From Vampirovibrio chlorellavorus (GTDB lineage Bacteria; Cyanobacteriota; Vampirovibrionia; Vampirovibrionales; Vampirovibrionaceae), in assembly GCA_001858525.1 (NCBI GenBank), contig LAPX01000008.1, positions 1-64,000 of the forward strand: 64,000 nucleotides of DNA, written 5' to 3'. Numbering within the stretch: the stretch's first letter is position 1; each line of letters begins with the position of its first letter. Position numbers and translations under genes: made by a program. The notes under the pieces were generated by a model, which saw nothing but the letters and a program-made list of their open reading frames with translations, was not told where the DNA came from and ran no database searches. Below, one piece after another: positions 1-64,000 of this stretch.

Positions 1-6
1 CGCCTG

Positions 7-324
7 TTAGGTCACAGTCGGGTTAATGGCCCGCATGGCAGCAATCAAACTTTCCACTTTGGGTTGACCGATATCATCCACTCCGTGGGCAATTTGGCGC
101 TGTAAATTACTGCGCTCCACCTGATCAAAATCCACCACCCCAAGGGTGCCCACCCCGGCAGCGGCCAGATACAAGCCCGCCGGGCAACCCAATCCACCCG
201 CCCCCACCAGTAAAACTTTGGCATCTTTTAAACAAAGCTGTTTCTCCAGCCCAAAGCCCTTTAACTTGAGATGACGGCTGTAATGCGCCTGCTCCAACGA
301 TGTGAGCGATCCAGACTCGGACAT
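7..324 (-). CDS. ThiF/MoeB/HesA-family E1-like protein, truncated reading frame
   Basis: The frame encodes the N-terminal half of an E1-like adenylyltransferase. A Rossmann ATP site ([13 protein letters not shown]) lies near residue 38, followed by [15 protein letters not shown], the acidic/Arg motif of ThiF, MoeB and HesA. These enzymes adenylate the C-terminus of a ubiquitin-like sulfur carrier. The frame stops at about 105 residues, right after AINPTVT, whereas family members run to about 250 or more. The catalytic Cys and zinc-binding Cys are therefore absent. A -1 shift at the stop would continue as LTG to the window edge, so a frameshift (real or assembly) is possible. I chose the ATG at 324 because GAGGGA sits 7 nt upstream; a TTG 18 nt further up is less likely. 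Confidence 0.55.
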
Positions 325-679
325 ACGCAATCCCTCATACAATCAAACTTTCCACGTCCTAATCAGGACTGAAAAGCATTTCTATCGCTCAAAGCTTACC
401 CCACCCGCCATTCAATTTGTAGGACAAAATTCATAGTAGCTGAACGGCTATTATTTTTAGCCACAAAAGCTCATCCTTAGGCCCACCTTTCGTTTTGACC
501 TTCCCAAAAGGGTGTGCTAACATTCTCGGACTCTTCTAAAAGTGAGGAAATGAGGGAGGTATTTTCACGCTTTCCACGGGGAATGGATCCAATTTTTCAA
601 GTGAATTCAAGTCATTTAACAAGTCACTTTCAAGCGTCACCAATCATAAAATCACCAATTATTATGAGGAGGATTCGGG
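325..679. other. Intergenic region between divergent genes
   Basis: The region holds the upstream regions of the leftward ThiF-like gene and the rightward DUF4168-like gene. A short rightward frame (514-819) overlaps the secreted protein gene in another frame, lacks a ribosome site and is not convincing. The clearest structure is the direct-repeat array at 598-637. Confidence 0.5.
598..637 (+). promoter_or_regulatory. Array of four CAAGTCA-like half-sites
   Basis: CAAGTGA, CAAGTCA, CAAGTCA and a degenerate CAAGCGTCA begin at 598, 608, 620 and 631. The spacing of 10-12 bp puts all of them on one face of the helix. They lie 45-80 nt upstream of the DUF4168-like start codon. Direct repeats at one-turn spacing over a -35 region are typical of OmpR/PhoB-type activators. 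That assignment is inference; no regulator of this class is encoded nearby. Confidence 0.45.
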
Positions 680-1273
680 ATGAAAACCGGGACGAAATCA
701 ATGATGCAGCGCATGGCCGTGTTGTCAGTCAGCGCCATTATCAGCACTTCTTTATCAACGGGGATATCACTGGCCGCAGGCACCCAACCCACCGCATCGG
801 AAGATGCCCATTACGGTGAAGTGGCCAAAGGGCAGCCCACAACCACGCCCCTAACCACCCCTACCAGTCCGCTGAAACCACCAGCGTCTCTCCACCCATC
901 CAGTACAGAACCAGCCAGTACTGAAAAAACACAGGCCAGTACTGAAAAAACACAGGCCAGTACTGAAAAAACACAGGCCAGCACTGAAAAAACATCAGTC
1001 AGCACACCGGCCACCGGTACCATGTATAGTGATGAAGACATTAAAACCTTTGTGGAAGCCGCCAAAAGTGTGGATCAGGTCAAGCTGAAATACGAAGGCC
1101 AGATCTCCAAAGCCAGCGGACAAGCCGCCATCGATCAAATCAAAAAAGAAGCGGATCTGGCGCTGAGCAAAACCGTGACGGAGAAAGGCATGAGCATCAC
1201 CCAATACAATCAGATTCATGATGCCGCGCTGAAGGATCCTCAATTGCTGGCCCGCATCCAGAAGCAACTGTAA
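680..1273 (+). CDS. Secreted DUF4168-like protein with ASTEKTQ repeats
   Basis: This is a 197-residue secreted protein. It starts with a basic n-region and a hydrophobic signal segment ending near residue 33 (SLAAG). A Thr/Pro/Ser-rich linker follows, with tandem ASTEKTQ repeats. The C-terminal domain (about residues 115-197) is helical. It starts YSDEDIKTFVEAA and contains MSITQYNQIHDAALKDP, matching the pattern of DUF4168, a family common in cyanobacteria with unknown function. The start is supported by GAGGAGG 7 nt upstream. A strong terminator follows at 1312-1351. Expression may depend on the repeat array at 598-637. Confidence 0.8.
   Translation: MKTGTKSMMQRMAVLSVSAIISTSLSTGISLAAGTQPTASEDAHYGEVAKGQPTTTPLTTPTSPLKPPASLHPSSTEPASTEKTQASTEKTQASTEKTQASTEKTSVSTPATGTMYSDEDIKTFVEAAKSVDQVKLKYEGQISKASGQAAIDQIKKEADLALSKTVTEKGMSITQYNQIHDAALKDPQLLARIQKQL
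914..997 (+). repeat. 21-bp in-frame tandem repeat, four copies
   Basis: A 21-bp unit beginning GCCAGTACTGAAAAA is repeated four times. The first three copies are identical and the fourth diverges at its 3' end. Each unit encodes ASTEKTQ in the linker of the secreted DUF4168-like protein. Near-perfect DNA identity suggests recent expansion and possible length variation by slippage. Confidence 0.9.
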
Positions 1274-1311
1274 GTCAGTCAGCAAAAAGTACAAAACGCA
1301 AAAAGCCGCGC

Positions 1312-1351
1312 AAAAAGCCGGAAGTTGGCATCCGCTAACTTCCGGCTTTTT
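1312..1351. terminator. Bidirectional intrinsic terminator
   Basis: A perfect 15-bp stem (1312-1326 with 1337-1351, AAAAAGCCGGAAGTT) encloses a 10-nt loop. An A-run on one side and a T-run on the other allow termination in both directions. It separates the convergent DUF4168-like gene and the aro operon, 39 bp beyond the prephenate dehydratase stop codon. Confidence 0.93.
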
Positions 1352-1389
1352 CAAAGAATAAAGTCTGTTAAAACACAGACCCTAAATTA

Positions 1390-2061
1390 CTACGAGGATT
1401 TGGCCACCACGTGAATAAAACGGGTGTAGTTCTCTTCGGCATCCTGCAAATTGTCTTCAATCACTTGCAGGTGATAGATTTTTGCCAGCACCTTGCTGCC
1501 CATCACCGCGGTGTTATCAGGCAAGCGATGCGTGGCCAGCGCTTCCGCCGTTTTGGCATTGTCCACCCATTCGCCCTCCCCAGAAGTTTGCTTGAGGTGC
1601 GGGTACTTCTTCTGCAAATTGCCTTGGCACTGGGCCAAAACCTGAGGGTGACACATGACCGTATCGATTTTGGAAAAATCCTGATCCGGGCGAATCATGA
1701 GGGCATGGGCAATTTTAATTTCAAATTCCTGAATAATCTCCACCGGATATTTTTCCAAGGCATCGGTGGTTTCTTCCACATAGCCGCCCACGGAATTGTA
1801 AATGGCGCACTGGCCCCGATCGATTTTTCCACTGACCACCGCTTCCATCACCCGATCGGAGGTGAACAGGTACTCAATAGCCTCGGTGGGCACAAACTGG
1901 TGACTGAGATAAGCCTGAATGGCCTCCTCGTTAAAGCTGCCTTCCCCGCCCTGAATGCCGAAAATAACCGGCTTTTGAGACACGGCGGCCAGAATCTCCG
2001 ACTGAGGAGTACTTATAGCATCTTGTTTAGAATCTTGGGTAGAATTTTGCAGGTCCATCAT
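1390..2061 (-). CDS. pheA: Prephenate dehydratase without ACT domain
   Basis: The protein converts prephenate to phenylpyruvate, the committed step to phenylalanine. The catalytic domain starts near residue 32 with FGIQGGEGSFNEEA, contains MCHPQVLAQC in the second lobe and ends with NYTRFIHVV. The TRF triplet is the conserved active-site signature. At 223 residues it holds only the dehydratase domain; the C-terminal ACT domain that gives Phe feedback in most homologues is missing. This fits with control by attenuation instead. It is the last gene of the aro operon, with 3 nt between the chorismate mutase stop and its ATG, so translation is probably coupled. The N-terminal 25 residues are polar and poorly conserved; MM at the start leaves one codon of ambiguity. 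Confidence 0.87.
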   Translation of the reverse strand: MMDLQNSTQDSKQDAISTPQSEILAAVSQKPVIFGIQGGEGSFNEEAIQAYLSHQFVPTEAIEYLFTSDRVMEAVVSGKIDRGQCAIYNSVGGYVEETTDALEKYPVEIIQEFEIKIAHALMIRPDQDFSKIDTVMCHPQVLAQCQGNLQKKYPHLKQTSGEGEWVDNAKTAEALATHRLPDNTAVMGSKVLAKIYHLQVIEDNLQDAEENYTRFIHVVAKSS

Positions 2062-2064
2062 CGC

Positions 2065-2373
2065 CTATTCGCTTTTGCTTTCTAAATGCAGACTGTAATC
2101 ATGAATCAAATGGTACAGGGCGTCCACAAATTCCGGGCAAAGCCCCAACTGTTGGGCCCGGGCTTTCTTGGCCTGCAGCACCTGTTGCCAGCGCTTCATA
2201 TCCAAAGGCTCCAAACCGCGGACCTTTTTATAACGCCCCACTTCATCCACCAACTGGGCCCGCTGAGCCAAGGCTTGCATGAGCTGTTCATCCAGCCGAT
2301 CAATCTGATCGCGCATTGATTGCAGTTCTGGACAATGGGTTTCTGGTTTTTGATCGTCTGTCATGGTCATCAT
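2065..2373 (-). CDS. Chorismate mutase, type II (AroQ class)
   Basis: This 102-residue all-helical protein rearranges chorismate to prephenate. The first helix carries MRDQIDRLDEQLMQALAQRA, the AroQ pattern with the active-site Arg. The second segment has VGRYKKVRGLEPLDMKRW with the conserved Lys and Arg. It is a stand-alone domain. The DAHP synthase of this operon belongs to a branch that in Bacteroidota is fused to exactly this kind of mutase, so the two may still form a complex. Several ATGs cluster at the start (2373, 2370, 2364). GGAGG lies at 2389-2393, rather far upstream for any of them. Confidence 0.88.
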   Translation of the reverse strand: MMTMTDDQKPETHCPELQSMRDQIDRLDEQLMQALAQRAQLVDEVGRYKKVRGLEPLDMKRWQQVLQAKKARAQQLGLCPEFVDALYHLIHDYSLHLESKSE

Positions 2374-2409
2374 TATCGCTGATTTGTTCCTCCAAAGCTT
2401 GCCGTAAGC

Positions 2410-3498
2410 CTAACCGTTCTGGGCCTTGTGCCGCAAATAGTGATCCATCATCACCAGTGCGGCCATGGATTCCACAATGGGAACCGCCCGGGGCAGCACA
2501 CAGGGATCGTGTCGGCCGGTGGCCTCTAACATAGTGTCTTCATGGGCCTGCGTCACGGTGTGCTGGGCCTTGCGAATGGTAGAAGTGGGCTTGACCGCCA
2601 CCCGAAAGTGAATGGTCTCTCCGCTGGAAAGTCCGCCCAACACCCCACCGGCGTGGTTGGTGCGAGTGCGCACCCGGCCGCTGTCATCCGTGTAAAAGGC
2701 ATCGTTGTGCTGACTGCCTCGCAGGGTTACCCCGGCAAATCCGGAGCCGATTTCAAAGCCTTTCACCGCGTTGATGCTGAGCATGGCCTTGCCCAAATCA
2801 GCGTGCAATTTATCAAAAACCGGCTCGCCCAGGCCCACTGGCACATTGCGAATGAGCCCCTTGAGAATGCCACCCACAGAGTCACCCTCATCCCGCACGG
2901 TTTCAATCAACCGGATCATGGCCTGGGCCTTCTCCGAGTCGGGACAGCGCACGATGTTTGATTCCACCATTTCAACGGTCACAGAATCGGGATCAATCTC
3001 CGTGCGAATGGTTTCCACTTGCTCTACATAGCACAGGCATTCCAGCCCCAGCGTTTGCTTCAGAAATTTCTTGGCAATGGCCCCGGCAGCCACCCGGCCA
3101 ATGGTTTCCCGGGCTGAGGATCGCCCCCCGCCTCGCCAATCCCGAATGCCGTATTTTTGCTGAAAGGTATAATCGGCATGACCGGGCCGAAAGACGGCTT
3201 TCAGGTTGTTGTAGTCATCGGATTTCTGGTCTTTATTAAAGGCCATCAGCATAATGGGTGTACCCGTGGTCACCCCGTCCAGAATGCCGGAAAACAGATG
3301 AATCTGGTCTTGCTCATTGCGGGGAGTGGTTATGCTGCTTTGCCCCGGACGGCGGCGATCCAGTTCCTTCTGGATTTCCTCCAGGGTGATGGGCAAACCA
3401 GGCGGGCAGCCATCAATGACCACGCCCACCCCACCTCCGTGGGATTCCCCGAAGGTGCTAATTCTGAATAACTGGCCCAAAGAACTTCCTGCGGTCAT
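2410..3498 (-). CDS. aroC: Chorismate synthase
   Basis: The enzyme eliminates phosphate from EPSP to give chorismate, using reduced FMN. The three family signatures are present: [18 protein letters not shown] near residue 18, [12 protein letters not shown] near residue 125, and [16 protein letters not shown] near residue 330. The length of 362 residues is normal. The gene lies 12 nt downstream of the aroA-aroK fusion and 36 nt upstream of chorismate mutase, so the operon runs from the shikimate pathway directly into the Phe branch. Confidence 0.96.
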
Positions 3499-3510
3499 AA
3501 TTCTGTCTTT

Positions 3511-5445
3511 CTACACCGGACTACATTGACGGGGAACGGGATGAAGATTGAGGCGACTGGCGATTTCATCGGCCACAGCCTGCGGGGTTTTTCCATCGGT
3601 TGAAATCTGAAGGTGAGCGGCTTGCCGGTACAGGGGCAAGCGCTGCTGGTACAACTGGCTGGCTTGTTCCAAATCTCTCAGCAGAGGGCGGTCCAGAGCA
3701 TGCTTTAAACGAGCCTGCACCGTATCCCAACTGGCATCGAGCCAAATCACGCTGGCCTGTTGGCCCAAGCACTGCATCAAAGACGCATTCATGACCACAC
3801 CGCCGCCGGTGGCAATGACCACCTGACTTTGCGGAGCCAACTGCTCGGCCAACTGGGCTTCCAATGCCCGAAAGTGAACCTCCCCGTCCGTATCAAAAAT
3901 CTCAGTGACACTCTGCCGACCGGACTGCTGCACAATCAAGGCATCCATATCCACCGCTTGCAGATGATGACGCTCGGCTAAAATGCGGGCCACCGCGCTT
4001 TTGCCAGCACCCATAAAGCCAATCAACACAATCTTTTCAGGGCTTTTTTCAAGACTTATAGTCTCAAGCACTTTTTCCGAGCTGACTGGCGAGACCGATT
4101 CGCAGCCGCCCACGCCCAAAGCACTTAAATCCTCCCAGAAGCCGGGGTAGGTTTTGTTAACCACCGCCGGGTCTTCAATTTCCAGACCATCCAACACGGC
4201 ACCGGCCACGGCAAAGGCCATTGCCATGCGATGATCCCCGTAAGTGGCAATGCGGGCCGCCTGGGGATTTCCGCCGTGAATAACCAATGCATCGACCTCA
4301 GCTTCAACGCGGATACCCATTTTTTGCAATTCCGTTTCCACGGCGGCAATGCGGTCTGTTTCCTTCACCCGCAGGGACTGCAAGCCTTCAATGCGGGTAA
4401 TGCCATCGGCAAAAGCGGCCAATACAGCCAGCGCCTGGGCCTGATCGGGGCAATCGCACATATCCACCAAAGCCAAGGGACGCACCCCGTGCCCTTCAAT
4501 AACCAGATCCCCGTCCACCACACGCACCTGGGTGCCCATTTGCTTCAGGATTTCAATAAAGCGCATATCCGCTTGCACCGATTGCAGGCTGAGGTTGCGA
4601 ATGGTAATCGCCGACCCAGTCAAGGTGGCAATGGCCGCAAAGTAAGCGGCACTGGAAGCGTCCGGCTCCACAACGTAAGACCGAGCCGTGTAGGTTTGCC
4701 CAGCGGGCACTGCAAAGCGTTGATAGTCCTCTTGATGGGTAGCGTTCACCCCGAAGGCCCGCATGATATCCACGGTCATATCCAGATACGGCTTAGATAC
4801 CGGGGCTTCCGGCAAATCAATAACCACTGGCTGGCCACTAGATGCGATCTCAGGCTCAATGAGAGGGGCGATCATCAACAGGGCCGAAATATACTGACTG
4901 CTGGTACTCCCAGACACCGACAGACGCGTAGCGCTTAACTGACTGGAATTAACCCGCACCGGCGGATAACCGTCCTGACCCAGGTAGTCGATCGACACTC
5001 CCAAGGCCCGCAGGGCATCCACCAAATCCCGCACCGGCCGACGATTCAGACCGTCATGCCCCAGCAAGGTCTGCCGACCCGGAATCACCGAGGATAAGGC
5101 CAGCAAAAAGCGCAGGGTCGCCGCCGATAAATTGGCATGCAAGGTGTAATCCGCATCGGCAATATGCTGCACTTGCCCGAAGACATCCAGATAGGCTTGC
5201 CCGTCCTGCTCGCCCCATTCGGTTCGGATGCCCAAGGCCTTCAGGCAATCCAGAATGGCTTGCCCGTCATCGCTGCGCAACACATTCCAGACTCGCACCG
5301 GCTGCCCATTGGGCTTTTCAGCCATGGCCGCCAGAATGAGCGCCCGAATGGTATAGCTTTTGGAACCGGGAATAGTGACAGTGGCTTGCACCGGCTGAGG
5401 CAAGGGGCTCAATCGAACGGCTCGATTGGCGGTTGAGGCAGTCAT
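3511..5445 (-). CDS. EPSP synthase - shikimate kinase fusion (AroA-AroK)
   Basis: The protein combines two steps of the shikimate pathway. Residues 1-450 are EPSP synthase, with PGSKSYTIRALILAA near residue 25, SGSTSSQYISAL, EPDASSAAYFAA, LRVKETDRIAAVE and GDHRMAMAFA. Residues about 472-640 are shikimate kinase, with Walker A GFMGAGKS, DMDALI and ATGGGVV. A Ser/Glu-rich linker of about 20 residues joins them. The kinase makes the substrate of the synthase, so the order product-enzyme first is the same as in the fungal AROM protein. The EPSP synthase NAGT-type motif reads LSAATLRF here. The start overlaps the DAHP synthase stop by 4 nt (ATGA). Confidence 0.94.
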   Translation of the reverse strand: MTASTANRAVRLSPLPQPVQATVTIPGSKSYTIRALILAAMAEKPNGQPVRVWNVLRSDDGQAILDCLKALGIRTEWGEQDGQAYLDVFGQVQHIADADYTLHANLSAATLRFLLALSSVIPGRQTLLGHDGLNRRPVRDLVDALRALGVSIDYLGQDGYPPVRVNSSQLSATRLSVSGSTSSQYISALLMIAPLIEPEIASSGQPVVIDLPEAPVSKPYLDMTVDIMRAFGVNATHQEDYQRFAVPAGQTYTARSYVVEPDASSAAYFAAIATLTGSAITIRNLSLQSVQADMRFIEILKQMGTQVRVVDGDLVIEGHGVRPLALVDMCDCPDQAQALAVLAAFADGITRIEGLQSLRVKETDRIAAVETELQKMGIRVEAEVDALVIHGGNPQAARIATYGDHRMAMAFAVAGAVLDGLEIEDPAVVNKTYPGFWEDLSALGVGGCESVSPVSSEKVLETISLEKSPEKIVLIGFMGAGKSAVARILAERHHLQAVDMDALIVQQSGRQSVTEIFDTDGEVHFRALEAQLAEQLAPQSQVVIATGGGVVMNASLMQCLGQQASVIWLDASWDTVQARLKHALDRPLLRDLEQASQLYQQRLPLYRQAAHLQISTDGKTPQAVADEIASRLNLHPVPRQCSPV

Positions 5446-6269
5446 GCGAGCAGCGCTTCCTTTTGCTGAACAGCACGAGCGGCATCCAGCTTGCCCATCA
5501 GGGCGGTCAACTCTTCCCAGGTGATTTGCTGGCTGGCATCCGTCCAGGCAAAGCGGGGGTTGGGATGCACTTCAATGACCATACCATCGTAGTTGTATTC
5601 TACGGTGTCCATAGCCACTTCTTCCAGCTTGTCCACAGCGCCCGCCACGTGGGAAATATCCAACAACATGGGCAGACCGGTTTTTTCCCGAATGCGCATG
5701 GCCATTTCAGAATCGGCCACGTTGCGCAGGCCGCTGGGGTTGGGGTGGTGCACATCCGGGGTGAAGCCACGGTGGCAGAGAATGAGGTTTTCCATCTTCA
5801 TGCCGCCTTCCAGGGCGTGATCCACAATGCCTTCCCAGTGAGATTCGGAATGCCAGGGCTGGTTCTTTAGCATCAGCTTGACCCGGCTATCCTGGGCGGC
5901 CACCCGGGCGATTTCCTGTTGCACGTAGTGGTTTTGATTGCGGGCCCCAATCCACAGCAACAGTTCACCGTTTTTTTGCAAGGAGGGCAACACCCCATCC
6001 ATGACGGACTGGGCCTGAGAGGGTACCAGAATTTCTGTGCCGGGGTTCAGACCCATTTGGGCGGCTTCGGCCAGTAATTCAATGCCATCTTCCTTCAGGC
6101 CATCGAAACCGGGCTTGGTGCGGGGTTTCCACAGACTCACCCGAACGTAATCCACGCCGTGCTGCTTGGCCCGTTCCAGAGAAAACATGATTTGCTCGCG
6201 GCTTTCGGCGGCACAGGGGCCAGCGACCAGGATATTACGGGCCGGTTGGTGATGGTGAGTCGGACTCAT
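5442..6269 (-). CDS. aroF: 3-deoxy-7-phosphoheptulonate (DAHP) synthase
   Basis: It catalyses condensation of PEP with erythrose 4-phosphate, entry to the shikimate pathway. Motifs include VAGPCAAES at the start, SLWKPRTKPGFDG, LLWIGARN, LKNQPW, HRGF, DISHVAG and YNYDGMVIEVH. The LKNQ...HRGF...NYDGMVIE combination resembles the class I branch fused to chorismate mutase in Bacteroidota rather than the LLKRG/CERG type. I place the start at ATG 6269 (275 residues), with AAGGAG about 12 nt upstream. Longer in-frame extensions would run through the attenuator terminator and are rejected. It is the first structural gene of the operon and lies directly behind the attenuator. Confidence 0.9.
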   Translation of the reverse strand: MSPTHHHQPARNILVAGPCAAESREQIMFSLERAKQHGVDYVRVSLWKPRTKPGFDGLKEDGIELLAEAAQMGLNPGTEILVPSQAQSVMDGVLPSLQKNGELLLWIGARNQNHYVQQEIARVAAQDSRVKLMLKNQPWHSESHWEGIVDHALEGGMKMENLILCHRGFTPDVHHPNPSGLRNVADSEMAMRIREKTGLPMLLDISHVAGAVDKLEEVAMDTVEYNYDGMVIEVHPNPRFAWTDASQQITWEELTALMGKLDAARAVQQKEALLA

Positions 6270-6319
6270 GGTGATGGTTGCTCCTTTAACTGATAATTGC
6301 CTAGGTGATGCCTGTAAAC

Positions 6320-6351
6320 GAAAACAGCCCCCGAAGGTTCGGGAGCTGTTT
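6320..6351 (-). terminator. Attenuator terminator of the aro operon
   Basis: On the minus strand, AAACAGCTCCCGAA (6351-6338) pairs with TTCGGGGGCTGTTT (6335-6322), including one G-U pair, around a 2-nt gap that opens to a small loop. The sequence TTTTCGTTT follows. It lies between the leader peptide stop (6385) and the DAHP synthase start (6269), where an attenuator terminator should be. Confidence 0.9.
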
Positions 6352-6384
6352 GTCAATCGGTAAACTTGCTTTAGCGGTTACACG

Positions 6385-6459
6385 TCAACAAACGACTCCC
6401 ACGGGGAAGCCGTAAAAATAAAAGAAATAAAAGCTATTTTGCCAACGTGTATTTTTCAT
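6385..6459 (-). CDS. Aromatic-rich leader peptide (24 aa) of the aro operon
   Basis: ATG at 6459 opens a 24-codon frame ending with TGA at 6385-6387. It starts MKNTRWQNS and residues 10-18 read FYFFYFYGF. Five Phe, three Tyr and one Trp in 24 residues cannot plausibly be chance next to a terminator and an aromatic biosynthesis operon. It resembles the pheA leader peptide of enterobacteria in size and composition, but with Tyr added. No Shine-Dalgarno sequence precedes the ATG, and a candidate -10 ends only 9 nt upstream, so the leader may be translated from a leaderless or nearly leaderless transcript. Confidence 0.86.
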   Translation of the reverse strand: MKNTRWQNSFYFFYFYGFPVGVVC

Positions 6460-6468
6460 AGTGTTTAC

Positions 6469-6499
6469 AGTTTAGCTTATAAGGGGGTCACTTTGTCAA
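6469..6499 (-). promoter_or_regulatory. Candidate aro operon promoter
   Basis: On the minus strand a perfect -35 TTGACA (6499-6494) is followed after 19 nt by TAAACT (6474-6469). TATAAG at 6480-6475 is a better -10 but has no good -35 at normal spacing. Either way transcription would start within about 10 nt of the leader peptide ATG at 6459. Confidence 0.55.
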
Positions 6500-6537
6500 G
6501 GGATTTGATATCCTCTCGCATTACTCTGTTACATTTA

Positions 6538-6669
6538 AAAAGCAGAGTATTCCCCGCCATCCCGTTTATAACGGTTTGAGTACAGCGTGTTCACAGTAAA
6601 AACAAACGCAAAGGAGCTTGGCGCTGCACGCAGTTTTATAAATGGGATGGCGGGGAACACTCTGCTTTT
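6538..6669. repeat. Long inverted repeat with conserved core, copy A
   Basis: Arms of 34 nt (6538-6571 and 6636-6669) match at all but two positions and enclose 64 nt. The apical part and loop contain GTTTATAACGG and TTTGAGTACAGCG, shared with copies B (22711-22792) and C (62536-62683). CTGCACGCAG (6624-6633) near the right arm is shared with copy C only. The outer arm sequence (GCAGAGT...CCCCGCCATCCC) is not found in the other copies. It lies just upstream of the aro promoter and about 160 nt before the Maf-type gene. Confidence 0.88.
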
Positions 6670-6830
6670 CTAAATCATAAAGAGACACGCAAACAAACAT
6701 TAAACACTCCTTTCCCCATCACTGAAATGGCCCAAACAACGGAACTCCTCCACCCACAGGAGGAGATTTCCCGAGAGATAGCCCACAATGAAGCCAAAGT
6801 CTCTCACAACATCAGGGAAAGGACGTTCGC

Positions 6831-8699
6831 ATGTTCTGGAAGAAAAACACCCAGGCACTCCTCAAGCATCATCCCCATCACGAAATCATCCTGAAAAAAC
6901 TGAGGAACGTCGTTACCCCTGAAGATTTAAATCCCTACGAAACCCAGGAAGGCGATATCGGCATTGTTTTCAACGGGCTACCTTTGCACTCTGCCAGAGG
7001 AGCCAAACTGGAAGCCCAGCAGGAAGTCAAAACCAACTGTCGTCCAGCGCTGGATAGAACTCATCTCATTCTGGGACTGGGCCTGGGCTATTTGCTGGAG
7101 GAAACCTGCAAACGGTCCCCCGGCCCCATTGTGGTCTATGAGCCTCACCTGCCCCTCTTGAAGTTTGTGCTGGAAAATGTGGATCTCTCCGATTATTTCA
7201 GTCAACGCCGGGTCCGCCTGGTCACTGACATTCCCACCCTGCTAGAAATCATTACCCCGTTGCTGGTTTGCTTTGAACCCATTGATTTTCTCTCCAGCGG
7301 AAGCTACGCCTTGCTGTTACAAAACCAGATGGGCGAATTAATGGGCAAACTGGCCAACCTGATTGACGATCGCAAGCGGGATTACCGCACCGCCCGCTAC
7401 TTCCACAACCAATGGATCAAACAGTTCTTTGAAAACCTACCACATGTGGGCGATTGCTTCGATATGACCAACCTTCAGGGCAAGGGCAAAGGCAAACCGG
7501 CCCTTGTCATCAGCCGGGGCCCCTCGCTGGATGCGGCCCTGCCCGCCATCAAGCAATTGGAAAATCAGGCCGTATTGGTAGCCGTGGGGGGCGCCCTGCA
7601 TCACCTGTACAAATACGGCATCACCCCGGATTTTGCCACTTTTCTGGATTCCCGAGGCATGAAAGAGCAATTGCACGGCCTGCCAGAGAGCTATTTAAAA
7701 CAAATCACCTTCCTGATGAGCAACTTTACCCAGCCCATTTGCTACGAACAGGACGTGGCGGCCAAGGTGCGCTTCACCCTGCAAAGTGACCGGCCCTATG
7801 CCGACTGGCTCTCCAAGCAGGAGCCCCGAATTCAGAACTATCGCCTGCTGGATGGCTGCGGAACCGTCTCCCACATTGCCCTGCAAACGGCCATTCTCAT
7901 GGATTGCGACCCGGTGGTGCTCATCGGCCAGGACTTGGCCTTCCCCAACAACCAGGTCTACGCCGGTGGCGAAGAACTGGAAACCAACGGCAAAGGGGTT
8001 ATGACCCTCAAAAAGCGGGAAAACCTGTTTACCGGCCCCTCCCAAATGGCCACCGTGGAAGGCCAGAACGGAGAGACCCTGCAAAGTCTGGCCTCCTTCA
8101 AAGGCTTTATCCGATTCTTCGAAAAAACGGCCACCACCAACCAGCAGAAAACCCGCCCCCAGAAGCTGTACAACGCTTCCTTGGGCGGTGCCAAAATCAA
8201 CGGCTACGAACTGCGGGGCATGGACACCTTCATCGGGGAGTGGGCAGACTTCCGCACCCCGGATTGGCTGAGTAAACAGCTCTCCTTCCCGGAAGGGTAT
8301 CGTAAGAAAACGCTGGAGAAGCTGCAAAGCAAGCTGCGCAAGCTCAAATCAGAGCTGTATGAGTGCGTGGCCCTGCTGGATCAGTTGATCATTGAAGGGG
8401 TGGACACGCCCAACAATCCGGAACTCAATCGCTTTATCGCCAACCACTACCTGATTAGCCACTTTCTGGTGCTGGACATGATTGAAACCCGCCAGCGCTA
8501 CAACCCAGCGGCGGAAACCCCGGAAGAAATCCAGAAAAACAGGGATGGTATGCGGGAAGGCTACAAGAAAAACCGGGCTTTGCTGCATGATGACATTCTG
8601 CCCTGGGTGATTCAATCTGAAACGGAGGTTATCGCTTTGCTCCACGACCAAAAGGCCCCGGCCACAATGGAAATCCAGGCGGAATCTACCGTTCCTTGA
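6831..8699 (+). CDS. Motility accessory factor (Maf)-type glycosyltransferase, DUF115/MptE-like
   Basis: This 622-residue protein has the architecture of Maf proteins that attach nonulosonic acids to flagellin. An N-terminal region includes HLILGLGLGYLLEE and VVYEPHLPLLKF. The central MAF_flag10/DUF115 domain has ALVISRGPSLDAALP, GITPDFATFLDSR, and GTVSHIALQTA followed by VVLIGQDLAF. The C-terminus is helical. The related archaeal MptE is a pterin diphosphokinase, but length and domain order fit the flagellar group. No flagellin gene is in the window; a possible FliK-like gene at 62678 is consistent with a flagellated cell. AGGA precedes the start by 8-10 nt. It stands alone, with copy A of the inverted repeat upstream. 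Confidence 0.78.
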   Translation: MFWKKNTQALLKHHPHHEIILKKLRNVVTPEDLNPYETQEGDIGIVFNGLPLHSARGAKLEAQQEVKTNCRPALDRTHLILGLGLGYLLEETCKRSPGPIVVYEPHLPLLKFVLENVDLSDYFSQRRVRLVTDIPTLLEIITPLLVCFEPIDFLSSGSYALLLQNQMGELMGKLANLIDDRKRDYRTARYFHNQWIKQFFENLPHVGDCFDMTNLQGKGKGKPALVISRGPSLDAALPAIKQLENQAVLVAVGGALHHLYKYGITPDFATFLDSRGMKEQLHGLPESYLKQITFLMSNFTQPICYEQDVAAKVRFTLQSDRPYADWLSKQEPRIQNYRLLDGCGTVSHIALQTAILMDCDPVVLIGQDLAFPNNQVYAGGEELETNGKGVMTLKKRENLFTGPSQMATVEGQNGETLQSLASFKGFIRFFEKTATTNQQKTRPQKLYNASLGGAKINGYELRGMDTFIGEWADFRTPDWLSKQLSFPEGYRKKTLEKLQSKLRKLKSELYECVALLDQLIIEGVDTPNNPELNRFIANHYLISHFLVLDMIETRQRYNPAAETPEEIQKNRDGMREGYKKNRALLHDDILPWVIQSETEVIALLHDQKAPATMEIQAESTVP

Positions 8700-8846
8700 T
8701 CGTGTCGCCCTCAAGCACAGCCAAATAAACACTGACTTGACCCTTCCAGTTTTAGCCGAACCGGCCATAGCATCGAGGGCGGACAAGTCGGATAATGGAA
8801 CATAGCTTACTCAAATCCCCTGCCAACAAACCATGAGGGCAGCCCC

Positions 8847-9053
8847 ATGTTCAAAATTTGTCCTGACTGCTGCAATGACAAACTGAAATTTAAAGTCATG
8901 GAAAAGCGGACCTACGATCCAGCCACCACCCGCGTGGTTCTGGAAGAGGACGTCCCGGTGGTGGAATACCATTGCCCCAAATGCGGCTGGACAATTCTGG
9001 TGGAAGATCCGCCCATACTACCACAGGAAGAGCTTTTACAAAGCAGAACCTAA
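8847..9053 (+). CDS. Small zinc-ribbon protein
   Basis: A 68-residue protein with CPDCC near the N-terminus and CPKCGW near residue 47, a two-CxxC zinc ribbon enclosing a short beta-rich segment. The layout resembles the YgiT-type zinc finger domain. GAGGG lies 7 nt upstream of the ATG. The protein at 14772 is a likely distant relative with the same CxxC...CxxCGW layout. Its 3' end overlaps the convergent gene at 9050 by 4 nt. No function can be assigned. Confidence 0.65.
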   Translation: MFKICPDCCNDKLKFKVMEKRTYDPATTRVVLEEDVPVVEYHCPKCGWTILVEDPPILPQEELLQSRT

Positions 9054-9505
9054 TCTTCCGAGGACGTCCCACTGGATTCAAGCGGGGGCTCGGGTTGTTC
9101 CGCCATGAAGGAAACCACCCGGGAGGCTATTTTTTCAGTGCGAGTACTGGGCTGAAGCCGGGCCGGAATGGGTCGCACCTGCGTAGGATAATAGGCCTCG
9201 TACAACTGGCGGGCCGTGGAAAAAACCTCCTCCAAAAAGGCTTGCCCGTCCTGACGATCGCCTTGGGCGTCCGTCAGCTGAATGGCCTGATCGGAAATCG
9301 CCATGGCCAACAGAAAAGCCATAAACTCCTCTGGCAGTTGGCGCCGGTGATGATCCAGCAGGGCCAGCAGGTCCTGAGAGGCCTCACGGACATTTTCATT
9401 TTTCTCGTTCCTGGCCTGTCTGGATTTGGCCAAGTCAACTACACTATCCATTCCTGAATTCCCATTGACTGGATCGATCATAGCCCAAGTCCCACAATCG
9501 GGCAT
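9050..9505 (-). CDS. Unrecognised acidic helical protein
   Basis: A 151-residue frame, predicted mostly helical (for example FMAFLLAMAISDQAIQL in the middle) with a Ser/Glu/Pro-rich tail. I recognise no family. The start is uncertain: ATGs at 9505, 9481 and 9451 are all in frame, none with a well-spaced ribosome site. No close partner gene is obvious. Confidence 0.5.
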   Translation of the reverse strand: MPDCGTWAMIDPVNGNSGMDSVVDLAKSRQARNEKNENVREASQDLLALLDHHRRQLPEEFMAFLLAMAISDQAIQLTDAQGDRQDGQAFLEEVFSTARQLYEAYYPTQVRPIPARLQPSTRTEKIASRVVSFMAEQPEPPLESSGTSSED

Positions 9506-9532
9506 CCCTTTTTCTACAAGCTCAATAAAAAA

Positions 9533-10405
9533 TCATGCGTTCAGCGCAGTGGCCTTGCTCACCGAGCTGACTTTGGTGTAATGCGGATGGGGCCACACCT
9601 TGAAATTCAGCAAATGGGCATCCGTTTGGGCGTGCAAGGCAAAGTAGAGTTGCGAATCCAGCGTCACACATTGCCCGGGCGACAAGCCCATTTGTGCCTG
9701 ATGGGTTTCCAGAGTCACAGAACCCGACAGTAGAAACAAACACTGGTGGGGTCCCACCCAGTGCAATGCCTGACGCATCCCGGCCTGCATGCGAATATGC
9801 TGCACACTGGCATGTTCCCGTTCATACAGGGTCTCATAACTCAGGGGCTTTTCCACTGAGTCAAACAGGGCCGTCTCCATCACCTGAAAGGTAGGCTCCG
9901 GGCGTGATAAGCCCAACACGGCCCCCTGCGACGACTGCCCCAGCATTTCCTGAAAGCGCCGCAAGGCCAAGTGCTGTTCCTCTGGCAAAAGGCTACTCTC
10001 GGCCAAGGGGAAAATACCCCGTTCCTCCTCGATGATGTGCGCTTGCAAGCGCGTTTGAAAGGCCTGAAAGCGAGACATCAGCTCCGGGTGAGCCGTCTTG
10101 GCGGTAACACTGTGAGACAAGGCCGCTTCAAAGGTCGCCTGAAGCGTACACAAATCGTCATGCTCCACGGTCATCAGCATCATGCTGCGATACTGGCTGA
10201 GTAGACTGAACAAGGCCTCTTCTTCCAGCACAAAATGCCGGTATAAATCCGCGGCCCAGCCAGCATAAAAGCTGGATAAACTTGCCCAGTCCGCAGAATC
10301 AGCCATCTGGCCCCGGCTCAGACTATCCAGCGTTTCCTGAAGCCAAGATAATCCGCTTTCCGTCTGGCGGTGTTCAGCGATTAATAAGTCACAGCAATTT
10401 GTCAT
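9533..10405 (-). CDS. Hemerythrin-like HHE protein with C-terminal cupin-like domain
   Basis: Residues about 1-160 form a hemerythrin-type four-helix bundle: LIAEHRQTE, HFVLEEEALF, VEHDDL and HIIEEERGIFP supply the His/Glu/Asp ligands for a di-iron site. Residues about 190-290 look like a cupin, with GPHQCLFLLSGSVTLE and LSPGQCVTLD. Hemerythrins bind oxygen or sense oxygen, NO or iron; the cupin could bind a metal or small ligand. The combination suggests a sensor or stress protein. I chose ATG 10405, since upstream sequence (to 10510) looks non-coding and the HHE domain begins right after this Met. The neighbour upstream is a flavin-type stress protein, in the same direction. Confidence 0.7.
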   Translation of the reverse strand: MTNCCDLLIAEHRQTESGLSWLQETLDSLSRGQMADSADWASLSSFYAGWAADLYRHFVLEEEALFSLLSQYRSMMLMTVEHDDLCTLQATFEAALSHSVTAKTAHPELMSRFQAFQTRLQAHIIEEERGIFPLAESSLLPEEQHLALRRFQEMLGQSSQGAVLGLSRPEPTFQVMETALFDSVEKPLSYETLYEREHASVQHIRMQAGMRQALHWVGPHQCLFLLSGSVTLETHQAQMGLSPGQCVTLDSQLYFALHAQTDAHLLNFKVWPHPHYTKVSSVSKATALNA

Positions 10406-10582
10406 GGCCGCATCATACTGCCCCCAAAGTCCCCTCGCAAGGAGAACGCCACAAAGGAGTCCGTGAGGCGCGACCAGCGTTAAGCAGCAATGAAGTGAGT
10501 ATCTCGTCACAACCTGTTTGTTCCAGTTTGGAAGACGCCCCTCAAATCAAGGGCTCCCCAAAACAGAGCGGTTTTCCCAATG

Positions 10583-11035
10583 CTAAAAGTTGATGGTCTC
10601 CTGATGACAGCTTGGCTGTTCCCACAATTGCCCCTGATCCAGTCGAACCCGAATTAAAGCCAGGTTGGGATCTGTTTTTCCCAGGGGAAACCAGGCCCGA
10701 AATTCATCTAGCCAAAAGGCATTAATGCGATCGGCGTCCTGAATAATTTCAGCCTGCCCGCTCAGGGTCAAAAACTCCTCCTGCCGATTTTGGAAGGCCA
10801 CCAGTACCTCCTGATTCAGACGAATTTCATCCATTTTCGGGGTTTCCAAACCGGTCAAAAACCAAAGGTAGCAACCCAAATGCTCACTTTCAAGGGGCTC
10901 CACTTCAGCCACAGCCATAGGCCGCCCGTGAAGTTTTCCATTGGGGCCGTGGGTAATCAGCATGCCCGTTTCAAACTGACGCAGGCGCTCCACAAACTGC
11001 CGAGCCGCTTGTACCTGATACTCTGCATAGGCCAT
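10583..11035 (-). CDS. Pyridoxamine 5'-phosphate oxidase-like general stress protein
   Basis: A 150-residue split-barrel flavin-binding protein of the general stress protein 26 type. MLITHGPNGKLHGRPMAVAE, YLWFLTGLETPKMDEI and VLVAFQNRQEEFLTLSGQAE follow the typical order of strands and the FMN-binding segment. The C-terminus has WFPLGKTDPNLALIRVRLDQ. The start at 11035 is supported by AAGGAG 8 nt upstream; a longer frame to 11104 lacks that. The substrate is unknown. It may be expressed with the hemerythrin-cupin gene downstream, although the gap exceeds 170 nt. Confidence 0.8.
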   Translation of the reverse strand: MAYAEYQVQAARQFVERLRQFETGMLITHGPNGKLHGRPMAVAEVEPLESEHLGCYLWFLTGLETPKMDEIRLNQEVLVAFQNRQEEFLTLSGQAEIIQDADRINAFWLDEFRAWFPLGKTDPNLALIRVRLDQGQLWEQPSCHQETINF

Positions 11036-11189
11036 GGTGCTGCTCCTTCTCTCAGTGAGACATCTACCCCTTAACAGCATACTGAGCGCCCTGGTCCTTG
11101 ACAATGACTACACCGGGCTATCCACAGACCCCACCTGGAGGTCAGCCGGTTATTGGTGACCTGAGCTTGATACGCTATGATAGGGCTGT

Positions 11190-12020
11190 TTGAATATAAC
11201 CCTCGTTCCACCGAGCGTCAGAAATCGTGGATCGGATTCCTTGCCTAAGCTGACCCCAAAAAAATTAGCCCTGAATGCCCTGTTACTGACAGGCCTGCTT
11301 GGTCTGAGTCCCCTTTGGCAACAAAGCCCGGCCCAAACGGGAAGCCCGCCCCCTTCTTTTCCGGCCTCCGTTTCGGTCTCATCGCCCCAACCAGCCCCTG
11401 CCGATTATTTTCATTTACAGAAAAAAATATATCGCTGGAACGACCAAACCCGACTGGTGTTGGTACACATCAGCACCCCCGCCCATCTGGCAGGCTGGCA
11501 GCCCTGGAATCCACAAATCATCAAGGACGCCTTTGCCGAATGGCAACGCGTCTTGCAGAACCGGGTCATGTTTGTCTTTATGCCCGATACCAGTCAGGCC
11601 GATATGGTGGTGAACTGGTGGCCCGTGTCTACCCCGGCCATAGAACGCGGGGCGGCGGGCATTAACATGAAGTCCACCTGGGGCAAGTACATTGCCAAAA
11701 ACGATCTATTCATCTCCATAAACGATCAGACCGGACAACCGCACAGCGCGGGTATGCTTTACGCCACTGCCCTGCACGAAATCGGACACTCTCTGGGCAT
11801 TCAGGGTCACAGCGATCAACCCACTGACATTATGTACTTCGCGGTCAACGAACGCTCCCGGTTAAGCCAGCGGGACGTAAACACCATGCTCAAAATTTAC
11901 GCGGCCAAGCCGGATTTCACCAACCCGCCCGGCTTTCATTTGTCCCGCTTCAGTGACTTTCAGAAAACCCAGCAAAAAAGCGGTTTCCGCATTCCCATCA
12001 TTATTCCCATTCCCCTCTAA
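11190..12020 (+). CDS. Secreted matrixin-type zinc metalloprotease
   Basis: The HEIGHSLGIQGHSD sequence near residue 197 is the HExxHxxGxxH zinc site of metzincins, followed by IMYF, the Met-turn. The catalytic domain runs from about residue 78 to 245 and resembles peptidase M10A. The N-terminus has a hydrophobic segment (LALNALLLTGLLGLSP) after a basic stretch, likely a signal peptide or anchor, then a Pro/Ser-rich linker. There is no recognisable propeptide Cys switch. The frame begins with TTG at 11190 with AGGG close upstream. No ATG exists before the signal segment, so the exact start is uncertain. It could process extracellular or prey proteins; that is inference. Confidence 0.75.
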   Translation: MNITLVPPSVRNRGSDSLPKLTPKKLALNALLLTGLLGLSPLWQQSPAQTGSPPPSFPASVSVSSPQPAPADYFHLQKKIYRWNDQTRLVLVHISTPAHLAGWQPWNPQIIKDAFAEWQRVLQNRVMFVFMPDTSQADMVVNWWPVSTPAIERGAAGINMKSTWGKYIAKNDLFISINDQTGQPHSAGMLYATALHEIGHSLGIQGHSDQPTDIMYFAVNERSRLSQRDVNTMLKIYAAKPDFTNPPGFHLSRFSDFQKTQQKSGFRIPIIIPIPL

Positions 12021-12064
12021 ATCAGCCACCCATTACCCGCCCATAACCCCTTAGCGGCCGCCCC

Positions 12065-13306
12065 ATGACCCAAAATACGCATCCTGAAAACGCCCTGCAC
12101 GAGAAAAACTTCCTGCTGTTTTCCATAGGCTCTTTCATTTCCATGCTGGGCCGTCAGATGTTGACCGTGGCCGTGGGCTGGGAAATTTACGAGCGCACCC
12201 ACTCCGCCTTTGCCCTGGGCCTGATTGGACTGGTTCAACTGTTGCCGGTGGTGCTACTGACCTTGCCGGTGGGTCATTGGGTGGACAATCACGATCGTCG
12301 CAAAGTCCTGATTGGGGCCCAAATTTTAAACACAGTGGCCACAGTCGGGCTCGTGGCCCTGTCCATCCTGCACGGCCCGGTACAGGGCATTTACGCTTGC
12401 CTCTTTTTAGCCGGAATCGGCCGAGCCTTTCACAGTCCGGCCAACGCGGCCTTGTTGCCCCAAATTGTCAGCACCCAAAACCTGACCAACGCGGTCAGCT
12501 GGAACAGTATTTTCTATCAAGGGTCCGCCATTCTGGGGCCAGCCCTCAGCGGTTTAATGCTGGGCTGGCAACACAGCGCCACACTGGTTTACACCCTGGA
12601 CTGCCTGTCCAGCCTGTTGTTCTGGGCCGTGCTGGCCTTCGTTTCGGTACGCCCCATGGCACGGGCCAAGCAGGCCCTCAGCCTGAAATCCATGCTCTCC
12701 GGTCTGGAATTTGTGGCCAAAACTCGTATGATTCTGGCAGCCATTACCCTGGATCTGTTTGCGGTGCTGTTTGGGGGCGCCGTGGCCCTGCTACCCATTT
12801 ACGCCAAGGATATCTTACAGGTAGGCCCGGATGGGCTGGGCCTGCTGCAAATGGCTCCCTCGCTGGGTGCCATTACCACCGGGTTTATTCTGGCCAGAAA
12901 CAGCCAGTTTCGACAGGCCGGAAGCTGGTTGTTATGGTCGGTGGCCGGGTTTGGGGTGGCTACCATTATCTTCGGCTTATCCACAAACTTCTGGCTGTCC
13001 TTTGCCATGCTGGTACTGACCGGGGCCTGCGATAACGTCAGCGTGGTCATTCGCCAGGGATTGGTCATGTTGCGCACGCCCGATGAAATGCGGGGTCGGG
13101 TTTCTGCCATTAACTACGTGTTTATTGGCACCTCCAACGAATTGGGCGGCTTTGAATCGGGAACCGTGGCCCATTATTTCGGGCCGGTGGCCTCGGTGAT
13201 ATTTGGCGGCATTGCCACCATCGTCACCGTAATGGGAACCGCCCTGTTGTGGCCGGAACTCCGAAAACTGGACAAACTTCACGATCCGCCACCCACGGAA
13301 ACTTGA
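12065..13306 (+). CDS. MFS transporter (MFS_3/EntS-like exporter)
   Basis: A 413-residue integral membrane protein with 10-12 hydrophobic segments. The loop after TM2 carries GHWVDNHDRRKVLI, the MFS motif A between TM2 and TM3. The pattern of GSFISMLGRQMLTVAVGWEI in the first helix fits the transmembrane secretion effector/enterobactin exporter group. The substrate is unknown. It follows the matrixin gene after 44 nt in the same direction and may be co-transcribed. Confidence 0.82.
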   Translation: MTQNTHPENALHEKNFLLFSIGSFISMLGRQMLTVAVGWEIYERTHSAFALGLIGLVQLLPVVLLTLPVGHWVDNHDRRKVLIGAQILNTVATVGLVALSILHGPVQGIYACLFLAGIGRAFHSPANAALLPQIVSTQNLTNAVSWNSIFYQGSAILGPALSGLMLGWQHSATLVYTLDCLSSLLFWAVLAFVSVRPMARAKQALSLKSMLSGLEFVAKTRMILAAITLDLFAVLFGGAVALLPIYAKDILQVGPDGLGLLQMAPSLGAITTGFILARNSQFRQAGSWLLWSVAGFGVATIIFGLSTNFWLSFAMLVLTGACDNVSVVIRQGLVMLRTPDEMRGRVSAINYVFIGTSNELGGFESGTVAHYFGPVASVIFGGIATIVTVMGTALLWPELRKLDKLHDPPPTET

Positions 13307-13501
13307 AACAGAAACTCAAACCAGAAACTCAAAAAAAATAAGGCTGCCTTACCTTTGAAAAACCTTCTTAACCAGAGCTGAAAGACTTGAGCCTCCCCAG
13401 TGTTCTGTCATTCCTCAATTGGCCAATAGTGAAGAACAAAAATAGTTGCTATGGTGAATACCACACCCACCATTTGAGGCCAGCCACCTGAGGACCGTAT
13501 C

Positions 13502-13681
13502 ATGGGCGACAAGCACTGCAAAGACGTCACCGAAGAGCTGTTTCGGCAAGACGACTATCACCATCAACAAAAGAATCTGCAAAAAACATTGCCGGAACTG
13601 GAATCCTTATCCACCCAGCAATTGCGGGAAAAAAACCGCTTGCGCAAAATGCAAAAGCTGGCCCAAACCCTGGACGATTAG
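13502..13681 (+). CDS. Small charged helical protein (59 aa)
   Basis: ATG at 13502 with GAGGA 8 nt upstream opens a 59-residue frame ending in TAG at 13681. The product starts MGDKHCKDVTEELF and continues with a Gln/Lys/Leu-rich stretch that looks helical or coiled coil. It stands alone between the MFS gene and the convergent stress protein gene. I recognise no family. The good ribosome site and strongly coding-like composition support it. Confidence 0.55.
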   Translation: MGDKHCKDVTEELFRQDDYHHQQKNLQKTLPELESLSTQQLREKNRLRKMQKLAQTLDD

Positions 13682-13746
13682 CGCGCGTGATCACCAAGCG
13701 CCGGCGATAATCAAAATTGGGTGAAAAAATCTACAACTCCGGCGGA

Positions 13747-14721
13747 TTAACGCACAATCAGCAAATTGTGGTTATCCCAATGCAATAACTGGGAACTGAC
13801 ACTGCCCAGCAACCAGGCCAACATCCCCTTGCGGTTATGAGAACCCACCGCGATCACATCGGGCTCTTCCGCCTCGGCCACGGCCCCCAACTCGGAGGCG
13901 GGTGATCCCAGCAAGCGCCGACAATCGGCCACCGTAACCCCTTGTGTTTCCAAAATATCCTGACACATTTCAAAGATCATGTTGGCATTGCTCTGTAACG
14001 CCTCATCCAACACCGATTGATTAACAAAGGGGGCCAGCAGGGCATTTTCCTGATAAACCGGACTTTGAACGGTGAACAGGGTCACCGGCACTTCATCGGT
14101 CACCGTGAGATATTGGCCCAGTTTGCGGGCCAAATTCAAGGACGCTTCAGAGGCATCCACGCCCACCCACAGTTTGAGGTGCTCCGGTTTTGCCGTAATG
14201 GCTTTGCGCAAAATCAGCACAGAGGCCACTGTATGCGTGGCCAGAGTCACGGCAAACGAGCTGACTTTGGTCCCGTTTCCTGAAGCGGATGCCTGCACCA
14301 GAATCAGTAATTCCGGCTCGGATGCTTTCAACTGAGTCAGCAAGGCTTTAGGACTTTCTCCGGCGATGGTTAGTTCCAGTTCACCAGTCACGGCATAGCC
14401 CCGTTGTATCAACGCACTCCGAACAGCCTGATTGGCCTCTTTCAAAGCCGTTTCCCGCCGGGCAAGCCGAGCGCCCATTTCTTGCGCTTCATCGGCGAAA
14501 TCGGTGTGCAAGCTGACCCAGTCGTACTCGGCGTGAACCAGTGTTATAGCCACAGATTGCGGACTGAGCAAGGTATTTAAACTTTCAATCAGGGGTAAAA
14601 CAGCAGCAGCATTTTCTCCGTACTCAACGATCAGAGCAACCCGAGTCACCCGATCCGACGCAGGGGTGACAGGCCCACTCTGCTCTCGTGCTTGGGTTCG
14701 ATTTGGCTGAATTTGGCTCAC
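13747..14721 (-). CDS. Tandem universal stress protein
   Basis: Two UspA-like domains: residues about 25-175 (VALIVEYG...VLILRK) and about 185-324 (KLWVGVDASEASLNLA...NNLLIVR type end). The second domain keeps the ATP-binding signature, with VGSHNRKGMLAWLLGSVSSQ near the C-terminus. The first lacks a full Gly signature and may not bind nucleotide. I place the start at GTG 14721, because GGGGGGAGG lies exactly 6 nt upstream; a TTG at 14742 would put that ribosome site inside the coding region. The downstream terminus is convergent with the 59-residue gene. Confidence 0.85.
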   Translation of the reverse strand: MSQIQPNRTQAREQSGPVTPASDRVTRVALIVEYGENAAAVLPLIESLNTLLSPQSVAITLVHAEYDWVSLHTDFADEAQEMGARLARRETALKEANQAVRSALIQRGYAVTGELELTIAGESPKALLTQLKASEPELLILVQASASGNGTKVSSFAVTLATHTVASVLILRKAITAKPEHLKLWVGVDASEASLNLARKLGQYLTVTDEVPVTLFTVQSPVYQENALLAPFVNQSVLDEALQSNANMIFEMCQDILETQGVTVADCRRLLGSPASELGAVAEAEEPDVIAVGSHNRKGMLAWLLGSVSSQLLHWDNHNLLIVR

Positions 14722-14771
14722 AAAAGACCTCCCCCCATTCAAGGCACAATTCCAAGTGGATTTTCAGGCGA

Positions 14772-14951
14772 TTACTGAGACGCTGGAACCGGGCTGGAAG
14801 CGATCCAGCCACAGGCCACACATTCCTGCTCAATCACCGTTTCCGTCTGAATGTTTGACCGTAGGCCAATTTTCATCTCACGGAAATAAACCGTGGTGGT
14901 TTTGACAGCTTTTTGCTGACAAACTGGGCAAATACTTAATTCTTCGCTCAT
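14772..14951 (-). CDS. Small zinc-ribbon protein, second copy type
   Basis: A 59-residue protein with CPVC near residue 8 and CVACGW near residue 44. The same two-CxxC layout and CGW ending appear in the protein at 8847, so they are likely related. The segment between (KTTTVYFREMKIGLRSN) is beta-rich. GGTGG lies close to the ATG at 14951; starts at 14966 or 14960 are possible. It ends 50 nt upstream of the tandem stress protein gene and may be co-transcribed with it. Function unknown. Confidence 0.6.
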   Translation of the reverse strand: MSEELSICPVCQQKAVKTTTVYFREMKIGLRSNIQTETVIEQECVACGWIASSPVPASQ

Positions 14952-15076
14952 AGCCACCATTCCCATTGCTAATGTACTACTTTACAAGGTTTTACCCGGA
15001 TTAAATCAGTCACTTGGGCAGTTTTCCCCACCCAGTAGAACTACCCATTTTCACCATAATCTGTTTGAATAGAGAC

Positions 15077-15709
15077 ATGAGCACAGATGAGCACTCGCAG
15101 GCTTCTCAGCCACCCAAACCACCCACGGCAACCGACGTTGGACCGGTTCAGGATCTGGTCAATCCCAAGTTTGCCGAACGGGGATACATTCAGGTCTACA
15201 CCGGCGATGGCAAGGGAAAAACCACGGCCAGTCTGGGGCTGACCTTTCGCGCCCTGGGCCGGGGCTGGAATGTGCTGCTGGTGTTGTTCACCAAAGGGGG
15301 CGATGACTACGGCGAACTCTTCGCAGCCCGCCAACTCAGCCCACAGATTTCCAAGCAACTGACCATCGTACAAGCCGGACTGGATCGCATCGTTTTTACC
15401 CACAACATGAAACCGGAAGACGCCACCGAAGTGGCCAACGGCTGGGAAATTGTCAAACGGGCTGCCTTCTCCGGCAAGTATCAAATGATTGTCATGGATG
15501 AGGCCAATATTGCCATTGATTTAGGCTTAATTCCCCTGGAGGAAATGAAAGACTTACTACGCAACAAACCGCCGGAACTGGAACTGGTTTTAACCGGACG
15601 GCGGGCCCACCCGGATATTATCGAGCTAGCCCATCTGGTCTCGGAAATCCGGCCCATCAAACACTATTGGGACATTGGGGTAAAAGCTCGCAAAGGCATT
15701 GAGTATTAA
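15077..15709 (+). CDS. Corrinoid adenosyltransferase (CobA/CobO/BtuR family)
   Basis: The enzyme transfers the adenosyl group of ATP to cob(I)alamin. After a polar N-terminus of about 40 residues comes YIQVYTGDGKGKTTASLG, the P-loop in the inverted form typical of CobA. VVLFTKGG-like and MIVMDEANIAIDLGLI segments follow, then VLTGRRAHPDIIELA near the end. The length of 210 residues is usual. I chose ATG 15077, since the longer frame from 15014 runs through a region without coding character. No cobalamin biosynthesis neighbours or riboswitch are visible, so it probably serves salvage. Confidence 0.9.
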   Translation: MSTDEHSQASQPPKPPTATDVGPVQDLVNPKFAERGYIQVYTGDGKGKTTASLGLTFRALGRGWNVLLVLFTKGGDDYGELFAARQLSPQISKQLTIVQAGLDRIVFTHNMKPEDATEVANGWEIVKRAAFSGKYQMIVMDEANIAIDLGLIPLEEMKDLLRNKPPELELVLTGRRAHPDIIELAHLVSEIRPIKHYWDIGVKARKGIEY

Positions 15710-15829
15710 ACGCAGCGAAAATCCCCATCAAGAATAGAATAACGGTAAGGCTGAACTCCACTCACCACCCGTCCAATGCGCAAGAACGGGGAATGGCTTA
15801 TGGTAAGCAGACAGCCTTGGAGAATCCCC

Positions 15830-16651
15830 ATGGCATTGTGGTTTCTCAACCGGTATAAAAACCGCTGCCGCAATAGGGCCATCCACAACCGGTGCAAAAC
15901 GGGCCTCACCCTGTGGGCCAAGCAACATCCCTATCTGGGCAACAGCCTGCTGTCAATGGCCTTAACCCTGTGCCTGCTGGACGCCACCAGCAACCCATCT
16001 GCGGCCCTTGATCGTGCCCGCCAAAAATCGGAAAATTCGATGGTCAATTCAACGATCAATCTGGACTGTGCCAATCCTGCCTCAATGGACATTACCAGTC
16101 TGGTCGCCCTCAGCGAACCCGTGGCCCTGGTCCAAAGCGGGACGGCCCTGGGCAGTGGGGTGATTGTCAGCCACACCGGAACCCTGATCACCGCCGCCCA
16201 TAGTATCCAAACCAACCAGCCGGTCACCATCTACCTCTCCGGACGAGAAGCCTTACCGGCGCAATTGCAAGCCCTTTACCCCCAAGCCGATGTGGCCGTG
16301 TTGCAATTGCCCAGCGGTCATTACCCTTGCTTGCCCTTAGCCCAAAGGCTGCCAAACCGACACGACCCCGTTTGGGTGCTGGGCCTGCAATCCCAACCAA
16401 TCGTACAGGGAGTTATTTATGAGAACCGCATTGAAGAAGTGCTGCGGCAACCCAACCATTTGGTGCTATTGCGCTTATCCTTGAACTTGCCAGCGGGCCA
16501 CAGTGGCGGCCCCATTCTCAACGCCCAAGGGGACGTGATCGGCATCGTCAGCGCCGCACTGAGACAACCCACACACGCCGCCTCCGGCGTGCGGTTTTCC
16601 ACGTTGGGCAGCAGCTTGCTGTTTCTGAAAGCGTCCAGCATCCCCCAATAA
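15830..16651 (+). CDS. Trypsin-like serine protease (HtrA/S1 fold)
   Basis: The triad can be read: TLITAAHSI (His), ADVAVLQL (Asp) and LPAGHSGGPIL (Ser). GSGVIVSHTG before the His is typical of HtrA/trypsin-2 domains. There is no PDZ domain. The N-terminus is basic (KNRCRNRAIHNRCK), followed by LLSMALTLCLLDATS, a hydrophobic segment that may be a signal peptide or anchor. GGAG lies 7 nt before ATG 15830; ATG 15800 has GGGGA at similar distance, so the start is uncertain. It is likely a periplasmic or surface protease. The neighbours give no hint of the substrate. Confidence 0.8.
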   Translation: MALWFLNRYKNRCRNRAIHNRCKTGLTLWAKQHPYLGNSLLSMALTLCLLDATSNPSAALDRARQKSENSMVNSTINLDCANPASMDITSLVALSEPVALVQSGTALGSGVIVSHTGTLITAAHSIQTNQPVTIYLSGREALPAQLQALYPQADVAVLQLPSGHYPCLPLAQRLPNRHDPVWVLGLQSQPIVQGVIYENRIEEVLRQPNHLVLLRLSLNLPAGHSGGPILNAQGDVIGIVSAALRQPTHAASGVRFSTLGSSLLFLKASSIPQ

Positions 16652-16701
16652 CGGACAGACCCTCGCCGCATTTCAAATCAAGTGCCAGACACTTGAGAAC
16701 G

Positions 16702-17421
16702 TTAAACCAGCCCTTCCCGCAAGGCTTTTACCGCCACCTGGGTGCGATCATCCACCGATAATTTTTGAATAATGCTGGCCACATGGGCTTTGGCCGTGTG
16801 GGCGGATACCTGCAAAATCAAGGCAATTTCCTTGTTGCTTTTACCGTCCACAATGCATTTCAGTACTTCCAGCTCTCGCTCGGTCAGCTCCGCGTTATAA
16901 CGCACCCGACTGTAATGCTTCTTCTCAGATCCCTCCACAGGATTGACTTCAGGCTGAGACCCTTTCGATCCATCTGCGCCAATTGGCAGGGTTTGCATGA
17001 CCATGCGAGCAATGGCCGGATCCAGCCAAATGGCCCCATCCAGAACCATTTGAATGACCTGATACAGGCGATCCATTTTAATGTCTTTCATGCAGTAGGC
17101 ATCGGCACCGGCAGCCATGGAGGCCAACACTTCCTCGTGATTCTGAATGGAGGTCAACATCAACACTTTTATATCCGGTAACATCTGCTTGATTTTGACG
17201 GTGGCCGTAATGCCATCCATGACCGGCATACCAATATCCATCAAAATTAAATCGGGCTTTTTGGCCACGGCCAAATCCAGTCCCTGCTGACCATTTTCAG
17301 CCTCACCTACAATTTCCAAACCTTCTTTTTCAGACAAGGCCATACTCAAGCCAAAGCGGGCCAGTTCATGATCTTCCACAATTAAAACCTGGGCAGGACG
17401 GGTCAGGGATGGGGCGTTCAT
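16702..17421 (-). CDS. NarL/FixJ-type response regulator
   Basis: The receiver domain (residues 10-130) has the acidic pair VEDHE, phosphoacceptor Asp62 in LILMDIGMP, LMLTS and the conserved Lys in YCMKDIK. The LuxR-type helix-turn-helix at the C-terminus starts with ELTERELEVLKCIVDG and has SNKEIALILQVSAHTAKAHV. The gene lies 17 nt downstream of a histidine kinase, with GGAG before its ATG. The protein at 26150 shares the GAIWLDP linker and is a likely paralogue. Confidence 0.93.
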   Translation of the reverse strand: MNAPSLTRPAQVLIVEDHELARFGLSMALSEKEGLEIVGEAENGQQGLDLAVAKKPDLILMDIGMPVMDGITATVKIKQMLPDIKVLMLTSIQNHEEVLASMAAGADAYCMKDIKMDRLYQVIQMVLDGAIWLDPAIARMVMQTLPIGADGSKGSQPEVNPVEGSEKKHYSRVRYNAELTERELEVLKCIVDGKSNKEIALILQVSAHTAKAHVASIIQKLSVDDRTQVAVKALREGLV

Positions 17422-17438
17422 AAGGTCTCCGGCTAGTT

Positions 17439-18704
17439 TCAGGGATCAGGGATCTGCAGGGGCAGGGTAATATAAAATCGGGTTCCTTGACCCACTGTGC
17501 TCTCAACGGTAATGCGGCCCCCATGGAGTTCTACAATCATTTTACAGATAGAAAGCCCCAAACCGGAACCAATTTTTTTCTTGGCCTGCTGTACCAGAAA
17601 ATATCGGTCAAACAAATGCGGCAATACCTCCGGCGAAATACCCGGACCGTTGTCGGCCACTTCCAGCCGCATGGCCGTCTCGCCATCCAGAGCTGCAGAA
17701 ACACGAACCCAGCCGCCAGCCTGCACATTTTCAAGGGCGTTGCCCATCAAATTCACCAGTACCCGTTGCAACTGATGCCAATCTCCCGGCACGGCAGGCA
17801 GCGTCGGGGCCACCTCAACAGACACCACAATGTCCTTGCTCTGGGCTAGAGGATGCAACTTGTCCACACTGGCCTGAATCAGATCCACCAGAGCAATCGG
17901 TTCCATCAGCAAGCGCACTCGCCCGGACTCGTACTGATAGGTCTCCAGCAGCTTATTGACCAACGCCAGCAAATCCTCGTTGTTCCGAATCAGGTGCTGG
18001 GTCAGGGGAGCCAGTTTATCGGGCAACTTGTCCCGCTGGGCGTCCATCAGCTCCAGAGCCCGCCGTTCCGCCACCAGGGGCGTCCGCAAGTCATGGGTCA
18101 AGGCCGACACAAAGGTTTCCCGCATCCGCTCACTTTCCTGAAGCTGGGCAATGGTCGCTTCCAGCTCCCGGGTGCGCACCGCCACCCGTTTTTCCAGTTC
18201 CTCGTTCAACAGGCGCAATTCACCTTCAATCCGCTTCAGGTAAGTAATATCCTTACGAATGGCAATAAACTGAACCGGCTTGCCGCTGGCCTCATCCATA
18301 AACGGCACAATGGTGGTATCCACCCAGTAATAGGTGCCATCCTGGGCCCGGTTCTTGACCTCGCCCTTCCACACCTTGCCCTTGGTAATGGTTTGCCACA
18401 TCTCCCGAAAAAAAGAACGGGGATGATAGCCCGAATTAATAATGCGGTGGTTCTGCCCCAACAGTTGCTCCCTGGAAAATCTGGAAATTTTGCAGAAAGT
18501 ATCGTTGACATAGGTAATCGAACCCGCCGCATCGGTAATGGCTACAATGGCCGCTTCATCCAAAGCGAATTTGAAATCACTCAACTGCTTCAGCAACGAC
18601 TGGGGAGAGTCCGACAAGGCAGCAGCCAGCCCCGCCTCCCCTGACGAATCCGCGAGAGACGATGGAACCGATTGAGACTTTGAGGACGATCCGGGTTGAT
18701 TCAT
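17439..18704 (-). CDS. Cytosolic PAS-domain sensor histidine kinase
   Basis: After a Ser-rich N-terminus, residues about 50-165 form a PAS domain (ITYVNDTFCKISRFS, then AIRKDITYLKRIE), followed by a coiled coil. The H-box SALTHDLRTPLVAER has the phosphoacceptor His near residue 203. The ATPase domain has NLMGNALENV, VADNGPGI, and GSGLGLSICK. No transmembrane segment is visible, so it senses an internal signal, perhaps redox or a ligand through PAS. It overlaps the upstream CBS gene by 4 nt (ATGA) and precedes the response regulator, forming a three-gene operon. Confidence 0.93.
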   Translation of the reverse strand: MNQPGSSSKSQSVPSSLADSSGEAGLAAALSDSPQSLLKQLSDFKFALDEAAIVAITDAAGSITYVNDTFCKISRFSREQLLGQNHRIINSGYHPRSFFREMWQTITKGKVWKGEVKNRAQDGTYYWVDTTIVPFMDEASGKPVQFIAIRKDITYLKRIEGELRLLNEELEKRVAVRTRELEATIAQLQESERMRETFVSALTHDLRTPLVAERRALELMDAQRDKLPDKLAPLTQHLIRNNEDLLALVNKLLETYQYESGRVRLLMEPIALVDLIQASVDKLHPLAQSKDIVVSVEVAPTLPAVPGDWHQLQRVLVNLMGNALENVQAGGWVRVSAALDGETAMRLEVADNGPGISPEVLPHLFDRYFLVQQAKKKIGSGLGLSICKMIVELHGGRITVESTVGQGTRFYITLPLQIPDP

Positions 18705-19204
18705 GCAGACACAAGGGTTTTACACTGATTTGGCATATGACCGCTACAGGCCTTGGGCGCTTCTTTCAATACTTTTAACAGATCGAAGGAAGTCACAATG
18801 CCTTTCACCTGATTGGTCCGTGCTTCCACAATAATAACCCGATGCACCCGATGATGCAGCATTAACTCTGCCAAGCGATGCACACTGGTTTCCGGGAAAG
18901 CCCGCACCACATCGCGGGTCATAAAATCAGATACAAAGCCTTCGGCAATGCCTTCCAGATGAAAGCCTTCCTGAGCCAGCATGCGATCCAGCAAAGCCTG
19001 CTCCACGGAATCTGACACCCCCATGTTCAACCCGCTGGCTAAAATATCGCTCACACTGATGACTCCAACCAGATGACCTTCACTATCCACAACCGGCGCC
19101 CCGCTGATTTTATTAATCATCAACAACTGCTGCACTTCATCACATGTCATGGTGGGACGAGCCGTAATGACGTGGGTACTCATTATGGATTTGGCACTAC
19201 GCAT
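18701..19204 (-). CDS. CBS-domain pair protein
   Basis: A 167-residue protein consisting of two CBS motifs: IMSTHVITARPTMTCDEVQ to VVDSEGHLVGVISVSDIL, and FMTRDVVRAFPETSVHRLAE to VIIVEARTNQVKGIVTSFDLL. Such pairs bind adenine nucleotides. It is the first gene of the operon with the PAS kinase and regulator, suggesting that energy state or NAD(P)/ATP feeds into this pathway. Start ATG 19204 has GGAG 8 nt upstream; a longer frame to 19306 lacks support. Confidence 0.9.
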   Translation of the reverse strand: MRSAKSIMSTHVITARPTMTCDEVQQLLMINKISGAPVVDSEGHLVGVISVSDILASGLNMGVSDSVEQALLDRMLAQEGFHLEGIAEGFVSDFMTRDVVRAFPETSVHRLAELMLHHRVHRVIIVEARTNQVKGIVTSFDLLKVLKEAPKACSGHMPNQCKTLVSA

Positions 19205-19559
19205 GATGTTCTCTCCTTCATCTTTTTTTGAAATTTGGAAGTGAACCAGTTTCCCCCACCCAAAAGCGATAAAAATGGCCAGTGTCCAAGAAAGTAGCCC
19301 GAACACCGGCCAATGAGAATTCCGTGTTTGAAAGATCAGGGGTGAGTTTGAAATCCGTTAGATAGAGCTTATTTAGATAGGGTTTATGGTGTGCAACCCC
19401 TTTGGGGTTTACGCATTTTAAACTCTCATAATTGCTCAGGGGTAAAATCGGACATTTGGCTATCAGTTAAACGGCTAATACCTCCCTTCGCAGAACGGGC
19501 AATTTGGGACCCGCCGGAAATCGCTACACTGAAAGCACAAGCGTAAAAAAAGGAGGTGC
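19205..19559. other. Intergenic region between divergent operons
   Basis: Upstream region of the CBS operon (left) and the gene at 19560 (right). It contains a short hairpin, AACCCC-TTT-GGGGTT at 19395-19409, and GGAGGT just before 19560. No gene or clear promoter is seen. Confidence 0.4.
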
Positions 19560-20012
19560 ATGATGACCGTCTTTCGCAACACAAACATCAAACCCCAAGA
19601 TCCTCTGGAAACCTGGCAAGTGGTGCATCTGGATGAGCGGTTTGACAGCGCCCAACAAATTGCCGCCCACCTAAAACAGCAACTTCTGGCCCAGGGAACC
19701 GGCACCCCGCTAACGCTGGTACTTCCCTGCCCCCTGACGCTGGCCGGCATCTATGACCGTGGCGTACTGGATGTACTGGACGCCCTGTTTGAACTCAGGA
19801 AGCAAGGTTGTCAGTACCGGGTGTACGGATTGGATGGCGACATTCAACTGTGGGCCCCAGAACATACCAAAACAGAACATACCAAAACTCAAAACCCCAA
19901 AACCGAAACGCCCCCACACACTCACTTCCTGCGGGAACTCCTAAAGCCCGTGGATATACTGACCCATCGGGCCCAGCAGTCACTCAGCCAATTCCTGATT
20001 TTGGAGGGGTAG
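19560..20012 (+). CDS. Unrecognised protein with HTKTE repeats
   Basis: A 150-residue protein. Residues 1-97 look folded, with VLPCPLTLAGIYDRGVLD and a final strand YGLDGDIQLWAP. A short repetitive charged linker (EHTKTEHTKTQNPKTE) and a C-terminal helix follow. The first part ends with a YRVYGLDGD motif that resembles YRFTGLDTP near the end of the protein encoded just downstream, hinting at a shared fold or function. AAGGAGG precedes the tandem ATGs at 19560 and 19563. The family is unknown to me. Confidence 0.6.
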   Translation: MMTVFRNTNIKPQDPLETWQVVHLDERFDSAQQIAAHLKQQLLAQGTGTPLTLVLPCPLTLAGIYDRGVLDVLDALFELRKQGCQYRVYGLDGDIQLWAPEHTKTEHTKTQNPKTETPPHTHFLRELLKPVDILTHRAQQSLSQFLILEG

Positions 20013-20016
20013 CACC

Positions 20017-20322
20017 GTGGAATCAGCCAGTCAGCATTTAACAACACTCCCCCTGGAGCAATTCCCCCCGTACGTGGCGCCGACCACTCATACCAACCGG
20101 AATAACCACCGGGCTCGGTTTTTATACAAACTCATTTCCGAACGACTCTCCACCCAGGGGAAGCCCTGCTTACTGCCCTCCCTTAGCCAGTGGGCCTGTT
20201 TTTTCAAGTGCTCTCACATGGAAATACATGATGCCCTTCGCTTTTTGCGCAATCAAGGCCTCGACTACCGGTTCACCGGTCTGGATACCCCGCTGGAGGT
20301 ATGGCGGAACGAGCATGCCTAA
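20017..20322 (+). CDS. Small winged-helix-like protein
   Basis: A 101-residue protein starting with GTG 20017 (GGAGGGG about 9 nt upstream), 4 nt after the previous stop codon. Residues 33-85 (RFLYKLISERLSTQG, then LPSLSQWACFFKCSHMEIH and ALRFLRNQGLDYR) look like a GntR-type winged helix-turn-helix. No effector domain is present. It forms a probable operon with the preceding gene and perhaps the universal stress protein at 20360. Function is inferred from pattern only. Confidence 0.55.
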   Translation: MESASQHLTTLPLEQFPPYVAPTTHTNRNNHRARFLYKLISERLSTQGKPCLLPSLSQWACFFKCSHMEIHDALRFLRNQGLDYRFTGLDTPLEVWRNEHA

Positions 20323-20359
20323 GTTACTGTAACCCCTGAGTGAGAAGGAGATCCCTGCC

Positions 20360-20815
20360 ATGAAAATTTTATTGCCCATTGATGGCTCCGACTGTTCCAC
20401 CCGCACCCTGTATTGGGCCGCCCAAACCTTCAGTAAAACCAACAGCCAGTATCATCTGCTGTATGTGGTGCCCATTAACTACAACGAAGTCAGCCTGGTG
20501 GAGTATGAAATCCCCGGTGTTCAGGAAGCGCTGAAAACCGCCCAGAACCTGTTAACCTCTCTGGGCTGCCAAGTGGAAAAGGCCATTTTTCTGGAAGGCG
20601 ATCCCATCAGCCTGATTTGCGAGTACGCCGAAGACATGGAGGCCGATCAGGTGGTGCTGGGCTCACACGGACGCAGTGGCTTTACCAAATTACTGCTGGG
20701 CAGCGTCAGCATTGCAGTCATGGAAAAATGCCAGCGCCCGGTAACCATCCATCGCAATTTTGAACCAGTCCCCGTCAAGATGCCCCAAATGCTGAAATCG
20801 GGTACCATTCTATAA
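20360..20815 (+). CDS. Universal stress protein, single domain
   Basis: A 151-residue UspA-like protein. [19 protein letters not shown] opens the fold, and [20 protein letters not shown] carries the G-2x-G-9x-G-S nucleotide-binding signature, so it likely binds ATP. It ends with VTIHR followed by a 20-residue tail. AAGGAG lies about 10 nt before the start. The D-lactate dehydrogenase-like gene follows after 43 nt in the same direction, consistent with a fermentative or low-oxygen response unit. Confidence 0.9.
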
Positions 20816-20858
20816 ACGCATCAAACGCATTTCAACCTGTTTACAAGGAGCAACCCAC

Positions 20859-21887
20859 ATGAAAATGGCCGTTTTCAGCGCCAAAGTTTACGATCGGGAA
20901 TTTTTAACCGAAGCCAACCAGTCCGCCGGACATGAACTGACTTTTTTTGAGCCCCATCTGGACATTTCGACCGTACAACTGACCGCAGGCCATGATGCGG
21001 TTTGCGTGTTCACCAACGACACCCTGGACGAGAAAGTGTTACAGGCTTTAGCGCAGGCCCAGGTCAAGGTGATTGCACTGCGTTGCGCCGGCTATAACAA
21101 TATCGATCTGGAAGTGGCCCAGCAGTTAGGCATTACAGTGGTTCGGGTGCCGGCATATTCCCCCTATGCGGTGGCCGAACACGCCGTGGGTATGATGTTG
21201 ACCCTGAACCGTAAGTTCCATAAAGCCTACAACCGGGTCCGGGAAGGCAACTTCAAACTGGATTGCCTACTGGGCTTTGATTTCCACGGAAAGACCGTGG
21301 GTATTGTGGGCACCGGAAAAATCGGTACGGTAGCCGCCAACATTATGAAAGGCTTCGGCTGCCGGGTGCTGGCCTACGATCCAGCCCCCAACATCCTGTT
21401 TGAAGAACACGGTATCCACTGTGTCAGCCTGCCAGAACTGCTCAAACAATCCGATATCATTAGTTTGCACTGTCCCCTCACCCCGGAGACCTATCACCTG
21501 ATCAACGATGAAACCCTGTCCCAGATGAAAGACGGGGTCATGATCATCAACACCAGCCGTGGCGGCATTATCGATACCACAGCCATCATCCGGGGACTGA
21601 AAGCCGGTAAGGTGGGCTATCTGGGACTGGATGTGTACGAGGAAGAAGCCGATATTTTCTTTGAGGATCTCTCGGACAAGTGCATGGAAGACGATGTATT
21701 CGCCCGTCTGATGACCTTCCCCAACGTGCTAATCACCGGGCATCAGGCCTTTTTCACCCAGGAAGCCATGGCCAACATCGCCCAAACCACCCTCAACAAC
21801 ATCAGTCAGGTGGAACGCGGACAAGCCTGTCCCAATCAGGTACTCCCCTTACCCGGTGAACTCAAAGTGGCTGCCGTGCACAAGTAA
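20859..21887 (+). CDS. ldhA: D-lactate dehydrogenase-type 2-hydroxyacid dehydrogenase
   Basis: The protein interconverts pyruvate and D-lactate using NADH. The Rossmann motif is [14 protein letters not shown] near residue 148. The catalytic residues are Arg in NTSRGG, Glu in GLDVYEEE and His in [11 protein letters not shown]. Pro/Tyr in [20 protein letters not shown] and the length (342) fit D-LDH more than other members. AAGGAG lies 10 nt before the start. Its position after a universal stress protein suggests a role in fermentation. Confidence 0.88.
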
Positions 21888-22082
21888 GGGCTTATCCGAA
21901 AGCGCTTCAGTGCCTGAACGCAGCCGGGAGGTTTGCCAGGATGAATCGGCCTTATTTGAGCTGCAATAGGAACGCTGTGGCTGATAGCCGAATGGCTCAG
22001 ATCCTCCCTCGCTGAATGGCTCATGATTTGACGGGCGAGAAGAATTAAACTGAGGGCAGACCGCAACAAAAGGAGATTCGCC

Positions 22083-22694
22083 ATGCCTCTCTTTTACCTT
22101 CCCCCCATCAAAAATCAGCAGTATCTGCCCTTAAAACCGGAGTGGCTCATTTTGCTGTTGGGCCTGCTGGTTCTTCTGGTCACCACCTGGATGGTGCACC
22201 AGTTTGCGCCCAATCATCGGCCATTTATATTACAGGATTGGGCCGTGGCCAAAGCGGAAACGGTTCATGCAGATCCGGTTATTAAAGACCCACCCGATGA
22301 TCTAGGACTGGCCGCTACCCCCCAATTGCGGGTTCGCATTGCCATGACCACTCCCGTGCAGGCACCCAGACTGACGGCCACCGCCACCACCAGCTCATTG
22401 GAGGCGGCCATCGCCCGCTTGTTACAAGGACATTCGGCGCAAATGCAAAAAGCGGGTCAAGGCAGTGAAATCCCCAAAGGTACCCAGTTACTTGGCTTAT
22501 GGACAGAGGGTAATACGGTCACCGTCAATTTATCGAAAAACTTTAACACCGGCGGCGGAGCCACCAGTATGATTGGCCGGGTGGAGGAACTCCAGAAGGT
22601 CGTCCAGGGAATCAATCCCAGTTACCGGCTCAAAATCGCCATTGAGGGCAAGCCCATCCCCTATGTGGGTGGCGAGGGTCTGGAGCTGGAATAG
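22083..22694 (+). CDS. Membrane-anchored GerMN-domain protein
   Basis: A single transmembrane helix near residues 20-38 (WLILLLGLLVLLVTTWMV) is followed by a linker and a C-terminal GerMN-like domain. The domain has SLEAAIARLLQG, EIPKGTQLLGLW, TVTVNLSKNF and KIAIEGKPIPYVGG. GerMN was first described in spore germination but also occurs in cyanobacteria and other non-sporulating lineages, where it probably binds a cell-wall component. AAAGGAG precedes the ATG. It is followed by copy B of the inverted repeat. Confidence 0.75.
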   Translation: MPLFYLPPIKNQQYLPLKPEWLILLLGLLVLLVTTWMVHQFAPNHRPFILQDWAVAKAETVHADPVIKDPPDDLGLAATPQLRVRIAMTTPVQAPRLTATATTSSLEAAIARLLQGHSAQMQKAGQGSEIPKGTQLLGLWTEGNTVTVNLSKNFNTGGGATSMIGRVEELQKVVQGINPSYRLKIAIEGKPIPYVGGEGLELE

Positions 22695-22710
22695 CCACTC
22701 TCATTCAATT

Positions 22711-22792
22711 AGGCGGGTATCCCTTCACCACATGTTTCTAACTGCTTAAGTACAGCGAGTTAAAAAAACAGGTGGTGAGGGGATACCCACCT
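22711..22792. repeat. Long inverted repeat with conserved core, copy B (short form)
   Basis: Arms of 21 nt (22711-22731 and 22772-22792) with two transition mismatches enclose 40 nt. The core GTTTCTAACTG followed by AGTACAGCGAGTT (22734-22766 overall) is 30 of 33 identical to copy C. The CTGCACGCAG part of copies A and C is missing. It fills the gap between the convergent stop codons of the GerMN gene and dienelactone hydrolase. Confidence 0.87.
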
Positions 22793-22805
22793 TCAAATAA
22801 TAGCG

Positions 22806-23573
22806 CTAGTGCTTCAGGGTCTTGGACAATAAGGCCTTGACCCGACGCCAGGCATCATCGGCAATTTCGGCCCGGTAATCGGCCCGTTGATCACAGAAAA
22901 AACCATGCCCGGCCTCATCATAACGAATCACTTCATAGTGGCACTGGGACTGCTTGAGCACTTCTTCTACCCGGTGCGTATCGGCCAGCGGAATGAGGGG
23001 GTCCTCTTTGCCGAACAGGCACAGAATCTGGCCGTGCATGTCCGGGGCGTATTCAATGGTGGGTTTTCCACCGCCGGGAGCACTATTGGCCACCCCACCG
23101 GGATAAAAGGCAATATTGGCGACAAACTGGGGCAAGGTGGCGGCAATACAGGCCACGTGTCCTCCAAAGCAAAAACCGATACTGGCCACTCGCTCTGGAT
23201 TTTGCACAAAAGGCTGCTGTCCCAGATAAGCCACACTGGCTTGCAGATCTTCCAGAATGCCTTGCCGGGTGGTTTGATCCTTGTGCTGTCGGCCTACGGT
23301 CATACCAGCCTCGTTGTACTCCAGTTCAAAGTTATCCGTGGTGCGGTGGTAGTAATTAATGGCCATAGCCACATAGCCTTCGGCGGCAATACGCTCAGTC
23401 ACCTGCCGAATATGACTGTTGACGCCAAAAATCTCCATCAGCACCAACACGGCAGGCCAGGGACCTTCTCCCTGTGGACGGGCCAAATAGGCCTGCATGG
23501 CTTGCCCTCCCACCGGAATGGTTACCCATTCCGTGGTCACCGCCTGCTGCTGGCCAAATGCTGATTGGGTCAT
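22806..23573 (-). CDS. Dienelactone hydrolase family protein
   Basis: An alpha/beta hydrolase of the dienelactone hydrolase type, 255 residues. The triad is Cys in GFCFGG, Asp in FGKEDPLIP and His in EAGHGFFC. MEIFGVNSHIRQVTERIA near residue 45 is a family hallmark. The cytosolic enzymes of this group hydrolyse lactones or esters; a specific substrate cannot be named. The start at ATG 23573 has GGAGG 9 nt upstream; a TTG start at 23591 would overlap that ribosome site. Confidence 0.92.
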   Translation of the reverse strand: MTQSAFGQQQAVTTEWVTIPVGGQAMQAYLARPQGEGPWPAVLVLMEIFGVNSHIRQVTERIAAEGYVAMAINYYHRTTDNFELEYNEAGMTVGRQHKDQTTRQGILEDLQASVAYLGQQPFVQNPERVASIGFCFGGHVACIAATLPQFVANIAFYPGGVANSAPGGGKPTIEYAPDMHGQILCLFGKEDPLIPLADTHRVEEVLKQSQCHYEVIRYDEAGHGFFCDQRADYRAEIADDAWRRVKALLSKTLKH

Positions 23574-23878
23574 TGTAGTAACCTCCTCCAAAACCGCCTT
23601 CGCTGTATCAGGCCATTATGCCTCAAAGACAATACCAAAACCTAACCGGTTGGGGCTATTCGCAAGGCACGTTTTAAGGCATAATAATGGTATTCAAGCT
23701 GAACTATTTTCAGGTTTATAAAATAACGGGAACCTTGAGGGAAAACCACAGTATTGATACCCCCCGTGGGGTTTGTGTCTTTTGCTGAGGTTTTCCGATA
23801 AAACATCAGCCTAATTAAACAGCTGATCAAAGCACCCAAATCCAAGGAACCGCCGTAAACAGGGGAGTGAAAGACAAT
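23574..23878. other. Intergenic region between divergent genes
   Basis: Upstream region shared by dienelactone hydrolase and the small secreted protein. A short palindrome ACCCCCCGTGGGGT at 23758-23771 is the only structure I see. No RNA gene is recognised. Confidence 0.4.
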
Positions 23879-24136
23879 ATGATTTCTAAACGGGTATACC
23901 TGTTGCTGACCGCTTTACTGCTGTTAATTAGCATTGGGGCCAGTTTTGCCGGACAATCCCAGAAATCGCACCGCTTGGCCGCTTTACAGGCCCTGCAAAC
24001 CGCCAGCCTGCAACTGAGCCGACTGGAAAGTAAAACCGCCAAACAAGCGGAAGCAGAGGCCTTGATCGATAACGCCATCAAGACCCTCAGTTCCGATGAA
24101 AGTAAAACAGCTACCAGTCCATCCGCCCATAGTTAG
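23879..24136 (+). CDS. Small secreted helical protein
   Basis: An 85-residue protein with a clear signal peptide (basic start, YLLLTALLLLISIGA, cleavage after SFA) and a mature region of about 60 residues that is Ala/Gln/Lys-rich and helical. GGGGAG lies about 11 nt before the ATG; a GTG at 23867 is an alternative. No family recognised. The end is 13 nt from the convergent membrane protein gene. Confidence 0.55.
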   Translation: MISKRVYLLLTALLLLISIGASFAGQSQKSHRLAALQALQTASLQLSRLESKTAKQAEAEALIDNAIKTLSSDESKTATSPSAHS

Positions 24137-24149
24137 GCAGAGACTATAT

Positions 24150-24686
24150 TTAAGCGTTATTGGACTTATTCATGCTTTTCCAAAAGGCAATCAGGACAAT
24201 GGACAAGCCAACCGCCATGGCCGTATGGGTTAAACCATAAACTGAGGCGCGCAGGGCGTGGCTGCCTAAAAACAGGGACGTATTCAAAGCAGCCAAATCC
24301 AGATTTCCACTACGAACGCCTAACAAGAAGTGATAGCCTTTATAAAGCATTAATAAGACCGCCACCACCGAGCTGGGCAAGTAGAGTCTGCTGGTCCAGC
24401 GCAAGGTTTTTTCCGACAAGGGAGCAAAACCCATCTGCAAGCCCAAAAATAGCATCCAGGTCACGGCCAGGGGAATGAGGGCACCGATGAGGAAGGTATG
24501 CCCGTGCACCAAAGACAGGCCGAAAACGGATTCCAGGTGTGGGCCTGCCGGCAGCATTTCAGAAATCGGCGCTTTTTTGGAAGATTCCTGAAACAGAATC
24601 CCCATCAAGAGGGCCGCAATCATCATAACGATGGAAAAACGAAGGTAAAGGCGATAAAAAGCGCGGTAATACTCGGGAATATTCAT
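24150..24686 (-). CDS. Four-helix membrane protein (DUF2871-like)
   Basis: A 178-residue protein with four transmembrane segments: IVMMIAALLMGILF, FLIGALIPLAVTWMLFLG, LPSSVVAVLLMLYKGYH and YGLTHTAMAVGLSIVLIAFW. The conserved HGHTF at the second helix and HTAMA at the last resemble DUF2871 proteins, possibly related to heme-containing or oxidase-associated membrane proteins. That likeness is from pattern only. Start ATG 24686 has AGAGG 8 nt upstream. Confidence 0.55.
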   Translation of the reverse strand: MNIPEYYRAFYRLYLRFSIVMMIAALLMGILFQESSKKAPISEMLPAGPHLESVFGLSLVHGHTFLIGALIPLAVTWMLFLGLQMGFAPLSEKTLRWTSRLYLPSSVVAVLLMLYKGYHFLLGVRSGNLDLAALNTSLFLGSHALRASVYGLTHTAMAVGLSIVLIAFWKSMNKSNNA

Positions 24687-24858
24687 AGGGGATACCTCTA
24701 GCAATTGCCTGACACGCTCAAACACGGAATGGGGACACCGGCACGGATCAATTCAACAATTCTAATTAACGATCCTGCCGCTTGGTTTATCATACCCCGA
24801 CCCCACTGAAGAGATCATCTATTGATGAGGACTCAAAAGTGCTTAGGTGGGTAAGCCC

Positions 24859-24990
24859 ATGAGCAAACGCAAAGTATCAACACCCTCACCGGGCCAGTAC
24901 CCAAGAGTCATTTTTAAATCGCTTGTGAAAGATTATCGGAGCACTGGCATCATAAAAACACCACTTCGCCCACTGTCTAACTCGATATGA
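24859..24990 (+). CDS. Possible small basic protein (43 aa)
   Basis: ATG 24859 with AGGTGGG 7 nt upstream opens a 43-codon frame ending in TGA. The product begins MSKRKVSTPSPGQYPRVIF and is strongly basic. It lies in a long region otherwise without genes. The good ribosome site and charge are the only support; no family is recognised. Confidence 0.35.
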   Translation: MSKRKVSTPSPGQYPRVIFKSLVKDYRSTGIIKTPLRPLSNSI

Positions 24991-25210
24991 ACTCGATTAG
25001 CCACCTTATATATGTTTTTTTATTCTTAAAGGCAATTATTCATCCCGCTCACCCATCCCATAATAGGAACTTCAATGGCGGTTGAACCATACAAACCAAA
25101 CCGTCCTATTTGGTGAAACCATTCATAGGGGTAGAGTGATCCGCTTCCTGTGCTGGGTTGGATATAGAATCGGTAGCGCTGCAGCGAGCGCCCGAACAGG
25201 ACAGATCCAC

Positions 25211-25240
25211 AAAAACACCAGAGCGCGTTCTGGTGTTTTT
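25211..25240. terminator. Orphan bidirectional terminator
   Basis: A perfect 12-bp stem (AAAAACACCAGA at 25211-25222 with its complement at 25229-25240) has a 6-nt loop and A/T runs on both sides. No convincing gene ends here, so it may close an unannotated small RNA or be left from a decayed gene. Confidence 0.85.
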
Positions 25241-25531
25241 GTTTTTGTAGGCCATGACAAAGCCACATATAAAGAATAACGACTCTTGAATCAGAGCGAT
25301 GCCCACAGACAGCTGGAAAGCAGCGCTTCAATTCAGCACAGGCACGAATCACAACTGGAATTTGCATTCTAAACTGAGCTAAAACCTGAATGGTGTGGGC
25401 ATCACACCAAGCTCATCCTGTGAAAATACAGCCAGAGGGGCTATACGCCAAAACACAGACAGGGTTTGAATAGTGGCCTTTGCCTATCAACCTGTTATGT
25501 CCCCAAGGTGGGGGGTGGGTGTGCCATCCAA

Positions 25532-25553
25532 GTATTCTACATCCGTAGAATAC
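25532..25553. promoter_or_regulatory. Perfect inverted repeat upstream of the HU promoter
   Basis: GTATTCTAC and GTAGAATAC are separated by ATCC: a perfect 9-bp inverted repeat. It ends 23 bp upstream of the HU -35 element, a position suited to an operator or activator site. It lacks a T-run, so it is not a terminator. Confidence 0.55.
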
Positions 25554-25576
25554 GCATGAAGTCACAAAAGATCTAC

Positions 25577-25604
25577 TTGCCTTTGGTTGAACAACCCCTA
25601 TAAT
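25577..25604 (+). promoter_or_regulatory. Promoter of the HU gene
   Basis: TTGCCT (25577-25582), a 16-nt spacer and a perfect TATAAT (25599-25604). Transcription would start near 25611, giving a leader of about 29 nt with GAGGAG before the ATG at 25640. Confidence 0.8.
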
Positions 25605-25639
25605 AAGGGTGTAATTAAATCTGAGGAGTTGTGTTTCCC

Positions 25640-25918
25640 ATGAATAAAGAAGAATTAGTACAAGAAGTCGCAAAAAAGACCAAAGTGTCTCAGAAGCAAG
25701 TCGATGAGACCTTGGCTTCCATCGTAGAAACCATCGTAAAAACCGTTGCTAAAGGCAAAAAAGTAACCCTGATTGGCTTCGGCACATTCGAGCCCCGCAA
25801 ACGCGCTGCTCGTACCGGCCGTAACCCTCAAACCGGTAAAGAGCTGAAAATCCCGGCTAAAACCGTACCTGCTTTCTCCGCTGGCAAAAAATTCAAAGAA
25901 CTCGTTGCCAAGAAATAA
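25640..25918 (+). CDS. DNA-binding protein HU
   Basis: A 92-residue histone-like protein. MNKEELVQEVAKKTKVSQ opens the dimerisation helices, GFGTFEPRKRAARTGRNPQTG is the strongly conserved arm that includes the intercalating Pro, and the C-terminus FSAGKKFKELV is typical. It bends DNA and compacts the nucleoid. GAGGAG lies upstream of ATG 25640; a GTG 9 nt earlier is less likely. It is monocistronic with its own promoter and terminator. Codon use suggests high expression. Confidence 0.96.
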   Translation: MNKEELVQEVAKKTKVSQKQVDETLASIVETIVKTVAKGKKVTLIGFGTFEPRKRAARTGRNPQTGKELKIPAKTVPAFSAGKKFKELVAKK

Positions 25919-25940
25919 GCACGGTTTCTGCTAAAGTCTT

Positions 25941-25971
25941 AAAGCCTGCCTTCAGCCGAAGGCAGGCTTTT
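25941..25971 (+). terminator. HU terminator
   Basis: A 13-bp perfect stem (AAAGCCTGCCTTC at 25941-25953 with 25958-25970), a 4-nt loop and a T-run, 22 nt after the HU stop codon. Confidence 0.92.
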
Positions 25972-26149
25972 TGAATGGTCTCGTATGCTTCAATCCAGTT
26001 TGCTCAATAAGGCCAGCATCAAATTAAACGCAATCAACCTCCCTCCGCAAAAGCCCCATTCATCCCACGATGAACGGAGCCCTTGCGACAGCAGGACGGA
26101 AAACCCAATACTCCCAATTTAAATTAAAGTCACCAAAACCCAGATTCAC

Positions 26150-26824
26150 CTAGCACAACGTGGCGTAACTGCGGGCGCAAGGTGTGGCATGGATGCCCTC
26201 AAAGGCGGACAATTTCTGTAAAATACTGCCCAAGTACCCCTTCATGGTCGAAGGATTTAAATTGAGCGCTTGTGAAATATGAACATGACTGACCCCTTCC
26301 ACAATCAAGCGCAAGACTTCCCGCTCCCGCTCGCTGAGGGTGGCCGAAGCACTGAGGGCATGCTGGTTGGCATCGTGTGAAAAGCGCTGCAAGGCTCTGG
26401 ATGCCACCCGAGGGTCCAGCCAAATGGCCCCGCCACATACCATTTTCACCACCTCCACCAGCCGTTGAGACAAAATATCCTTCAGGCAATACGCGTTCAC
26501 ACCCACGGACAAGGCCCTTAAAACCGGCTCTTCCGCTTCCTGAGAACTCAGGATCAGAATTTTAGAGGTGTTGTTAAAACGCCGTATTTCCTGGATTAAC
26601 TGAAACCCGTCCATATCCGGCAAACCCAAATCCAGTAGAATCAAATCCGGGGTAACGGTTTTCAGCAAAGCCAAAGCCTGCTCCCCACTATCCCCTTCCC
26701 CGATGACCTGTAAATCCGGATCGGCATTGAGTACCATCTTTAAACCAATACGAACCAGCTTGTAATCTTCCACGATAACCAATCGGTGCTTTCCTTCGCT
26801 TTCCCGAGTCAAATTCTCAGTCAT
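26150..26824 (-). CDS. Orphan NarL-type response regulator
   Basis: The receiver domain has VEDYK, phosphoacceptor Asp65 in LILLDLGLPDMDG, LILSS and the Lys in YCLKDIL. The HTH starts at TLSEREREVLRLIVEG. The recognition helix (HISQALNLNPSTMKGYL) is divergent from the regulator at 16702, so it likely binds a different site. The last 20 residues (AFEGIHATPCARSYATLC) depart from the normal DRTQA...A end of the family. No histidine kinase is adjacent. The divergent TPR gene is separated by a region with a 16-bp palindrome. Confidence 0.88.
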   Translation of the reverse strand: MTENLTRESEGKHRLVIVEDYKLVRIGLKMVLNADPDLQVIGEGDSGEQALALLKTVTPDLILLDLGLPDMDGFQLIQEIRRFNNTSKILILSSQEAEEPVLRALSVGVNAYCLKDILSQRLVEVVKMVCGGAIWLDPRVASRALQRFSHDANQHALSASATLSEREREVLRLIVEGVSHVHISQALNLNPSTMKGYLGSILQKLSAFEGIHATPCARSYATLC

Positions 26825-27190
26825 TATATGTCTAACCTCTATATCATCTTTTCAACGCTAACCTTTTCAATTCAATAACCCTTCACAAACGTAAATCAGA
26901 ACGTAATTCAGATAGGATGGCCGAATTATAAGGAAAGCCTCATTCATTTCTAACTAGCTAGTTAGGCAGAGGAGCATCTTATCCTTCTATAGACCCAACT
27001 AACCCAGGTAGTTAATCGGCTCATCCATTGGAGGATAACCATTCTCATCCCGGCGCCATTAAAAAATGGCTCCTGAACTGAACTGGCATGTCAAAAGTCA
27101 GACAATTACACTGTAGAGGGATGTATTCCCCCCCGTGCTTTCGATATGATGCCAATGAAAATACATCGTTGAGTGGAGAGCCCCGATTTT
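26825..27190. other. Intergenic region between orphan regulator and TPR gene
   Basis: The region contains the palindrome at 26950-26965 and a related imperfect site (AACTAACCCAGGTAGTT, 26997-27013). No additional gene is supported. GGAGAG occurs about 12-15 nt before the TPR start. Confidence 0.4.
26950..26965. promoter_or_regulatory. 16-bp perfect palindrome
   Basis: CTAACTAGCTAGTTAG is a perfect palindrome midway between the divergent orphan response regulator and TPR gene. A similar imperfect motif sits about 35 bp further right. Together they could be operator sites, perhaps for the adjacent regulator. Function is inference. Confidence 0.5.
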
Positions 27191-29176
27191 ATGAGGATTC
27201 AATCAAGCCAAGCATGGGCAATTGCCTGTGGCGTCACCCTTTTTACCCTGACTACCTTAGTCAGCCCCAACCTGAGCGCGGAAGCTGCCTCCCGGGTTTA
27301 CAAGGCAGGAACCTCCTACACTTATAACCTGCAAAACGCGGACGCCTTTTTGCAGACGGGGGCATATCAGGCCGCTGAGGCCCGTTACACCAGAATACTA
27401 AAAGCCAACCCCAATAACAGCTCTGCCCGGGCCGCCTTATCCAATGCCCAGGCTGAGTTGTACAAGCTGGGCGCCGCCGAAAAAAATGCCAACATGGTGC
27501 TGGCCAAATCGCCCAACAACGCAGCCGCCCATACCGCCTTGGGGATTGTCTACCGCAACCAGACCGCTTCTTTGGATATGACCTACCGGGGCAAGCGGGA
27601 TGAGTTACTGGCCAAATCCGCCAGCGAACTACAAAAAGCGATTGCCGGGAATCCCCGCTCCCCGGAAGCCCACAACCATCTGGGTGTCACCTACCGCTTT
27701 ATGGGCCGCAACACTGAGGCCCAAAGTGAATTCCAAAAAGCCCTGGAACTGGATCCCCGCTTTGCCGAAGCCATCCTGAATGAAGGCATCATGCGCCTGA
27801 GTTCCGGTGATGTGAATGGGGCCAAGCAACAGTTCCAACGGGCCATCAAACTGAACAGCAAAAACTACATGGCCCACTACCGTCTGGGTGAAGCCTACCT
27901 GCAAAGCGGAGACACCCATCAGGCCCTGAAATCCCTGAACACGGCCCTGTCCCTCAACCAGGGCAACGCCGCTGTCATGTCCAAAATGGCCGACGCTTAC
28001 CAGGCCCAGGGTAATACCTCAGCGGCCATTGCCAACTACCGTAAGGCAATTCAGGCCAATCCCGCCTTTATGCCTGCCTATGTGGCCATTTCCGATATCT
28101 TTGATGGCCGGGGCGATGGGGAGCTGGCCATGTCCGAACTGCGCAGCGCCATCAACGTCAATCCCAACTTCTCCGCTGGCCGCAACCGGCTGGGACGATT
28201 GGCCCTGACCGTAGATAAGCCGGATCAGGCCCTGCAATACTACAAGGAATCCCTGAAGCAGAACCCACAAGATGCGGACGCCATCAACGGGATTTCCCAA
28301 GCCCTGACGGTCATTGCCCAAAAGCAAGCCAACTGGAGCCAGACCATGGGCGCCGACAGCGACTTGGTGAACGCTGAGCAATCCATTCAGGAAGCTTTGC
28401 GCATGAACCCGGGTGACATGCGCCTGCACCTGGCCAACTTGCGGATTAGTCAGCTGGCTGGCAAACCGGCCATGACCGAAGCCGAGTTGAACAACCTGGT
28501 CAGCCGGTCTCCCCGGAATGATGCCGAAGCCATGGCCCAAGGGGAAGCCTACCTGTCGCTGGGACGCTATCAGGAAGCCGATCAGGTCTTTAGCGGCCTG
28601 ATGCAGCGTGCTGCGGGCAATCCGGATCAGTTGCTGGTCATCGGGGACACTTTGAAAGTCAACGGCGATCTGCCCCGGGCCAAAGACGCTTACCGGGCGG
28701 CCCTCTCTGCCGAACCGGGCAACCTGAAAGCCCAGCGGGGTATCGACCGCATTGAAAAAGCGGAATCGGAATCCCAGAAAACCTTGCGGACCGCCAAGGC
28801 CCTGAACACTTGGCGTCGAACCGGCAAAGAAAGTTCCATTGACTTCTATGAGGACACTTTGTCTCAAAATCCTCGTCAGCCGGAAGCCCGACTGGAACTA
28901 GCCAAACTGTACGAAAAAACCAAGGACTACAACCTAGCCGCTCGCTCTTACCAGTTCTATCTGGGCTTATCTCCCGAACTACCGGTTAAAGAGCGGGAAG
29001 GGTACCAGAAAAAAATCGCCAAACTGCAGGAAAAAGCGCAGGAAATGGCCTTGAAGCAAAGCGGTACCCCACAAACACAAGGCGGAGCCAGTATGCCTTA
29101 CAGCGCACCGGCCAACAGTAACAGTCAGGGCATGCCCTTACAACTGAATACACCGGCTAAAACCGCCCAATATTAA
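27191..29176 (+). CDS. Secreted tetratricopeptide-repeat protein
   Basis: A signal peptide (WAIACGVTLFTLTTLVS, cleavage near AEAAS) is followed by about ten TPR units between residues 45 and 570, for example AEARYTRILKANPNNSSARA, AQSEFQKALELDPRFAEA and ALKSLNTALSLNQGNAA. A Gln/Ser/Pro-rich tail ends the protein. TPR scaffolds mediate protein-protein contacts; a periplasmic assembly role is likely. The ATG at 27191 begins the signal peptide; an upstream GTG at 27173 is possible. A terminator follows at 29198. Confidence 0.85.
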   Translation: MRIQSSQAWAIACGVTLFTLTTLVSPNLSAEAASRVYKAGTSYTYNLQNADAFLQTGAYQAAEARYTRILKANPNNSSARAALSNAQAELYKLGAAEKNANMVLAKSPNNAAAHTALGIVYRNQTASLDMTYRGKRDELLAKSASELQKAIAGNPRSPEAHNHLGVTYRFMGRNTEAQSEFQKALELDPRFAEAILNEGIMRLSSGDVNGAKQQFQRAIKLNSKNYMAHYRLGEAYLQSGDTHQALKSLNTALSLNQGNAAVMSKMADAYQAQGNTSAAIANYRKAIQANPAFMPAYVAISDIFDGRGDGELAMSELRSAINVNPNFSAGRNRLGRLALTVDKPDQALQYYKESLKQNPQDADAINGISQALTVIAQKQANWSQTMGADSDLVNAEQSIQEALRMNPGDMRLHLANLRISQLAGKPAMTEAELNNLVSRSPRNDAEAMAQGEAYLSLGRYQEADQVFSGLMQRAAGNPDQLLVIGDTLKVNGDLPRAKDAYRAALSAEPGNLKAQRGIDRIEKAESESQKTLRTAKALNTWRRTGKESSIDFYEDTLSQNPRQPEARLELAKLYEKTKDYNLAARSYQFYLGLSPELPVKEREGYQKKIAKLQEKAQEMALKQSGTPQTQGGASMPYSAPANSNSQGMPLQLNTPAKTAQY

Positions 29177-29197
29177 GACTTTGCTCGCCAACCCTTG

Positions 29198-29230
29198 CAG
29201 CCCCGAATGAACTTCGGGGCTGTTCTTTTT
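29198..29230 (+). terminator. Terminator of the TPR gene
   Basis: A 10-bp stem (CAGCCCCGAA with TTCGGGGCTG), a 5-nt loop and TTCTTTTT follow the TPR stop codon by 21 nt. Confidence 0.9.
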
Positions 29231-29433
29231 AGAACATCCAGAATCGCTCAAACTCATGCCAGTCATGCGTGGGACATGCTTGGCACAGGCGTGCCTTTAT
29301 GCGTTAATAAATTCCAATTGATGGGTCTGATTTTTTTAATTGCGAGCAAGCAATTTCAACGCTTCAGCGTTCTTTTCTATCTTAGCTTTTCAATCTCATC
29401 CAAAGGAAGAAAGGCACAGGGGTCTTTTATCCA

Positions 29434-32379
29434 ATGTCTTACACCATACAAAACCGTCCCAATTTGTATCCTGACCCACGGCGCCAGGTTCGTTTCGGAG
29501 CGGCCAGTGTGCCGCCTGCCTCAGGCCAGGTTACCAATCCGACAGCCACCGGGATGGGTGACATTGCCTCAAGCCTGCCAGCCTCCTCAGATCGGCTGAA
29601 GATCCGCTTCGGTTCTGCCAGCATCCCCTCAAGAGGAAACATCGATCATCAACCCCAAAATGGGGTCTGGATCACTACTGAGCGCATTCCGGCCAAAGTG
29701 GGCGGACTGGGAGAGGTCTCCAAAACCATCCCGGAGGCCTTTGCCCAATTCACCCATAAAAAAGACTTACGGATTATCGTGCCCTACATGAAGGCCCACC
29801 GCAGGGTGGATCAGGAAATTCGGGACAAAATTGCCAAAGGCGATAAGACTGTTTCCGAGGCGGATCTGTTCCAACCAACCGGTACTTATTTGTCCTACAA
29901 GACAGACGATCACCGCACCATTAAGCTGGAAGTACTCCAGAAATTTGAGAGCGCCACCGGCTTTGAGGCGTTCAACAAAACCCAGCCAGAAGAAAAACGA
30001 GTGGGCAACTGGGTTTACGCCCTGCGCAATGACAACTACTTTATCGGTAAAAACAAATACGGCCTTGAGGCCGAAAAAGGGCTCTCTGATTACACTTACA
30101 CCCCGGAAGCGGGGGAATTCGACAAAGTTATGCTGTTCAACCGGGCCGCCAGTGAACTGGTCCCCCTGCTGGATGGCAACAACCCCGATCCTCGGGCCGC
30201 ACGACTGAAGCGCTTTAACAACCCCCATAAACCCGCGGAATACCCGGTCAAAGCGGACATTGAAGCCCCCAAGGGCAAAGACTTCCGCAAGAGCATAGAC
30301 TTTGTGATTGCCCACGACTGGCTAACCGGCCCGGTCAACAACGAATTGATGGATGATCCTTACACCCGTAAGCACTTTGTGGTGCACAACATGTTTGATA
30401 AAGAGCAGGCGCCGCATGTGGCCCACCGCGCCGGTCTGTTGACCCCGAATCGCCTGTTCGAGCAGGAGCGGACTTTCTCCGCCCTGAACGCAGGCATTGA
30501 GCCCGCTGATTCTATTTGGGTAAACAACAACTTTAAGCGCACCATGCTGGAAAGCACCCTACCCAACGGGGCGCCTTTTATCAATACCTTGCGCAAAAAA
30601 AGCGAGGCCAAACGCACCTACAACCTGCACCACGGCTTAAGTTCCGATTACACCGCCTCTGGCCCGCAAGCCCCCCAATGTCTGGAAGAAGGGTATGACG
30701 AATGGCATAAAGGCGCTGTGAAAAAAAAGGCCGAGCTGGTAGAAAAAGTCAAAACGCTGAAAGAGAAATTCGAAACCATCCAGAAGCAAAATGACCCGGC
30801 GCAAACCGAACTGGCCAAAGAAGCCTGGAATGACGCCGAAAAAAATCTGAACAAAATTACCACCCAAATTGCGGCGGCGGAAGCGGGCTATACCACCAGT
30901 GCCAATCAACCCTACAAATTCCAGAAGCTGGCAGTTTCTGATGGCGCCACTTTGCCTGATGTCACTCAAATGCAGACTTTCAAGGCGGCCAATAAAAAAG
31001 CCCTGCAAAAAAAGCTGGGCCTGAAGCAAGATCCCACAGCAATCATCATTGGCTGGGCCGCCCGTCTGGATCCCCGCCAGAAGAACGTCTACGTGTTCAT
31101 GAAAAGCGTGGAAGACTTGCTGAAAGCCAATCCCAAGGTGCAGGTGGTTATGGTGGGAGATACCGCTGACGCCAAAATCATTGAGTGGATCAAAGACATT
31201 AACAAGACCTACAACACCAAAGCTGGCGAAAATCGGGTGTACATTCCCAACGTGTTCGCCACCCAGGATGAGGTCAAGCAAATCAACGCCGGGGCCGATT
31301 TTACGGCGCTGCCCAGCTTATACGAACCCTACGGACTGACCCAGCTGGAGGCCATGAAAATGGGTTCCCTGCCAGTGGTACACGGCGTGGATGGCTTGCG
31401 CACCACCGTGAGCGATCCGGCCATGAACGCCAAACTAAAAGCCCAAACCCCCAAAGAGGAATGGGAAGCGGTGTGGGATATGCCGCAAAACGGTATTCTT
31501 ATGGAACCGCTGGATGTCGATGAATACAAAGAGTACATCGATGGCCGGCAAGACTTTGAGCATTTGGAGCGTTTAAAAGCAGCGCTGATCAAGAACCGGT
31601 CGGCACTTGAGGCCTTGAAAAGCAAGCCCGACCCGGAAGCGGAAGCCAAGCTGAAAGAGGCTGAGCAAAAAGCCTTTTTGGCCCTGTTGGGCAAAATGAA
31701 AGGTCTGGCCAATACCCTGGATTACAAACTAAAAAGCTTTGAAATTCAACGCAAAGACTTTACGGAAGCCTTGGCCCGAATCGAGACTTCGCCTGAGACG
31801 CAAAAAGACTGGCAGGCCAAAATCAAAGAGCTGGAAAAGATCATTCAATCTGGCAAACTCAGTAAAGATGCCGAAACCATCCGGGAAGCCCACCGGCTCC
31901 TGAAGGAAAATCCCAAGGACTTGGAAACCCATTACAAAACCGTACTGAACTTAATTCGCCCGGATGAAAGCGTGAACAATCGGGCGGCTCAAAAGCTCAA
32001 TGCCGCCTTTGAACGGGGCTTTCAATTATTGAAGAGTGGCCGCGATATACAAGCCCGCCGTGACGCCATTAACTTCGTTGACACCGAGCATAACTGGGAA
32101 AAAATTATCAAAAACTACTACCTGCCCGCCCTGGAATCTGACAGTGTGGACGCCGAGATCCGCAAACAGCACGCGAAAGAACTCAATGCCTTCCGCGCCG
32201 CATCAACGCCAAAGACAACGCCAGAACCCCAGTACGTGCAAACCCGTCCCAGTCCCAGAGCAATAGAAAAAAATACCGGTATCGCCGCCAATATCAAACG
32301 CTACTGGAATTGGCTGTGGCAGCGAAACGAGCAGTTCTGGGCCGCGGTGGGCCGTTTATTCTCCCTGCGAAAAGATTAA
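29434..32379 (+). CDS. Enlarged glycogen/starch synthase-like GT5 protein
   Basis: Residues about 77-690 match ADP-glucose type glycogen synthase (GT5), broken by insertions. KVGGLGEVS (residue 87; KTGGLGDV in the family), HDWLTGP (near 295), RLDPRQKN (near 543) and PSLYEPYGLTQLEAMKMGS (near 627) hold the expected Lys, His, Arg/Lys and Glu. The enzyme is probably active. At 981 residues it is twice the normal length: a charged coiled-coil insertion lies near 440-500, and a C-terminal extension of about 290 charged helical residues has no recognised domain. Two short N-terminal repeats, VRFGAASVP and IRFGSASIP, precede the catalytic part. It opens the alpha-glucan locus. Confidence 0.82.
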   Translation: MSYTIQNRPNLYPDPRRQVRFGAASVPPASGQVTNPTATGMGDIASSLPASSDRLKIRFGSASIPSRGNIDHQPQNGVWITTERIPAKVGGLGEVSKTIPEAFAQFTHKKDLRIIVPYMKAHRRVDQEIRDKIAKGDKTVSEADLFQPTGTYLSYKTDDHRTIKLEVLQKFESATGFEAFNKTQPEEKRVGNWVYALRNDNYFIGKNKYGLEAEKGLSDYTYTPEAGEFDKVMLFNRAASELVPLLDGNNPDPRAARLKRFNNPHKPAEYPVKADIEAPKGKDFRKSIDFVIAHDWLTGPVNNELMDDPYTRKHFVVHNMFDKEQAPHVAHRAGLLTPNRLFEQERTFSALNAGIEPADSIWVNNNFKRTMLESTLPNGAPFINTLRKKSEAKRTYNLHHGLSSDYTASGPQAPQCLEEGYDEWHKGAVKKKAELVEKVKTLKEKFETIQKQNDPAQTELAKEAWNDAEKNLNKITTQIAAAEAGYTTSANQPYKFQKLAVSDGATLPDVTQMQTFKAANKKALQKKLGLKQDPTAIIIGWAARLDPRQKNVYVFMKSVEDLLKANPKVQVVMVGDTADAKIIEWIKDINKTYNTKAGENRVYIPNVFATQDEVKQINAGADFTALPSLYEPYGLTQLEAMKMGSLPVVHGVDGLRTTVSDPAMNAKLKAQTPKEEWEAVWDMPQNGILMEPLDVDEYKEYIDGRQDFEHLERLKAALIKNRSALEALKSKPDPEAEAKLKEAEQKAFLALLGKMKGLANTLDYKLKSFEIQRKDFTEALARIETSPETQKDWQAKIKELEKIIQSGKLSKDAETIREAHRLLKENPKDLETHYKTVLNLIRPDESVNNRAAQKLNAAFERGFQLLKSGRDIQARRDAINFVDTEHNWEKIIKNYYLPALESDSVDAEIRKQHAKELNAFRAASTPKTTPEPQYVQTRPSPRAIEKNTGIAANIKRYWNWLWQRNEQFWAAVGRLFSLRKD

Positions 32380-32429
32380 AAACGAACTAAAACGGCAGGT
32401 ATCACAGGCAATCTATACAGTTCGGCATC

Positions 32430-32454
32430 AGTGCTCAAGCTGCTCTTGAGCGCT
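32430..32454. other. Hairpin in convergent intergenic region
   Basis: AGTGCTCAAG pairs with CTTGAGCGCT across a 5-nt loop (10 bp with one wobble). There is no T-run, so it is a weak terminator candidate between the GT5 gene and the convergent GH13 gene. Confidence 0.45.
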
Positions 32455-32602
32455 GGACGCTCACTTTATCTTGATGATTTTCGTCTCGTGGATTTTATCT
32501 TGGATTTTTTCTTGCCGTGCACGGTTGAAAAGCGTTTGCACAGGCAGTGCCCAATGGATTTCAGTCTGCCAATAGCAGGCCAGTGGTTCAATTCCGAAAC
32601 GC

Positions 32603-34306
32603 TTAGTAGGTGGGTAATGCCCGCGAAAGAAATGGCGTATTGATTTCAAAAATATGGAATCGCCCGGGTCCTAAATCAACTTCCAACTGATTGACTCCTG
32701 GATAAAACTGGCTGGGACGGCCATAGCTGGGGGCCAGATTATTCAGCGGCTGAAACGTGTTCATACCGGGAATAGACAGGGTGGCCCGGGAACGAGCGTT
32801 GACATCTTTATTGGCCACCACCAGCAAGGTTTTTCCGTTAGCTTGTCGGGCAAAGGAGATCACCTGATTGTTCGGATTCTCACTATTGACCGGAATGGGA
32901 ATAAAGGCTCCCTGCGTCAACAGCGGCCCGTACTGCGGGCTATTGCGAAGGCTCATCATATGCTTAAAAAATAGACCAATTTCCGGATGTGTTCCCTTGT
33001 GCTGGGGCACGAAGTTGAAGATGTCAAAATCTCCGGTGTAGCCCGTAGTAAAGCCATCCAAAATGTAGGGATTGGTCCACGGCTGGGTGGTCATCAAGCC
33101 GGATGCCAACAGGCACATGGGGGCGCCCCCGTGCTCCATCAGGCTGGGATCATCGTGGGTCAAAAACGAACCGATGAAGGATTTATCGTTGCCGCCTTGC
33201 TGGCTGGCCCGCTGGAACATAGCCCGATTAGACAGTAGATAATCCAAATATTCCTTGGCGTTGGGCATGGCATGGAAAATATGGAACTGGCCGTAAATGG
33301 AATCAAAGCCGGATTTAAGAAGGGTTTCAGGAATATCCCGGGGCAGGTTTTTCAGAGGTGACTGATCCTCTTCGCAATAACTTTCAGCCAACCAGGCCTT
33401 ATCGGCGTACTTGCTGGTAAAGTAGCGCCAGAAATCAGGGGTCCGGGCCCGGGCCACATCCACCCGAAAGCCGTCCACACCCAGCTTATTGGCCATTAAA
33501 TCAAAGAAACCTTCGTAATACTGACGCAGGGCATCGTCGTTTTTGAACATGACGATATCCACCCAGTTGGTGGGGGTCAGTTTATTGCCATGCCGATCCT
33601 TCAAGATCAAATCGGGGCGGGCCTGAGCCAAATCCTCAGAGGCGCAACTGGGGACGTCCACCATCACATGAATGTTGCGCTTATGGCACTCTTCTACAAA
33701 CTGGCGCGCCTCTTCCAGAGCGGTTGTGCGATTGCCGGGGGTGTCAAACTCCGGGTTGACCGAGTGATAATCGGACGGGGCGTACAAACTGCCTGCCGCC
33801 CCAAAACGCCGGGCCTGACCAAGCGGGTTAATAGGCAGCAAGTGAATGGTGTTGACCCCTAAGGCCACCAGTTGATCGAGATTTTGCACCGCGGAAAGAA
33901 AAGTCCCGTTCTCGCCCGATAATGGCGAAATTCGCCCATCCAGATTTTTATCCTTGGCCCCAAAGGTACGAATGTTCAGGGCGTAAATGGCGGCCTGATT
34001 GTTGTGAAACATGCGCTTGAGGCGATTTTGCCAAACAGCTTGCGCAGCAGCACCGGGAGTCAGGGCACCGACGGGGAACGAGGCATGGGTCATCCCATTA
34101 TTGGGCCTAATAGTGGCGTTGGCGGGAGCGGCGTTAAACGCAGCCCGTCGCACAAAAACATCCGGCGCAGGAAGCGGAGACAAGGCCGGAATACCGGGGA
34201 GGTTGGCTCCTTGCGGCTGATTACTCAAGGCCCGTGTTGGGCCTTGCGGGGACATGGGAACCGGCTGTCCATACCGGAAAATTTGAATCGGAGGAAGCGT
34301 GGTCAT
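32603..34306 (-). CDS. GH13 alpha-amylase family enzyme with Pro-rich N-terminus
   Basis: Residues about 85-490 form a GH13 barrel. GVNTIHLLPINPLG is strand 2. VDGFRVDVARA carries the nucleophile Asp near residue 282, AWLAESYCEE the acid/base Glu near 307, and GSFLTHDDPSL the third acid near 384. Conserved region I reads MVDVPSCAS rather than the usual D...NH, which points to an unusual subfamily. A beta-domain (VISFARQANGKTLLVVANK) ends the protein. No signal peptide is visible and the first 80 residues are Pro-rich. It could be an amylase, glucanotransferase or maltosyltransferase. It is the last gene of a three-gene operon and overlaps the membrane protein gene by 4 nt. Confidence 0.83.
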   Translation of the reverse strand: MTTLPPIQIFRYGQPVPMSPQGPTRALSNQPQGANLPGIPALSPLPAPDVFVRRAAFNAAPANATIRPNNGMTHASFPVGALTPGAAAQAVWQNRLKRMFHNNQAAIYALNIRTFGAKDKNLDGRISPLSGENGTFLSAVQNLDQLVALGVNTIHLLPINPLGQARRFGAAGSLYAPSDYHSVNPEFDTPGNRTTALEEARQFVEECHKRNIHVMVDVPSCASEDLAQARPDLILKDRHGNKLTPTNWVDIVMFKNDDALRQYYEGFFDLMANKLGVDGFRVDVARARTPDFWRYFTSKYADKAWLAESYCEEDQSPLKNLPRDIPETLLKSGFDSIYGQFHIFHAMPNAKEYLDYLLSNRAMFQRASQQGGNDKSFIGSFLTHDDPSLMEHGGAPMCLLASGLMTTQPWTNPYILDGFTTGYTGDFDIFNFVPQHKGTHPEIGLFFKHMMSLRNSPQYGPLLTQGAFIPIPVNSENPNNQVISFARQANGKTLLVVANKDVNARSRATLSIPGMNTFQPLNNLAPSYGRPSQFYPGVNQLEVDLGPGRFHIFEINTPFLSRALPTY

Positions 34307-36180
34307 CCTTGGCCTCCCTGTGGGTTGGGCGGCGGAGGCACAGGCGGTTTCAGGTTACGGCCCACCATCACGGTGGTGTACAAAGCAGAGGCGGCGAACA
34401 GAGCCCCACCCAGACCATAAATCATCCGGTTCCGCCACATGCTGTGCGCCTTGACATCCCGCAGCACTCGCATGAGGTGGGTTTTGGGGTTCGCCCCCAT
34501 CAATCTACTGGCGGTGTGGGTTTGCCCCCCCGCAATGGCGTTTTCCAGTTGAGCAAAGGCAGAGCGCCCCAACCCACGGGCCACTTGTGACTGACCTTGG
34601 AGCTTTTGATCCAGCACGTGGGTGACGGTGCTGTTATCCAGGTTCAAACGAATGTTATGGCGGACCTGCTCCAAAGTTTTCTGGGCAGCCTCATCCAGCT
34701 TGTCCTTGACCAAGTGGGACTCAAAGGTTCTCAAAGCTTCCTTCATGGTGGCTTGGTAATGTTCCACGGTAGACCCGGCATTGATGATATTGTTATCCAC
34801 CTCGGTGGCGTACTGGCGAACCAGATCGATACGCTTTTGCAGCTTGGCCAGCTGCTGAGTATCCTTGGTTCCCTTCATTTCCGAATCCAGCTGGTCCTCA
34901 AACCCTTGCAGCAAACCGCGAGCTTTCTCTCTCAAAGCGCCTAATTTGCCGCCGTATTCCCGAATGGGCTTGCCGTTCTCATCGAATTTATCGACAACTT
35001 CGTATTGGCGAGCCAAATAGGCCAGGGTGCGATCCGCTTTTTCCTTGCTAAAGCCTGCCACCGAAGCCTGTTTACCCTTGGCCTCGTTGGTGAAGTAACG
35101 GGTAATTTTATCACTCAGCAGGAACTCACCCTCATCCATGACCTCCTTGCGGGTCAGGGCGTTGCGCAAGCCGGTTTCTTTGGTAATGGCCTCCCCAAAA
35201 TCCTTCCACCAACTGGTCAAATCGGACTCTGGCAACCCACCGGTCAACCGATCCACGGCTGCTTTCAGGCGACTCTCAAACACGGCGTCGCTGGCATTGG
35301 ACAGGGACTGCTTGGCCCGCCAACTGGCCAGATGGGTTCCCAGCCAGTTATAGCCCCGGATGACCGGTTGTTGCAGATTATCCGCGACCAGACCGGAAAT
35401 AACCGGGGTGGCCGGACCCGCCATCAGCATCCACCAGGTGTGGGTTTGCACGGAAATCTGCCGCATTTTTTCTTCGGTTTCCAGGCGCTGATTGGGCCCC
35501 GGCGGAATGTTCAGCCGTTTGGCCACTTTGGCCATCTCATCGGGCGGTAAAATGTGCAGCGGCAGGTAATTAGGATCTTTAAAAATATTGAGCCGCTCGC
35601 CGTAAGTGCTGTCGTATTTTTGTCCCAGATTAACACCGGTTTTCAGACGAACCATGCTGTTAATCACGGTGGGGGTTGCCGCCATGGCCGAAAACCAGCT
35701 TAAGAAGCCGACATACTCTCCTACGCCCAAAATCTTTTGCTTGAGACCCAAGGTGGCCAGTGAGGCAATGGCCAAACTACCAAAGCGCTTCATATTATCG
35801 TCCAGATCAGCCATTTTGGAGTCTTTAATGGGCTGCTGACGGCTGACCTGTCCCAGTGTTTTGGCCACACCCGCCAGGTCCGGCTTCAAGTCTTCCACCA
35901 ATTGATTTTTGGCCAAACGGGCATACAAACCGGGATACTTCTGCTGCAAATCATCGTTGGGGGGCGGTGCTTGCACAGGAAGATTCACCGGCAAGGTGCT
36001 GGCCACTTTCACCGGCGGAAACAAGGTGCTGGGCCCCATCATGGGATTCAGCACGGGTCGCCAGTGTTGGCGGGCCCACACGTTGGGGGAAGCAGGCGGG
36101 TTAAAGGACTTGCGTTGATACCCAGTCAACCAGCCAGCCCCATAGGCGCCATAGGATGAGGGCAGTCCACTTCCGATCAT
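34303..36180 (-). CDS. Unrecognised membrane protein with KTGVNL motif (larger paralogue)
   Basis: A 625-residue protein. The N-terminus (1-80) is Pro/Gly/Tyr-rich. Hydrophobic segments occur near residues 135-175 (LAIASLATLGL, VGFLSWFSAMAATPTVI), near 250-270 (WWMLMAGPATPVISGLV) and near 595-615 (MIYGLGGALFAASALYTTVMVG). Between them lies a long helical region of about 300 residues, likely coiled coil. The motif MVRLKTGVNLGQKYDS after the first hydrophobic pair also occurs as YKAKTGVNLNLRFRK in the upstream gene. I recognise no family. It overlaps both neighbours by 4 nt (ATGA), so it is translationally coupled to the GH13 enzyme. A membrane scaffold for glucan enzymes is a guess. Confidence 0.7.
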   Translation of the reverse strand: MIGSGLPSSYGAYGAGWLTGYQRKSFNPPASPNVWARQHWRPVLNPMMGPSTLFPPVKVASTLPVNLPVQAPPPNDDLQQKYPGLYARLAKNQLVEDLKPDLAGVAKTLGQVSRQQPIKDSKMADLDDNMKRFGSLAIASLATLGLKQKILGVGEYVGFLSWFSAMAATPTVINSMVRLKTGVNLGQKYDSTYGERLNIFKDPNYLPLHILPPDEMAKVAKRLNIPPGPNQRLETEEKMRQISVQTHTWWMLMAGPATPVISGLVADNLQQPVIRGYNWLGTHLASWRAKQSLSNASDAVFESRLKAAVDRLTGGLPESDLTSWWKDFGEAITKETGLRNALTRKEVMDEGEFLLSDKITRYFTNEAKGKQASVAGFSKEKADRTLAYLARQYEVVDKFDENGKPIREYGGKLGALREKARGLLQGFEDQLDSEMKGTKDTQQLAKLQKRIDLVRQYATEVDNNIINAGSTVEHYQATMKEALRTFESHLVKDKLDEAAQKTLEQVRHNIRLNLDNSTVTHVLDQKLQGQSQVARGLGRSAFAQLENAIAGGQTHTASRLMGANPKTHLMRVLRDVKAHSMWRNRMIYGLGGALFAASALYTTVMVGRNLKPPVPPPPNPQGGQG

Positions 36181-37568
36181 CGAACGCTCCCCTCTTGGTA
36201 CTGAGTCGGATACTGGGCCAAATCGCTGCGCGAGAGTAAACCATTACTGTCCGGTACGCCTAACGACGTTAAAGTCGACAAGTTCCGGCTGGAAACAGGC
36301 TCCTGAGCGGGAGAGGCCTGTCCGGCTTCCAGACGCTGAGCCACTTCAAATACCCCTTTCCGGGGCAGTTTATCCACCGGGCCACCGGGGAGCTGCTGCT
36401 GAATGGCCGCCGTGACAGCGGATTGTTCCGGGGCCAGAGCCGGGGAGAGATTGGTAATAAAGGGCGATTCAAAGGTTTTTCGGCTGGGACGACTGGCAAT
36501 CCAGCTGTGGGCCAAAATCATGGCGCCCAATGTACCCACGGTACCCCACACCCCATAACGCTTCAGGTTGGCATGACGAATATCCTGAACACTCATTCCG
36601 GCGGTGTTGGCCTTCCCGAAAAAGGCTTCCTTGAAGGGTTCAGCGATTTTGGAAGCCACATGACTGCCCGTATTGGCCAGACGATCGGCGAGCCCACCTT
36701 CCCGTTTATTTTGCAAATTCCAGATGTTTTTGAGGTTTCCCCAACCACCGGGGCCGCCCTGAACCACACTGGCCCAGGCATCGCTTCGGGCAATGTAACC
36801 GGCACCCACAGCGGCCAGAATATTCCCCAGAATGAGCTTGTCCGCACGAGCGGCACTGATGATGGTGCGCACCCGATCCTGCACTTCCCGCTTGGGATCG
36901 GAGACATCATCGGGCACCCCCAGACGGGTCATCATGCGGCGGTAATCATTGCTTTCCAGTAGGTCAAACCGGGGGAAGTCCGTGCTGGCAAAAACCCGCT
37001 CCACATCGCCATTGGCTTTACGAAAACGCAGGTTCAAATTCACACCGGTTTTGGCCTTATAGAAGCTCTCGATACCTTTGTTGGCGCCCAGCGTTCCCAG
37101 GTAATAAAGGCCCACCCCAACCATTTGCCGGGCAAAATCAATATTGGCCCGACCGGCCAGAAAACTGAGGGCAAGTACGCCGCCTCCCATGTAGTAGGGG
37201 ATGCTGGTCACATTCAGGAAATTGGAAAAGGTGAATTTTTGATCGCCCCGCAAGCCGTGGTAAAGCGTTTGGGGCAATTTCACAAAAGTTTCGTGGGCCG
37301 ATAGCTTCAATTTGCCCCAGGGGGACAACCGGAGCAAGGTGTCGTCAAAGGGGGTGCTCAGCCCATATTTTTTACGGGTAATGGGGTCAGCCAGTAACTC
37401 GGTGACCGGGGCCGGACGGGTATCCTGACGGTACAGCAGGGCAGGGTTCACCCCATCGGGTACTGGGCCCGTTTGCGTGTTGACGGACTGGCCCCAAGGC
37501 GCCAAAGGTGGGCGGAGACTGGCTCCAGCAGGATTGGGATAGGATGTGCTAATTGGTGTAATACCCAT
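36177..37568 (-). CDS. Unrecognised membrane protein with KTGVNL motif (smaller paralogue)
   Basis: A 463-residue protein, first gene of the operon with 34303 and 32603. The first 70 residues are Pro-rich. Hydrophobic segments lie near 110-165 (YYMGGGVLALSFLAG, MVGVGLYYLGTLGA), near 240-260 (LILGNILAAVGAGYIA) and near 345-365 (VGTLGAMILAHSWIA). ESFYKAKTGVNLNLRFRK follows the first pair, at the same relative place as in the gene downstream. The C-terminus is polar. The stop codon overlaps the next start by 4 nt. Family unknown. Confidence 0.7.
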   Translation of the reverse strand: MGITPISTSYPNPAGASLRPPLAPWGQSVNTQTGPVPDGVNPALLYRQDTRPAPVTELLADPITRKKYGLSTPFDDTLLRLSPWGKLKLSAHETFVKLPQTLYHGLRGDQKFTFSNFLNVTSIPYYMGGGVLALSFLAGRANIDFARQMVGVGLYYLGTLGANKGIESFYKAKTGVNLNLRFRKANGDVERVFASTDFPRFDLLESNDYRRMMTRLGVPDDVSDPKREVQDRVRTIISAARADKLILGNILAAVGAGYIARSDAWASVVQGGPGGWGNLKNIWNLQNKREGGLADRLANTGSHVASKIAEPFKEAFFGKANTAGMSVQDIRHANLKRYGVWGTVGTLGAMILAHSWIASRPSRKTFESPFITNLSPALAPEQSAVTAAIQQQLPGGPVDKLPRKGVFEVAQRLEAGQASPAQEPVSSRNLSTLTSLGVPDSNGLLSRSDLAQYPTQYQEGSVR

Positions 37569-38182
37569 GCAAAATAACCGAAAGAGACCCCTAGACTTTC
37601 GAATACATGCCGCTTCCCGGCAAACTGTGTTTGAAATGTTTGAAAACTATAGGGCTGTGATTTTACGGTGAACCAAGACCCCTGTCTTTGGAGCTAATCA
37701 TATAACAGCCCTCAATGCTAATAATTGTCATGAAACATAGGCGAAAGCCAACTGGTTTCATGATTGTTAAGTAAATTGCTTTTATTGCTTTTAGAGCTGA
37801 CACTGTTAAAAACAAATTTCCATTTGCCAAGTATCCTGCCACCACCCGTTTATAAACCAGCCTTCCGCTCAAAAATCCTTACAGGCCGGCTAGAAAAGCC
37901 CCAAGACCAGGCATTCAGACACTCTTTTTTGGACGCTGGACGCAAACCATCACAAACGGGGGGGAGGGGGATTACGCACCTTTCCTAAAATTTACTCGCA
38001 ACTTTTGGCATGCCAGAACTTTTATAGTATGACTGATGCAGGTAAAACTTTTAGGGGTCTGCAAACCTTGCCGCATCATGGGTTCACATCTTCAGTGAAC
38101 CACTGGCAAGCAGTCATTTGCAAACGGGTTTAATTTTTTTAATGTCGATTTTGACGATTGCTTTAAAAGGAAACTTTCAGCC
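37569..38182. other. Intergenic region between divergent glucan operons
   Basis: A 614-bp region. Leftward, TATAGT (37651-37646 on the minus strand) is a plausible -10 for the membrane protein operon. Rightward, the promoter at 38005-38033 may serve the giant GH13-like gene. Several short reading frames exist, none with a convincing ribosome site. Confidence 0.45.
38005..38033 (+). promoter_or_regulatory. Candidate promoter for the giant GH13-like gene
   Basis: TTGGCA (38005-38010), 17-nt spacer, TATGAC (38028-38033). It would leave a leader of about 140 nt before the GTG start at 38183. The -10 is only a 4-of-6 match. Confidence 0.4.
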
Positions 38183-41100
38183 GTGACCAGTGTCAAGCCA
38201 CCCACCGTTCGCTTTTCCGGATACCGCTACGATAAAAATGGCAAGCCTGAACTGTTCCTGCCTGGCTTTCAGCACGACAAAATTGCCAAGGTACAGGCCC
38301 AGATTTTAGCCTCACCGGATGCCGATGCGGCCAAGGCCGATCGCGTCGAGTTAACCAAAGACCAGCAAAGCGGCTACTGGCGGCTGCAAAATCACGATCC
38401 CCTGGAACCGGGAGCAGTTTATCGCTTTGAGGCCCAAGATACCGAGGGAAAACCCGTTGAAGTGCCTCTGGATTTTCTGGAAACAGTACAGGTTCAAAAC
38501 AGCCAAACCAAACAAGCCGATACCTTCAACCGCATTGCCTTGCACGATTTGCAAACCCCACAAAAAAGCTCGGTCATCGCTGATATTTACGCTGATAGCA
38601 TTTTGACTCAGGATCAGATCAAAGCGATAGATGCCCAAGAGCGGGAACAGCGGGGCTGGAATATGGATTCCTCACAAAAACGCCTGCCCGTATTGCCCGT
38701 TCGCAATCACTTCAACAAGTTCAACAAAATCACTTTGGATCGACCGGTCAAAGAAGATAAATCAAACGCCAGTGCTATACAGCAAGGGCATGAAGACGGC
38801 TTCAACAAACTGGTGCCCAGCTTAAAAGAGCAAGGCTTTAGCGCGGTTTTATTCAAACCGTTCATCGGCGGGGATAATCTGTCTTCTCACCGCTACTGGA
38901 CCACCGATCCCTACATCCTGAACGACACCTTCCGCGACAAGAAAGCGTTCCGTAACTCACTAGACCTCATGCTGAAAAACGGCATGAAAGTGATTGCCGA
39001 TGGGGCCTTTGTGAACCAGGGAATGAATGGGGTACAGATACTCTCCAACCTGCGTAACCGGGCCAATTCACCCTATTGGGGTAACTGGTTCCACTTTGGC
39101 GAAAACGAAACCAGCGATCGCAAAAAGCTGCCTAGTCTAGCCCAGGAGCCCTACAAGTTTGGTATTTTGCCCACCAAAACGATCAACGGAAAAAGTGAGA
39201 TTGACTTTGACGCCTTTGCCGTCCGCATCCTTAACAACCCGGTACAGGACGATTACCAGGCCGTTAAACCCACGTTCATTGAACTCTACGATCCACGGCT
39301 GGAAGATGCGCATGGCAAACCCAAACCGGTCAGCCCGGCGCTAGCCGCCCAGTTGAAAAACAGCAAGAACTCGGTCCAAAAGTACCGCTTCCCCGTTGAC
39401 CCAAAAGAAGTGCGAACCAAGCTGGGAGCCAACAGCGAGGGGCTGGACCCCAAAGCCAAATTTCTGGACTGGAAAAATTTGAGCCTGACCACCCCGGAAA
39501 ACGATCATTCCTCCAAAAAGTGGGACGGCCAGCTGGATGTGGCCTTAATGAACACCCAAAGTCCCGAAGTCGTAGAGTACCTGAAAGGGGCGGTCAACTA
39601 CTGGAGCCGCATGGTCATGAACCATTACACCCGGCAGGTGGCTCAAGCCATGGCTCAAGCAAAACAGGCACTCAAAGCGGCCAATGGCGGCAACGAGCCG
39701 AGTGCGGCCGACATTTTAGACAAAGTGACCCAAAAAGGCGGGGAAACCGAATCACAGTTAAAACTGGCCATTCTGCCGCCCAAAACACACCCAGTGGATG
39801 ACATTAATGACGAGCAAGCCAAGCAATTCGCTCAAAGCGCCCCCAACATTGAGGCGGAACAAACCGGCCAGGCCTTTGCCAAAAACCTGCTGCAAAATGT
39901 CCCTTTAAACACGGTGCCTTTTCCCATTCTGTTCAAGGCCAACCTGAACGAGATTCAGTTTTTAAAGTCCATCCCCTTGCGGCAGGGCAAGCTGATGAAC
40001 GCCCTGGAAGATCGCTTTCTGACCCTGATTGACATTCCGTATGTGGGCAAACCCTTTGAGTTTCTCAGCCAATTCCTGTTTTCCCCGCGTATTGAAAAAG
40101 CGGTGGGCCGCAAAATGCAGCAGATTTTCAACGAACTCAGTACCACCCAAAAAACCGGTGAAAAACTTCGCCACGAAAACATTCAAGCCATTGTGGCCGA
40201 TCAACTGGGTGAACGCCTATACATTAGCCTGATTACGGGACAAAGCCTTGAAAAATCCAAAGAGCTAGCCCTTAACCCCGAGAAGTTGGAAGAGGCCTTT
40301 TACGAGAGTTTACCGCCCAGCCTGATTCAAGCTTCTCCGCAGGAAGCGGCCCGCCGTTTGCCGATTTTAATTCGTCAACGACTGCGGGAACTCAACTATC
40401 CCGGCCCCAACAACGCACCATCGCTACAAGTGCAAATTCGGGAAGAAGTTGAAAAAATCGTGCAGGATCTGGATCCCTCACTGGTGAATCTGGCCTCCAA
40501 CGTGCTGAAAGAACGGGAATTTGGCTTAAACTGGCGGATTGACGCGGCCAAGGACGTGGCCGATTTGGACAAGGTGCGTCAAGCCCCCAATACAGAAAAA
40601 GCCCGTGAGGCCTTCCGGGAGCAAGTGAAGTACCTCAACGAATTCTGGGGACAAAAGCTGGGCGATGCCATGCGGGGCGTATTCCCCAAAGCTTCGGTCA
40701 TCGCAGAATTGACCGATTTTGGCACCCTGGCCCGAGACGATAAAGACAGTCAGGAAGGACAGGCCCTGAAAAAAAGCCTGTTTGAGAACAACACCTTCAC
40801 CAGCGCCCCCAACATGGAGCACACCTACAGCCCGCTGCTCCAAATGGTCAACTACGCCCAACGGCCCGATGAATTCGGGGCTTCCCAGATGACGCCCAAC
40901 CACTTCTTAAAAGAGCATGTGGAAAAAATGACGCAGGAAGTACCGCTATTCTCCCAGCGCCACTTCCAGAACTTGACCGCCAGCCACGACTACAGCACCA
41001 CCAGTCATGCCCTGCTCATCAACCCCGAACTGTTCAACCAGGACCGCAACAAAGAACCGGGTCTTCTCGAGTTTATGGATCAAGGTCTGCACGAAGTACA

Positions 41101-42472
41101 AAATATGCCCAGCTTTGCCCATCGGCGCCAGGAACTGAAACAAACACTGGGCCTCACCGATGACAAAGCTCTGGATCAGTGGCTGACCACCTTCCGAAAA
41201 TGGCTGCAACCGGCTAGCAATGCCGATATTCCGGGTTCCTTGTCGACAAAGGACCCCAGTTGGCCCCCGGAAATTTACACGGCCGATGCCAAAGCCGCTT
41301 TATGGGATGAAAAAACAGAACAAGACAAACACTACCTGCGGGGCCCCATTCCTCTGGATTTACGCACCCAGTTCCCCGCCCAGTTACGAAGCCTGATAGA
41401 AAAGCGCCTAGACCCTGATAAGGGAGTGAGCAGCAACGATCGGTCCGTATTGCGTGAACTGATGGAAAAAAGCCCGGTATTGAAGGGCACAGACGCCGTT
41501 CAACAGAAAAAAGCGCTGAATACTATTGAGGCTATTCTCAAGAATCGTATGGCAGAACCCGGCGAAGCCAAGGCCATGCGGGGGGTCATTAACAACGCCA
41601 TGGCCACGGTACTGGAAAGCCACCCAAACACGCTAACCAACCAGCAGCAGGAAGCCATTTGGACAGGGCTGGATGCGGCCATTGAGAAATTGGGCGCCCA
41701 CTTTGGCTACATGCCACTAGATGCGGCCCTGAATCAGGTGTTTCATTACGCCCACGAAGGACTCACGGCCACAAACCTTGATCAATCCAAGATTGAAGAC
41801 TTGAAACTGAAGCTCTACAACACAGCCATGTCCCCCGTGCTGGCCAAGCAGGAACGCATTTTCGCCATCCAGAACGCCCTGCCCGGCAACCCGTCTGTGT
41901 ACTTGCCCGACTTGTTCGCCCAAGGCGGTAGTGAATTCACCAAAAATATTTACAGCCAAAACCGCAGTATTATCCGGGCCGATCGCTTGCAAGAAGGTCA
42001 GAACAGCGAATTTGGCAACTACTGGAAACGGGTGGGCCAAATTTTCAACAGCCGCAACCACTTACCCGTCTTAACCGATGGCATTGTCCTGCCGGTGGAA
42101 ACCAACGATCAACATGGTGTTTTGCCCATCATCCGAGACAATGGTACAGATCAGGTCATTGTGCTGGTGGATACCGGCAAACCCAACACCGATAATGGCA
42201 AGAAAATCCCGGCGCTAGACACCAACGACAAAACCAGTCCCAATCGCTACAGCAATGTAAACGGTCAGTGGACCACGCCCAACCGCAAACTCAGTGAGCC
42301 TTTGTTGCTGAAATCAGACCACCTGAAACCGGGCACACTGTACACCGACTTTGAAACCCAAGAACGCTTCAAACTGAATGCGCGGGGAGAGTTGGTGAAA
42401 CTGGCCGCCCGTGGAATAATCGAAATCCCCCAATTTGAAATCAAAGCCAATCGCATTTTGGTGCGGGATTAA
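38183..42472 (+). CDS. Giant GH13-like alpha-glucan enzyme (1429 aa)
   Basis: The protein has a GH13-like barrel interrupted by large insertions. Residues 5-110 form a beta domain like an N-terminal CBM48 (GYWRLQNHDPLEPGAVYRFEA). SAVLFKPFIGG and MKVIADGAFVNQG (near 272) are early barrel strands with a changed region I. The nucleophile region, GLNWRIDAAKDV, appears only near residue 785, after more than 500 residues of inserted mostly helical sequence. ASVIAELTDFG (near 842) supplies the Glu and TASHDYSTTS (near 933) the last His-Asp. A C-terminal beta domain carries YLPDLFAQGG and VLPVET. No signal peptide. VRFSG at residue 9 resembles the VRFGA at the start of the GT5 protein. It starts with GTG, with AAGGAAA upstream. 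Branching or debranching activity is possible but unproven. Confidence 0.72.
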   Translation: MTSVKPPTVRFSGYRYDKNGKPELFLPGFQHDKIAKVQAQILASPDADAAKADRVELTKDQQSGYWRLQNHDPLEPGAVYRFEAQDTEGKPVEVPLDFLETVQVQNSQTKQADTFNRIALHDLQTPQKSSVIADIYADSILTQDQIKAIDAQEREQRGWNMDSSQKRLPVLPVRNHFNKFNKITLDRPVKEDKSNASAIQQGHEDGFNKLVPSLKEQGFSAVLFKPFIGGDNLSSHRYWTTDPYILNDTFRDKKAFRNSLDLMLKNGMKVIADGAFVNQGMNGVQILSNLRNRANSPYWGNWFHFGENETSDRKKLPSLAQEPYKFGILPTKTINGKSEIDFDAFAVRILNNPVQDDYQAVKPTFIELYDPRLEDAHGKPKPVSPALAAQLKNSKNSVQKYRFPVDPKEVRTKLGANSEGLDPKAKFLDWKNLSLTTPENDHSSKKWDGQLDVALMNTQSPEVVEYLKGAVNYWSRMVMNHYTRQVAQAMAQAKQALKAANGGNEPSAADILDKVTQKGGETESQLKLAILPPKTHPVDDINDEQAKQFAQSAPNIEAEQTGQAFAKNLLQNVPLNTVPFPILFKANLNEIQFLKSIPLRQGKLMNALEDRFLTLIDIPYVGKPFEFLSQFLFSPRIEKAVGRKMQQIFNELSTTQKTGEKLRHENIQAIVADQLGERLYISLITGQSLEKSKELALNPEKLEEAFYESLPPSLIQASPQEAARRLPILIRQRLRELNYPGPNNAPSLQVQIREEVEKIVQDLDPSLVNLASNVLKEREFGLNWRIDAAKDVADLDKVRQAPNTEKAREAFREQVKYLNEFWGQKLGDAMRGVFPKASVIAELTDFGTLARDDKDSQEGQALKKSLFENNTFTSAPNMEHTYSPLLQMVNYAQRPDEFGASQMTPNHFLKEHVEKMTQEVPLFSQRHFQNLTASHDYSTTSHALLINPELFNQDRNKEPGLLEFMDQGLHEVQNMPSFAHRRQELKQTLGLTDDKALDQWLTTFRKWLQPASNADIPGSLSTKDPSWPPEIYTADAKAALWDEKTEQDKHYLRGPIPLDLRTQFPAQLRSLIEKRLDPDKGVSSNDRSVLRELMEKSPVLKGTDAVQQKKALNTIEAILKNRMAEPGEAKAMRGVINNAMATVLESHPNTLTNQQQEAIWTGLDAAIEKLGAHFGYMPLDAALNQVFHYAHEGLTATNLDQSKIEDLKLKLYNTAMSPVLAKQERIFAIQNALPGNPSVYLPDLFAQGGSEFTKNIYSQNRSIIRADRLQEGQNSEFGNYWKRVGQIFNSRNHLPVLTDGIVLPVETNDQHGVLPIIRDNGTDQVIVLVDTGKPNTDNGKKIPALDTNDKTSPNRYSNVNGQWTTPNRKLSEPLLLKSDHLKPGTLYTDFETQERFKLNARGELVKLAARGIIEIPQFEIKANRILVRD

Positions 42473-42728
42473 ATTCAAGCCCACGCCTCTCGAAGAATGA
42501 AAAAGCACAAAAGGGTGAAGAAATATAAAGTTGTATTTTGCCCTTGAATGCCCTGACTTTGTTTTATTTCGGCTAGGTGATTTCGTGTCGCTGGTCAATT
42601 CAGCAGCTCTATAGGACAATATGAATGCGCCCATTAGGGGTCTCATTTACAGCGCAAATTGACACACATCTCGTTCGCTTCTGTTTTCATTAAGACATGG
42701 CACCTGCCGTGAAGGAATTATCATTTTT

Positions 42729-44105
42729 ATGCCGCCAGGAATTCTAACACCCCCCGCCCAGGAAAAACGCAATGTTACAGGCATCAAGCCACTGATCGAT
42801 CCGGATGCCTGGAAACAGAAAAATTTCTGGCAATTACTCAATATCAGTGTGGGCTTTTTGGGAATTCAATTCGCCTGGGCCATCCAGAACGGACAAATGG
42901 GCCCCTTGCTGGAGCGTCTGGGCTCCGATCCGCAAATGCTGGGCCTGATTAATTGCGCAGGCCCGGTGACCGGCGTACTGGTTCAACCCATTGTGGGCGC
43001 CCTGAGTGATCGTTGCGGACTGCCCATGGGCCGCCGTCGTCCCTTTTTACTGCTGGGTGCCATTCTGACTGTCATCTCCCTGGTGCTGATGCCCAACGTT
43101 TCCGCCCTGTGGATGGCCGCTGTTTTACTGTGGGTTCTGGATGCCAGTATCAACATTACCCAGGGGCCCTATCGTTCCCTGGTGCCGGATGTAGTTCATC
43201 CCAGCCAGCAAGCCACCGCTTATTCCATGATGAGTTTTACCATTGGTCTGGGCTCGGTAGCCGCCTTCGTCATTGCCGCCCAATTCCCCAACTTGCAGGG
43301 GCTGTTCTACCTGGGGGCCGGGGCCATGTTACTGGCCATGCTGTGGACCAGTCTGACCACCCCGGAACAACCGCCGGTGGGCATCCAGTACAGCTCCGCT
43401 GAAGCCAGTTCTGGGCCACAGGATAATTTTCTGGTCGGAACGCTCAAGTCCATCGCCAGTATGCCCAAAGAAGGCCTCAAACTCTGTCTGGCCCACAGCC
43501 TAACCTGGTTTGGCCTGATGTGCCTGTTCACCTTCTTCTCCGTCTATGTGCCACACCATATCTTCGGGGCCACCGATCCCCAAAGCGCCCGCTATGCGGA
43601 AGGCGTGCAACTGGTGCAAATCGGATACGCCATTTTGAATGGGGTCTGTTTTATCTTTTCCATGTTTATTGGCAAACTCTGCGGTCTCAGCTCCAAAAAA
43701 GCGGTGCACTCGCTGGGTCTACTGTGTATGGCCGGAAGTTTCCTCTCCATGTGGTTCATTCACTCCCCGCTAGAAATCATGATCGCCATGGGCCTCATTG
43801 GTATCGGCTGGGCCACCACGTTGTCCATTCCCTTTGCCCTCTTGTCGGATCACCTGCCCAAGGGCAAGGAAGGGGTCATGATGGGCACCTTCAACATCTT
43901 TATCGCCGCCCCCGGTGTGGTCAGTAACCTGCTGGTGGGTAAACTGGTGCACGATTACTTCAATGACAACGTGGCCGTGGCCTTGATTATTGGCGGCATC
44001 GCTATGATTGCAGCCACCCTGATGCTGCAAACGGTCAAAGAACGCAAAACGCTGGCCGCTGTGGAGCCTCATCCCCATCCCGAAGATGCCTTGCTGGGCA
44101 GCTAA
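42729..44105 (+). CDS. Sugar transporter of the MFS/GPH (sucrose/SLC45-like) type
   Basis: A 458-residue protein with 12 predicted membrane helices. IQFAWAIQNGQMGPLLERLG in helix 1, LVQPIVGALSDRCGLPMGRRRPFLLLG at helices 2-3 (split here by the motif RRRPF) and NITQGPYRSLVPDV in helix 5 match plant sucrose/SLC45-type carriers. It probably moves sucrose, maltose or another oligosaccharide with protons or cations. The location after the giant GH13-like gene, 256 nt away, links it to the alpha-glucan locus. AAGGAA lies upstream of the start. Confidence 0.82.
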   Translation: MPPGILTPPAQEKRNVTGIKPLIDPDAWKQKNFWQLLNISVGFLGIQFAWAIQNGQMGPLLERLGSDPQMLGLINCAGPVTGVLVQPIVGALSDRCGLPMGRRRPFLLLGAILTVISLVLMPNVSALWMAAVLLWVLDASINITQGPYRSLVPDVVHPSQQATAYSMMSFTIGLGSVAAFVIAAQFPNLQGLFYLGAGAMLLAMLWTSLTTPEQPPVGIQYSSAEASSGPQDNFLVGTLKSIASMPKEGLKLCLAHSLTWFGLMCLFTFFSVYVPHHIFGATDPQSARYAEGVQLVQIGYAILNGVCFIFSMFIGKLCGLSSKKAVHSLGLLCMAGSFLSMWFIHSPLEIMIAMGLIGIGWATTLSIPFALLSDHLPKGKEGVMMGTFNIFIAAPGVVSNLLVGKLVHDYFNDNVAVALIIGGIAMIAATLMLQTVKERKTLAAVEPHPHPEDALLGS

Positions 44106-44288
44106 GCCTTGAAAAAATCGCAAAAACTCAATACCTTACAGTGTCTCCCGGCAGTGATGGGTAGCTCATCCACACAAAATTGCTGACGAACTGTAAATTA
44201 CTGGCCCTAAAAAGGCAGGCTTCCGCTCTGTGCTGTTTTATATTTATAATAAGTCCCTCGTCCCCATAACCTGAGTAAACCCAGCCCA

Positions 44289-46238
44289 ATGCTACAACTG
44301 TCAGGCGTCACCAAAACCTTTGCCGGAGAACCCCTATTTGAAAATATCACCCTGCAAGTCCGGCAAGATAGCCGACTAGGGCTCGTCGGCCGAAATGGCT
44401 GCGGTAAATCCACGCTGCTCAAGCTTATGATGGGCATCTACCAGCCCGATGGCGGCAACGTTAGTCATGGCTACGGTTGCCACGTCAATTACCTCTCCCA
44501 GGAGCCTCAACTGACTCCCGGCCTGACTTTATACGAGGAAATGAAGCAGGTTTACGCGGTGGTGGATACCCTGCGGGCCGAGGAAACTCGCATTCTGGAG
44601 AGCCTGGAGCATTTATCCGGCGATGAACAGGTGGAAGCCATCACCCGGCTTTGTGACGTACAAGAGCAAGTCAACCGATTTGATTTAGACACATTAGACA
44701 GCCGCATTGGTCGTTTACTGCAAGATTTGGGCTTCAATCAGAATGATTATGAGCGTAAAACCGATGATTTCAGCGGTGGCTGGCGCATGCGTATCAACCT
44801 GGCCAAAGTTCTGCTGGAAGGCGCCGACATTTTGCTGCTGGACGAGCCCACCAACCACCTCGATCTAGAATCCTGCGAATGGCTGGAACAGTTCCTCAAG
44901 GGCTATCCGGGCGGTATTGTGCTGGTCTCTCACGATCGCCGTTTTTTGAATGAAGTCTGTACCGAAATTGCCGAAGTGGAACTGGGCGGCGTCACCGTCT
45001 GGACCGGCAACTACAGCGATTTTCAGCGTCAAAAAGCAGATCTGATCGAGCGCACCCAGTCCGCTTACGATCGCCAACAAAAAGAAATCGCCAAGCAAAC
45101 CGCTTTTGTGGAACGCTTCAAGGCCAGCGCCAACCGCAGCACCCAGGCCAAAAGCCGGGAGCGTCAACTGGCCAAACTGGAACGGGTGGAAACCATCCAG
45201 ACCGATCAAAGCCGCATGAGCGTTAAATTCCCCCCGCCCCAACCCAGTGGCCGGGAAGTTATTAGCCTGCGCGATCTCAAAAAATCGTTTGAGAACAAAC
45301 ATTTATTCAAAGGGCTGGAAGGCGATATTGAGCGCAACCAGCGTATTTTCCTCCTCGGGGAGAACGGCTGCGGCAAAACCACCTTGTTCCGGCTACTGCT
45401 GGGCCTGGAAGAACCCACCACGGGCACCATCGAGAAGGGTTACAACGTCAAGCTGGGCTACTTCTCCCAAAACCAGCTGGAAACCCTGGACGCCAAGAAA
45501 TCTCCCTTTGATACCCTGCACGAAACCGCCCCCCTGATGACGCACACCGAAGTCCGCAGCTTGCTGGCCCGCTTTTTGTTCAGTGGTGATGAGGTGTTCA
45601 AGCCCGTGGAAGTCCTGAGCGGGGGCGAAAAAAGCAAGCTGGCCATTGCCAAGCTCATGTTGACCGGCCCCAACACCCTGCTGCTGGATGAACCCACCAA
45701 CCACATGGACATTCCGGCCAAGGAAGTGCTGGCCGAAGCTTTTAAAGAGTTTGAAGGCACCATCTTGTGCATCTCCCACGATCGATTTTTCATTCAGGAG
45801 CTGGCCACCCACATTTGGGAGATCTACGAAGGTCATCTCATCCAGTATGCGGGCGACTACGACTACTACCTGTTCAAACGGGACGAGCTACGGGCCAAAA
45901 CGTTGGAGGCCGCAGCCAGCAAGGCCGCTCGGGACTCCAAGAAAATAACGTCAGTGGCCATTGGCCCCAGCCCCACCAACAAGGGCAGCCAACCAAGCCC
46001 CCTGCAAGCCCGCAAGGAAATCGAAAAAAAGCTGACCCGGCAAGAAAAGGACATTCTGCGTCTGGAAGAAGCCATTGCCGCCTTGGAGACCCAACTCTCT
46101 GATCCGGCCATCCAGCAGGATTTTCAAAAGCTGCAAGCCCTCAGTGAATCGCTGGAAAGCCAAAAAACAACGCTGGAAAAAGCCAACACCGAGTGGGAAG
46201 AACTCACCGCAGCGCTGTTGGCCCAGCCCTCCCCCTAA
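44289..46238 (+). CDS. ABC-F family ATPase
   Basis: Two ABC cassettes without membrane segments. The first has GRNGCGKSTLLKLMMG, SGGWRMRINLAKVLL and LLLDEPTNHLD. The second has GENGCGKTTLFRLLLG, SGGEKSKLAIAKLML and LLLDEPTNHMD. The linker has the ABC-F P-site tRNA interaction motif pattern (KASANRSTQAKSRERQLAKL). A C-terminal coiled coil (KKLTRQEKDILRLEEAIAAL) is like YheS/Uup. Such proteins rescue stalled ribosomes or protect them from antibiotics. It is monocistronic, 125 nt ahead of BipA. Confidence 0.93.
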   Translation: MLQLSGVTKTFAGEPLFENITLQVRQDSRLGLVGRNGCGKSTLLKLMMGIYQPDGGNVSHGYGCHVNYLSQEPQLTPGLTLYEEMKQVYAVVDTLRAEETRILESLEHLSGDEQVEAITRLCDVQEQVNRFDLDTLDSRIGRLLQDLGFNQNDYERKTDDFSGGWRMRINLAKVLLEGADILLLDEPTNHLDLESCEWLEQFLKGYPGGIVLVSHDRRFLNEVCTEIAEVELGGVTVWTGNYSDFQRQKADLIERTQSAYDRQQKEIAKQTAFVERFKASANRSTQAKSRERQLAKLERVETIQTDQSRMSVKFPPPQPSGREVISLRDLKKSFENKHLFKGLEGDIERNQRIFLLGENGCGKTTLFRLLLGLEEPTTGTIEKGYNVKLGYFSQNQLETLDAKKSPFDTLHETAPLMTHTEVRSLLARFLFSGDEVFKPVEVLSGGEKSKLAIAKLMLTGPNTLLLDEPTNHMDIPAKEVLAEAFKEFEGTILCISHDRFFIQELATHIWEIYEGHLIQYAGDYDYYLFKRDELRAKTLEAAASKAARDSKKITSVAIGPSPTNKGSQPSPLQARKEIEKKLTRQEKDILRLEEAIAALETQLSDPAIQQDFQKLQALSESLESQKTTLEKANTEWEELTAALLAQPSP

Positions 46239-46363
46239 CTGTCCCCATGCGCCCGACAATTGACACTCACACTGGGTCGGGTCAAAATGAAGCGTTAACA
46301 GAAAAGTAAAATCGGATTACCGCACACATCCCCACCCACACTTGTCACCGACACAGGATTACT

Positions 46364-48199
46364 ATGACTTCTGAAACCGCCACCGCACCCCAAATTTTAA
46401 ACGATCGCATCCGTAACATTGCCATCATCGCCCACGTTGACCACGGCAAAACCACGCTAGTGGACAGCATGTTCCGCCAAAGCGGCATCTTACGGGAAAA
46501 CGAGCAACTGGCCGAGCGTGCCATGGACAGCCACGATCTGGAAAAAGAACGGGGCATCACCATTCTGGCCAAAAACACGGCCATCCCTTACGGCGATTAC
46601 AAGGTCAACATCCTGGACACCCCGGGTCACGCGGACTTCTCCGGTGAAGTAGAGCGGGTACTGACCATGGTAGACGGTGCATTGCTGATTGTAGACGCCG
46701 TGGAAGGCCCCATGCCCCAGACCCGCTTTGTATTGCGTAAGGCCCTGGAACTGGGTTTAACCATCGTATTGGTCATCAACAAAGTGGATCGGGCCGCCTC
46801 TGACCCGGATCGGGCCATTGATAAAGTAGTGGATCTCTTTATCGAACTGGGCGCCGACGAGCACCAGCTGGATTTCCCGGTGGTATACGCCAGCGGCTTG
46901 GCCGGTACTTCCGCCTTGACTATGGAAGAACCGCTGGAAGTCGGGAAACACGACCTGAAGCCTTTGATGGAAACCATTATCAACCGCATCCAGCCCCCGC
47001 CCGGCGACAAAGACGCCAGCTTGCAATTGCAGGTGTCCACGCTGGATTACAACGACTACCTGGGCCGTATCGTCATTGGCCGCATCACCCGAGGCCAAAT
47101 TAAGACTGGGCAAACCGTCAGTCTGTTCCAGCGGGATGGCAAGTTGAGCCAGCACCGGGTTTCCAAGCTATTTGGATTCCAAGGATTGAAGCGCATTGAG
47201 ATTGAACAGTCTGAAGCCGGGGATATCGTGGCCGTAGCAGGCATCCCGGAAGTTCAAATCGGGGAAACACTGACCGACCCAAACAATCCGGAAGCATTGC
47301 CGCTGATTAGCATTGAAGAACCGACCCTGAAGATGACCTTCTCGGTCAACAACAGCCCTTTGGCCGGACGGGAAGGCAAATTCGTCACCTCCCGCCAGTT
47401 GAAAGACCGCCTGTGGAAAGAAGTAAAGAGCAATATCAGCTTGCGAGTTGAAGAAGGCTCCACCACCGATAGCTTTGTGGTCAGTGGCCGTGGCGAATTG
47501 CACCTGAGTATTCTGATTGAGACCATGCGCCGGGAAGGCTACGAGTTCCAGGTCTCCAAGCCGGAAGTACTAACCAAGACCGTTGAGGGTCAAGTGCAAG
47601 AGCCCTTTGAAGATCTGATCTTTGATGTGCCCGATGAAATGACCGGCAGCTGCATTGAAAAACTCTGCCAGCGCAAAGGCGAATTGCGCCACATGGAAAA
47701 CTCCGGTGGCCGCACCGTGGTGGAATTCAAAATCCCATCTCGCGGTCTGCTGGGCTTCCGCAGCGAATTCATCCGCATGACCAAGGGTCAGGGCATGATG
47801 ACCCACGCCTTCAGCGAATTTCGTCCCTGGGTAGGAGAAATTGGCAGCACCCGGAACGGTGTACTAGTCGCCAGCGAACCGGGCGAAACCACTGCTTACG
47901 CTCTGAAAGGCGTGGAAGATCGGGGCATATTCTTCGTCAAACCTCGTCAAACCGTTTACAAGGGCATGATCGTGGGCGAAAACAACCGCCCTCAAGATCT
48001 GGTGCTGAACGTGTGCAGAACCAAAAAGCTGACCAACATGCGCTCCGCCGGGGCCGATGTACTGGAAGTCTTGCAAACCCCAGTGGATGTGACCCTGGAG
48101 TTTGGTCTGGATTACATCGAAAACGATGAACTGATGGAAGTGACCCCTCAGAACATCCGCTTGCGCAAAGAAAATTTAGAGTTCAAGCGCTCCACATAA
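46364..48199 (+). CDS. typA: Ribosome-associated GTPase BipA/TypA
   Basis: A 611-residue translational GTPase. G-motifs are [31 protein letters not shown] and the later YASGLAG. Domains II, III and V follow as in EF-G; the BipA-specific C-terminal domain includes [14 protein letters not shown]. It assists 50S assembly, particularly at low temperature or stress. AGGA lies 6 nt before the ATG. A terminator follows. Confidence 0.97.
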
Positions 48200-48217
48200 C
48201 GCACTGATTCCAAATTT

Positions 48218-48248
48218 AAACCCCGCTTTCAGACCGAGAGCGGGGTTT
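48218..48248. terminator. Terminator between typA and convergent gene
   Basis: A 10-bp stem (AAACCCCGCT with AGCGGGGTTT) and 11-nt loop. The A/T run is short on both sides, yet position fits termination for typA and the convergent gene at 48303. Confidence 0.75.
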
Positions 48249-48302
48249 AAAGCGTTTTAGCCAATCTGCACTCTACAGATTTTTACTCTGCAAATTTCTA
48301 AT

Positions 48303-49010
48303 CTATGGATGCGCAGCCCGCCACAATTGCAAAAACTCGCCAGTGGCCCGTTCTCCAACCAGAGACACCAGCTTGGGTTGCACTAATTCCTGATTCACAC
48401 CCGATTCCAGCTCTTCCAACACGTGCAGCACTTGATGGTTGATGATCTGCTGACGGGCTTTAATCTGCTTTTTGTAGCGGTGTTCCAGATACACGTGGGT
48501 CCCAATGCTCAGCAATGTGACCCCGCTGCCAACTACGCCCATAATGGACGCGCCCTTGCTCTCACGATGACCACCGCCGTGCTCCTCATCGCCACCGCTT
48601 TCAGCCCGGTTCAAAGTCGCCAATCCCGTGACACTCTGGGCCAACCCCAAGCCACTTACGCCCGCAATGCTGGCCAAAAACAGATTGTTGGACACGCCCA
48701 TTTTTTTGACCAAATGCTTCAATTCAGCGTCCCGGCGATAGGCCATGGACAAAATCAGGTTACCCCAGAGGCTGTCGGTCACTTCCGCGTCGGGGTCTTC
48801 ATCGTTATGCAGCAACTGGCCCACTCCGGCGCTGGATCCCTCATGATGCGCCACCAACCGCTCATCCGGACTCAGGGTAATAACCGTCCCCGATTCTTCC
48901 GGCACCGATTCCGCGCCAGCCAAACTGGTACAAACCGGCAGTGCTAAAAAGGCGCTCATCAGGCTTAAAGCCACTGTCCGCCGACCCCATCCCACTATTG
49001 AATGCATCAT
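48303..49010 (-). CDS. Secreted or membrane protein of unknown function
   Basis: A 235-residue protein with a signal peptide (LSLMSAFLALPVCTSLAGA) and two weak hydrophobic segments in the centre (FLASIAGVSGLGLAQ and GVVGSGVTLLSIGTHV) around a His/Glu/Gly-rich loop (ESGGDEEHGGGHRESKG) that could bind metal. The C-terminal 70 residues are helical. AGGA lies about 10 nt before the ATG. It is 136 nt downstream of the RND gene, in the same direction, and may be related to the efflux operon. No family recognised. Confidence 0.6.
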   Translation of the reverse strand: MMHSIVGWGRRTVALSLMSAFLALPVCTSLAGAESVPEESGTVITLSPDERLVAHHEGSSAGVGQLLHNDEDPDAEVTDSLWGNLILSMAYRRDAELKHLVKKMGVSNNLFLASIAGVSGLGLAQSVTGLATLNRAESGGDEEHGGGHRESKGASIMGVVGSGVTLLSIGTHVYLEHRYKKQIKARQQIINHQVLHVLEELESGVNQELVQPKLVSLVGERATGEFLQLWRAAHP

Positions 49011-49146
49011 GAGTGATTATTCCTTCAGATCATTTTCCAGATAATTTATTCCGTAAAATGATCATAATGCAATAATACTGAAATTACAAAATAAAATCTC
49101 AACAGCATCCAATGCCAGGATCAAACAGGTGTCTCCCACCTTTCAA

Positions 49147-52100
49147 TTAGCGGCTGGTGGCTTTACGCAACTGGCGAGTCTTCACAAAATCGTACATTAA
49201 CGGCACCACATAGAGGGTCAGGAAGGTGGCCAGCAACATGCCGCCCACGATCACCGCGCCCAAGGGTTTCCGACCATCCACACCAGCCCCTAGACCAACG
49301 GCAATGGGAATGGCGCCGAAAATAGTAGCAACAGAGGTCATTACAATGGGCCGGAAGCGAATTCGAGAGGCTTCAATAACCGCTTCCCGGGGGGATTTCT
49401 GCGGCTCACGTTCCCGAATCTGGTTGGCGAATTCCACAATCAAAATGCCGTTCTTGGTGACCAAGCCCACCAGCAACACCAGACCAATCTGGCTGTAAAC
49501 GTTGAGGTTGTACTTGACCGGCACCCAATCAGCAAACATAGGAAGCGACTTGAGCAGCATGGGCCCATAAGACAACACAAACAGGGTCAGTACCGCCCCG
49601 GCTACCGCCAACGGTACGGTCAGCATCACGATCAACGGATCACTGAAGCTTTCAAACTGGGCGGCCAGCACCAGAAACACCACCAGTACCGCCAAGCCAA
49701 AGGCAAAGAAAGTGGCCGAATTAGCGTCGAAAAACTCCTTGGCTTCGCCCTTCCAGGCAATGCGCATACCGGGGGTGATTTCCTCTTGCGTAATGCGGCG
49801 CATTTTTTCCAACTCCCCACCCAGGCTGACCCCGGGAATGGGAATAAGCGAGGCACTAATTGTCGCAGCCCGCATCCGGTTGTAGTGGTTTAACTCCTTG
49901 GGGGCCACAGCCTCAGCGTACTCCAGCACGTTGGACAAGGGCACCAGCATGCTATCTCGCCCAGCCACGTAAATGTTAGCCAGCTGATCTGGAGTGGCTC
50001 GCAGCTCAGGCAGGGCCTGCACCATCACATCATAACGCTTGCCGTTATATTGAAAGGTCGATAAGTCCAGACCACCCAGCATAATCTGCATGGTACGGGC
50101 GGTATCCCGCACGGAAACACCCAGCAGCGAAGCTTTCTCACGATTAATTTGCACTTCCAGCTGGGGTTTATTCAGCTTCAAATCGGTGTCCACGTTGACC
50201 ATAAAGGGAACTTCCTTGGCCAAACGCCCGATAATCTTGTTAATCACCCCGTCCAGCTCTTTAATATCGCCATTGGTTTGCACGGCCATTTCGATGGGCT
50301 TCCCGAAGGATTGCACCGGACTAGATGGTGGACTAATGGGGAACACAAAGGCCTCAGGAATACTCAGCAACTGGGGCATCACCATATTCACAATGGTGTC
50401 CTGCTTGAGCTTGCGCTCTTCCTGGGATTGAAGATCCACGAACATAATACCGCTGTTGACCTGACCGGGACCCGTAGCGGCCAAAGCAATGACCGAGAAG
50501 AGATTTTCCACCCCGGGGGTGTTCATGTAAACCCGTTCTGCCTTGCGCACCGCCTTGTCCGTATAGTCCATGGTAGAACCTTCCGGGGAGCTGACAAAAG
50601 TCAGAATAGAGCCCCGATCCTCGGTGGGCAAGAACTCGCGGGGAATCAGGTTGTACAACCCACCGCAAACCACCACCAGAATAGCCACGGCAGAAAAAAC
50701 CAACCACTTCAAATTCATAACGCCTCGCAGGGTGGCTTCAAACAGGTTGGCACAGCCTTCCACAAAGGCATAAAAAGCATCAAGAACCACTTGCAGCGGA
50801 TTCCACCCACCATTGCCCTGTGCATGATCCGCTTTCAACATACGGGCGCACAACATAGGGGTCAGAGACAGAGACACAAAGCCGGAAATCATCACGGAGC
50901 CAGCCACTACAACGGCGAACTCTTTCAAAATCCGGCCCAGCACCCCACCCAAAAAGATAATGGGCAGGAACACGGCCACCAATACGGCAGTAGTGGCGAT
51001 AATGGCGAACCCAATTTCCTCAGTCCCTTTGACGGCAGCCTCCATGGGCTTTTCCCCGTCTTCAATCCGGCGATAAATGTTCTCAAGCACCACGATGGTG
51101 TCATCCACAACCAAGCCGATGGTCAAAGTCAGCCCCAAGAGCGTAATGGTGTTGATGGTGTACCCCAAAAAGTACATGATGGTAAACGTGGTAATCAACG
51201 AGATGGGAATGGAAATAGAAGGAATAAAAGTGGCCTTAAGATTTCGGAGGAAGAAGAAGATAACCAGAACCACCAGCCCAAAGGCCACAAACAGGGATTC
51301 CACTACCTCATCGATAGAGCGCTGAATAAAGATAGAGCTGTCAAAGGCCGATTCCATACTCAAACCGGGCGGTAAGGTCTTGCGGATTTCCTGTACCTTG
51401 GCCTTGACCGCGCGGGCCACATCCAGGGTGTTGGCCTTGGATTGCTTGACAATGCCCAAGCCCACCGCCGGCTGCCCGTTAAAACGCACCAGAGAGCGCT
51501 CATCCTTGGCCCCGATAGCCGCATGTCCAATGTCCGAGAGATAAACCGGCAGCCCGTTCACCCGCTTGATAATGAGTCGGTTAAACTGATCCGGGGTTTT
51601 CAGCTCGCCCTGGGTACGCACGGTAAATTCCCGATTGGTGCTTTCAATGCGGCCAGAAGGAATGTCCACGTTATCGGCCCGCAACGCTTTTTCCACATCC
51701 AGTGCCGAAATCTGACGGGCAGACATCTTGTGGGGATCCAGCCACAGGCGCATGGCGTATTCCCGCTCGCCACCGATAATGACCGAACCCACTCCGTCCA
51801 CGGTTTGCAACTGGTCGGTGATAAAGCGATCGGCGTAATCGGTAATCTGAAGCGGGGAGTAATTTTTACCGTACAAACTGAACCACATAATGGCGCTGGC
51901 ATCGGTATCCTGCTTGGAGATAATGGGCTCCTCGATATCATCGGGCAACTGCCCACGGGCCCGAGACACCCGATCCCGAACGTCCTGAGCGGCCACGTTG
52001 ACGTCCCGCTCCAGCTCAAATTCAACAATAATGTTACTAATGCCTTCACGACTGACCGAGTTGAGGCTGCGAATGCCCTCAATGCCGATCAGCTCATCTT

Positions 52101-52302
52101 CCAGCCGCTCGGTGATGGTACTTTCCATGATCTCGGCACTGGCCCCCGGATACACCGTGGCCACGGAGATAATGGGCGGATCGATGTCTGGATACTCTCG
52201 GACAGAAAGAAACGACAGGCTGACCAGCCCGAAGAGAATCATCAGGACGGAAACAACGGTGGCCAGTACCGGACGCCGAATGGAAATATTGGAAATCCAC
52301 AT
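49147..52302 (-). CDS. RND efflux transporter (HAE1/AcrB type)
   Basis: A 1051-residue inner-membrane pump with 12 predicted helices and two large periplasmic loops. GLVVDDTIVVLENIYRRIE near residue 400 carries the paired Asp residues of the proton relay. ISIRRPVLATVVSVLMIL is the first helix, and PIVMTSVATIFGAIPIA near the end is typical of HAE1 proteins. It exports drugs, detergents or other amphipaths in exchange for protons. It lies 2 nt downstream of the adaptor gene and is the last gene of the tolC-mfp-RND operon. Confidence 0.96.
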   Translation of the reverse strand: MWISNISIRRPVLATVVSVLMILFGLVSLSFLSVREYPDIDPPIISVATVYPGASAEIMESTITERLEDELIGIEGIRSLNSVSREGISNIIVEFELERDVNVAAQDVRDRVSRARGQLPDDIEEPIISKQDTDASAIMWFSLYGKNYSPLQITDYADRFITDQLQTVDGVGSVIIGGEREYAMRLWLDPHKMSARQISALDVEKALRADNVDIPSGRIESTNREFTVRTQGELKTPDQFNRLIIKRVNGLPVYLSDIGHAAIGAKDERSLVRFNGQPAVGLGIVKQSKANTLDVARAVKAKVQEIRKTLPPGLSMESAFDSSIFIQRSIDEVVESLFVAFGLVVLVIFFFLRNLKATFIPSISIPISLITTFTIMYFLGYTINTITLLGLTLTIGLVVDDTIVVLENIYRRIEDGEKPMEAAVKGTEEIGFAIIATTAVLVAVFLPIIFLGGVLGRILKEFAVVVAGSVMISGFVSLSLTPMLCARMLKADHAQGNGGWNPLQVVLDAFYAFVEGCANLFEATLRGVMNLKWLVFSAVAILVVVCGGLYNLIPREFLPTEDRGSILTFVSSPEGSTMDYTDKAVRKAERVYMNTPGVENLFSVIALAATGPGQVNSGIMFVDLQSQEERKLKQDTIVNMVMPQLLSIPEAFVFPISPPSSPVQSFGKPIEMAVQTNGDIKELDGVINKIIGRLAKEVPFMVNVDTDLKLNKPQLEVQINREKASLLGVSVRDTARTMQIMLGGLDLSTFQYNGKRYDVMVQALPELRATPDQLANIYVAGRDSMLVPLSNVLEYAEAVAPKELNHYNRMRAATISASLIPIPGVSLGGELEKMRRITQEEITPGMRIAWKGEAKEFFDANSATFFAFGLAVLVVFLVLAAQFESFSDPLIVMLTVPLAVAGAVLTLFVLSYGPMLLKSLPMFADWVPVKYNLNVYSQIGLVLLVGLVTKNGILIVEFANQIREREPQKSPREAVIEASRIRFRPIVMTSVATIFGAIPIAVGLGAGVDGRKPLGAVIVGGMLLATFLTLYVVPLMYDFVKTRQLRKATSR

Positions 52303-52304
52303 GG

Positions 52305-53654
52305 CTAGTTTCCTTTCGTACCGGCGCCACTGGGAGGAGCAGGATCAGGATTCACCGGAAGATTGTCGCTGACCTTTTGCAAGCCGCTGACAATAACCCG
52401 ATCGCCGGGACGCAGGCCGCTGACCACTTGTACCTTGCCCGCTTCCCGGTAACCGACGGACACTTCCTGCAAATGCGCCACATCAACCGGTTCAGCAGGC
52501 TTTGCAGACTTTTCCTCCGCTTTAGCAGGCGCTTTTTCTTTTCCTGCCTCGGTGCGGGGCTGATACATCTCGTGTCTAATGATATAAACAAAGGTCTTTT
52601 CACCCTGAGGCACTATGGCCTCTTCGGGAATGACCACCGCATCGGGAATCACCCCCAAAGCGAGTGAGACATCACCCAGCAAGCCGTCCTTCAAGCCCGG
52701 CGCCGAAGGCAGCAAGGCCTTTACCTTCACGGTGTGGGCATCCGGATCTACCACCGGGTCCACAAAATTGACCTGGCCGGTCACCGTCTTGCCACCCAGG
52801 CCCTCAAATTTAACACTCACGGGCAAACCCAGCTTAAGTTGACTGAGATAGCGCTCTGGCACAGTGAAAGCAATGCGAAATACCGAATTGTCCACCAGCG
52901 TCATTAGCTTTTCGGTGGGGGCTACATAATCCCCCAAATCCACGTATTTTGTGCCCACAATACCGGAAAAAGGCGCCCGTACCACGGTCTCTCCGGCCAA
53001 AGCCAGATTGTAATGATAACTGGAACGAGACTGAGCCAATGAGGAAGTGGCTTGAGAGGCCTGGGCTTTGGCCGCGTTCAGTTGCTGCAAAGCGGCCTGA
53101 TACTCGGAGGCAGCCGTTTGAAACGCGGTGCGCTTCTGCTCCAGTTCCAGCTGGGAAACAAAATCTTCCTGATACAACTGCTCATAGCGGGCCAATTCGG
53201 ATTTGGTCAATTGCCACTTAACCCGGGTGCTTTCGGCCATCGCCTGATACTGACTAATGCCAGCCTGCTGCTGTTCCACACTGCCTTGAGAGGCGGCAAT
53301 CCCTGCGGCGGCCTGCTGCACCTGAGCCAGCTGCTTGTCCGCCTTGAAACGAATTAAAACCTGACCCAATCTGACCGCATCGCCTTCTCTCACCAGAATA
53401 TGACTGACGATGGCTGGCGTTTCCGTATTTAAATCAATGCGATTGTTGGCCTCCAGAGTGCCAGTGGCCGCATAATTCACCGTCCAGGGGAGCTGAGCCG
53501 CACGGGTGGTTTCCACAACCGGGGGAGGCATTTGCCAGCCGCCACCGCCCCCGGCACAACCAGCCAGAGAAACAGAAACGGACAAAACCAAACTAGCGAC
53601 TAACAGCGAGTTCTGGAAACCCTTACGGGGACTTAATGTTTTGTGTAAATGCAT
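52305..53654 (-). CDS. Efflux adaptor lipoprotein (membrane fusion protein)
   Basis: A 449-residue AcrA-like protein. The lipobox SLAGC has its Cys at residue 33, so the mature protein is anchored as lipoprotein. A lipoyl/barrel-sandwich half (TPAIVSHILVREGDAVRLGQ) precedes the coiled-coil hairpin (about 105-215). The returning half has VRAPFSGIVGTKYVDLGDYV, followed by beta-barrel and membrane-proximal domains. A Lys/Glu/Ala-rich insertion lies near 370-400. It overlaps the upstream TolC gene by 32 nt. Confidence 0.95.
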   Translation of the reverse strand: MHLHKTLSPRKGFQNSLLVASLVLSVSVSLAGCAGGGGGWQMPPPVVETTRAAQLPWTVNYAATGTLEANNRIDLNTETPAIVSHILVREGDAVRLGQVLIRFKADKQLAQVQQAAAGIAASQGSVEQQQAGISQYQAMAESTRVKWQLTKSELARYEQLYQEDFVSQLELEQKRTAFQTAASEYQAALQQLNAAKAQASQATSSLAQSRSSYHYNLALAGETVVRAPFSGIVGTKYVDLGDYVAPTEKLMTLVDNSVFRIAFTVPERYLSQLKLGLPVSVKFEGLGGKTVTGQVNFVDPVVDPDAHTVKVKALLPSAPGLKDGLLGDVSLALGVIPDAVVIPEEAIVPQGEKTFVYIIRHEMYQPRTEAGKEKAPAKAEEKSAKPAEPVDVAHLQEVSVGYREAGKVQVVSGLRPGDRVIVSGLQKVSDNLPVNPDPAPPSGAGTKGN

Positions 53655-55302
53655 CAGCTTTCATTCCGTTCAGGATGTGGGAGGAGGTAACTTCGCCAAC
53701 GGCCTTCAGCAGGCGCACTTGGGCTTCATTGAAATCAAAAATGGCGCGCACCACCCGCACCCGAGCGAGAGCCAGAGCCGTTTGCGCGTTCAGAACATCC
53801 ACGTTGATGCCCAACCCGGCTTTATAGCGTCCGAAAGACAGGCGATAGGCCTCTTCTGAAACGTCTAGTTGTTCCTGAGCCGTAAAAATCGATTTGGCAC
53901 CGGCTCGGCTGTCCAGAAAAGCATTGATGACTTCCGTCTGTACCGAGCGTTCCTGCTGCTGCAACCTGACTTTTTGCTGGGCCACCAGCAAACGACGGGT
54001 GCGGTAATCGAGCGGCAGTGAGGTCCCCAGACCGTTAAAAAGATTGGATTGAATGGCCAGACCGCCAAAGCGACCCAGACCCAACTTGTCAATTTCTGGG
54101 CCGGTGCCGTTAATGTAAGCTTGCAAGGTCACCGTGGGAATGGCATCAGCCAGTACCGCTTTTCCCTCGTAGCCAAGTGCCCGAATTTCCTGCTGAATGA
54201 CTTTCAGGGTGGGGTTTTTCTCCATGGCCCGAGCCACTAACTGCTGCGTATTTACACTCAGCGGAATCAAAATTCGTGCTTCCGCCCGCACCTGAGGAGG
54301 CAACAAGCCCACGTCCGGATCCAGGTTCAACCGATTCAACAAATTTTGCTGGGCCTTGGCCAAATCATTTTCCGCGGAAATCAGCTGCTGTTCCCGTTCA
54401 ATCAGCTGAGACCGAGCCCGTTCCAAGTCCAGCTTGGTGCCGACACCAGCCTTTAAACGAGCGGCGTTCAGGGCCACCTGACTCTGCACTTCCTGGATAT
54501 TTGCCCGCACGTTGGCCAAACTAACACCTGCGGCAATCAACTCATAGTATTCAATGGTGGCTTGGGTCAGCTGCTCTTGCAGGGTTTGATTCAGCAGATA
54601 TTTAGCTCCTCGGGCCCGCTGTTTGAAGGCCAGAGAGGTAAACACATCGCGTCCACCGGGATTAATAACCCAGCTGGCTGTGGCTTGCGGGACAATCCGG
54701 GTTTGATAAACCTGCAAGGTCTGGCTGCCAAAAATCTGGATAGCCCCCTGAAAGCGGGACTGGTTATAACTCCCACTGACATCCGGCAGTAAATCAGAAA
54801 TTGAACGGTAAAAGCGGTTATTTTCCACTTTGGCGTTAATGGTGGAATCCTGTAAAAACAGGTTCTGCTTTTCCACCAGTTTTAAAACCGTGACCAAGTC
54901 GACCGGATACTCTTCGACTTTTACCACAGAGGCCGTTAGCACCTTGTTCAGTAATGAACGTCCCTCTTGTAGCTTCTCTTCATCAAACAACTGAACGGGT
55001 TGCTGCTCCAAGGCCTGAATATCCGGGGTCACCGGCGGTCCCGCGTAAGGCAAATTACGGTCACCGGCTTTTTCCTGAGGGGACAATGGTTCGGCAGGCT
55101 TTGCGGTATTGGGTGCCTGAGCCGGATAAACAGACTGCCCCGTTGCAGGCGCAACTTGTGGCGTCGGCATGGATTGTGCAACCTGAGATAAGGGCTCAGG
55201 TGTTTCGGCAAAACTTTGAACTGTGTTGAACAGCAAACAAACCAGCGCCATCATTGAAGACAGACGTAGTGAAAGGACAAGTGTCGGCATCAAACGTTCC
55301 AT
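53623..55302 (-). CDS. TolC-like outer membrane efflux protein
   Basis: A 559-residue outer membrane factor. The signal peptide (ALVCLLFNTVQSFA) is followed by a Pro/Gln/Glu-rich linker of about 90 residues and two OEP repeats: the first has VTLKLVEKQN-like start and NPGGRD, the second has NPTLKVIQQEI and LDVSEEAYRLSFGRYKAG near the C-terminus. It forms the outer membrane duct for the RND pump. ATG 55302 or 55290 are both possible starts. Upstream, TCCTAG repeats at 55338 and 55352 may be part of the operon's control region. Confidence 0.93.
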   Translation of the reverse strand: MERLMPTLVLSLRLSSMMALVCLLFNTVQSFAETPEPLSQVAQSMPTPQVAPATGQSVYPAQAPNTAKPAEPLSPQEKAGDRNLPYAGPPVTPDIQALEQQPVQLFDEEKLQEGRSLLNKVLTASVVKVEEYPVDLVTVLKLVEKQNLFLQDSTINAKVENNRFYRSISDLLPDVSGSYNQSRFQGAIQIFGSQTLQVYQTRIVPQATASWVINPGGRDVFTSLAFKQRARGAKYLLNQTLQEQLTQATIEYYELIAAGVSLANVRANIQEVQSQVALNAARLKAGVGTKLDLERARSQLIEREQQLISAENDLAKAQQNLLNRLNLDPDVGLLPPQVRAEARILIPLSVNTQQLVARAMEKNPTLKVIQQEIRALGYEGKAVLADAIPTVTLQAYINGTGPEIDKLGLGRFGGLAIQSNLFNGLGTSLPLDYRTRRLLVAQQKVRLQQQERSVQTEVINAFLDSRAGAKSIFTAQEQLDVSEEAYRLSFGRYKAGLGINVDVLNAQTALALARVRVVRAIFDFNEAQVRLLKAVGEVTSSHILNGMKADAFTQNIKSP

Positions 55303-55399
55303 TAATCAGGCTTTAGGACTAATTCAGTGATCAGCTATCCTAGGCCTATTGTCCTAGACTATTCTGGATTTGGCAATTAGAAAAGTGAATTGAGAAAAG

Positions 55400-56152
55400 C
55401 TAATTCAGGTTGGGACGGGCAGATTCCTGCAAACGATTCAGGTATTGGCCCAGCGCATAAGCCATATCCCCACGCGTCATGGGCTTCAGTGGATTCAAAC
55501 GAGCGCCTTCGGCGACATCCACAAAACCACTTTTCAAGGCAGTAACCAAGGCCTTTTTAGCCCAGACCGGTATTTGAGCGGCATCGGGATAAGGGGTCAA
55601 AATGGAAGTGATGGTCTCATCATCATACTGCTGAACCCCATACGCCTGCGCCATGATAGACAGCGCCTCAGCCCGATTTATGCGCTGATTGGGATAAAAG
55701 TAGCCGGGCCGATAGCCCTTCATAATGCCCAGACGAATAACGGTTTCAATGCTCGGAGCGGCCCAATGGTTGGCAGACACATCTTTCAGCACCACAGCCT
55801 GATCCACCGCACTTTTGCGAGAATCCAACTGAAAAGCCTTCGTCAGAACGGTGGCTAATTCTGCCCGAGAAAGGGGATGCTGGGGCTGGAAATTCCCCTT
55901 GGCATCAGCTTGCATCCACCCAGCCGTCTGCACCATTTCAATGGCCTTTTCACGACTGATTTTAGTGATTGGCACACGCTGATCCCGCAAGGTCTGAGAG
56001 TCATCCACGGTCTGCGAAGGCACCGCTGGGGCTTCCTGAGCTGTAGAGGGCTCCTGGGCCAAGGCGAACAACCCCATAACGGCCATCCAGCCCATCAGGG
56101 ATAACACACTCAAACTTAACCAGCGCTTGCCCGGTACTTGCAAGGATTTCAT
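55400..56152 (-). CDS. Secreted SLH-domain protein
   Basis: A 250-residue protein with an N-terminal signal segment (LSLMGWMAVMGLFALAQ) and three SLH-like repeats: HPLSRAELATVLTKAFQL, YPNQRINRAEALSIMAQAYGV and NPLKPMTRGDMAYALGQYL. SLH modules attach proteins to cell-wall polymers; in cyanobacteria-like lineages they occur in outer membrane-peptidoglycan linkers. GGAG lies 9 nt before the start. It is between gyrB and the tolC operon, but has 97 nt to the latter and may have its own promoter. Confidence 0.88.
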   Translation of the reverse strand: MKSLQVPGKRWLSLSVLSLMGWMAVMGLFALAQEPSTAQEAPAVPSQTVDDSQTLRDQRVPITKISREKAIEMVQTAGWMQADAKGNFQPQHPLSRAELATVLTKAFQLDSRKSAVDQAVVLKDVSANHWAAPSIETVIRLGIMKGYRPGYFYPNQRINRAEALSIMAQAYGVQQYDDETITSILTPYPDAAQIPVWAKKALVTALKSGFVDVAEGARLNPLKPMTRGDMAYALGQYLNRLQESARPNLN

Positions 56153-56311
56153 CTCTATTCTCTCCGAATTAAAAAACCGCGAATTAAAAAAGCAGATAGA
56201 CGCAAATCAAACGTATTGCGCATCATCCTAACACAAAGTGCCATCACCTCAAGAAGAGAGAAAGCGCCATCCAGGGTAGGATAACGCTTCCCAATTCGAT
56301 TGAAACCAGAA

Positions 56312-59083
<2,772 letters not shown>

Positions 59084-59863
59084 TCAAAGGGATTTTTTAG
59101 CCACTTTACCCACCCGAGGCTTCACATCCACTTTGCAACAAAAATCGGCCACCGGGCAAACCTCGCAATGGGGGCCAATGGGGCGACAAATTTGCTGCCC
59201 TTGCAGCACCATCATGGTGTTAATCACGCTCCAATAGGGGCCGGGTAAAATCTTGCGCAGCACCATTTCAGTCTCATCCGGGGTTTGAGTTTGCACATAG
59301 CCCAACCGGTTGCAAATGCGATGCACGTGAATGTCCACGCAAATGGCAGGCAGCCCATGCCCAAGACCCACTACCAGATTGGCCGTTTTCCGTCCCACCC
59401 CTTTCAGGGTCAAGAGTTCTTCAATGGTTTTGGGCGTGGCTCCGCCAAACTCATCCAGCAGTTTTTGGGAAAAATCCAGAATGCTTTGGGCCTTGGTTTT
59501 GTAAAAACCCACCGGATAAATCAGCTCTGCGATTTGAGAAACGGGCAGTTGAACCATTTTGTCCGGCGTGTCGGCCTGGGCGAACAATCGCTCGCTGGCG
59601 GGCATGGTTACTTCATCTTTGGTTCGCAAGCTGAGCACGCAAGCCACCAATACCTTATAAGGATCGTGCTGGGTCAGCTCCCCCATGGGGTGATAATGAT
59701 AGGTGCGGGTCAAGGTTTCCAGCACCTGGCACATGGTGTGGGTGTCCAGCGTACAAGCCGATGCAGGCATTGAGGAAGCGTTCTTTTGCGCTTTTTGAGA
59801 GGAAGAAGTCTTTTTAGTGAGAGATTTCGGTTCGGGTTTGGCCGACTTGGACTTGGAGGGCAT
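59084..59863 (-). CDS. nth: Endonuclease III
   Basis: A 259-residue DNA glycosylase/AP lyase that removes oxidised pyrimidines. The HhH-GPD motif is [19 protein letters not shown], with the catalytic Lys in VGRKTA and Asp in CVDIHVHR. The [4Fe-4S] Cys pattern C-x6-C-x2-C-x5-C is present near the C-terminus (from [11 protein letters not shown] onward). An extra Lys/Ser-rich N-terminus of about 40 residues could aid DNA binding. ATG 59863 has AGAGG 9 nt upstream. It lies 63 nt after the M23 peptidase stop codon, in reverse order on the map (it is transcribed away from obg). Confidence 0.94.
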
Positions 59864-59944
59864 GAAATGTGGCCTCTGCACTTACCAACATATCCTTATT
59901 TTATGCCAAACCCTTTTCCAGACCAAAAAGAAAGCGGCAAAGCC

Positions 59945-60949
59945 CTAGTTACACTTGGGCACGTTGGCCACCCACTGATTGGGGTTCACTGGCAACCCGC
60001 TGGCATACAGTCCCCAATGCAAGTGCGGTCCGGAGGCAAATCCCGTAGAGCCCACATAGCCAATGGTCTGGCCTTTTTTCACGGTTTCTCCCGGTTTAAC
60101 AGCCAACTTGGACATGTGAATATACACCGACCCAATGCCTTGCCCGTGATCCAGGCCCACGGTGCCGCCATGCAAGCGGTACATGGTGGCAATTTTCACC
60201 ACTCCGGCAGCGGTGGCCTTAATGGGTCGCCCAGCCGGTGAGCGCAAATCGACGCCCTTGTGATAGTCACCAATGGACACCCCATTGTGGTAACGCTTCA
60301 CCCCAAACGGGGAGTTTTGACAATCCACGGTGGGGCTGACAAAGGGCTCCTGCCAATAACGCACCGGACTGACCGTGTCTTTGAGTGCCTGAATGGCTTC
60401 CAGCTCACCCGGTAAAGGCTGAAGCCCAGCCGTGCCTTTGCTCACGGAAACATTCTGGGTTTTATAGCGGCCATCCTGAATGGTCACATTAGTGGTTTTT
60501 ACCGACACCCCTGCGGCATTGTAAATGGAAAGCGGATACACCCCGGGCTTTTCATACACGGAAACCGGTAACAGGGCCAACAATTGGCCATCGGGCTGGC
60601 TGAACAGACGGGCTTTACGGCCAGCCAGTGTGGCATAGGCGTAATCATTGGTGCCCAGTTGCATGCCAGTGGCATGTTGCAAGGTCACTTTCAACACCTC
60701 ACCCTGCTTCACCGCGCTGGCCGATTTTAGCTGAAGGCCTTGCGCAGCGTTAGCGGCACCAGTATTGCTGGACACGGCATGCATGGCCCAGGGCTTGGCG
60801 GCGGGATGCGATTGAGAAGCGGACGGGGTCAATTCAGCGCTGTCGCTGGCGGGGCCCGGCAAGGGCACCGGCTGAGACTGGGCCAACCAGGAACCGGCCA
60901 GTAACACCATCAAAGCCATCGGCAGCAAGCCATATCGTTTTACGCCCAA
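59945..60949 (-). CDS. Secreted M23 (LytM) peptidase
   Basis: A 334-residue protein with a signal peptide (GLLPMALMVLLAGSWLAQS). A beta-rich middle region (about 80-170) resembles an Ig-like domain. The C-terminal LytM domain has HKGVDLRSPAGRPI, YIHMS and GPHLHWG, the zinc ligands and catalytic His. It likely cleaves peptidoglycan cross-links. The start is taken at TTG 60949: GGGAGAG lies 8 nt upstream, and this start directly precedes the signal peptide. Longer frames begin with TTG at 60988. Confidence 0.9.
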   Translation of the reverse strand: MGVKRYGLLPMALMVLLAGSWLAQSQPVPLPGPASDSAELTPSASQSHPAAKPWAMHAVSSNTGAANAAQGLQLKSASAVKQGEVLKVTLQHATGMQLGTNDYAYATLAGRKARLFSQPDGQLLALLPVSVYEKPGVYPLSIYNAAGVSVKTTNVTIQDGRYKTQNVSVSKGTAGLQPLPGELEAIQALKDTVSPVRYWQEPFVSPTVDCQNSPFGVKRYHNGVSIGDYHKGVDLRSPAGRPIKATAAGVVKIATMYRLHGGTVGLDHGQGIGSVYIHMSKLAVKPGETVKKGQTIGYVGSTGFASGPHLHWGLYASGLPVNPNQWVANVPKCN

Positions 60950-61209
60950 AGCACACTCTCCCAAAACTTTAATGCGGCAATCGATCAAACTCAGGGCAAA
61001 CCAGAGCGACCTTTTTATTTATTATAACGAGGCTGCTCCCATCCAGCCAAGCGTGAACCTGTCCCCGGTTTGTAGTACCATACCCGCATAACCGATTCAG
61101 ATAAAGTACCCGCAACTCCCATTGCCCAGTCTTGGGCAAAATCTGTCCCCCACCTCGATTTCCTCTCCCCCCATCTACCCAGCCCCACCCGTTTGATAAG
61201 GATTGCCCC

Positions 61210-62523
61210 ATGTTTGTTGATAAGGCCACCATTCACATTATGTCCGGCTCCGGCGGTAACGGCATGGTGGCCTGGCGACGGGAAAAATACGTGCCCTTTG
61301 GCGGTCCGGCTGGTGGTGACGGCGGTCGCGGCGGTGATGTCTTTATTGAGGCCACCAGCGACCTGAATACCCTGATGGACTTTAAATACATGTCCATTTT
61401 CAAGGCCGAAGACGGGGAAAAGGGCGGCATTAAAAACATGCACGGTAAAAACGGCAAAGACATCATTATTCGAGTCCCCTGCGGCACCATTATTCGAGAT
61501 GCAGACAACGGCGACGCTATTGCCGACCTTCGGGAACCTGGCGATCGTGTTCTGGTAGCCGCTGGTGGCAGAGGGGGCCGAGGCAACTCCCGCTTTACCT
61601 CCTCCAAGCGTCAGGCTCCCCAATTTTCAGAACCCGGGGAATCGGCCATTGAGCGGAATCTGGAACTGGAGTTAAAACTCCTGGCTCAGGTAGGTATTAT
61701 TGGCCTACCCAACGCCGGAAAATCCACCCTCATCAGCGTAATTAGCGCAGCCAAACCCAAAATTGCCGATTACCCCTTTACCACCCTGGTTCCCAATCTG
61801 GGTGTGGTTAAAAAACCCAACGGCGATGGCGTTGTGGTGGCTGATATTCCCGGTTTGGTGGAAGGGGCCAGCGAAGGCATTGGCCTGGGTCACGAATTTT
61901 TACGCCACGTGGAGCGCACCCGCCTGCTGTTGCACCTGGTAGACCTCTCCGCACCGGAAGACACCATTATTCCCAACTTCGACTTGATCAACACCGAGCT
62001 GGCCAAGTACAGCCAAAAACTGGCCAAAAAGCCCCAGATCATTGTGCTTTCCAAGATTGACGCTGTGCCCGAAGAGGTGCTGGATCATTACCGGGCGGAA
62101 CTGGCCCAGAAAACCCAAGGACTGGTCTTCGCCATTTCCTCGGTCACCCATCAGGGCATTGATCCGCTGCTGCACCACGTCTTCCGCATGCTGGAAGAAC
62201 TGCCACCGGATGAGGAAGTGGTCCCCTTGGTGGCCGATTTACGAGCATTTGACAACGATGACAGCCACTTTGAGATTCTTCGCAAAGGCAAAGTCTTTGA
62301 AGTGGCCAGCGGCAAAATCGATCGCCTGTTCAGCGTGACCGATATGAAAAACCGGGAAGCCTCTCAGCGCCTTATGAACATCATCAAGGCCATGGGCGTG
62401 TACAAGGAACTGGCCAAACTGGGGGCCCAGGAAGGGCACATTGTGCAAATGGCCGGGCTGGAATTTGAGTACTACCCGGATGATGAAGACGCCATGGCCC
62501 TGCCACTCTCGCTAGAGGATTAA
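61210..62523 (+). CDS. obg: Obg/CgtA GTPase
   Basis: A 437-residue essential GTPase for ribosome assembly and stress control. The Gly-rich Obg fold opens with MFVDKATIHIMSGSGGNGM and GGPAGGDGGRGGDV. The G-domain has GLPNAGKSTLISV, DIPGLVEGASEGIGLG and VLSKIDAV. An OCT domain (about 350-430) ends with an acidic tail. AAGGA precedes the ATG at 61210. It is monocistronic, followed by copy C of the inverted repeat. Confidence 0.97.
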   Translation: MFVDKATIHIMSGSGGNGMVAWRREKYVPFGGPAGGDGGRGGDVFIEATSDLNTLMDFKYMSIFKAEDGEKGGIKNMHGKNGKDIIIRVPCGTIIRDADNGDAIADLREPGDRVLVAAGGRGGRGNSRFTSSKRQAPQFSEPGESAIERNLELELKLLAQVGIIGLPNAGKSTLISVISAAKPKIADYPFTTLVPNLGVVKKPNGDGVVVADIPGLVEGASEGIGLGHEFLRHVERTRLLLHLVDLSAPEDTIIPNFDLINTELAKYSQKLAKKPQIIVLSKIDAVPEEVLDHYRAELAQKTQGLVFAISSVTHQGIDPLLHHVFRMLEELPPDEEVVPLVADLRAFDNDDSHFEILRKGKVFEVASGKIDRLFSVTDMKNREASQRLMNIIKAMGVYKELAKLGAQEGHIVQMAGLEFEYYPDDEDAMALPLSLED

Positions 62524-62535
62524 AAGCGGTTAAAT

Positions 62536-62683
62536 AGGTGAGGCTTGCTCCCCAAGGCGTTTGTAACTGTTTGAGTACAGCGAGTTAAAAAGAAGGCCGC
62601 TTGCAAACTTTGCACCGAGCCATTCTCTGGCTTGTTTAAGCTGCACGCAGCTTTACAAACACCTTGGGGAGCAAGCCTCACCT
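62536..62683. repeat. Long inverted repeat with conserved core, copy C
   Basis: Arms of 31 nt (62536-62566 and 62653-62683) match at all but one position and enclose 86 nt. GTTTGTAACTG followed by AGTACAGCGAGTT (62559-62591 overall) is the core shared with copies A and B. CTGCACGCAG (62641-62650) is shared with copy A. A small AGCCA/TGGCT hairpin lies in the middle. The right arm overlaps the last codons of the convergent gene. Confidence 0.9.
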
Positions 62684-63775
62684 TAACCCTGATTGAGCAG
62701 TTCCCCCGCCCAGTAAGGCAATGCGATTGTCCAGCTCCAGAATGACCCGGATCAGCAGATAGGCTACCTGAATGGCCAGCACCGAGACCCCACCCGCCGG
62801 GTGCAATCCCACCGATTGTCGGCCTGAAGGGCCCACACTGTCAGGCGCAGGGTCGGGCGTAGGAATCCCGGAAGGCTGAGCGTCCGCAGTCGCCGCGCCA
62901 CCCTTTGCGTCATGGCCGTTTCGCTCACTGGCGTTGGGGGTAAACAGCAGACGAACGGGCAAAACCACCGTTGTCGCTTGTTGTAAGCCCGTTTCTATGG
63001 AGGCCAGATAAGGCACCGCTAAGGCCTCATGCGCCACCACGGCCTGCCAATGGCCCGCTGGCTTGTCCGCATCTGGCAAAATCACCGCCCTAAAGGCCCC
63101 CAGGCTCAGGGTCTCCAAATACACCACCAGTTGAGGCTCCGCCGATTCGGCACTCCCTTCGCCCCCCTCCTCCGGTGCTTCAAAGCGCAAGGTAAAGGCC
63201 TGAGGCGGGTGCAAAGGATAAAAGGGCAGGTACAAGGTCACCGTGGCATCCAAGGCGCCTTGCGGCCCCTGTTTGATTTTATCCGCCAACTCGCCCAACC
63301 CCTGCATCAGCGTCCCGATATCCCCCAAACCCGCCATGGCCGACGGATTCCCTTGCAACAATTTCAGCAATTTCTCCTGGGCCTTATCCATCCGCCCTTG
63401 TAAAAAATCCTGCAACGCTTCCAGCGGCACTTTGGACGCTTCCTGCATCAACGCGTCCAGCAAGGCCTGACCCAGGGCCGGTTCCTGCTCCGATAACAGG
63501 GCCAACAACTGAATCATCTCCTTGGGCAACTGAAATAAATTCCGCAGCAGCTTGGCCAAATCCTCAGCAGGCAAGGCCAGATGCCCGGCCATGAGTTCCG
63601 CCAAGGGCATCGTCCCCGCTGGCAGCCCGGCCCCATTGGACACAGTTTGACTGCCCGGGCTGGCTCCCCCCGCCGGGCCTCGATCACTGGCGGGCTGAGG
63701 CCCATCCCCTTGCGCCGGCCCCCGAGACTGATAGGATTGTCCGGGCGGCCTGAAGTTGGGACCTATAAAACTCAC
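62678..63775 (-). CDS. Pro/Gly-rich protein with possible FliK-like C-terminal domain
   Basis: A 365-residue protein. The N-terminal 60 residues are Pro/Gly/Ser-rich. Residues about 65-165 are helical and Leu-rich. The segment about 175-275 (VTLYLPFYPLHPPQAFTLRF, then LVVYLETLSLGAFRAVIL) resembles the C-terminal domain of flagellar hook-length control proteins, where a similar beta-rich pattern is found. A Pro/Asp-rich linker and a hydrophobic end (VSVLAIQVAYLLIRVILEL) follow. The flagellar assignment is tentative. The last codons overlap the right arm of inverted repeat C. Confidence 0.45.
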   Translation of the reverse strand: MSFIGPNFRPPGQSYQSRGPAQGDGPQPASDRGPAGGASPGSQTVSNGAGLPAGTMPLAELMAGHLALPAEDLAKLLRNLFQLPKEMIQLLALLSEQEPALGQALLDALMQEASKVPLEALQDFLQGRMDKAQEKLLKLLQGNPSAMAGLGDIGTLMQGLGELADKIKQGPQGALDATVTLYLPFYPLHPPQAFTLRFEAPEEGGEGSAESAEPQLVVYLETLSLGAFRAVILPDADKPAGHWQAVVAHEALAVPYLASIETGLQQATTVVLPVRLLFTPNASERNGHDAKGGAATADAQPSGIPTPDPAPDSVGPSGRQSVGLHPAGGVSVLAIQVAYLLIRVILELDNRIALLGGGTAQSGLR

Positions 63776-63902
63776 GACCTAGTAAGCTCCAAAATAGTAA
63801 ACTCCAGATTATAGACACTGCAATCCATCACAGCCCAATTAGGCAGTTCTCTGATTGTATCGGCCAACCCTTTCAAAAGTTGAGCCCGCTTTAAAACGGT
63901 CT

Positions 63903-64000
63903 CTAATCCATAAGATAATCAGATCCAGGCAGCGGGCCATAAACGGCATCCAGAATTTCTAGAAACACAATGTCACTAAACGGCCTCTCAAAGGCTGTTC
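63903..64000 (-). CDS. C-terminal end of a leftward gene cut by the window edge
   Basis: A frame open from the window edge for 31 codons ends in TAG at 63903-63905. It reads TAFERPFSDIVFLEILDAV near its visible start. It is too short to assign. It would be co-directional with the FliK-like gene, 127 nt upstream of it. Confidence 0.4.
   Translation of the reverse strand, partial: TAFERPFSDIVFLEILDAVYGPLPGSDYLMD

Follow-up and report, generated by a model that had tools for sequence, protein, structure and literature searches.

A conserved candidate Phe/Tyr leader-peptide attenuator upstream of the aroF-to-pheA operon in a Vampirovibrio lineage

The window, i.e. the whole stretch of 64,000 nucleotides analysed here, carries a Phe-pathway operon on its minus strand. 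In the order of transcription, a TTGACA hexamer, a TAAACT hexamer, a short leader reading frame and a terminator are followed by a Shine-Dalgarno sequence (AAAGGAG, 6281..6287) and five genes. These genes encode a DAHP synthase consisting of the core domain only (aroF; 5442..6269, 275 aa), an EPSP synthase-shikimate kinase fusion (aroA-aroK; 3511..5445), chorismate synthase (aroC; 2410..3498), a type II chorismate mutase (2065..2373) and a prephenate dehydratase without an ACT domain (1390..2061, 223 aa). An earlier sequence-only reading of this DNA had described a five-gene operon with a fusion gene and an ACT-less prephenate dehydratase in a non-proteobacterial lineage. The gene annotation agreed with the first of these points and no ACT domain was detected in the dehydratase at E ≤ 1; an ACT domain was present in both sister-genus prephenate dehydratases scanned (n = 2). 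The lineage was also as proposed: the genome (3.03 Mb) has Vampirovibrio MAGs as its nearest named kin by DAHP synthase and, judged from this protein, appears to belong with the Vampirovibrio lineage of the class Vampirovibrionia (Melainabacteria). Vampirovibrio is a predatory, non-photosynthetic relative of the cyanobacteria. The lack of an ACT domain fits transcriptional control of the operon and, as the DAHP synthase is also a bare core, such control may replace feedback control of the operon's enzymes. The separate chorismate mutase could nevertheless bind the DAHP synthase and so regulate it.

Outside the genus, the closest relatives of the Vampirovibrio DAHP synthase were found in CPR bacteria (Roizmanbacteria, 59%; Peribacteria, 53%), with which the window-type enzyme also grouped in a tree. 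As the Roizmanbacteria operon (L039) has an aroA-aroK fusion as well, gene exchange between Vampirovibrio and CPR lineages is likely. The Roizmanbacteria contig stops 18 nt before the DAHP synthase gene. The Peribacteria gene has no leader; at 4017-5738 of the Candidatus Peribacteria locus L040, trpA continues in frame into the DAHP synthase. A second frame at this junction resembles a helix-turn-helix protein of the Trp-repressor type.

Upstream of the leader frame, the -35-like hexamer TTGACA (6494..6499, minus strand) was invariant in the four operon-bearing genomes of the genus, and the -10-like hexamer (TAAACT, 6469..6474) read TAAACT, TAAACT, TAAAGT and TATGGT across these species. Both the 19-nt spacer and the 9-nt distance from the last base of the -10 hexamer to the leader ATG were constant in all four; a consensus promoter scan allowing spacers of 16–18 nt missed the site because of the longer spacer. 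The 5' untranslated region of the leader is thus predicted from the hexamer positions to be only a few nucleotides long. None of the four species has a Shine-Dalgarno sequence before the leader ATG, in agreement with the sequence-only reading, and translation would therefore need a leaderless or near-leaderless mode. Just upstream of the promoter, positions 6538-6669 of the window hold a palindrome with 34-nt arms that are 94% complementary and lie 64 nt apart. The palindrome is missing at this place in genome G004, and partly similar sequences occur elsewhere in the genome (L004-L006); it looks like a MITE-type insertion.

The leader frame itself (MKNTRWQNSFYFFYFYGFPVGVVC; 6385..6459, minus strand) runs for 24 codons from ATG to TGA, the stop codon occupying 6387-6385, and is conserved in G004, G003 and G001. 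Nine residues of the peptide are aromatic and eight of these sit in FYFFYFYGF; the coordinates, length and composition given in the sequence-only reading were all correct. The putative control codons are F10-Y16 (FYFFYFY, 6412..6432), with F18 next. Seven consecutive Phe/Tyr codons (TWY ×7) occurred once in the window and in none of 100 shuffles. Across the 3.03-Mb genome the only such run was at the leader and the reversed control pattern occurred twice; taken alone, the run is only mildly rare within the genome. Tryptophan had also been proposed as a sensed amino acid, a suggestion that failed on comparison: two of the four species have Pro or Thr in place of W6. As this residue is not conserved, the sensor is best described from the alignment as Phe/Tyr rather than Phe+Tyr+Trp.

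Between the leader and aroF lies an intrinsic terminator hairpin (helix 3:4; 6322..6351, minus strand), conserved in the four species, with a 13-bp stem (6351-6339/6334-6322) followed by a short T-run, TTTTCGTTT, and then CGTTT. A terminator had been placed at 6320-6351 before the first structural gene, and the refined limits are 6351-6322. The T-run behind the hairpin is short (TTTTC), which counts against the attenuator reading. Three further segments of the leader RNA have alternative partners. Segment 2 (GGGAGUCGUUUGUUGACGUGUAA; 6378..6400) overlaps the last codons and the stop of the leader, is nearly invariant in four species and can pair either with segments 1a (UACACGUUGGCAA; 6439..6451) and 1b (ACGGCUUCC; 6405..6413), the latter matching its 5' part, or with segment 3 (6341..6364), the 3' strand of the antiterminator, whose own 3' part is the 5' arm of the terminator. 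The complementarity between the leader and the terminator noted previously was present, 6400-6389 (GGGAGTCGTTTG) matching CAAACAGCTCCC of the 5' arm, but its description as two 5-bp blocks was too modest: the antiterminator (2:3) extends to ~21 bp, with a stability of -23.5 kcal/mol in the window and of -19 to -24 kcal/mol across the four species.

Helices 1:2, 2:3 and 3:4 are mutually exclusive and were found in all four operon-bearing genomes of the genus. The minimum free energy fold consisted of 1:2 (13 + 9 bp) plus the 13-bp terminator in every species, with small differences. Folding of the leader RNA gave a z-score of -5.0, equalled or bettered by none of 200 shuffles. Pairing was retained in 93.5% of alignment cells for 1:2 and 90.1% for 2:3, as compared to 38–49% and 34–51%, respectively, when the partners were slid by 1–3 columns. 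No compensatory base-pair changes were observed in 1:2 or 2:3 among these four genomes, as the segments are nearly invariant; the evidence for the helices within the genus is conservation and not covariation.

The operon was found in four of five genomes of the genus (G000, G004, G003 and G001), each with the whole leader unit, whilst operon and leader were both absent from G002, an assembly that is 76% complete. The upstream sequence around this unit is otherwise divergent among the four genomes. The leader peptide is MKNTRWQNSFYFFYFYGFPVGVVC in two of them, MNTRPQQSFYFFYFYGFRQGDVC in one and MNTRTQQYFSFFYYWLPRESFVDV in G001, where small deletions with a net loss of 4 nt shift the frame through segment 2 so that a different stop codon is used. 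The aromatic run is retained in G001 and the RNA of segment 2 (GGGAGTCGTTTGTTGACGTGTAA) is unchanged. As the frame differs while the RNA stays the same, selection at segment 2 appears to act on the RNA, separately from the peptide tail. A covariance model built from the unit (R1) recovered the four unit-bearing members in a search of the genus; over 386 genomes of the phylum it gave a strong match only in G000 (166 bits; noise ≤42), and no sequence homologue of the unit was found beyond the genus with this model. The sequence-only reading had named a lack of conservation of the leader frame or of the alternative pairing in relatives as grounds for abandoning attenuation; this comparison was made and the claim survived it in four of four genomes.

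The window element is thus very probably a ribosome-mediated transcription attenuator of the aroF-aroAK-aroC-CM-pheA operon, as had been proposed, a reading supported by conservation of leader, promoter, antiterminator and terminator in the four genomes. The locus combines the features of the attenuator class: a run of end-product codons, a terminator ahead of the gene, an exclusive antiterminator and a 1:2 pairing. The presence and conservation of these parts, their exclusive pairings and the correct positions of the codons are direct observations. The accompanying events can be laid out from the sequence as a model. Transcription would start a few nucleotides ahead of the leader AUG. With an ample supply of charged tRNA-Phe and tRNA-Tyr, the ribosome would reach the leader stop and cover segment 2; segment 3 would then be available for the terminator, and transcription would end before aroF. 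When either charged tRNA is scarce, the ribosome would stall in FYFFYFY and cover segment 1 only; the exposed segment 2 would pair with segment 3 as the antiterminator and the operon would be transcribed. In the event of no translation, 1:2 plus the terminator would be the most stable arrangement, making off the default state. The start site, ribosome stalling, termination and physiological response are thus predictions of this model.

Stall positions were evaluated with a ribosome model that masks the mRNA to 12 nt past the first base of the A-site codon, a value assumed from known footprints. In this model the antiterminator remained intact for stalls through Y16 (G000 and G004), Y15 (G003) and Y14 (G001), with -19 to -24 kcal/mol or better in the four species for every stall as far as the run's last F/Y codons. 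The GGGAG:CUCCC half of the antiterminator was gone one to two codons beyond those stalls, and with the ribosome at the stop codon only -1.5 to 0 kcal/mol was left in the four species. Since the modelled antiterminator collapses one to two codons later, the F/Y run would end where stalling stops helping. Equilibrium folding alone was also considered as a predictor of the switch and was rejected in favour of a co-transcriptional view, the terminator being favoured even at several stall positions. As the terminator usually wins at equilibrium, the switch would have to be kinetic, with the antiterminator forming before the 3' arm of the terminator is transcribed. This order of events is a feature of known attenuators.

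Comparable units were present elsewhere in the class. DAHP synthases of other families are ~31% identical to that of the window and lie on separate branches of the tree, and many of these non-orthologous genes are preceded by an aromatic leader and a terminator (e.g. MNRNTNTYFYFYFFSRACRSCED in G007, MKRFYYFSFYPNALRC in G005 and MQKPNFSFFWFYFNPQGSD in G037). No such combination was found at 30 photosynthetic-cyanobacterial loci or before the DAHP synthases examined in families f6, f7 and f9. Among 1,700 shuffles of 17 upstream regions, an aromatic-rich short frame arose in 12 and one with a terminator after it in none. Other pathways of the genus showed the same arrangement: a WWW leader and terminator precede trpE in five of five genomes (L093-L097), and MNILNSVVIILVVILSGPAGGI or a similar Ile/Val/Leu leader (VVIILVVIL) with a terminator precedes ilvB in three of five (L201, L204 and L205). 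No leader plus terminator was found for leuA in the genus.

The amino acid run of the leader hence tracks the downstream gene (FY for aroF, W for trpE and ILV for ilvB), an observation that bears on whether the terminator could instead be governed by a tRNA- or ligand-sensing RNA, i.e. a T-box or riboswitch, with the short frame incidental. Such an RNA would occupy the same location and use the same kind of terminator/antiterminator pair, and T-boxes do this job in Firmicutes. This explanation is nevertheless highly improbable: besides the match between leader and gene, the conservation of the F/Y run and its correct phasing relative to segment 2 speak against it, and no T-box or riboswitch family matched 5900-7000 even at E ≤ 5.

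Pairing between leader tails and terminators was compared across 30 units, for which the terminators had been picked irrespective of any pairing with the leader tail. Tails paired with their own terminator arm at a mean of -19.9 kcal/mol versus -12.8 kcal/mol with the arms of other groups, and the own-arm sum was matched by none of 20,000 permutations. Little or no preference for the own arm was seen clearly for L093, L180 and unit 2 of L030, and also for L029 and L016. A functional microprotein, with the hairpin acting only as a terminator or RNA-stability element, would account for the hydrophobic aromatic peptide kept in G000, G004 and G003, but has very little probability given this co-variation of tails and arms across the class and the G001 peptide, whose C-terminal third is read in another frame from identical RNA.

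In family f4 (L015, L119, L030 and L031), a single DAHP synthase gene is preceded by two full leader/terminator units in series, located between ~460 and 30 nt ahead of the gene or DAHP synthase match. In L015 these are MTFTGFYYWFKEVHLA plus a terminator and then MSKQSFYNGFYWYARAGPG plus a terminator; most first units in the family share an 'EVH'-type tail and a ACCGCAGA..TCTGCGGT terminator. These serial aromatic units are the most unusual observation of the study. In G010, DAHP synthase copies differ in their leaders, one near trpE being Trp-rich (QWTWWRLQ..., L016) and another Phe/Tyr-rich (NYFYYFFYP, L112), which reads as isozyme-specific attenuation. For the class as a whole, we lean slightly towards a picture in which aromatic (and Ile/Val) synthesis has long been under leader-peptide attenuation as a main form of control throughout Vampirovibrionia. 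In this picture, attenuation was retained or regained on replacement of the Vampirovibrio DAHP synthase gene by a CPR-like one, and the serial Phe/Tyr(/Trp) units of f4 serve as a two-step gate.

Leader-peptide attenuation is classically known from E. coli, and the mechanism proposed for the window element is classical. No publication on attenuation in Melainabacteria was found in the literature searched. A 2010 survey recorded leader-peptide systems as earlier known only in Proteobacteria and Actinobacteria and added the Firmicutes (PMC2965389). A conserved switch family in a non-photosynthetic class that is sister to the cyanobacteria would widen this range, with the same attenuation logic placed on non-orthologous genes, and the attenuators give predicted inputs (Phe/Tyr, Trp and Ile/Val) in organisms whose cultivation is difficult. 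According to the genome paper of V. chlorellavorus (PMC4451040), 15 amino acids can be made, Phe and Tyr not among them; another part of the paper credits the organism with almost every gene of a set covering, among others, Phe and Tyr synthesis. Conservation of an aroF-to-pheA operon under putative Phe/Tyr control is an argument for Vampirovibrio making use of Phe synthesis.

Amongst known systems, the enterobacterial pheA attenuator (Rfam RF01859) shares with the window element a Phe-rich leader frame, the 1:2, 2:3 and 3:4 helices and a terminator before a Phe-pathway gene. The window element differs in its mixed Phe and Tyr codons, a stop inside segment 2, the lack of a Shine-Dalgarno sequence, its phylum and its position before aroF of a five-gene operon. 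It scored 26.8 bits, below the gathering cut-off of 55, and on this score is not a member of the Rfam family. A true homologue of the gammaproteobacterial element, acquired by horizontal transfer, could explain why the match is the only one in the genome and aligns over the full length of the Rfam Phe_leader model with similar UUUUUAC..UUCCCC..GGGAG.CGUUU blocks, but such an origin is most unlikely in view of this low score, of spurious matches of up to 43 bits in AT-rich genomes of the class and of a downstream gene that is not gammaproteobacterial and has its nearest kin in the CPR. When the Phe_leader model was applied to 289 genomes of the class, AT-rich genomes yielded low-scoring hits by the hundred, all of which (≤43 bits) fell short of the cut-off, and the model was uninformative outside the genus.

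For the attenuator reading, further parallels are the hisS/hisZ leader peptides of bacilli (PMC2965389), which likewise lie outside Proteobacteria and Actinobacteria but use His codons and belong to Firmicutes, and the Salmonella mgtCBR leader, which holds two attenuators and has been called a singular tandem example (PMC3641672). The latter is comparable to the serial units of f4, not to the window element, and responds to ATP and proline signals, whereas f4 has two complete aromatic units. The Sinorhizobium meliloti trpL attenuator mRNA is leaderless and begins at the AUG (PMC7298713), which makes a near-leaderless start of the window leader plausible by analogy; this alphaproteobacterial system differs in having Trp codons. 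Among the works referenced in PMC4046766 is one on a C. glutamicum ilvBNC leader peptide that forms without a ribosome binding site. The sequence-only reading had considered the arrangement unusual, a view that has to be given up in part, as a DAHP synthase gene with a Phe/Tyr leader is known from C. glutamicum (aroF), where a short Phe-Tyr-Phe leader peptide was assigned to attenuation (PMC4046766). Both systems place a Phe/Tyr leader before a DAHP synthase; that of C. glutamicum is actinobacterial, has three aromatic residues as compared to eight and was described for a single gene. It is the nearest functional precedent for the window element.
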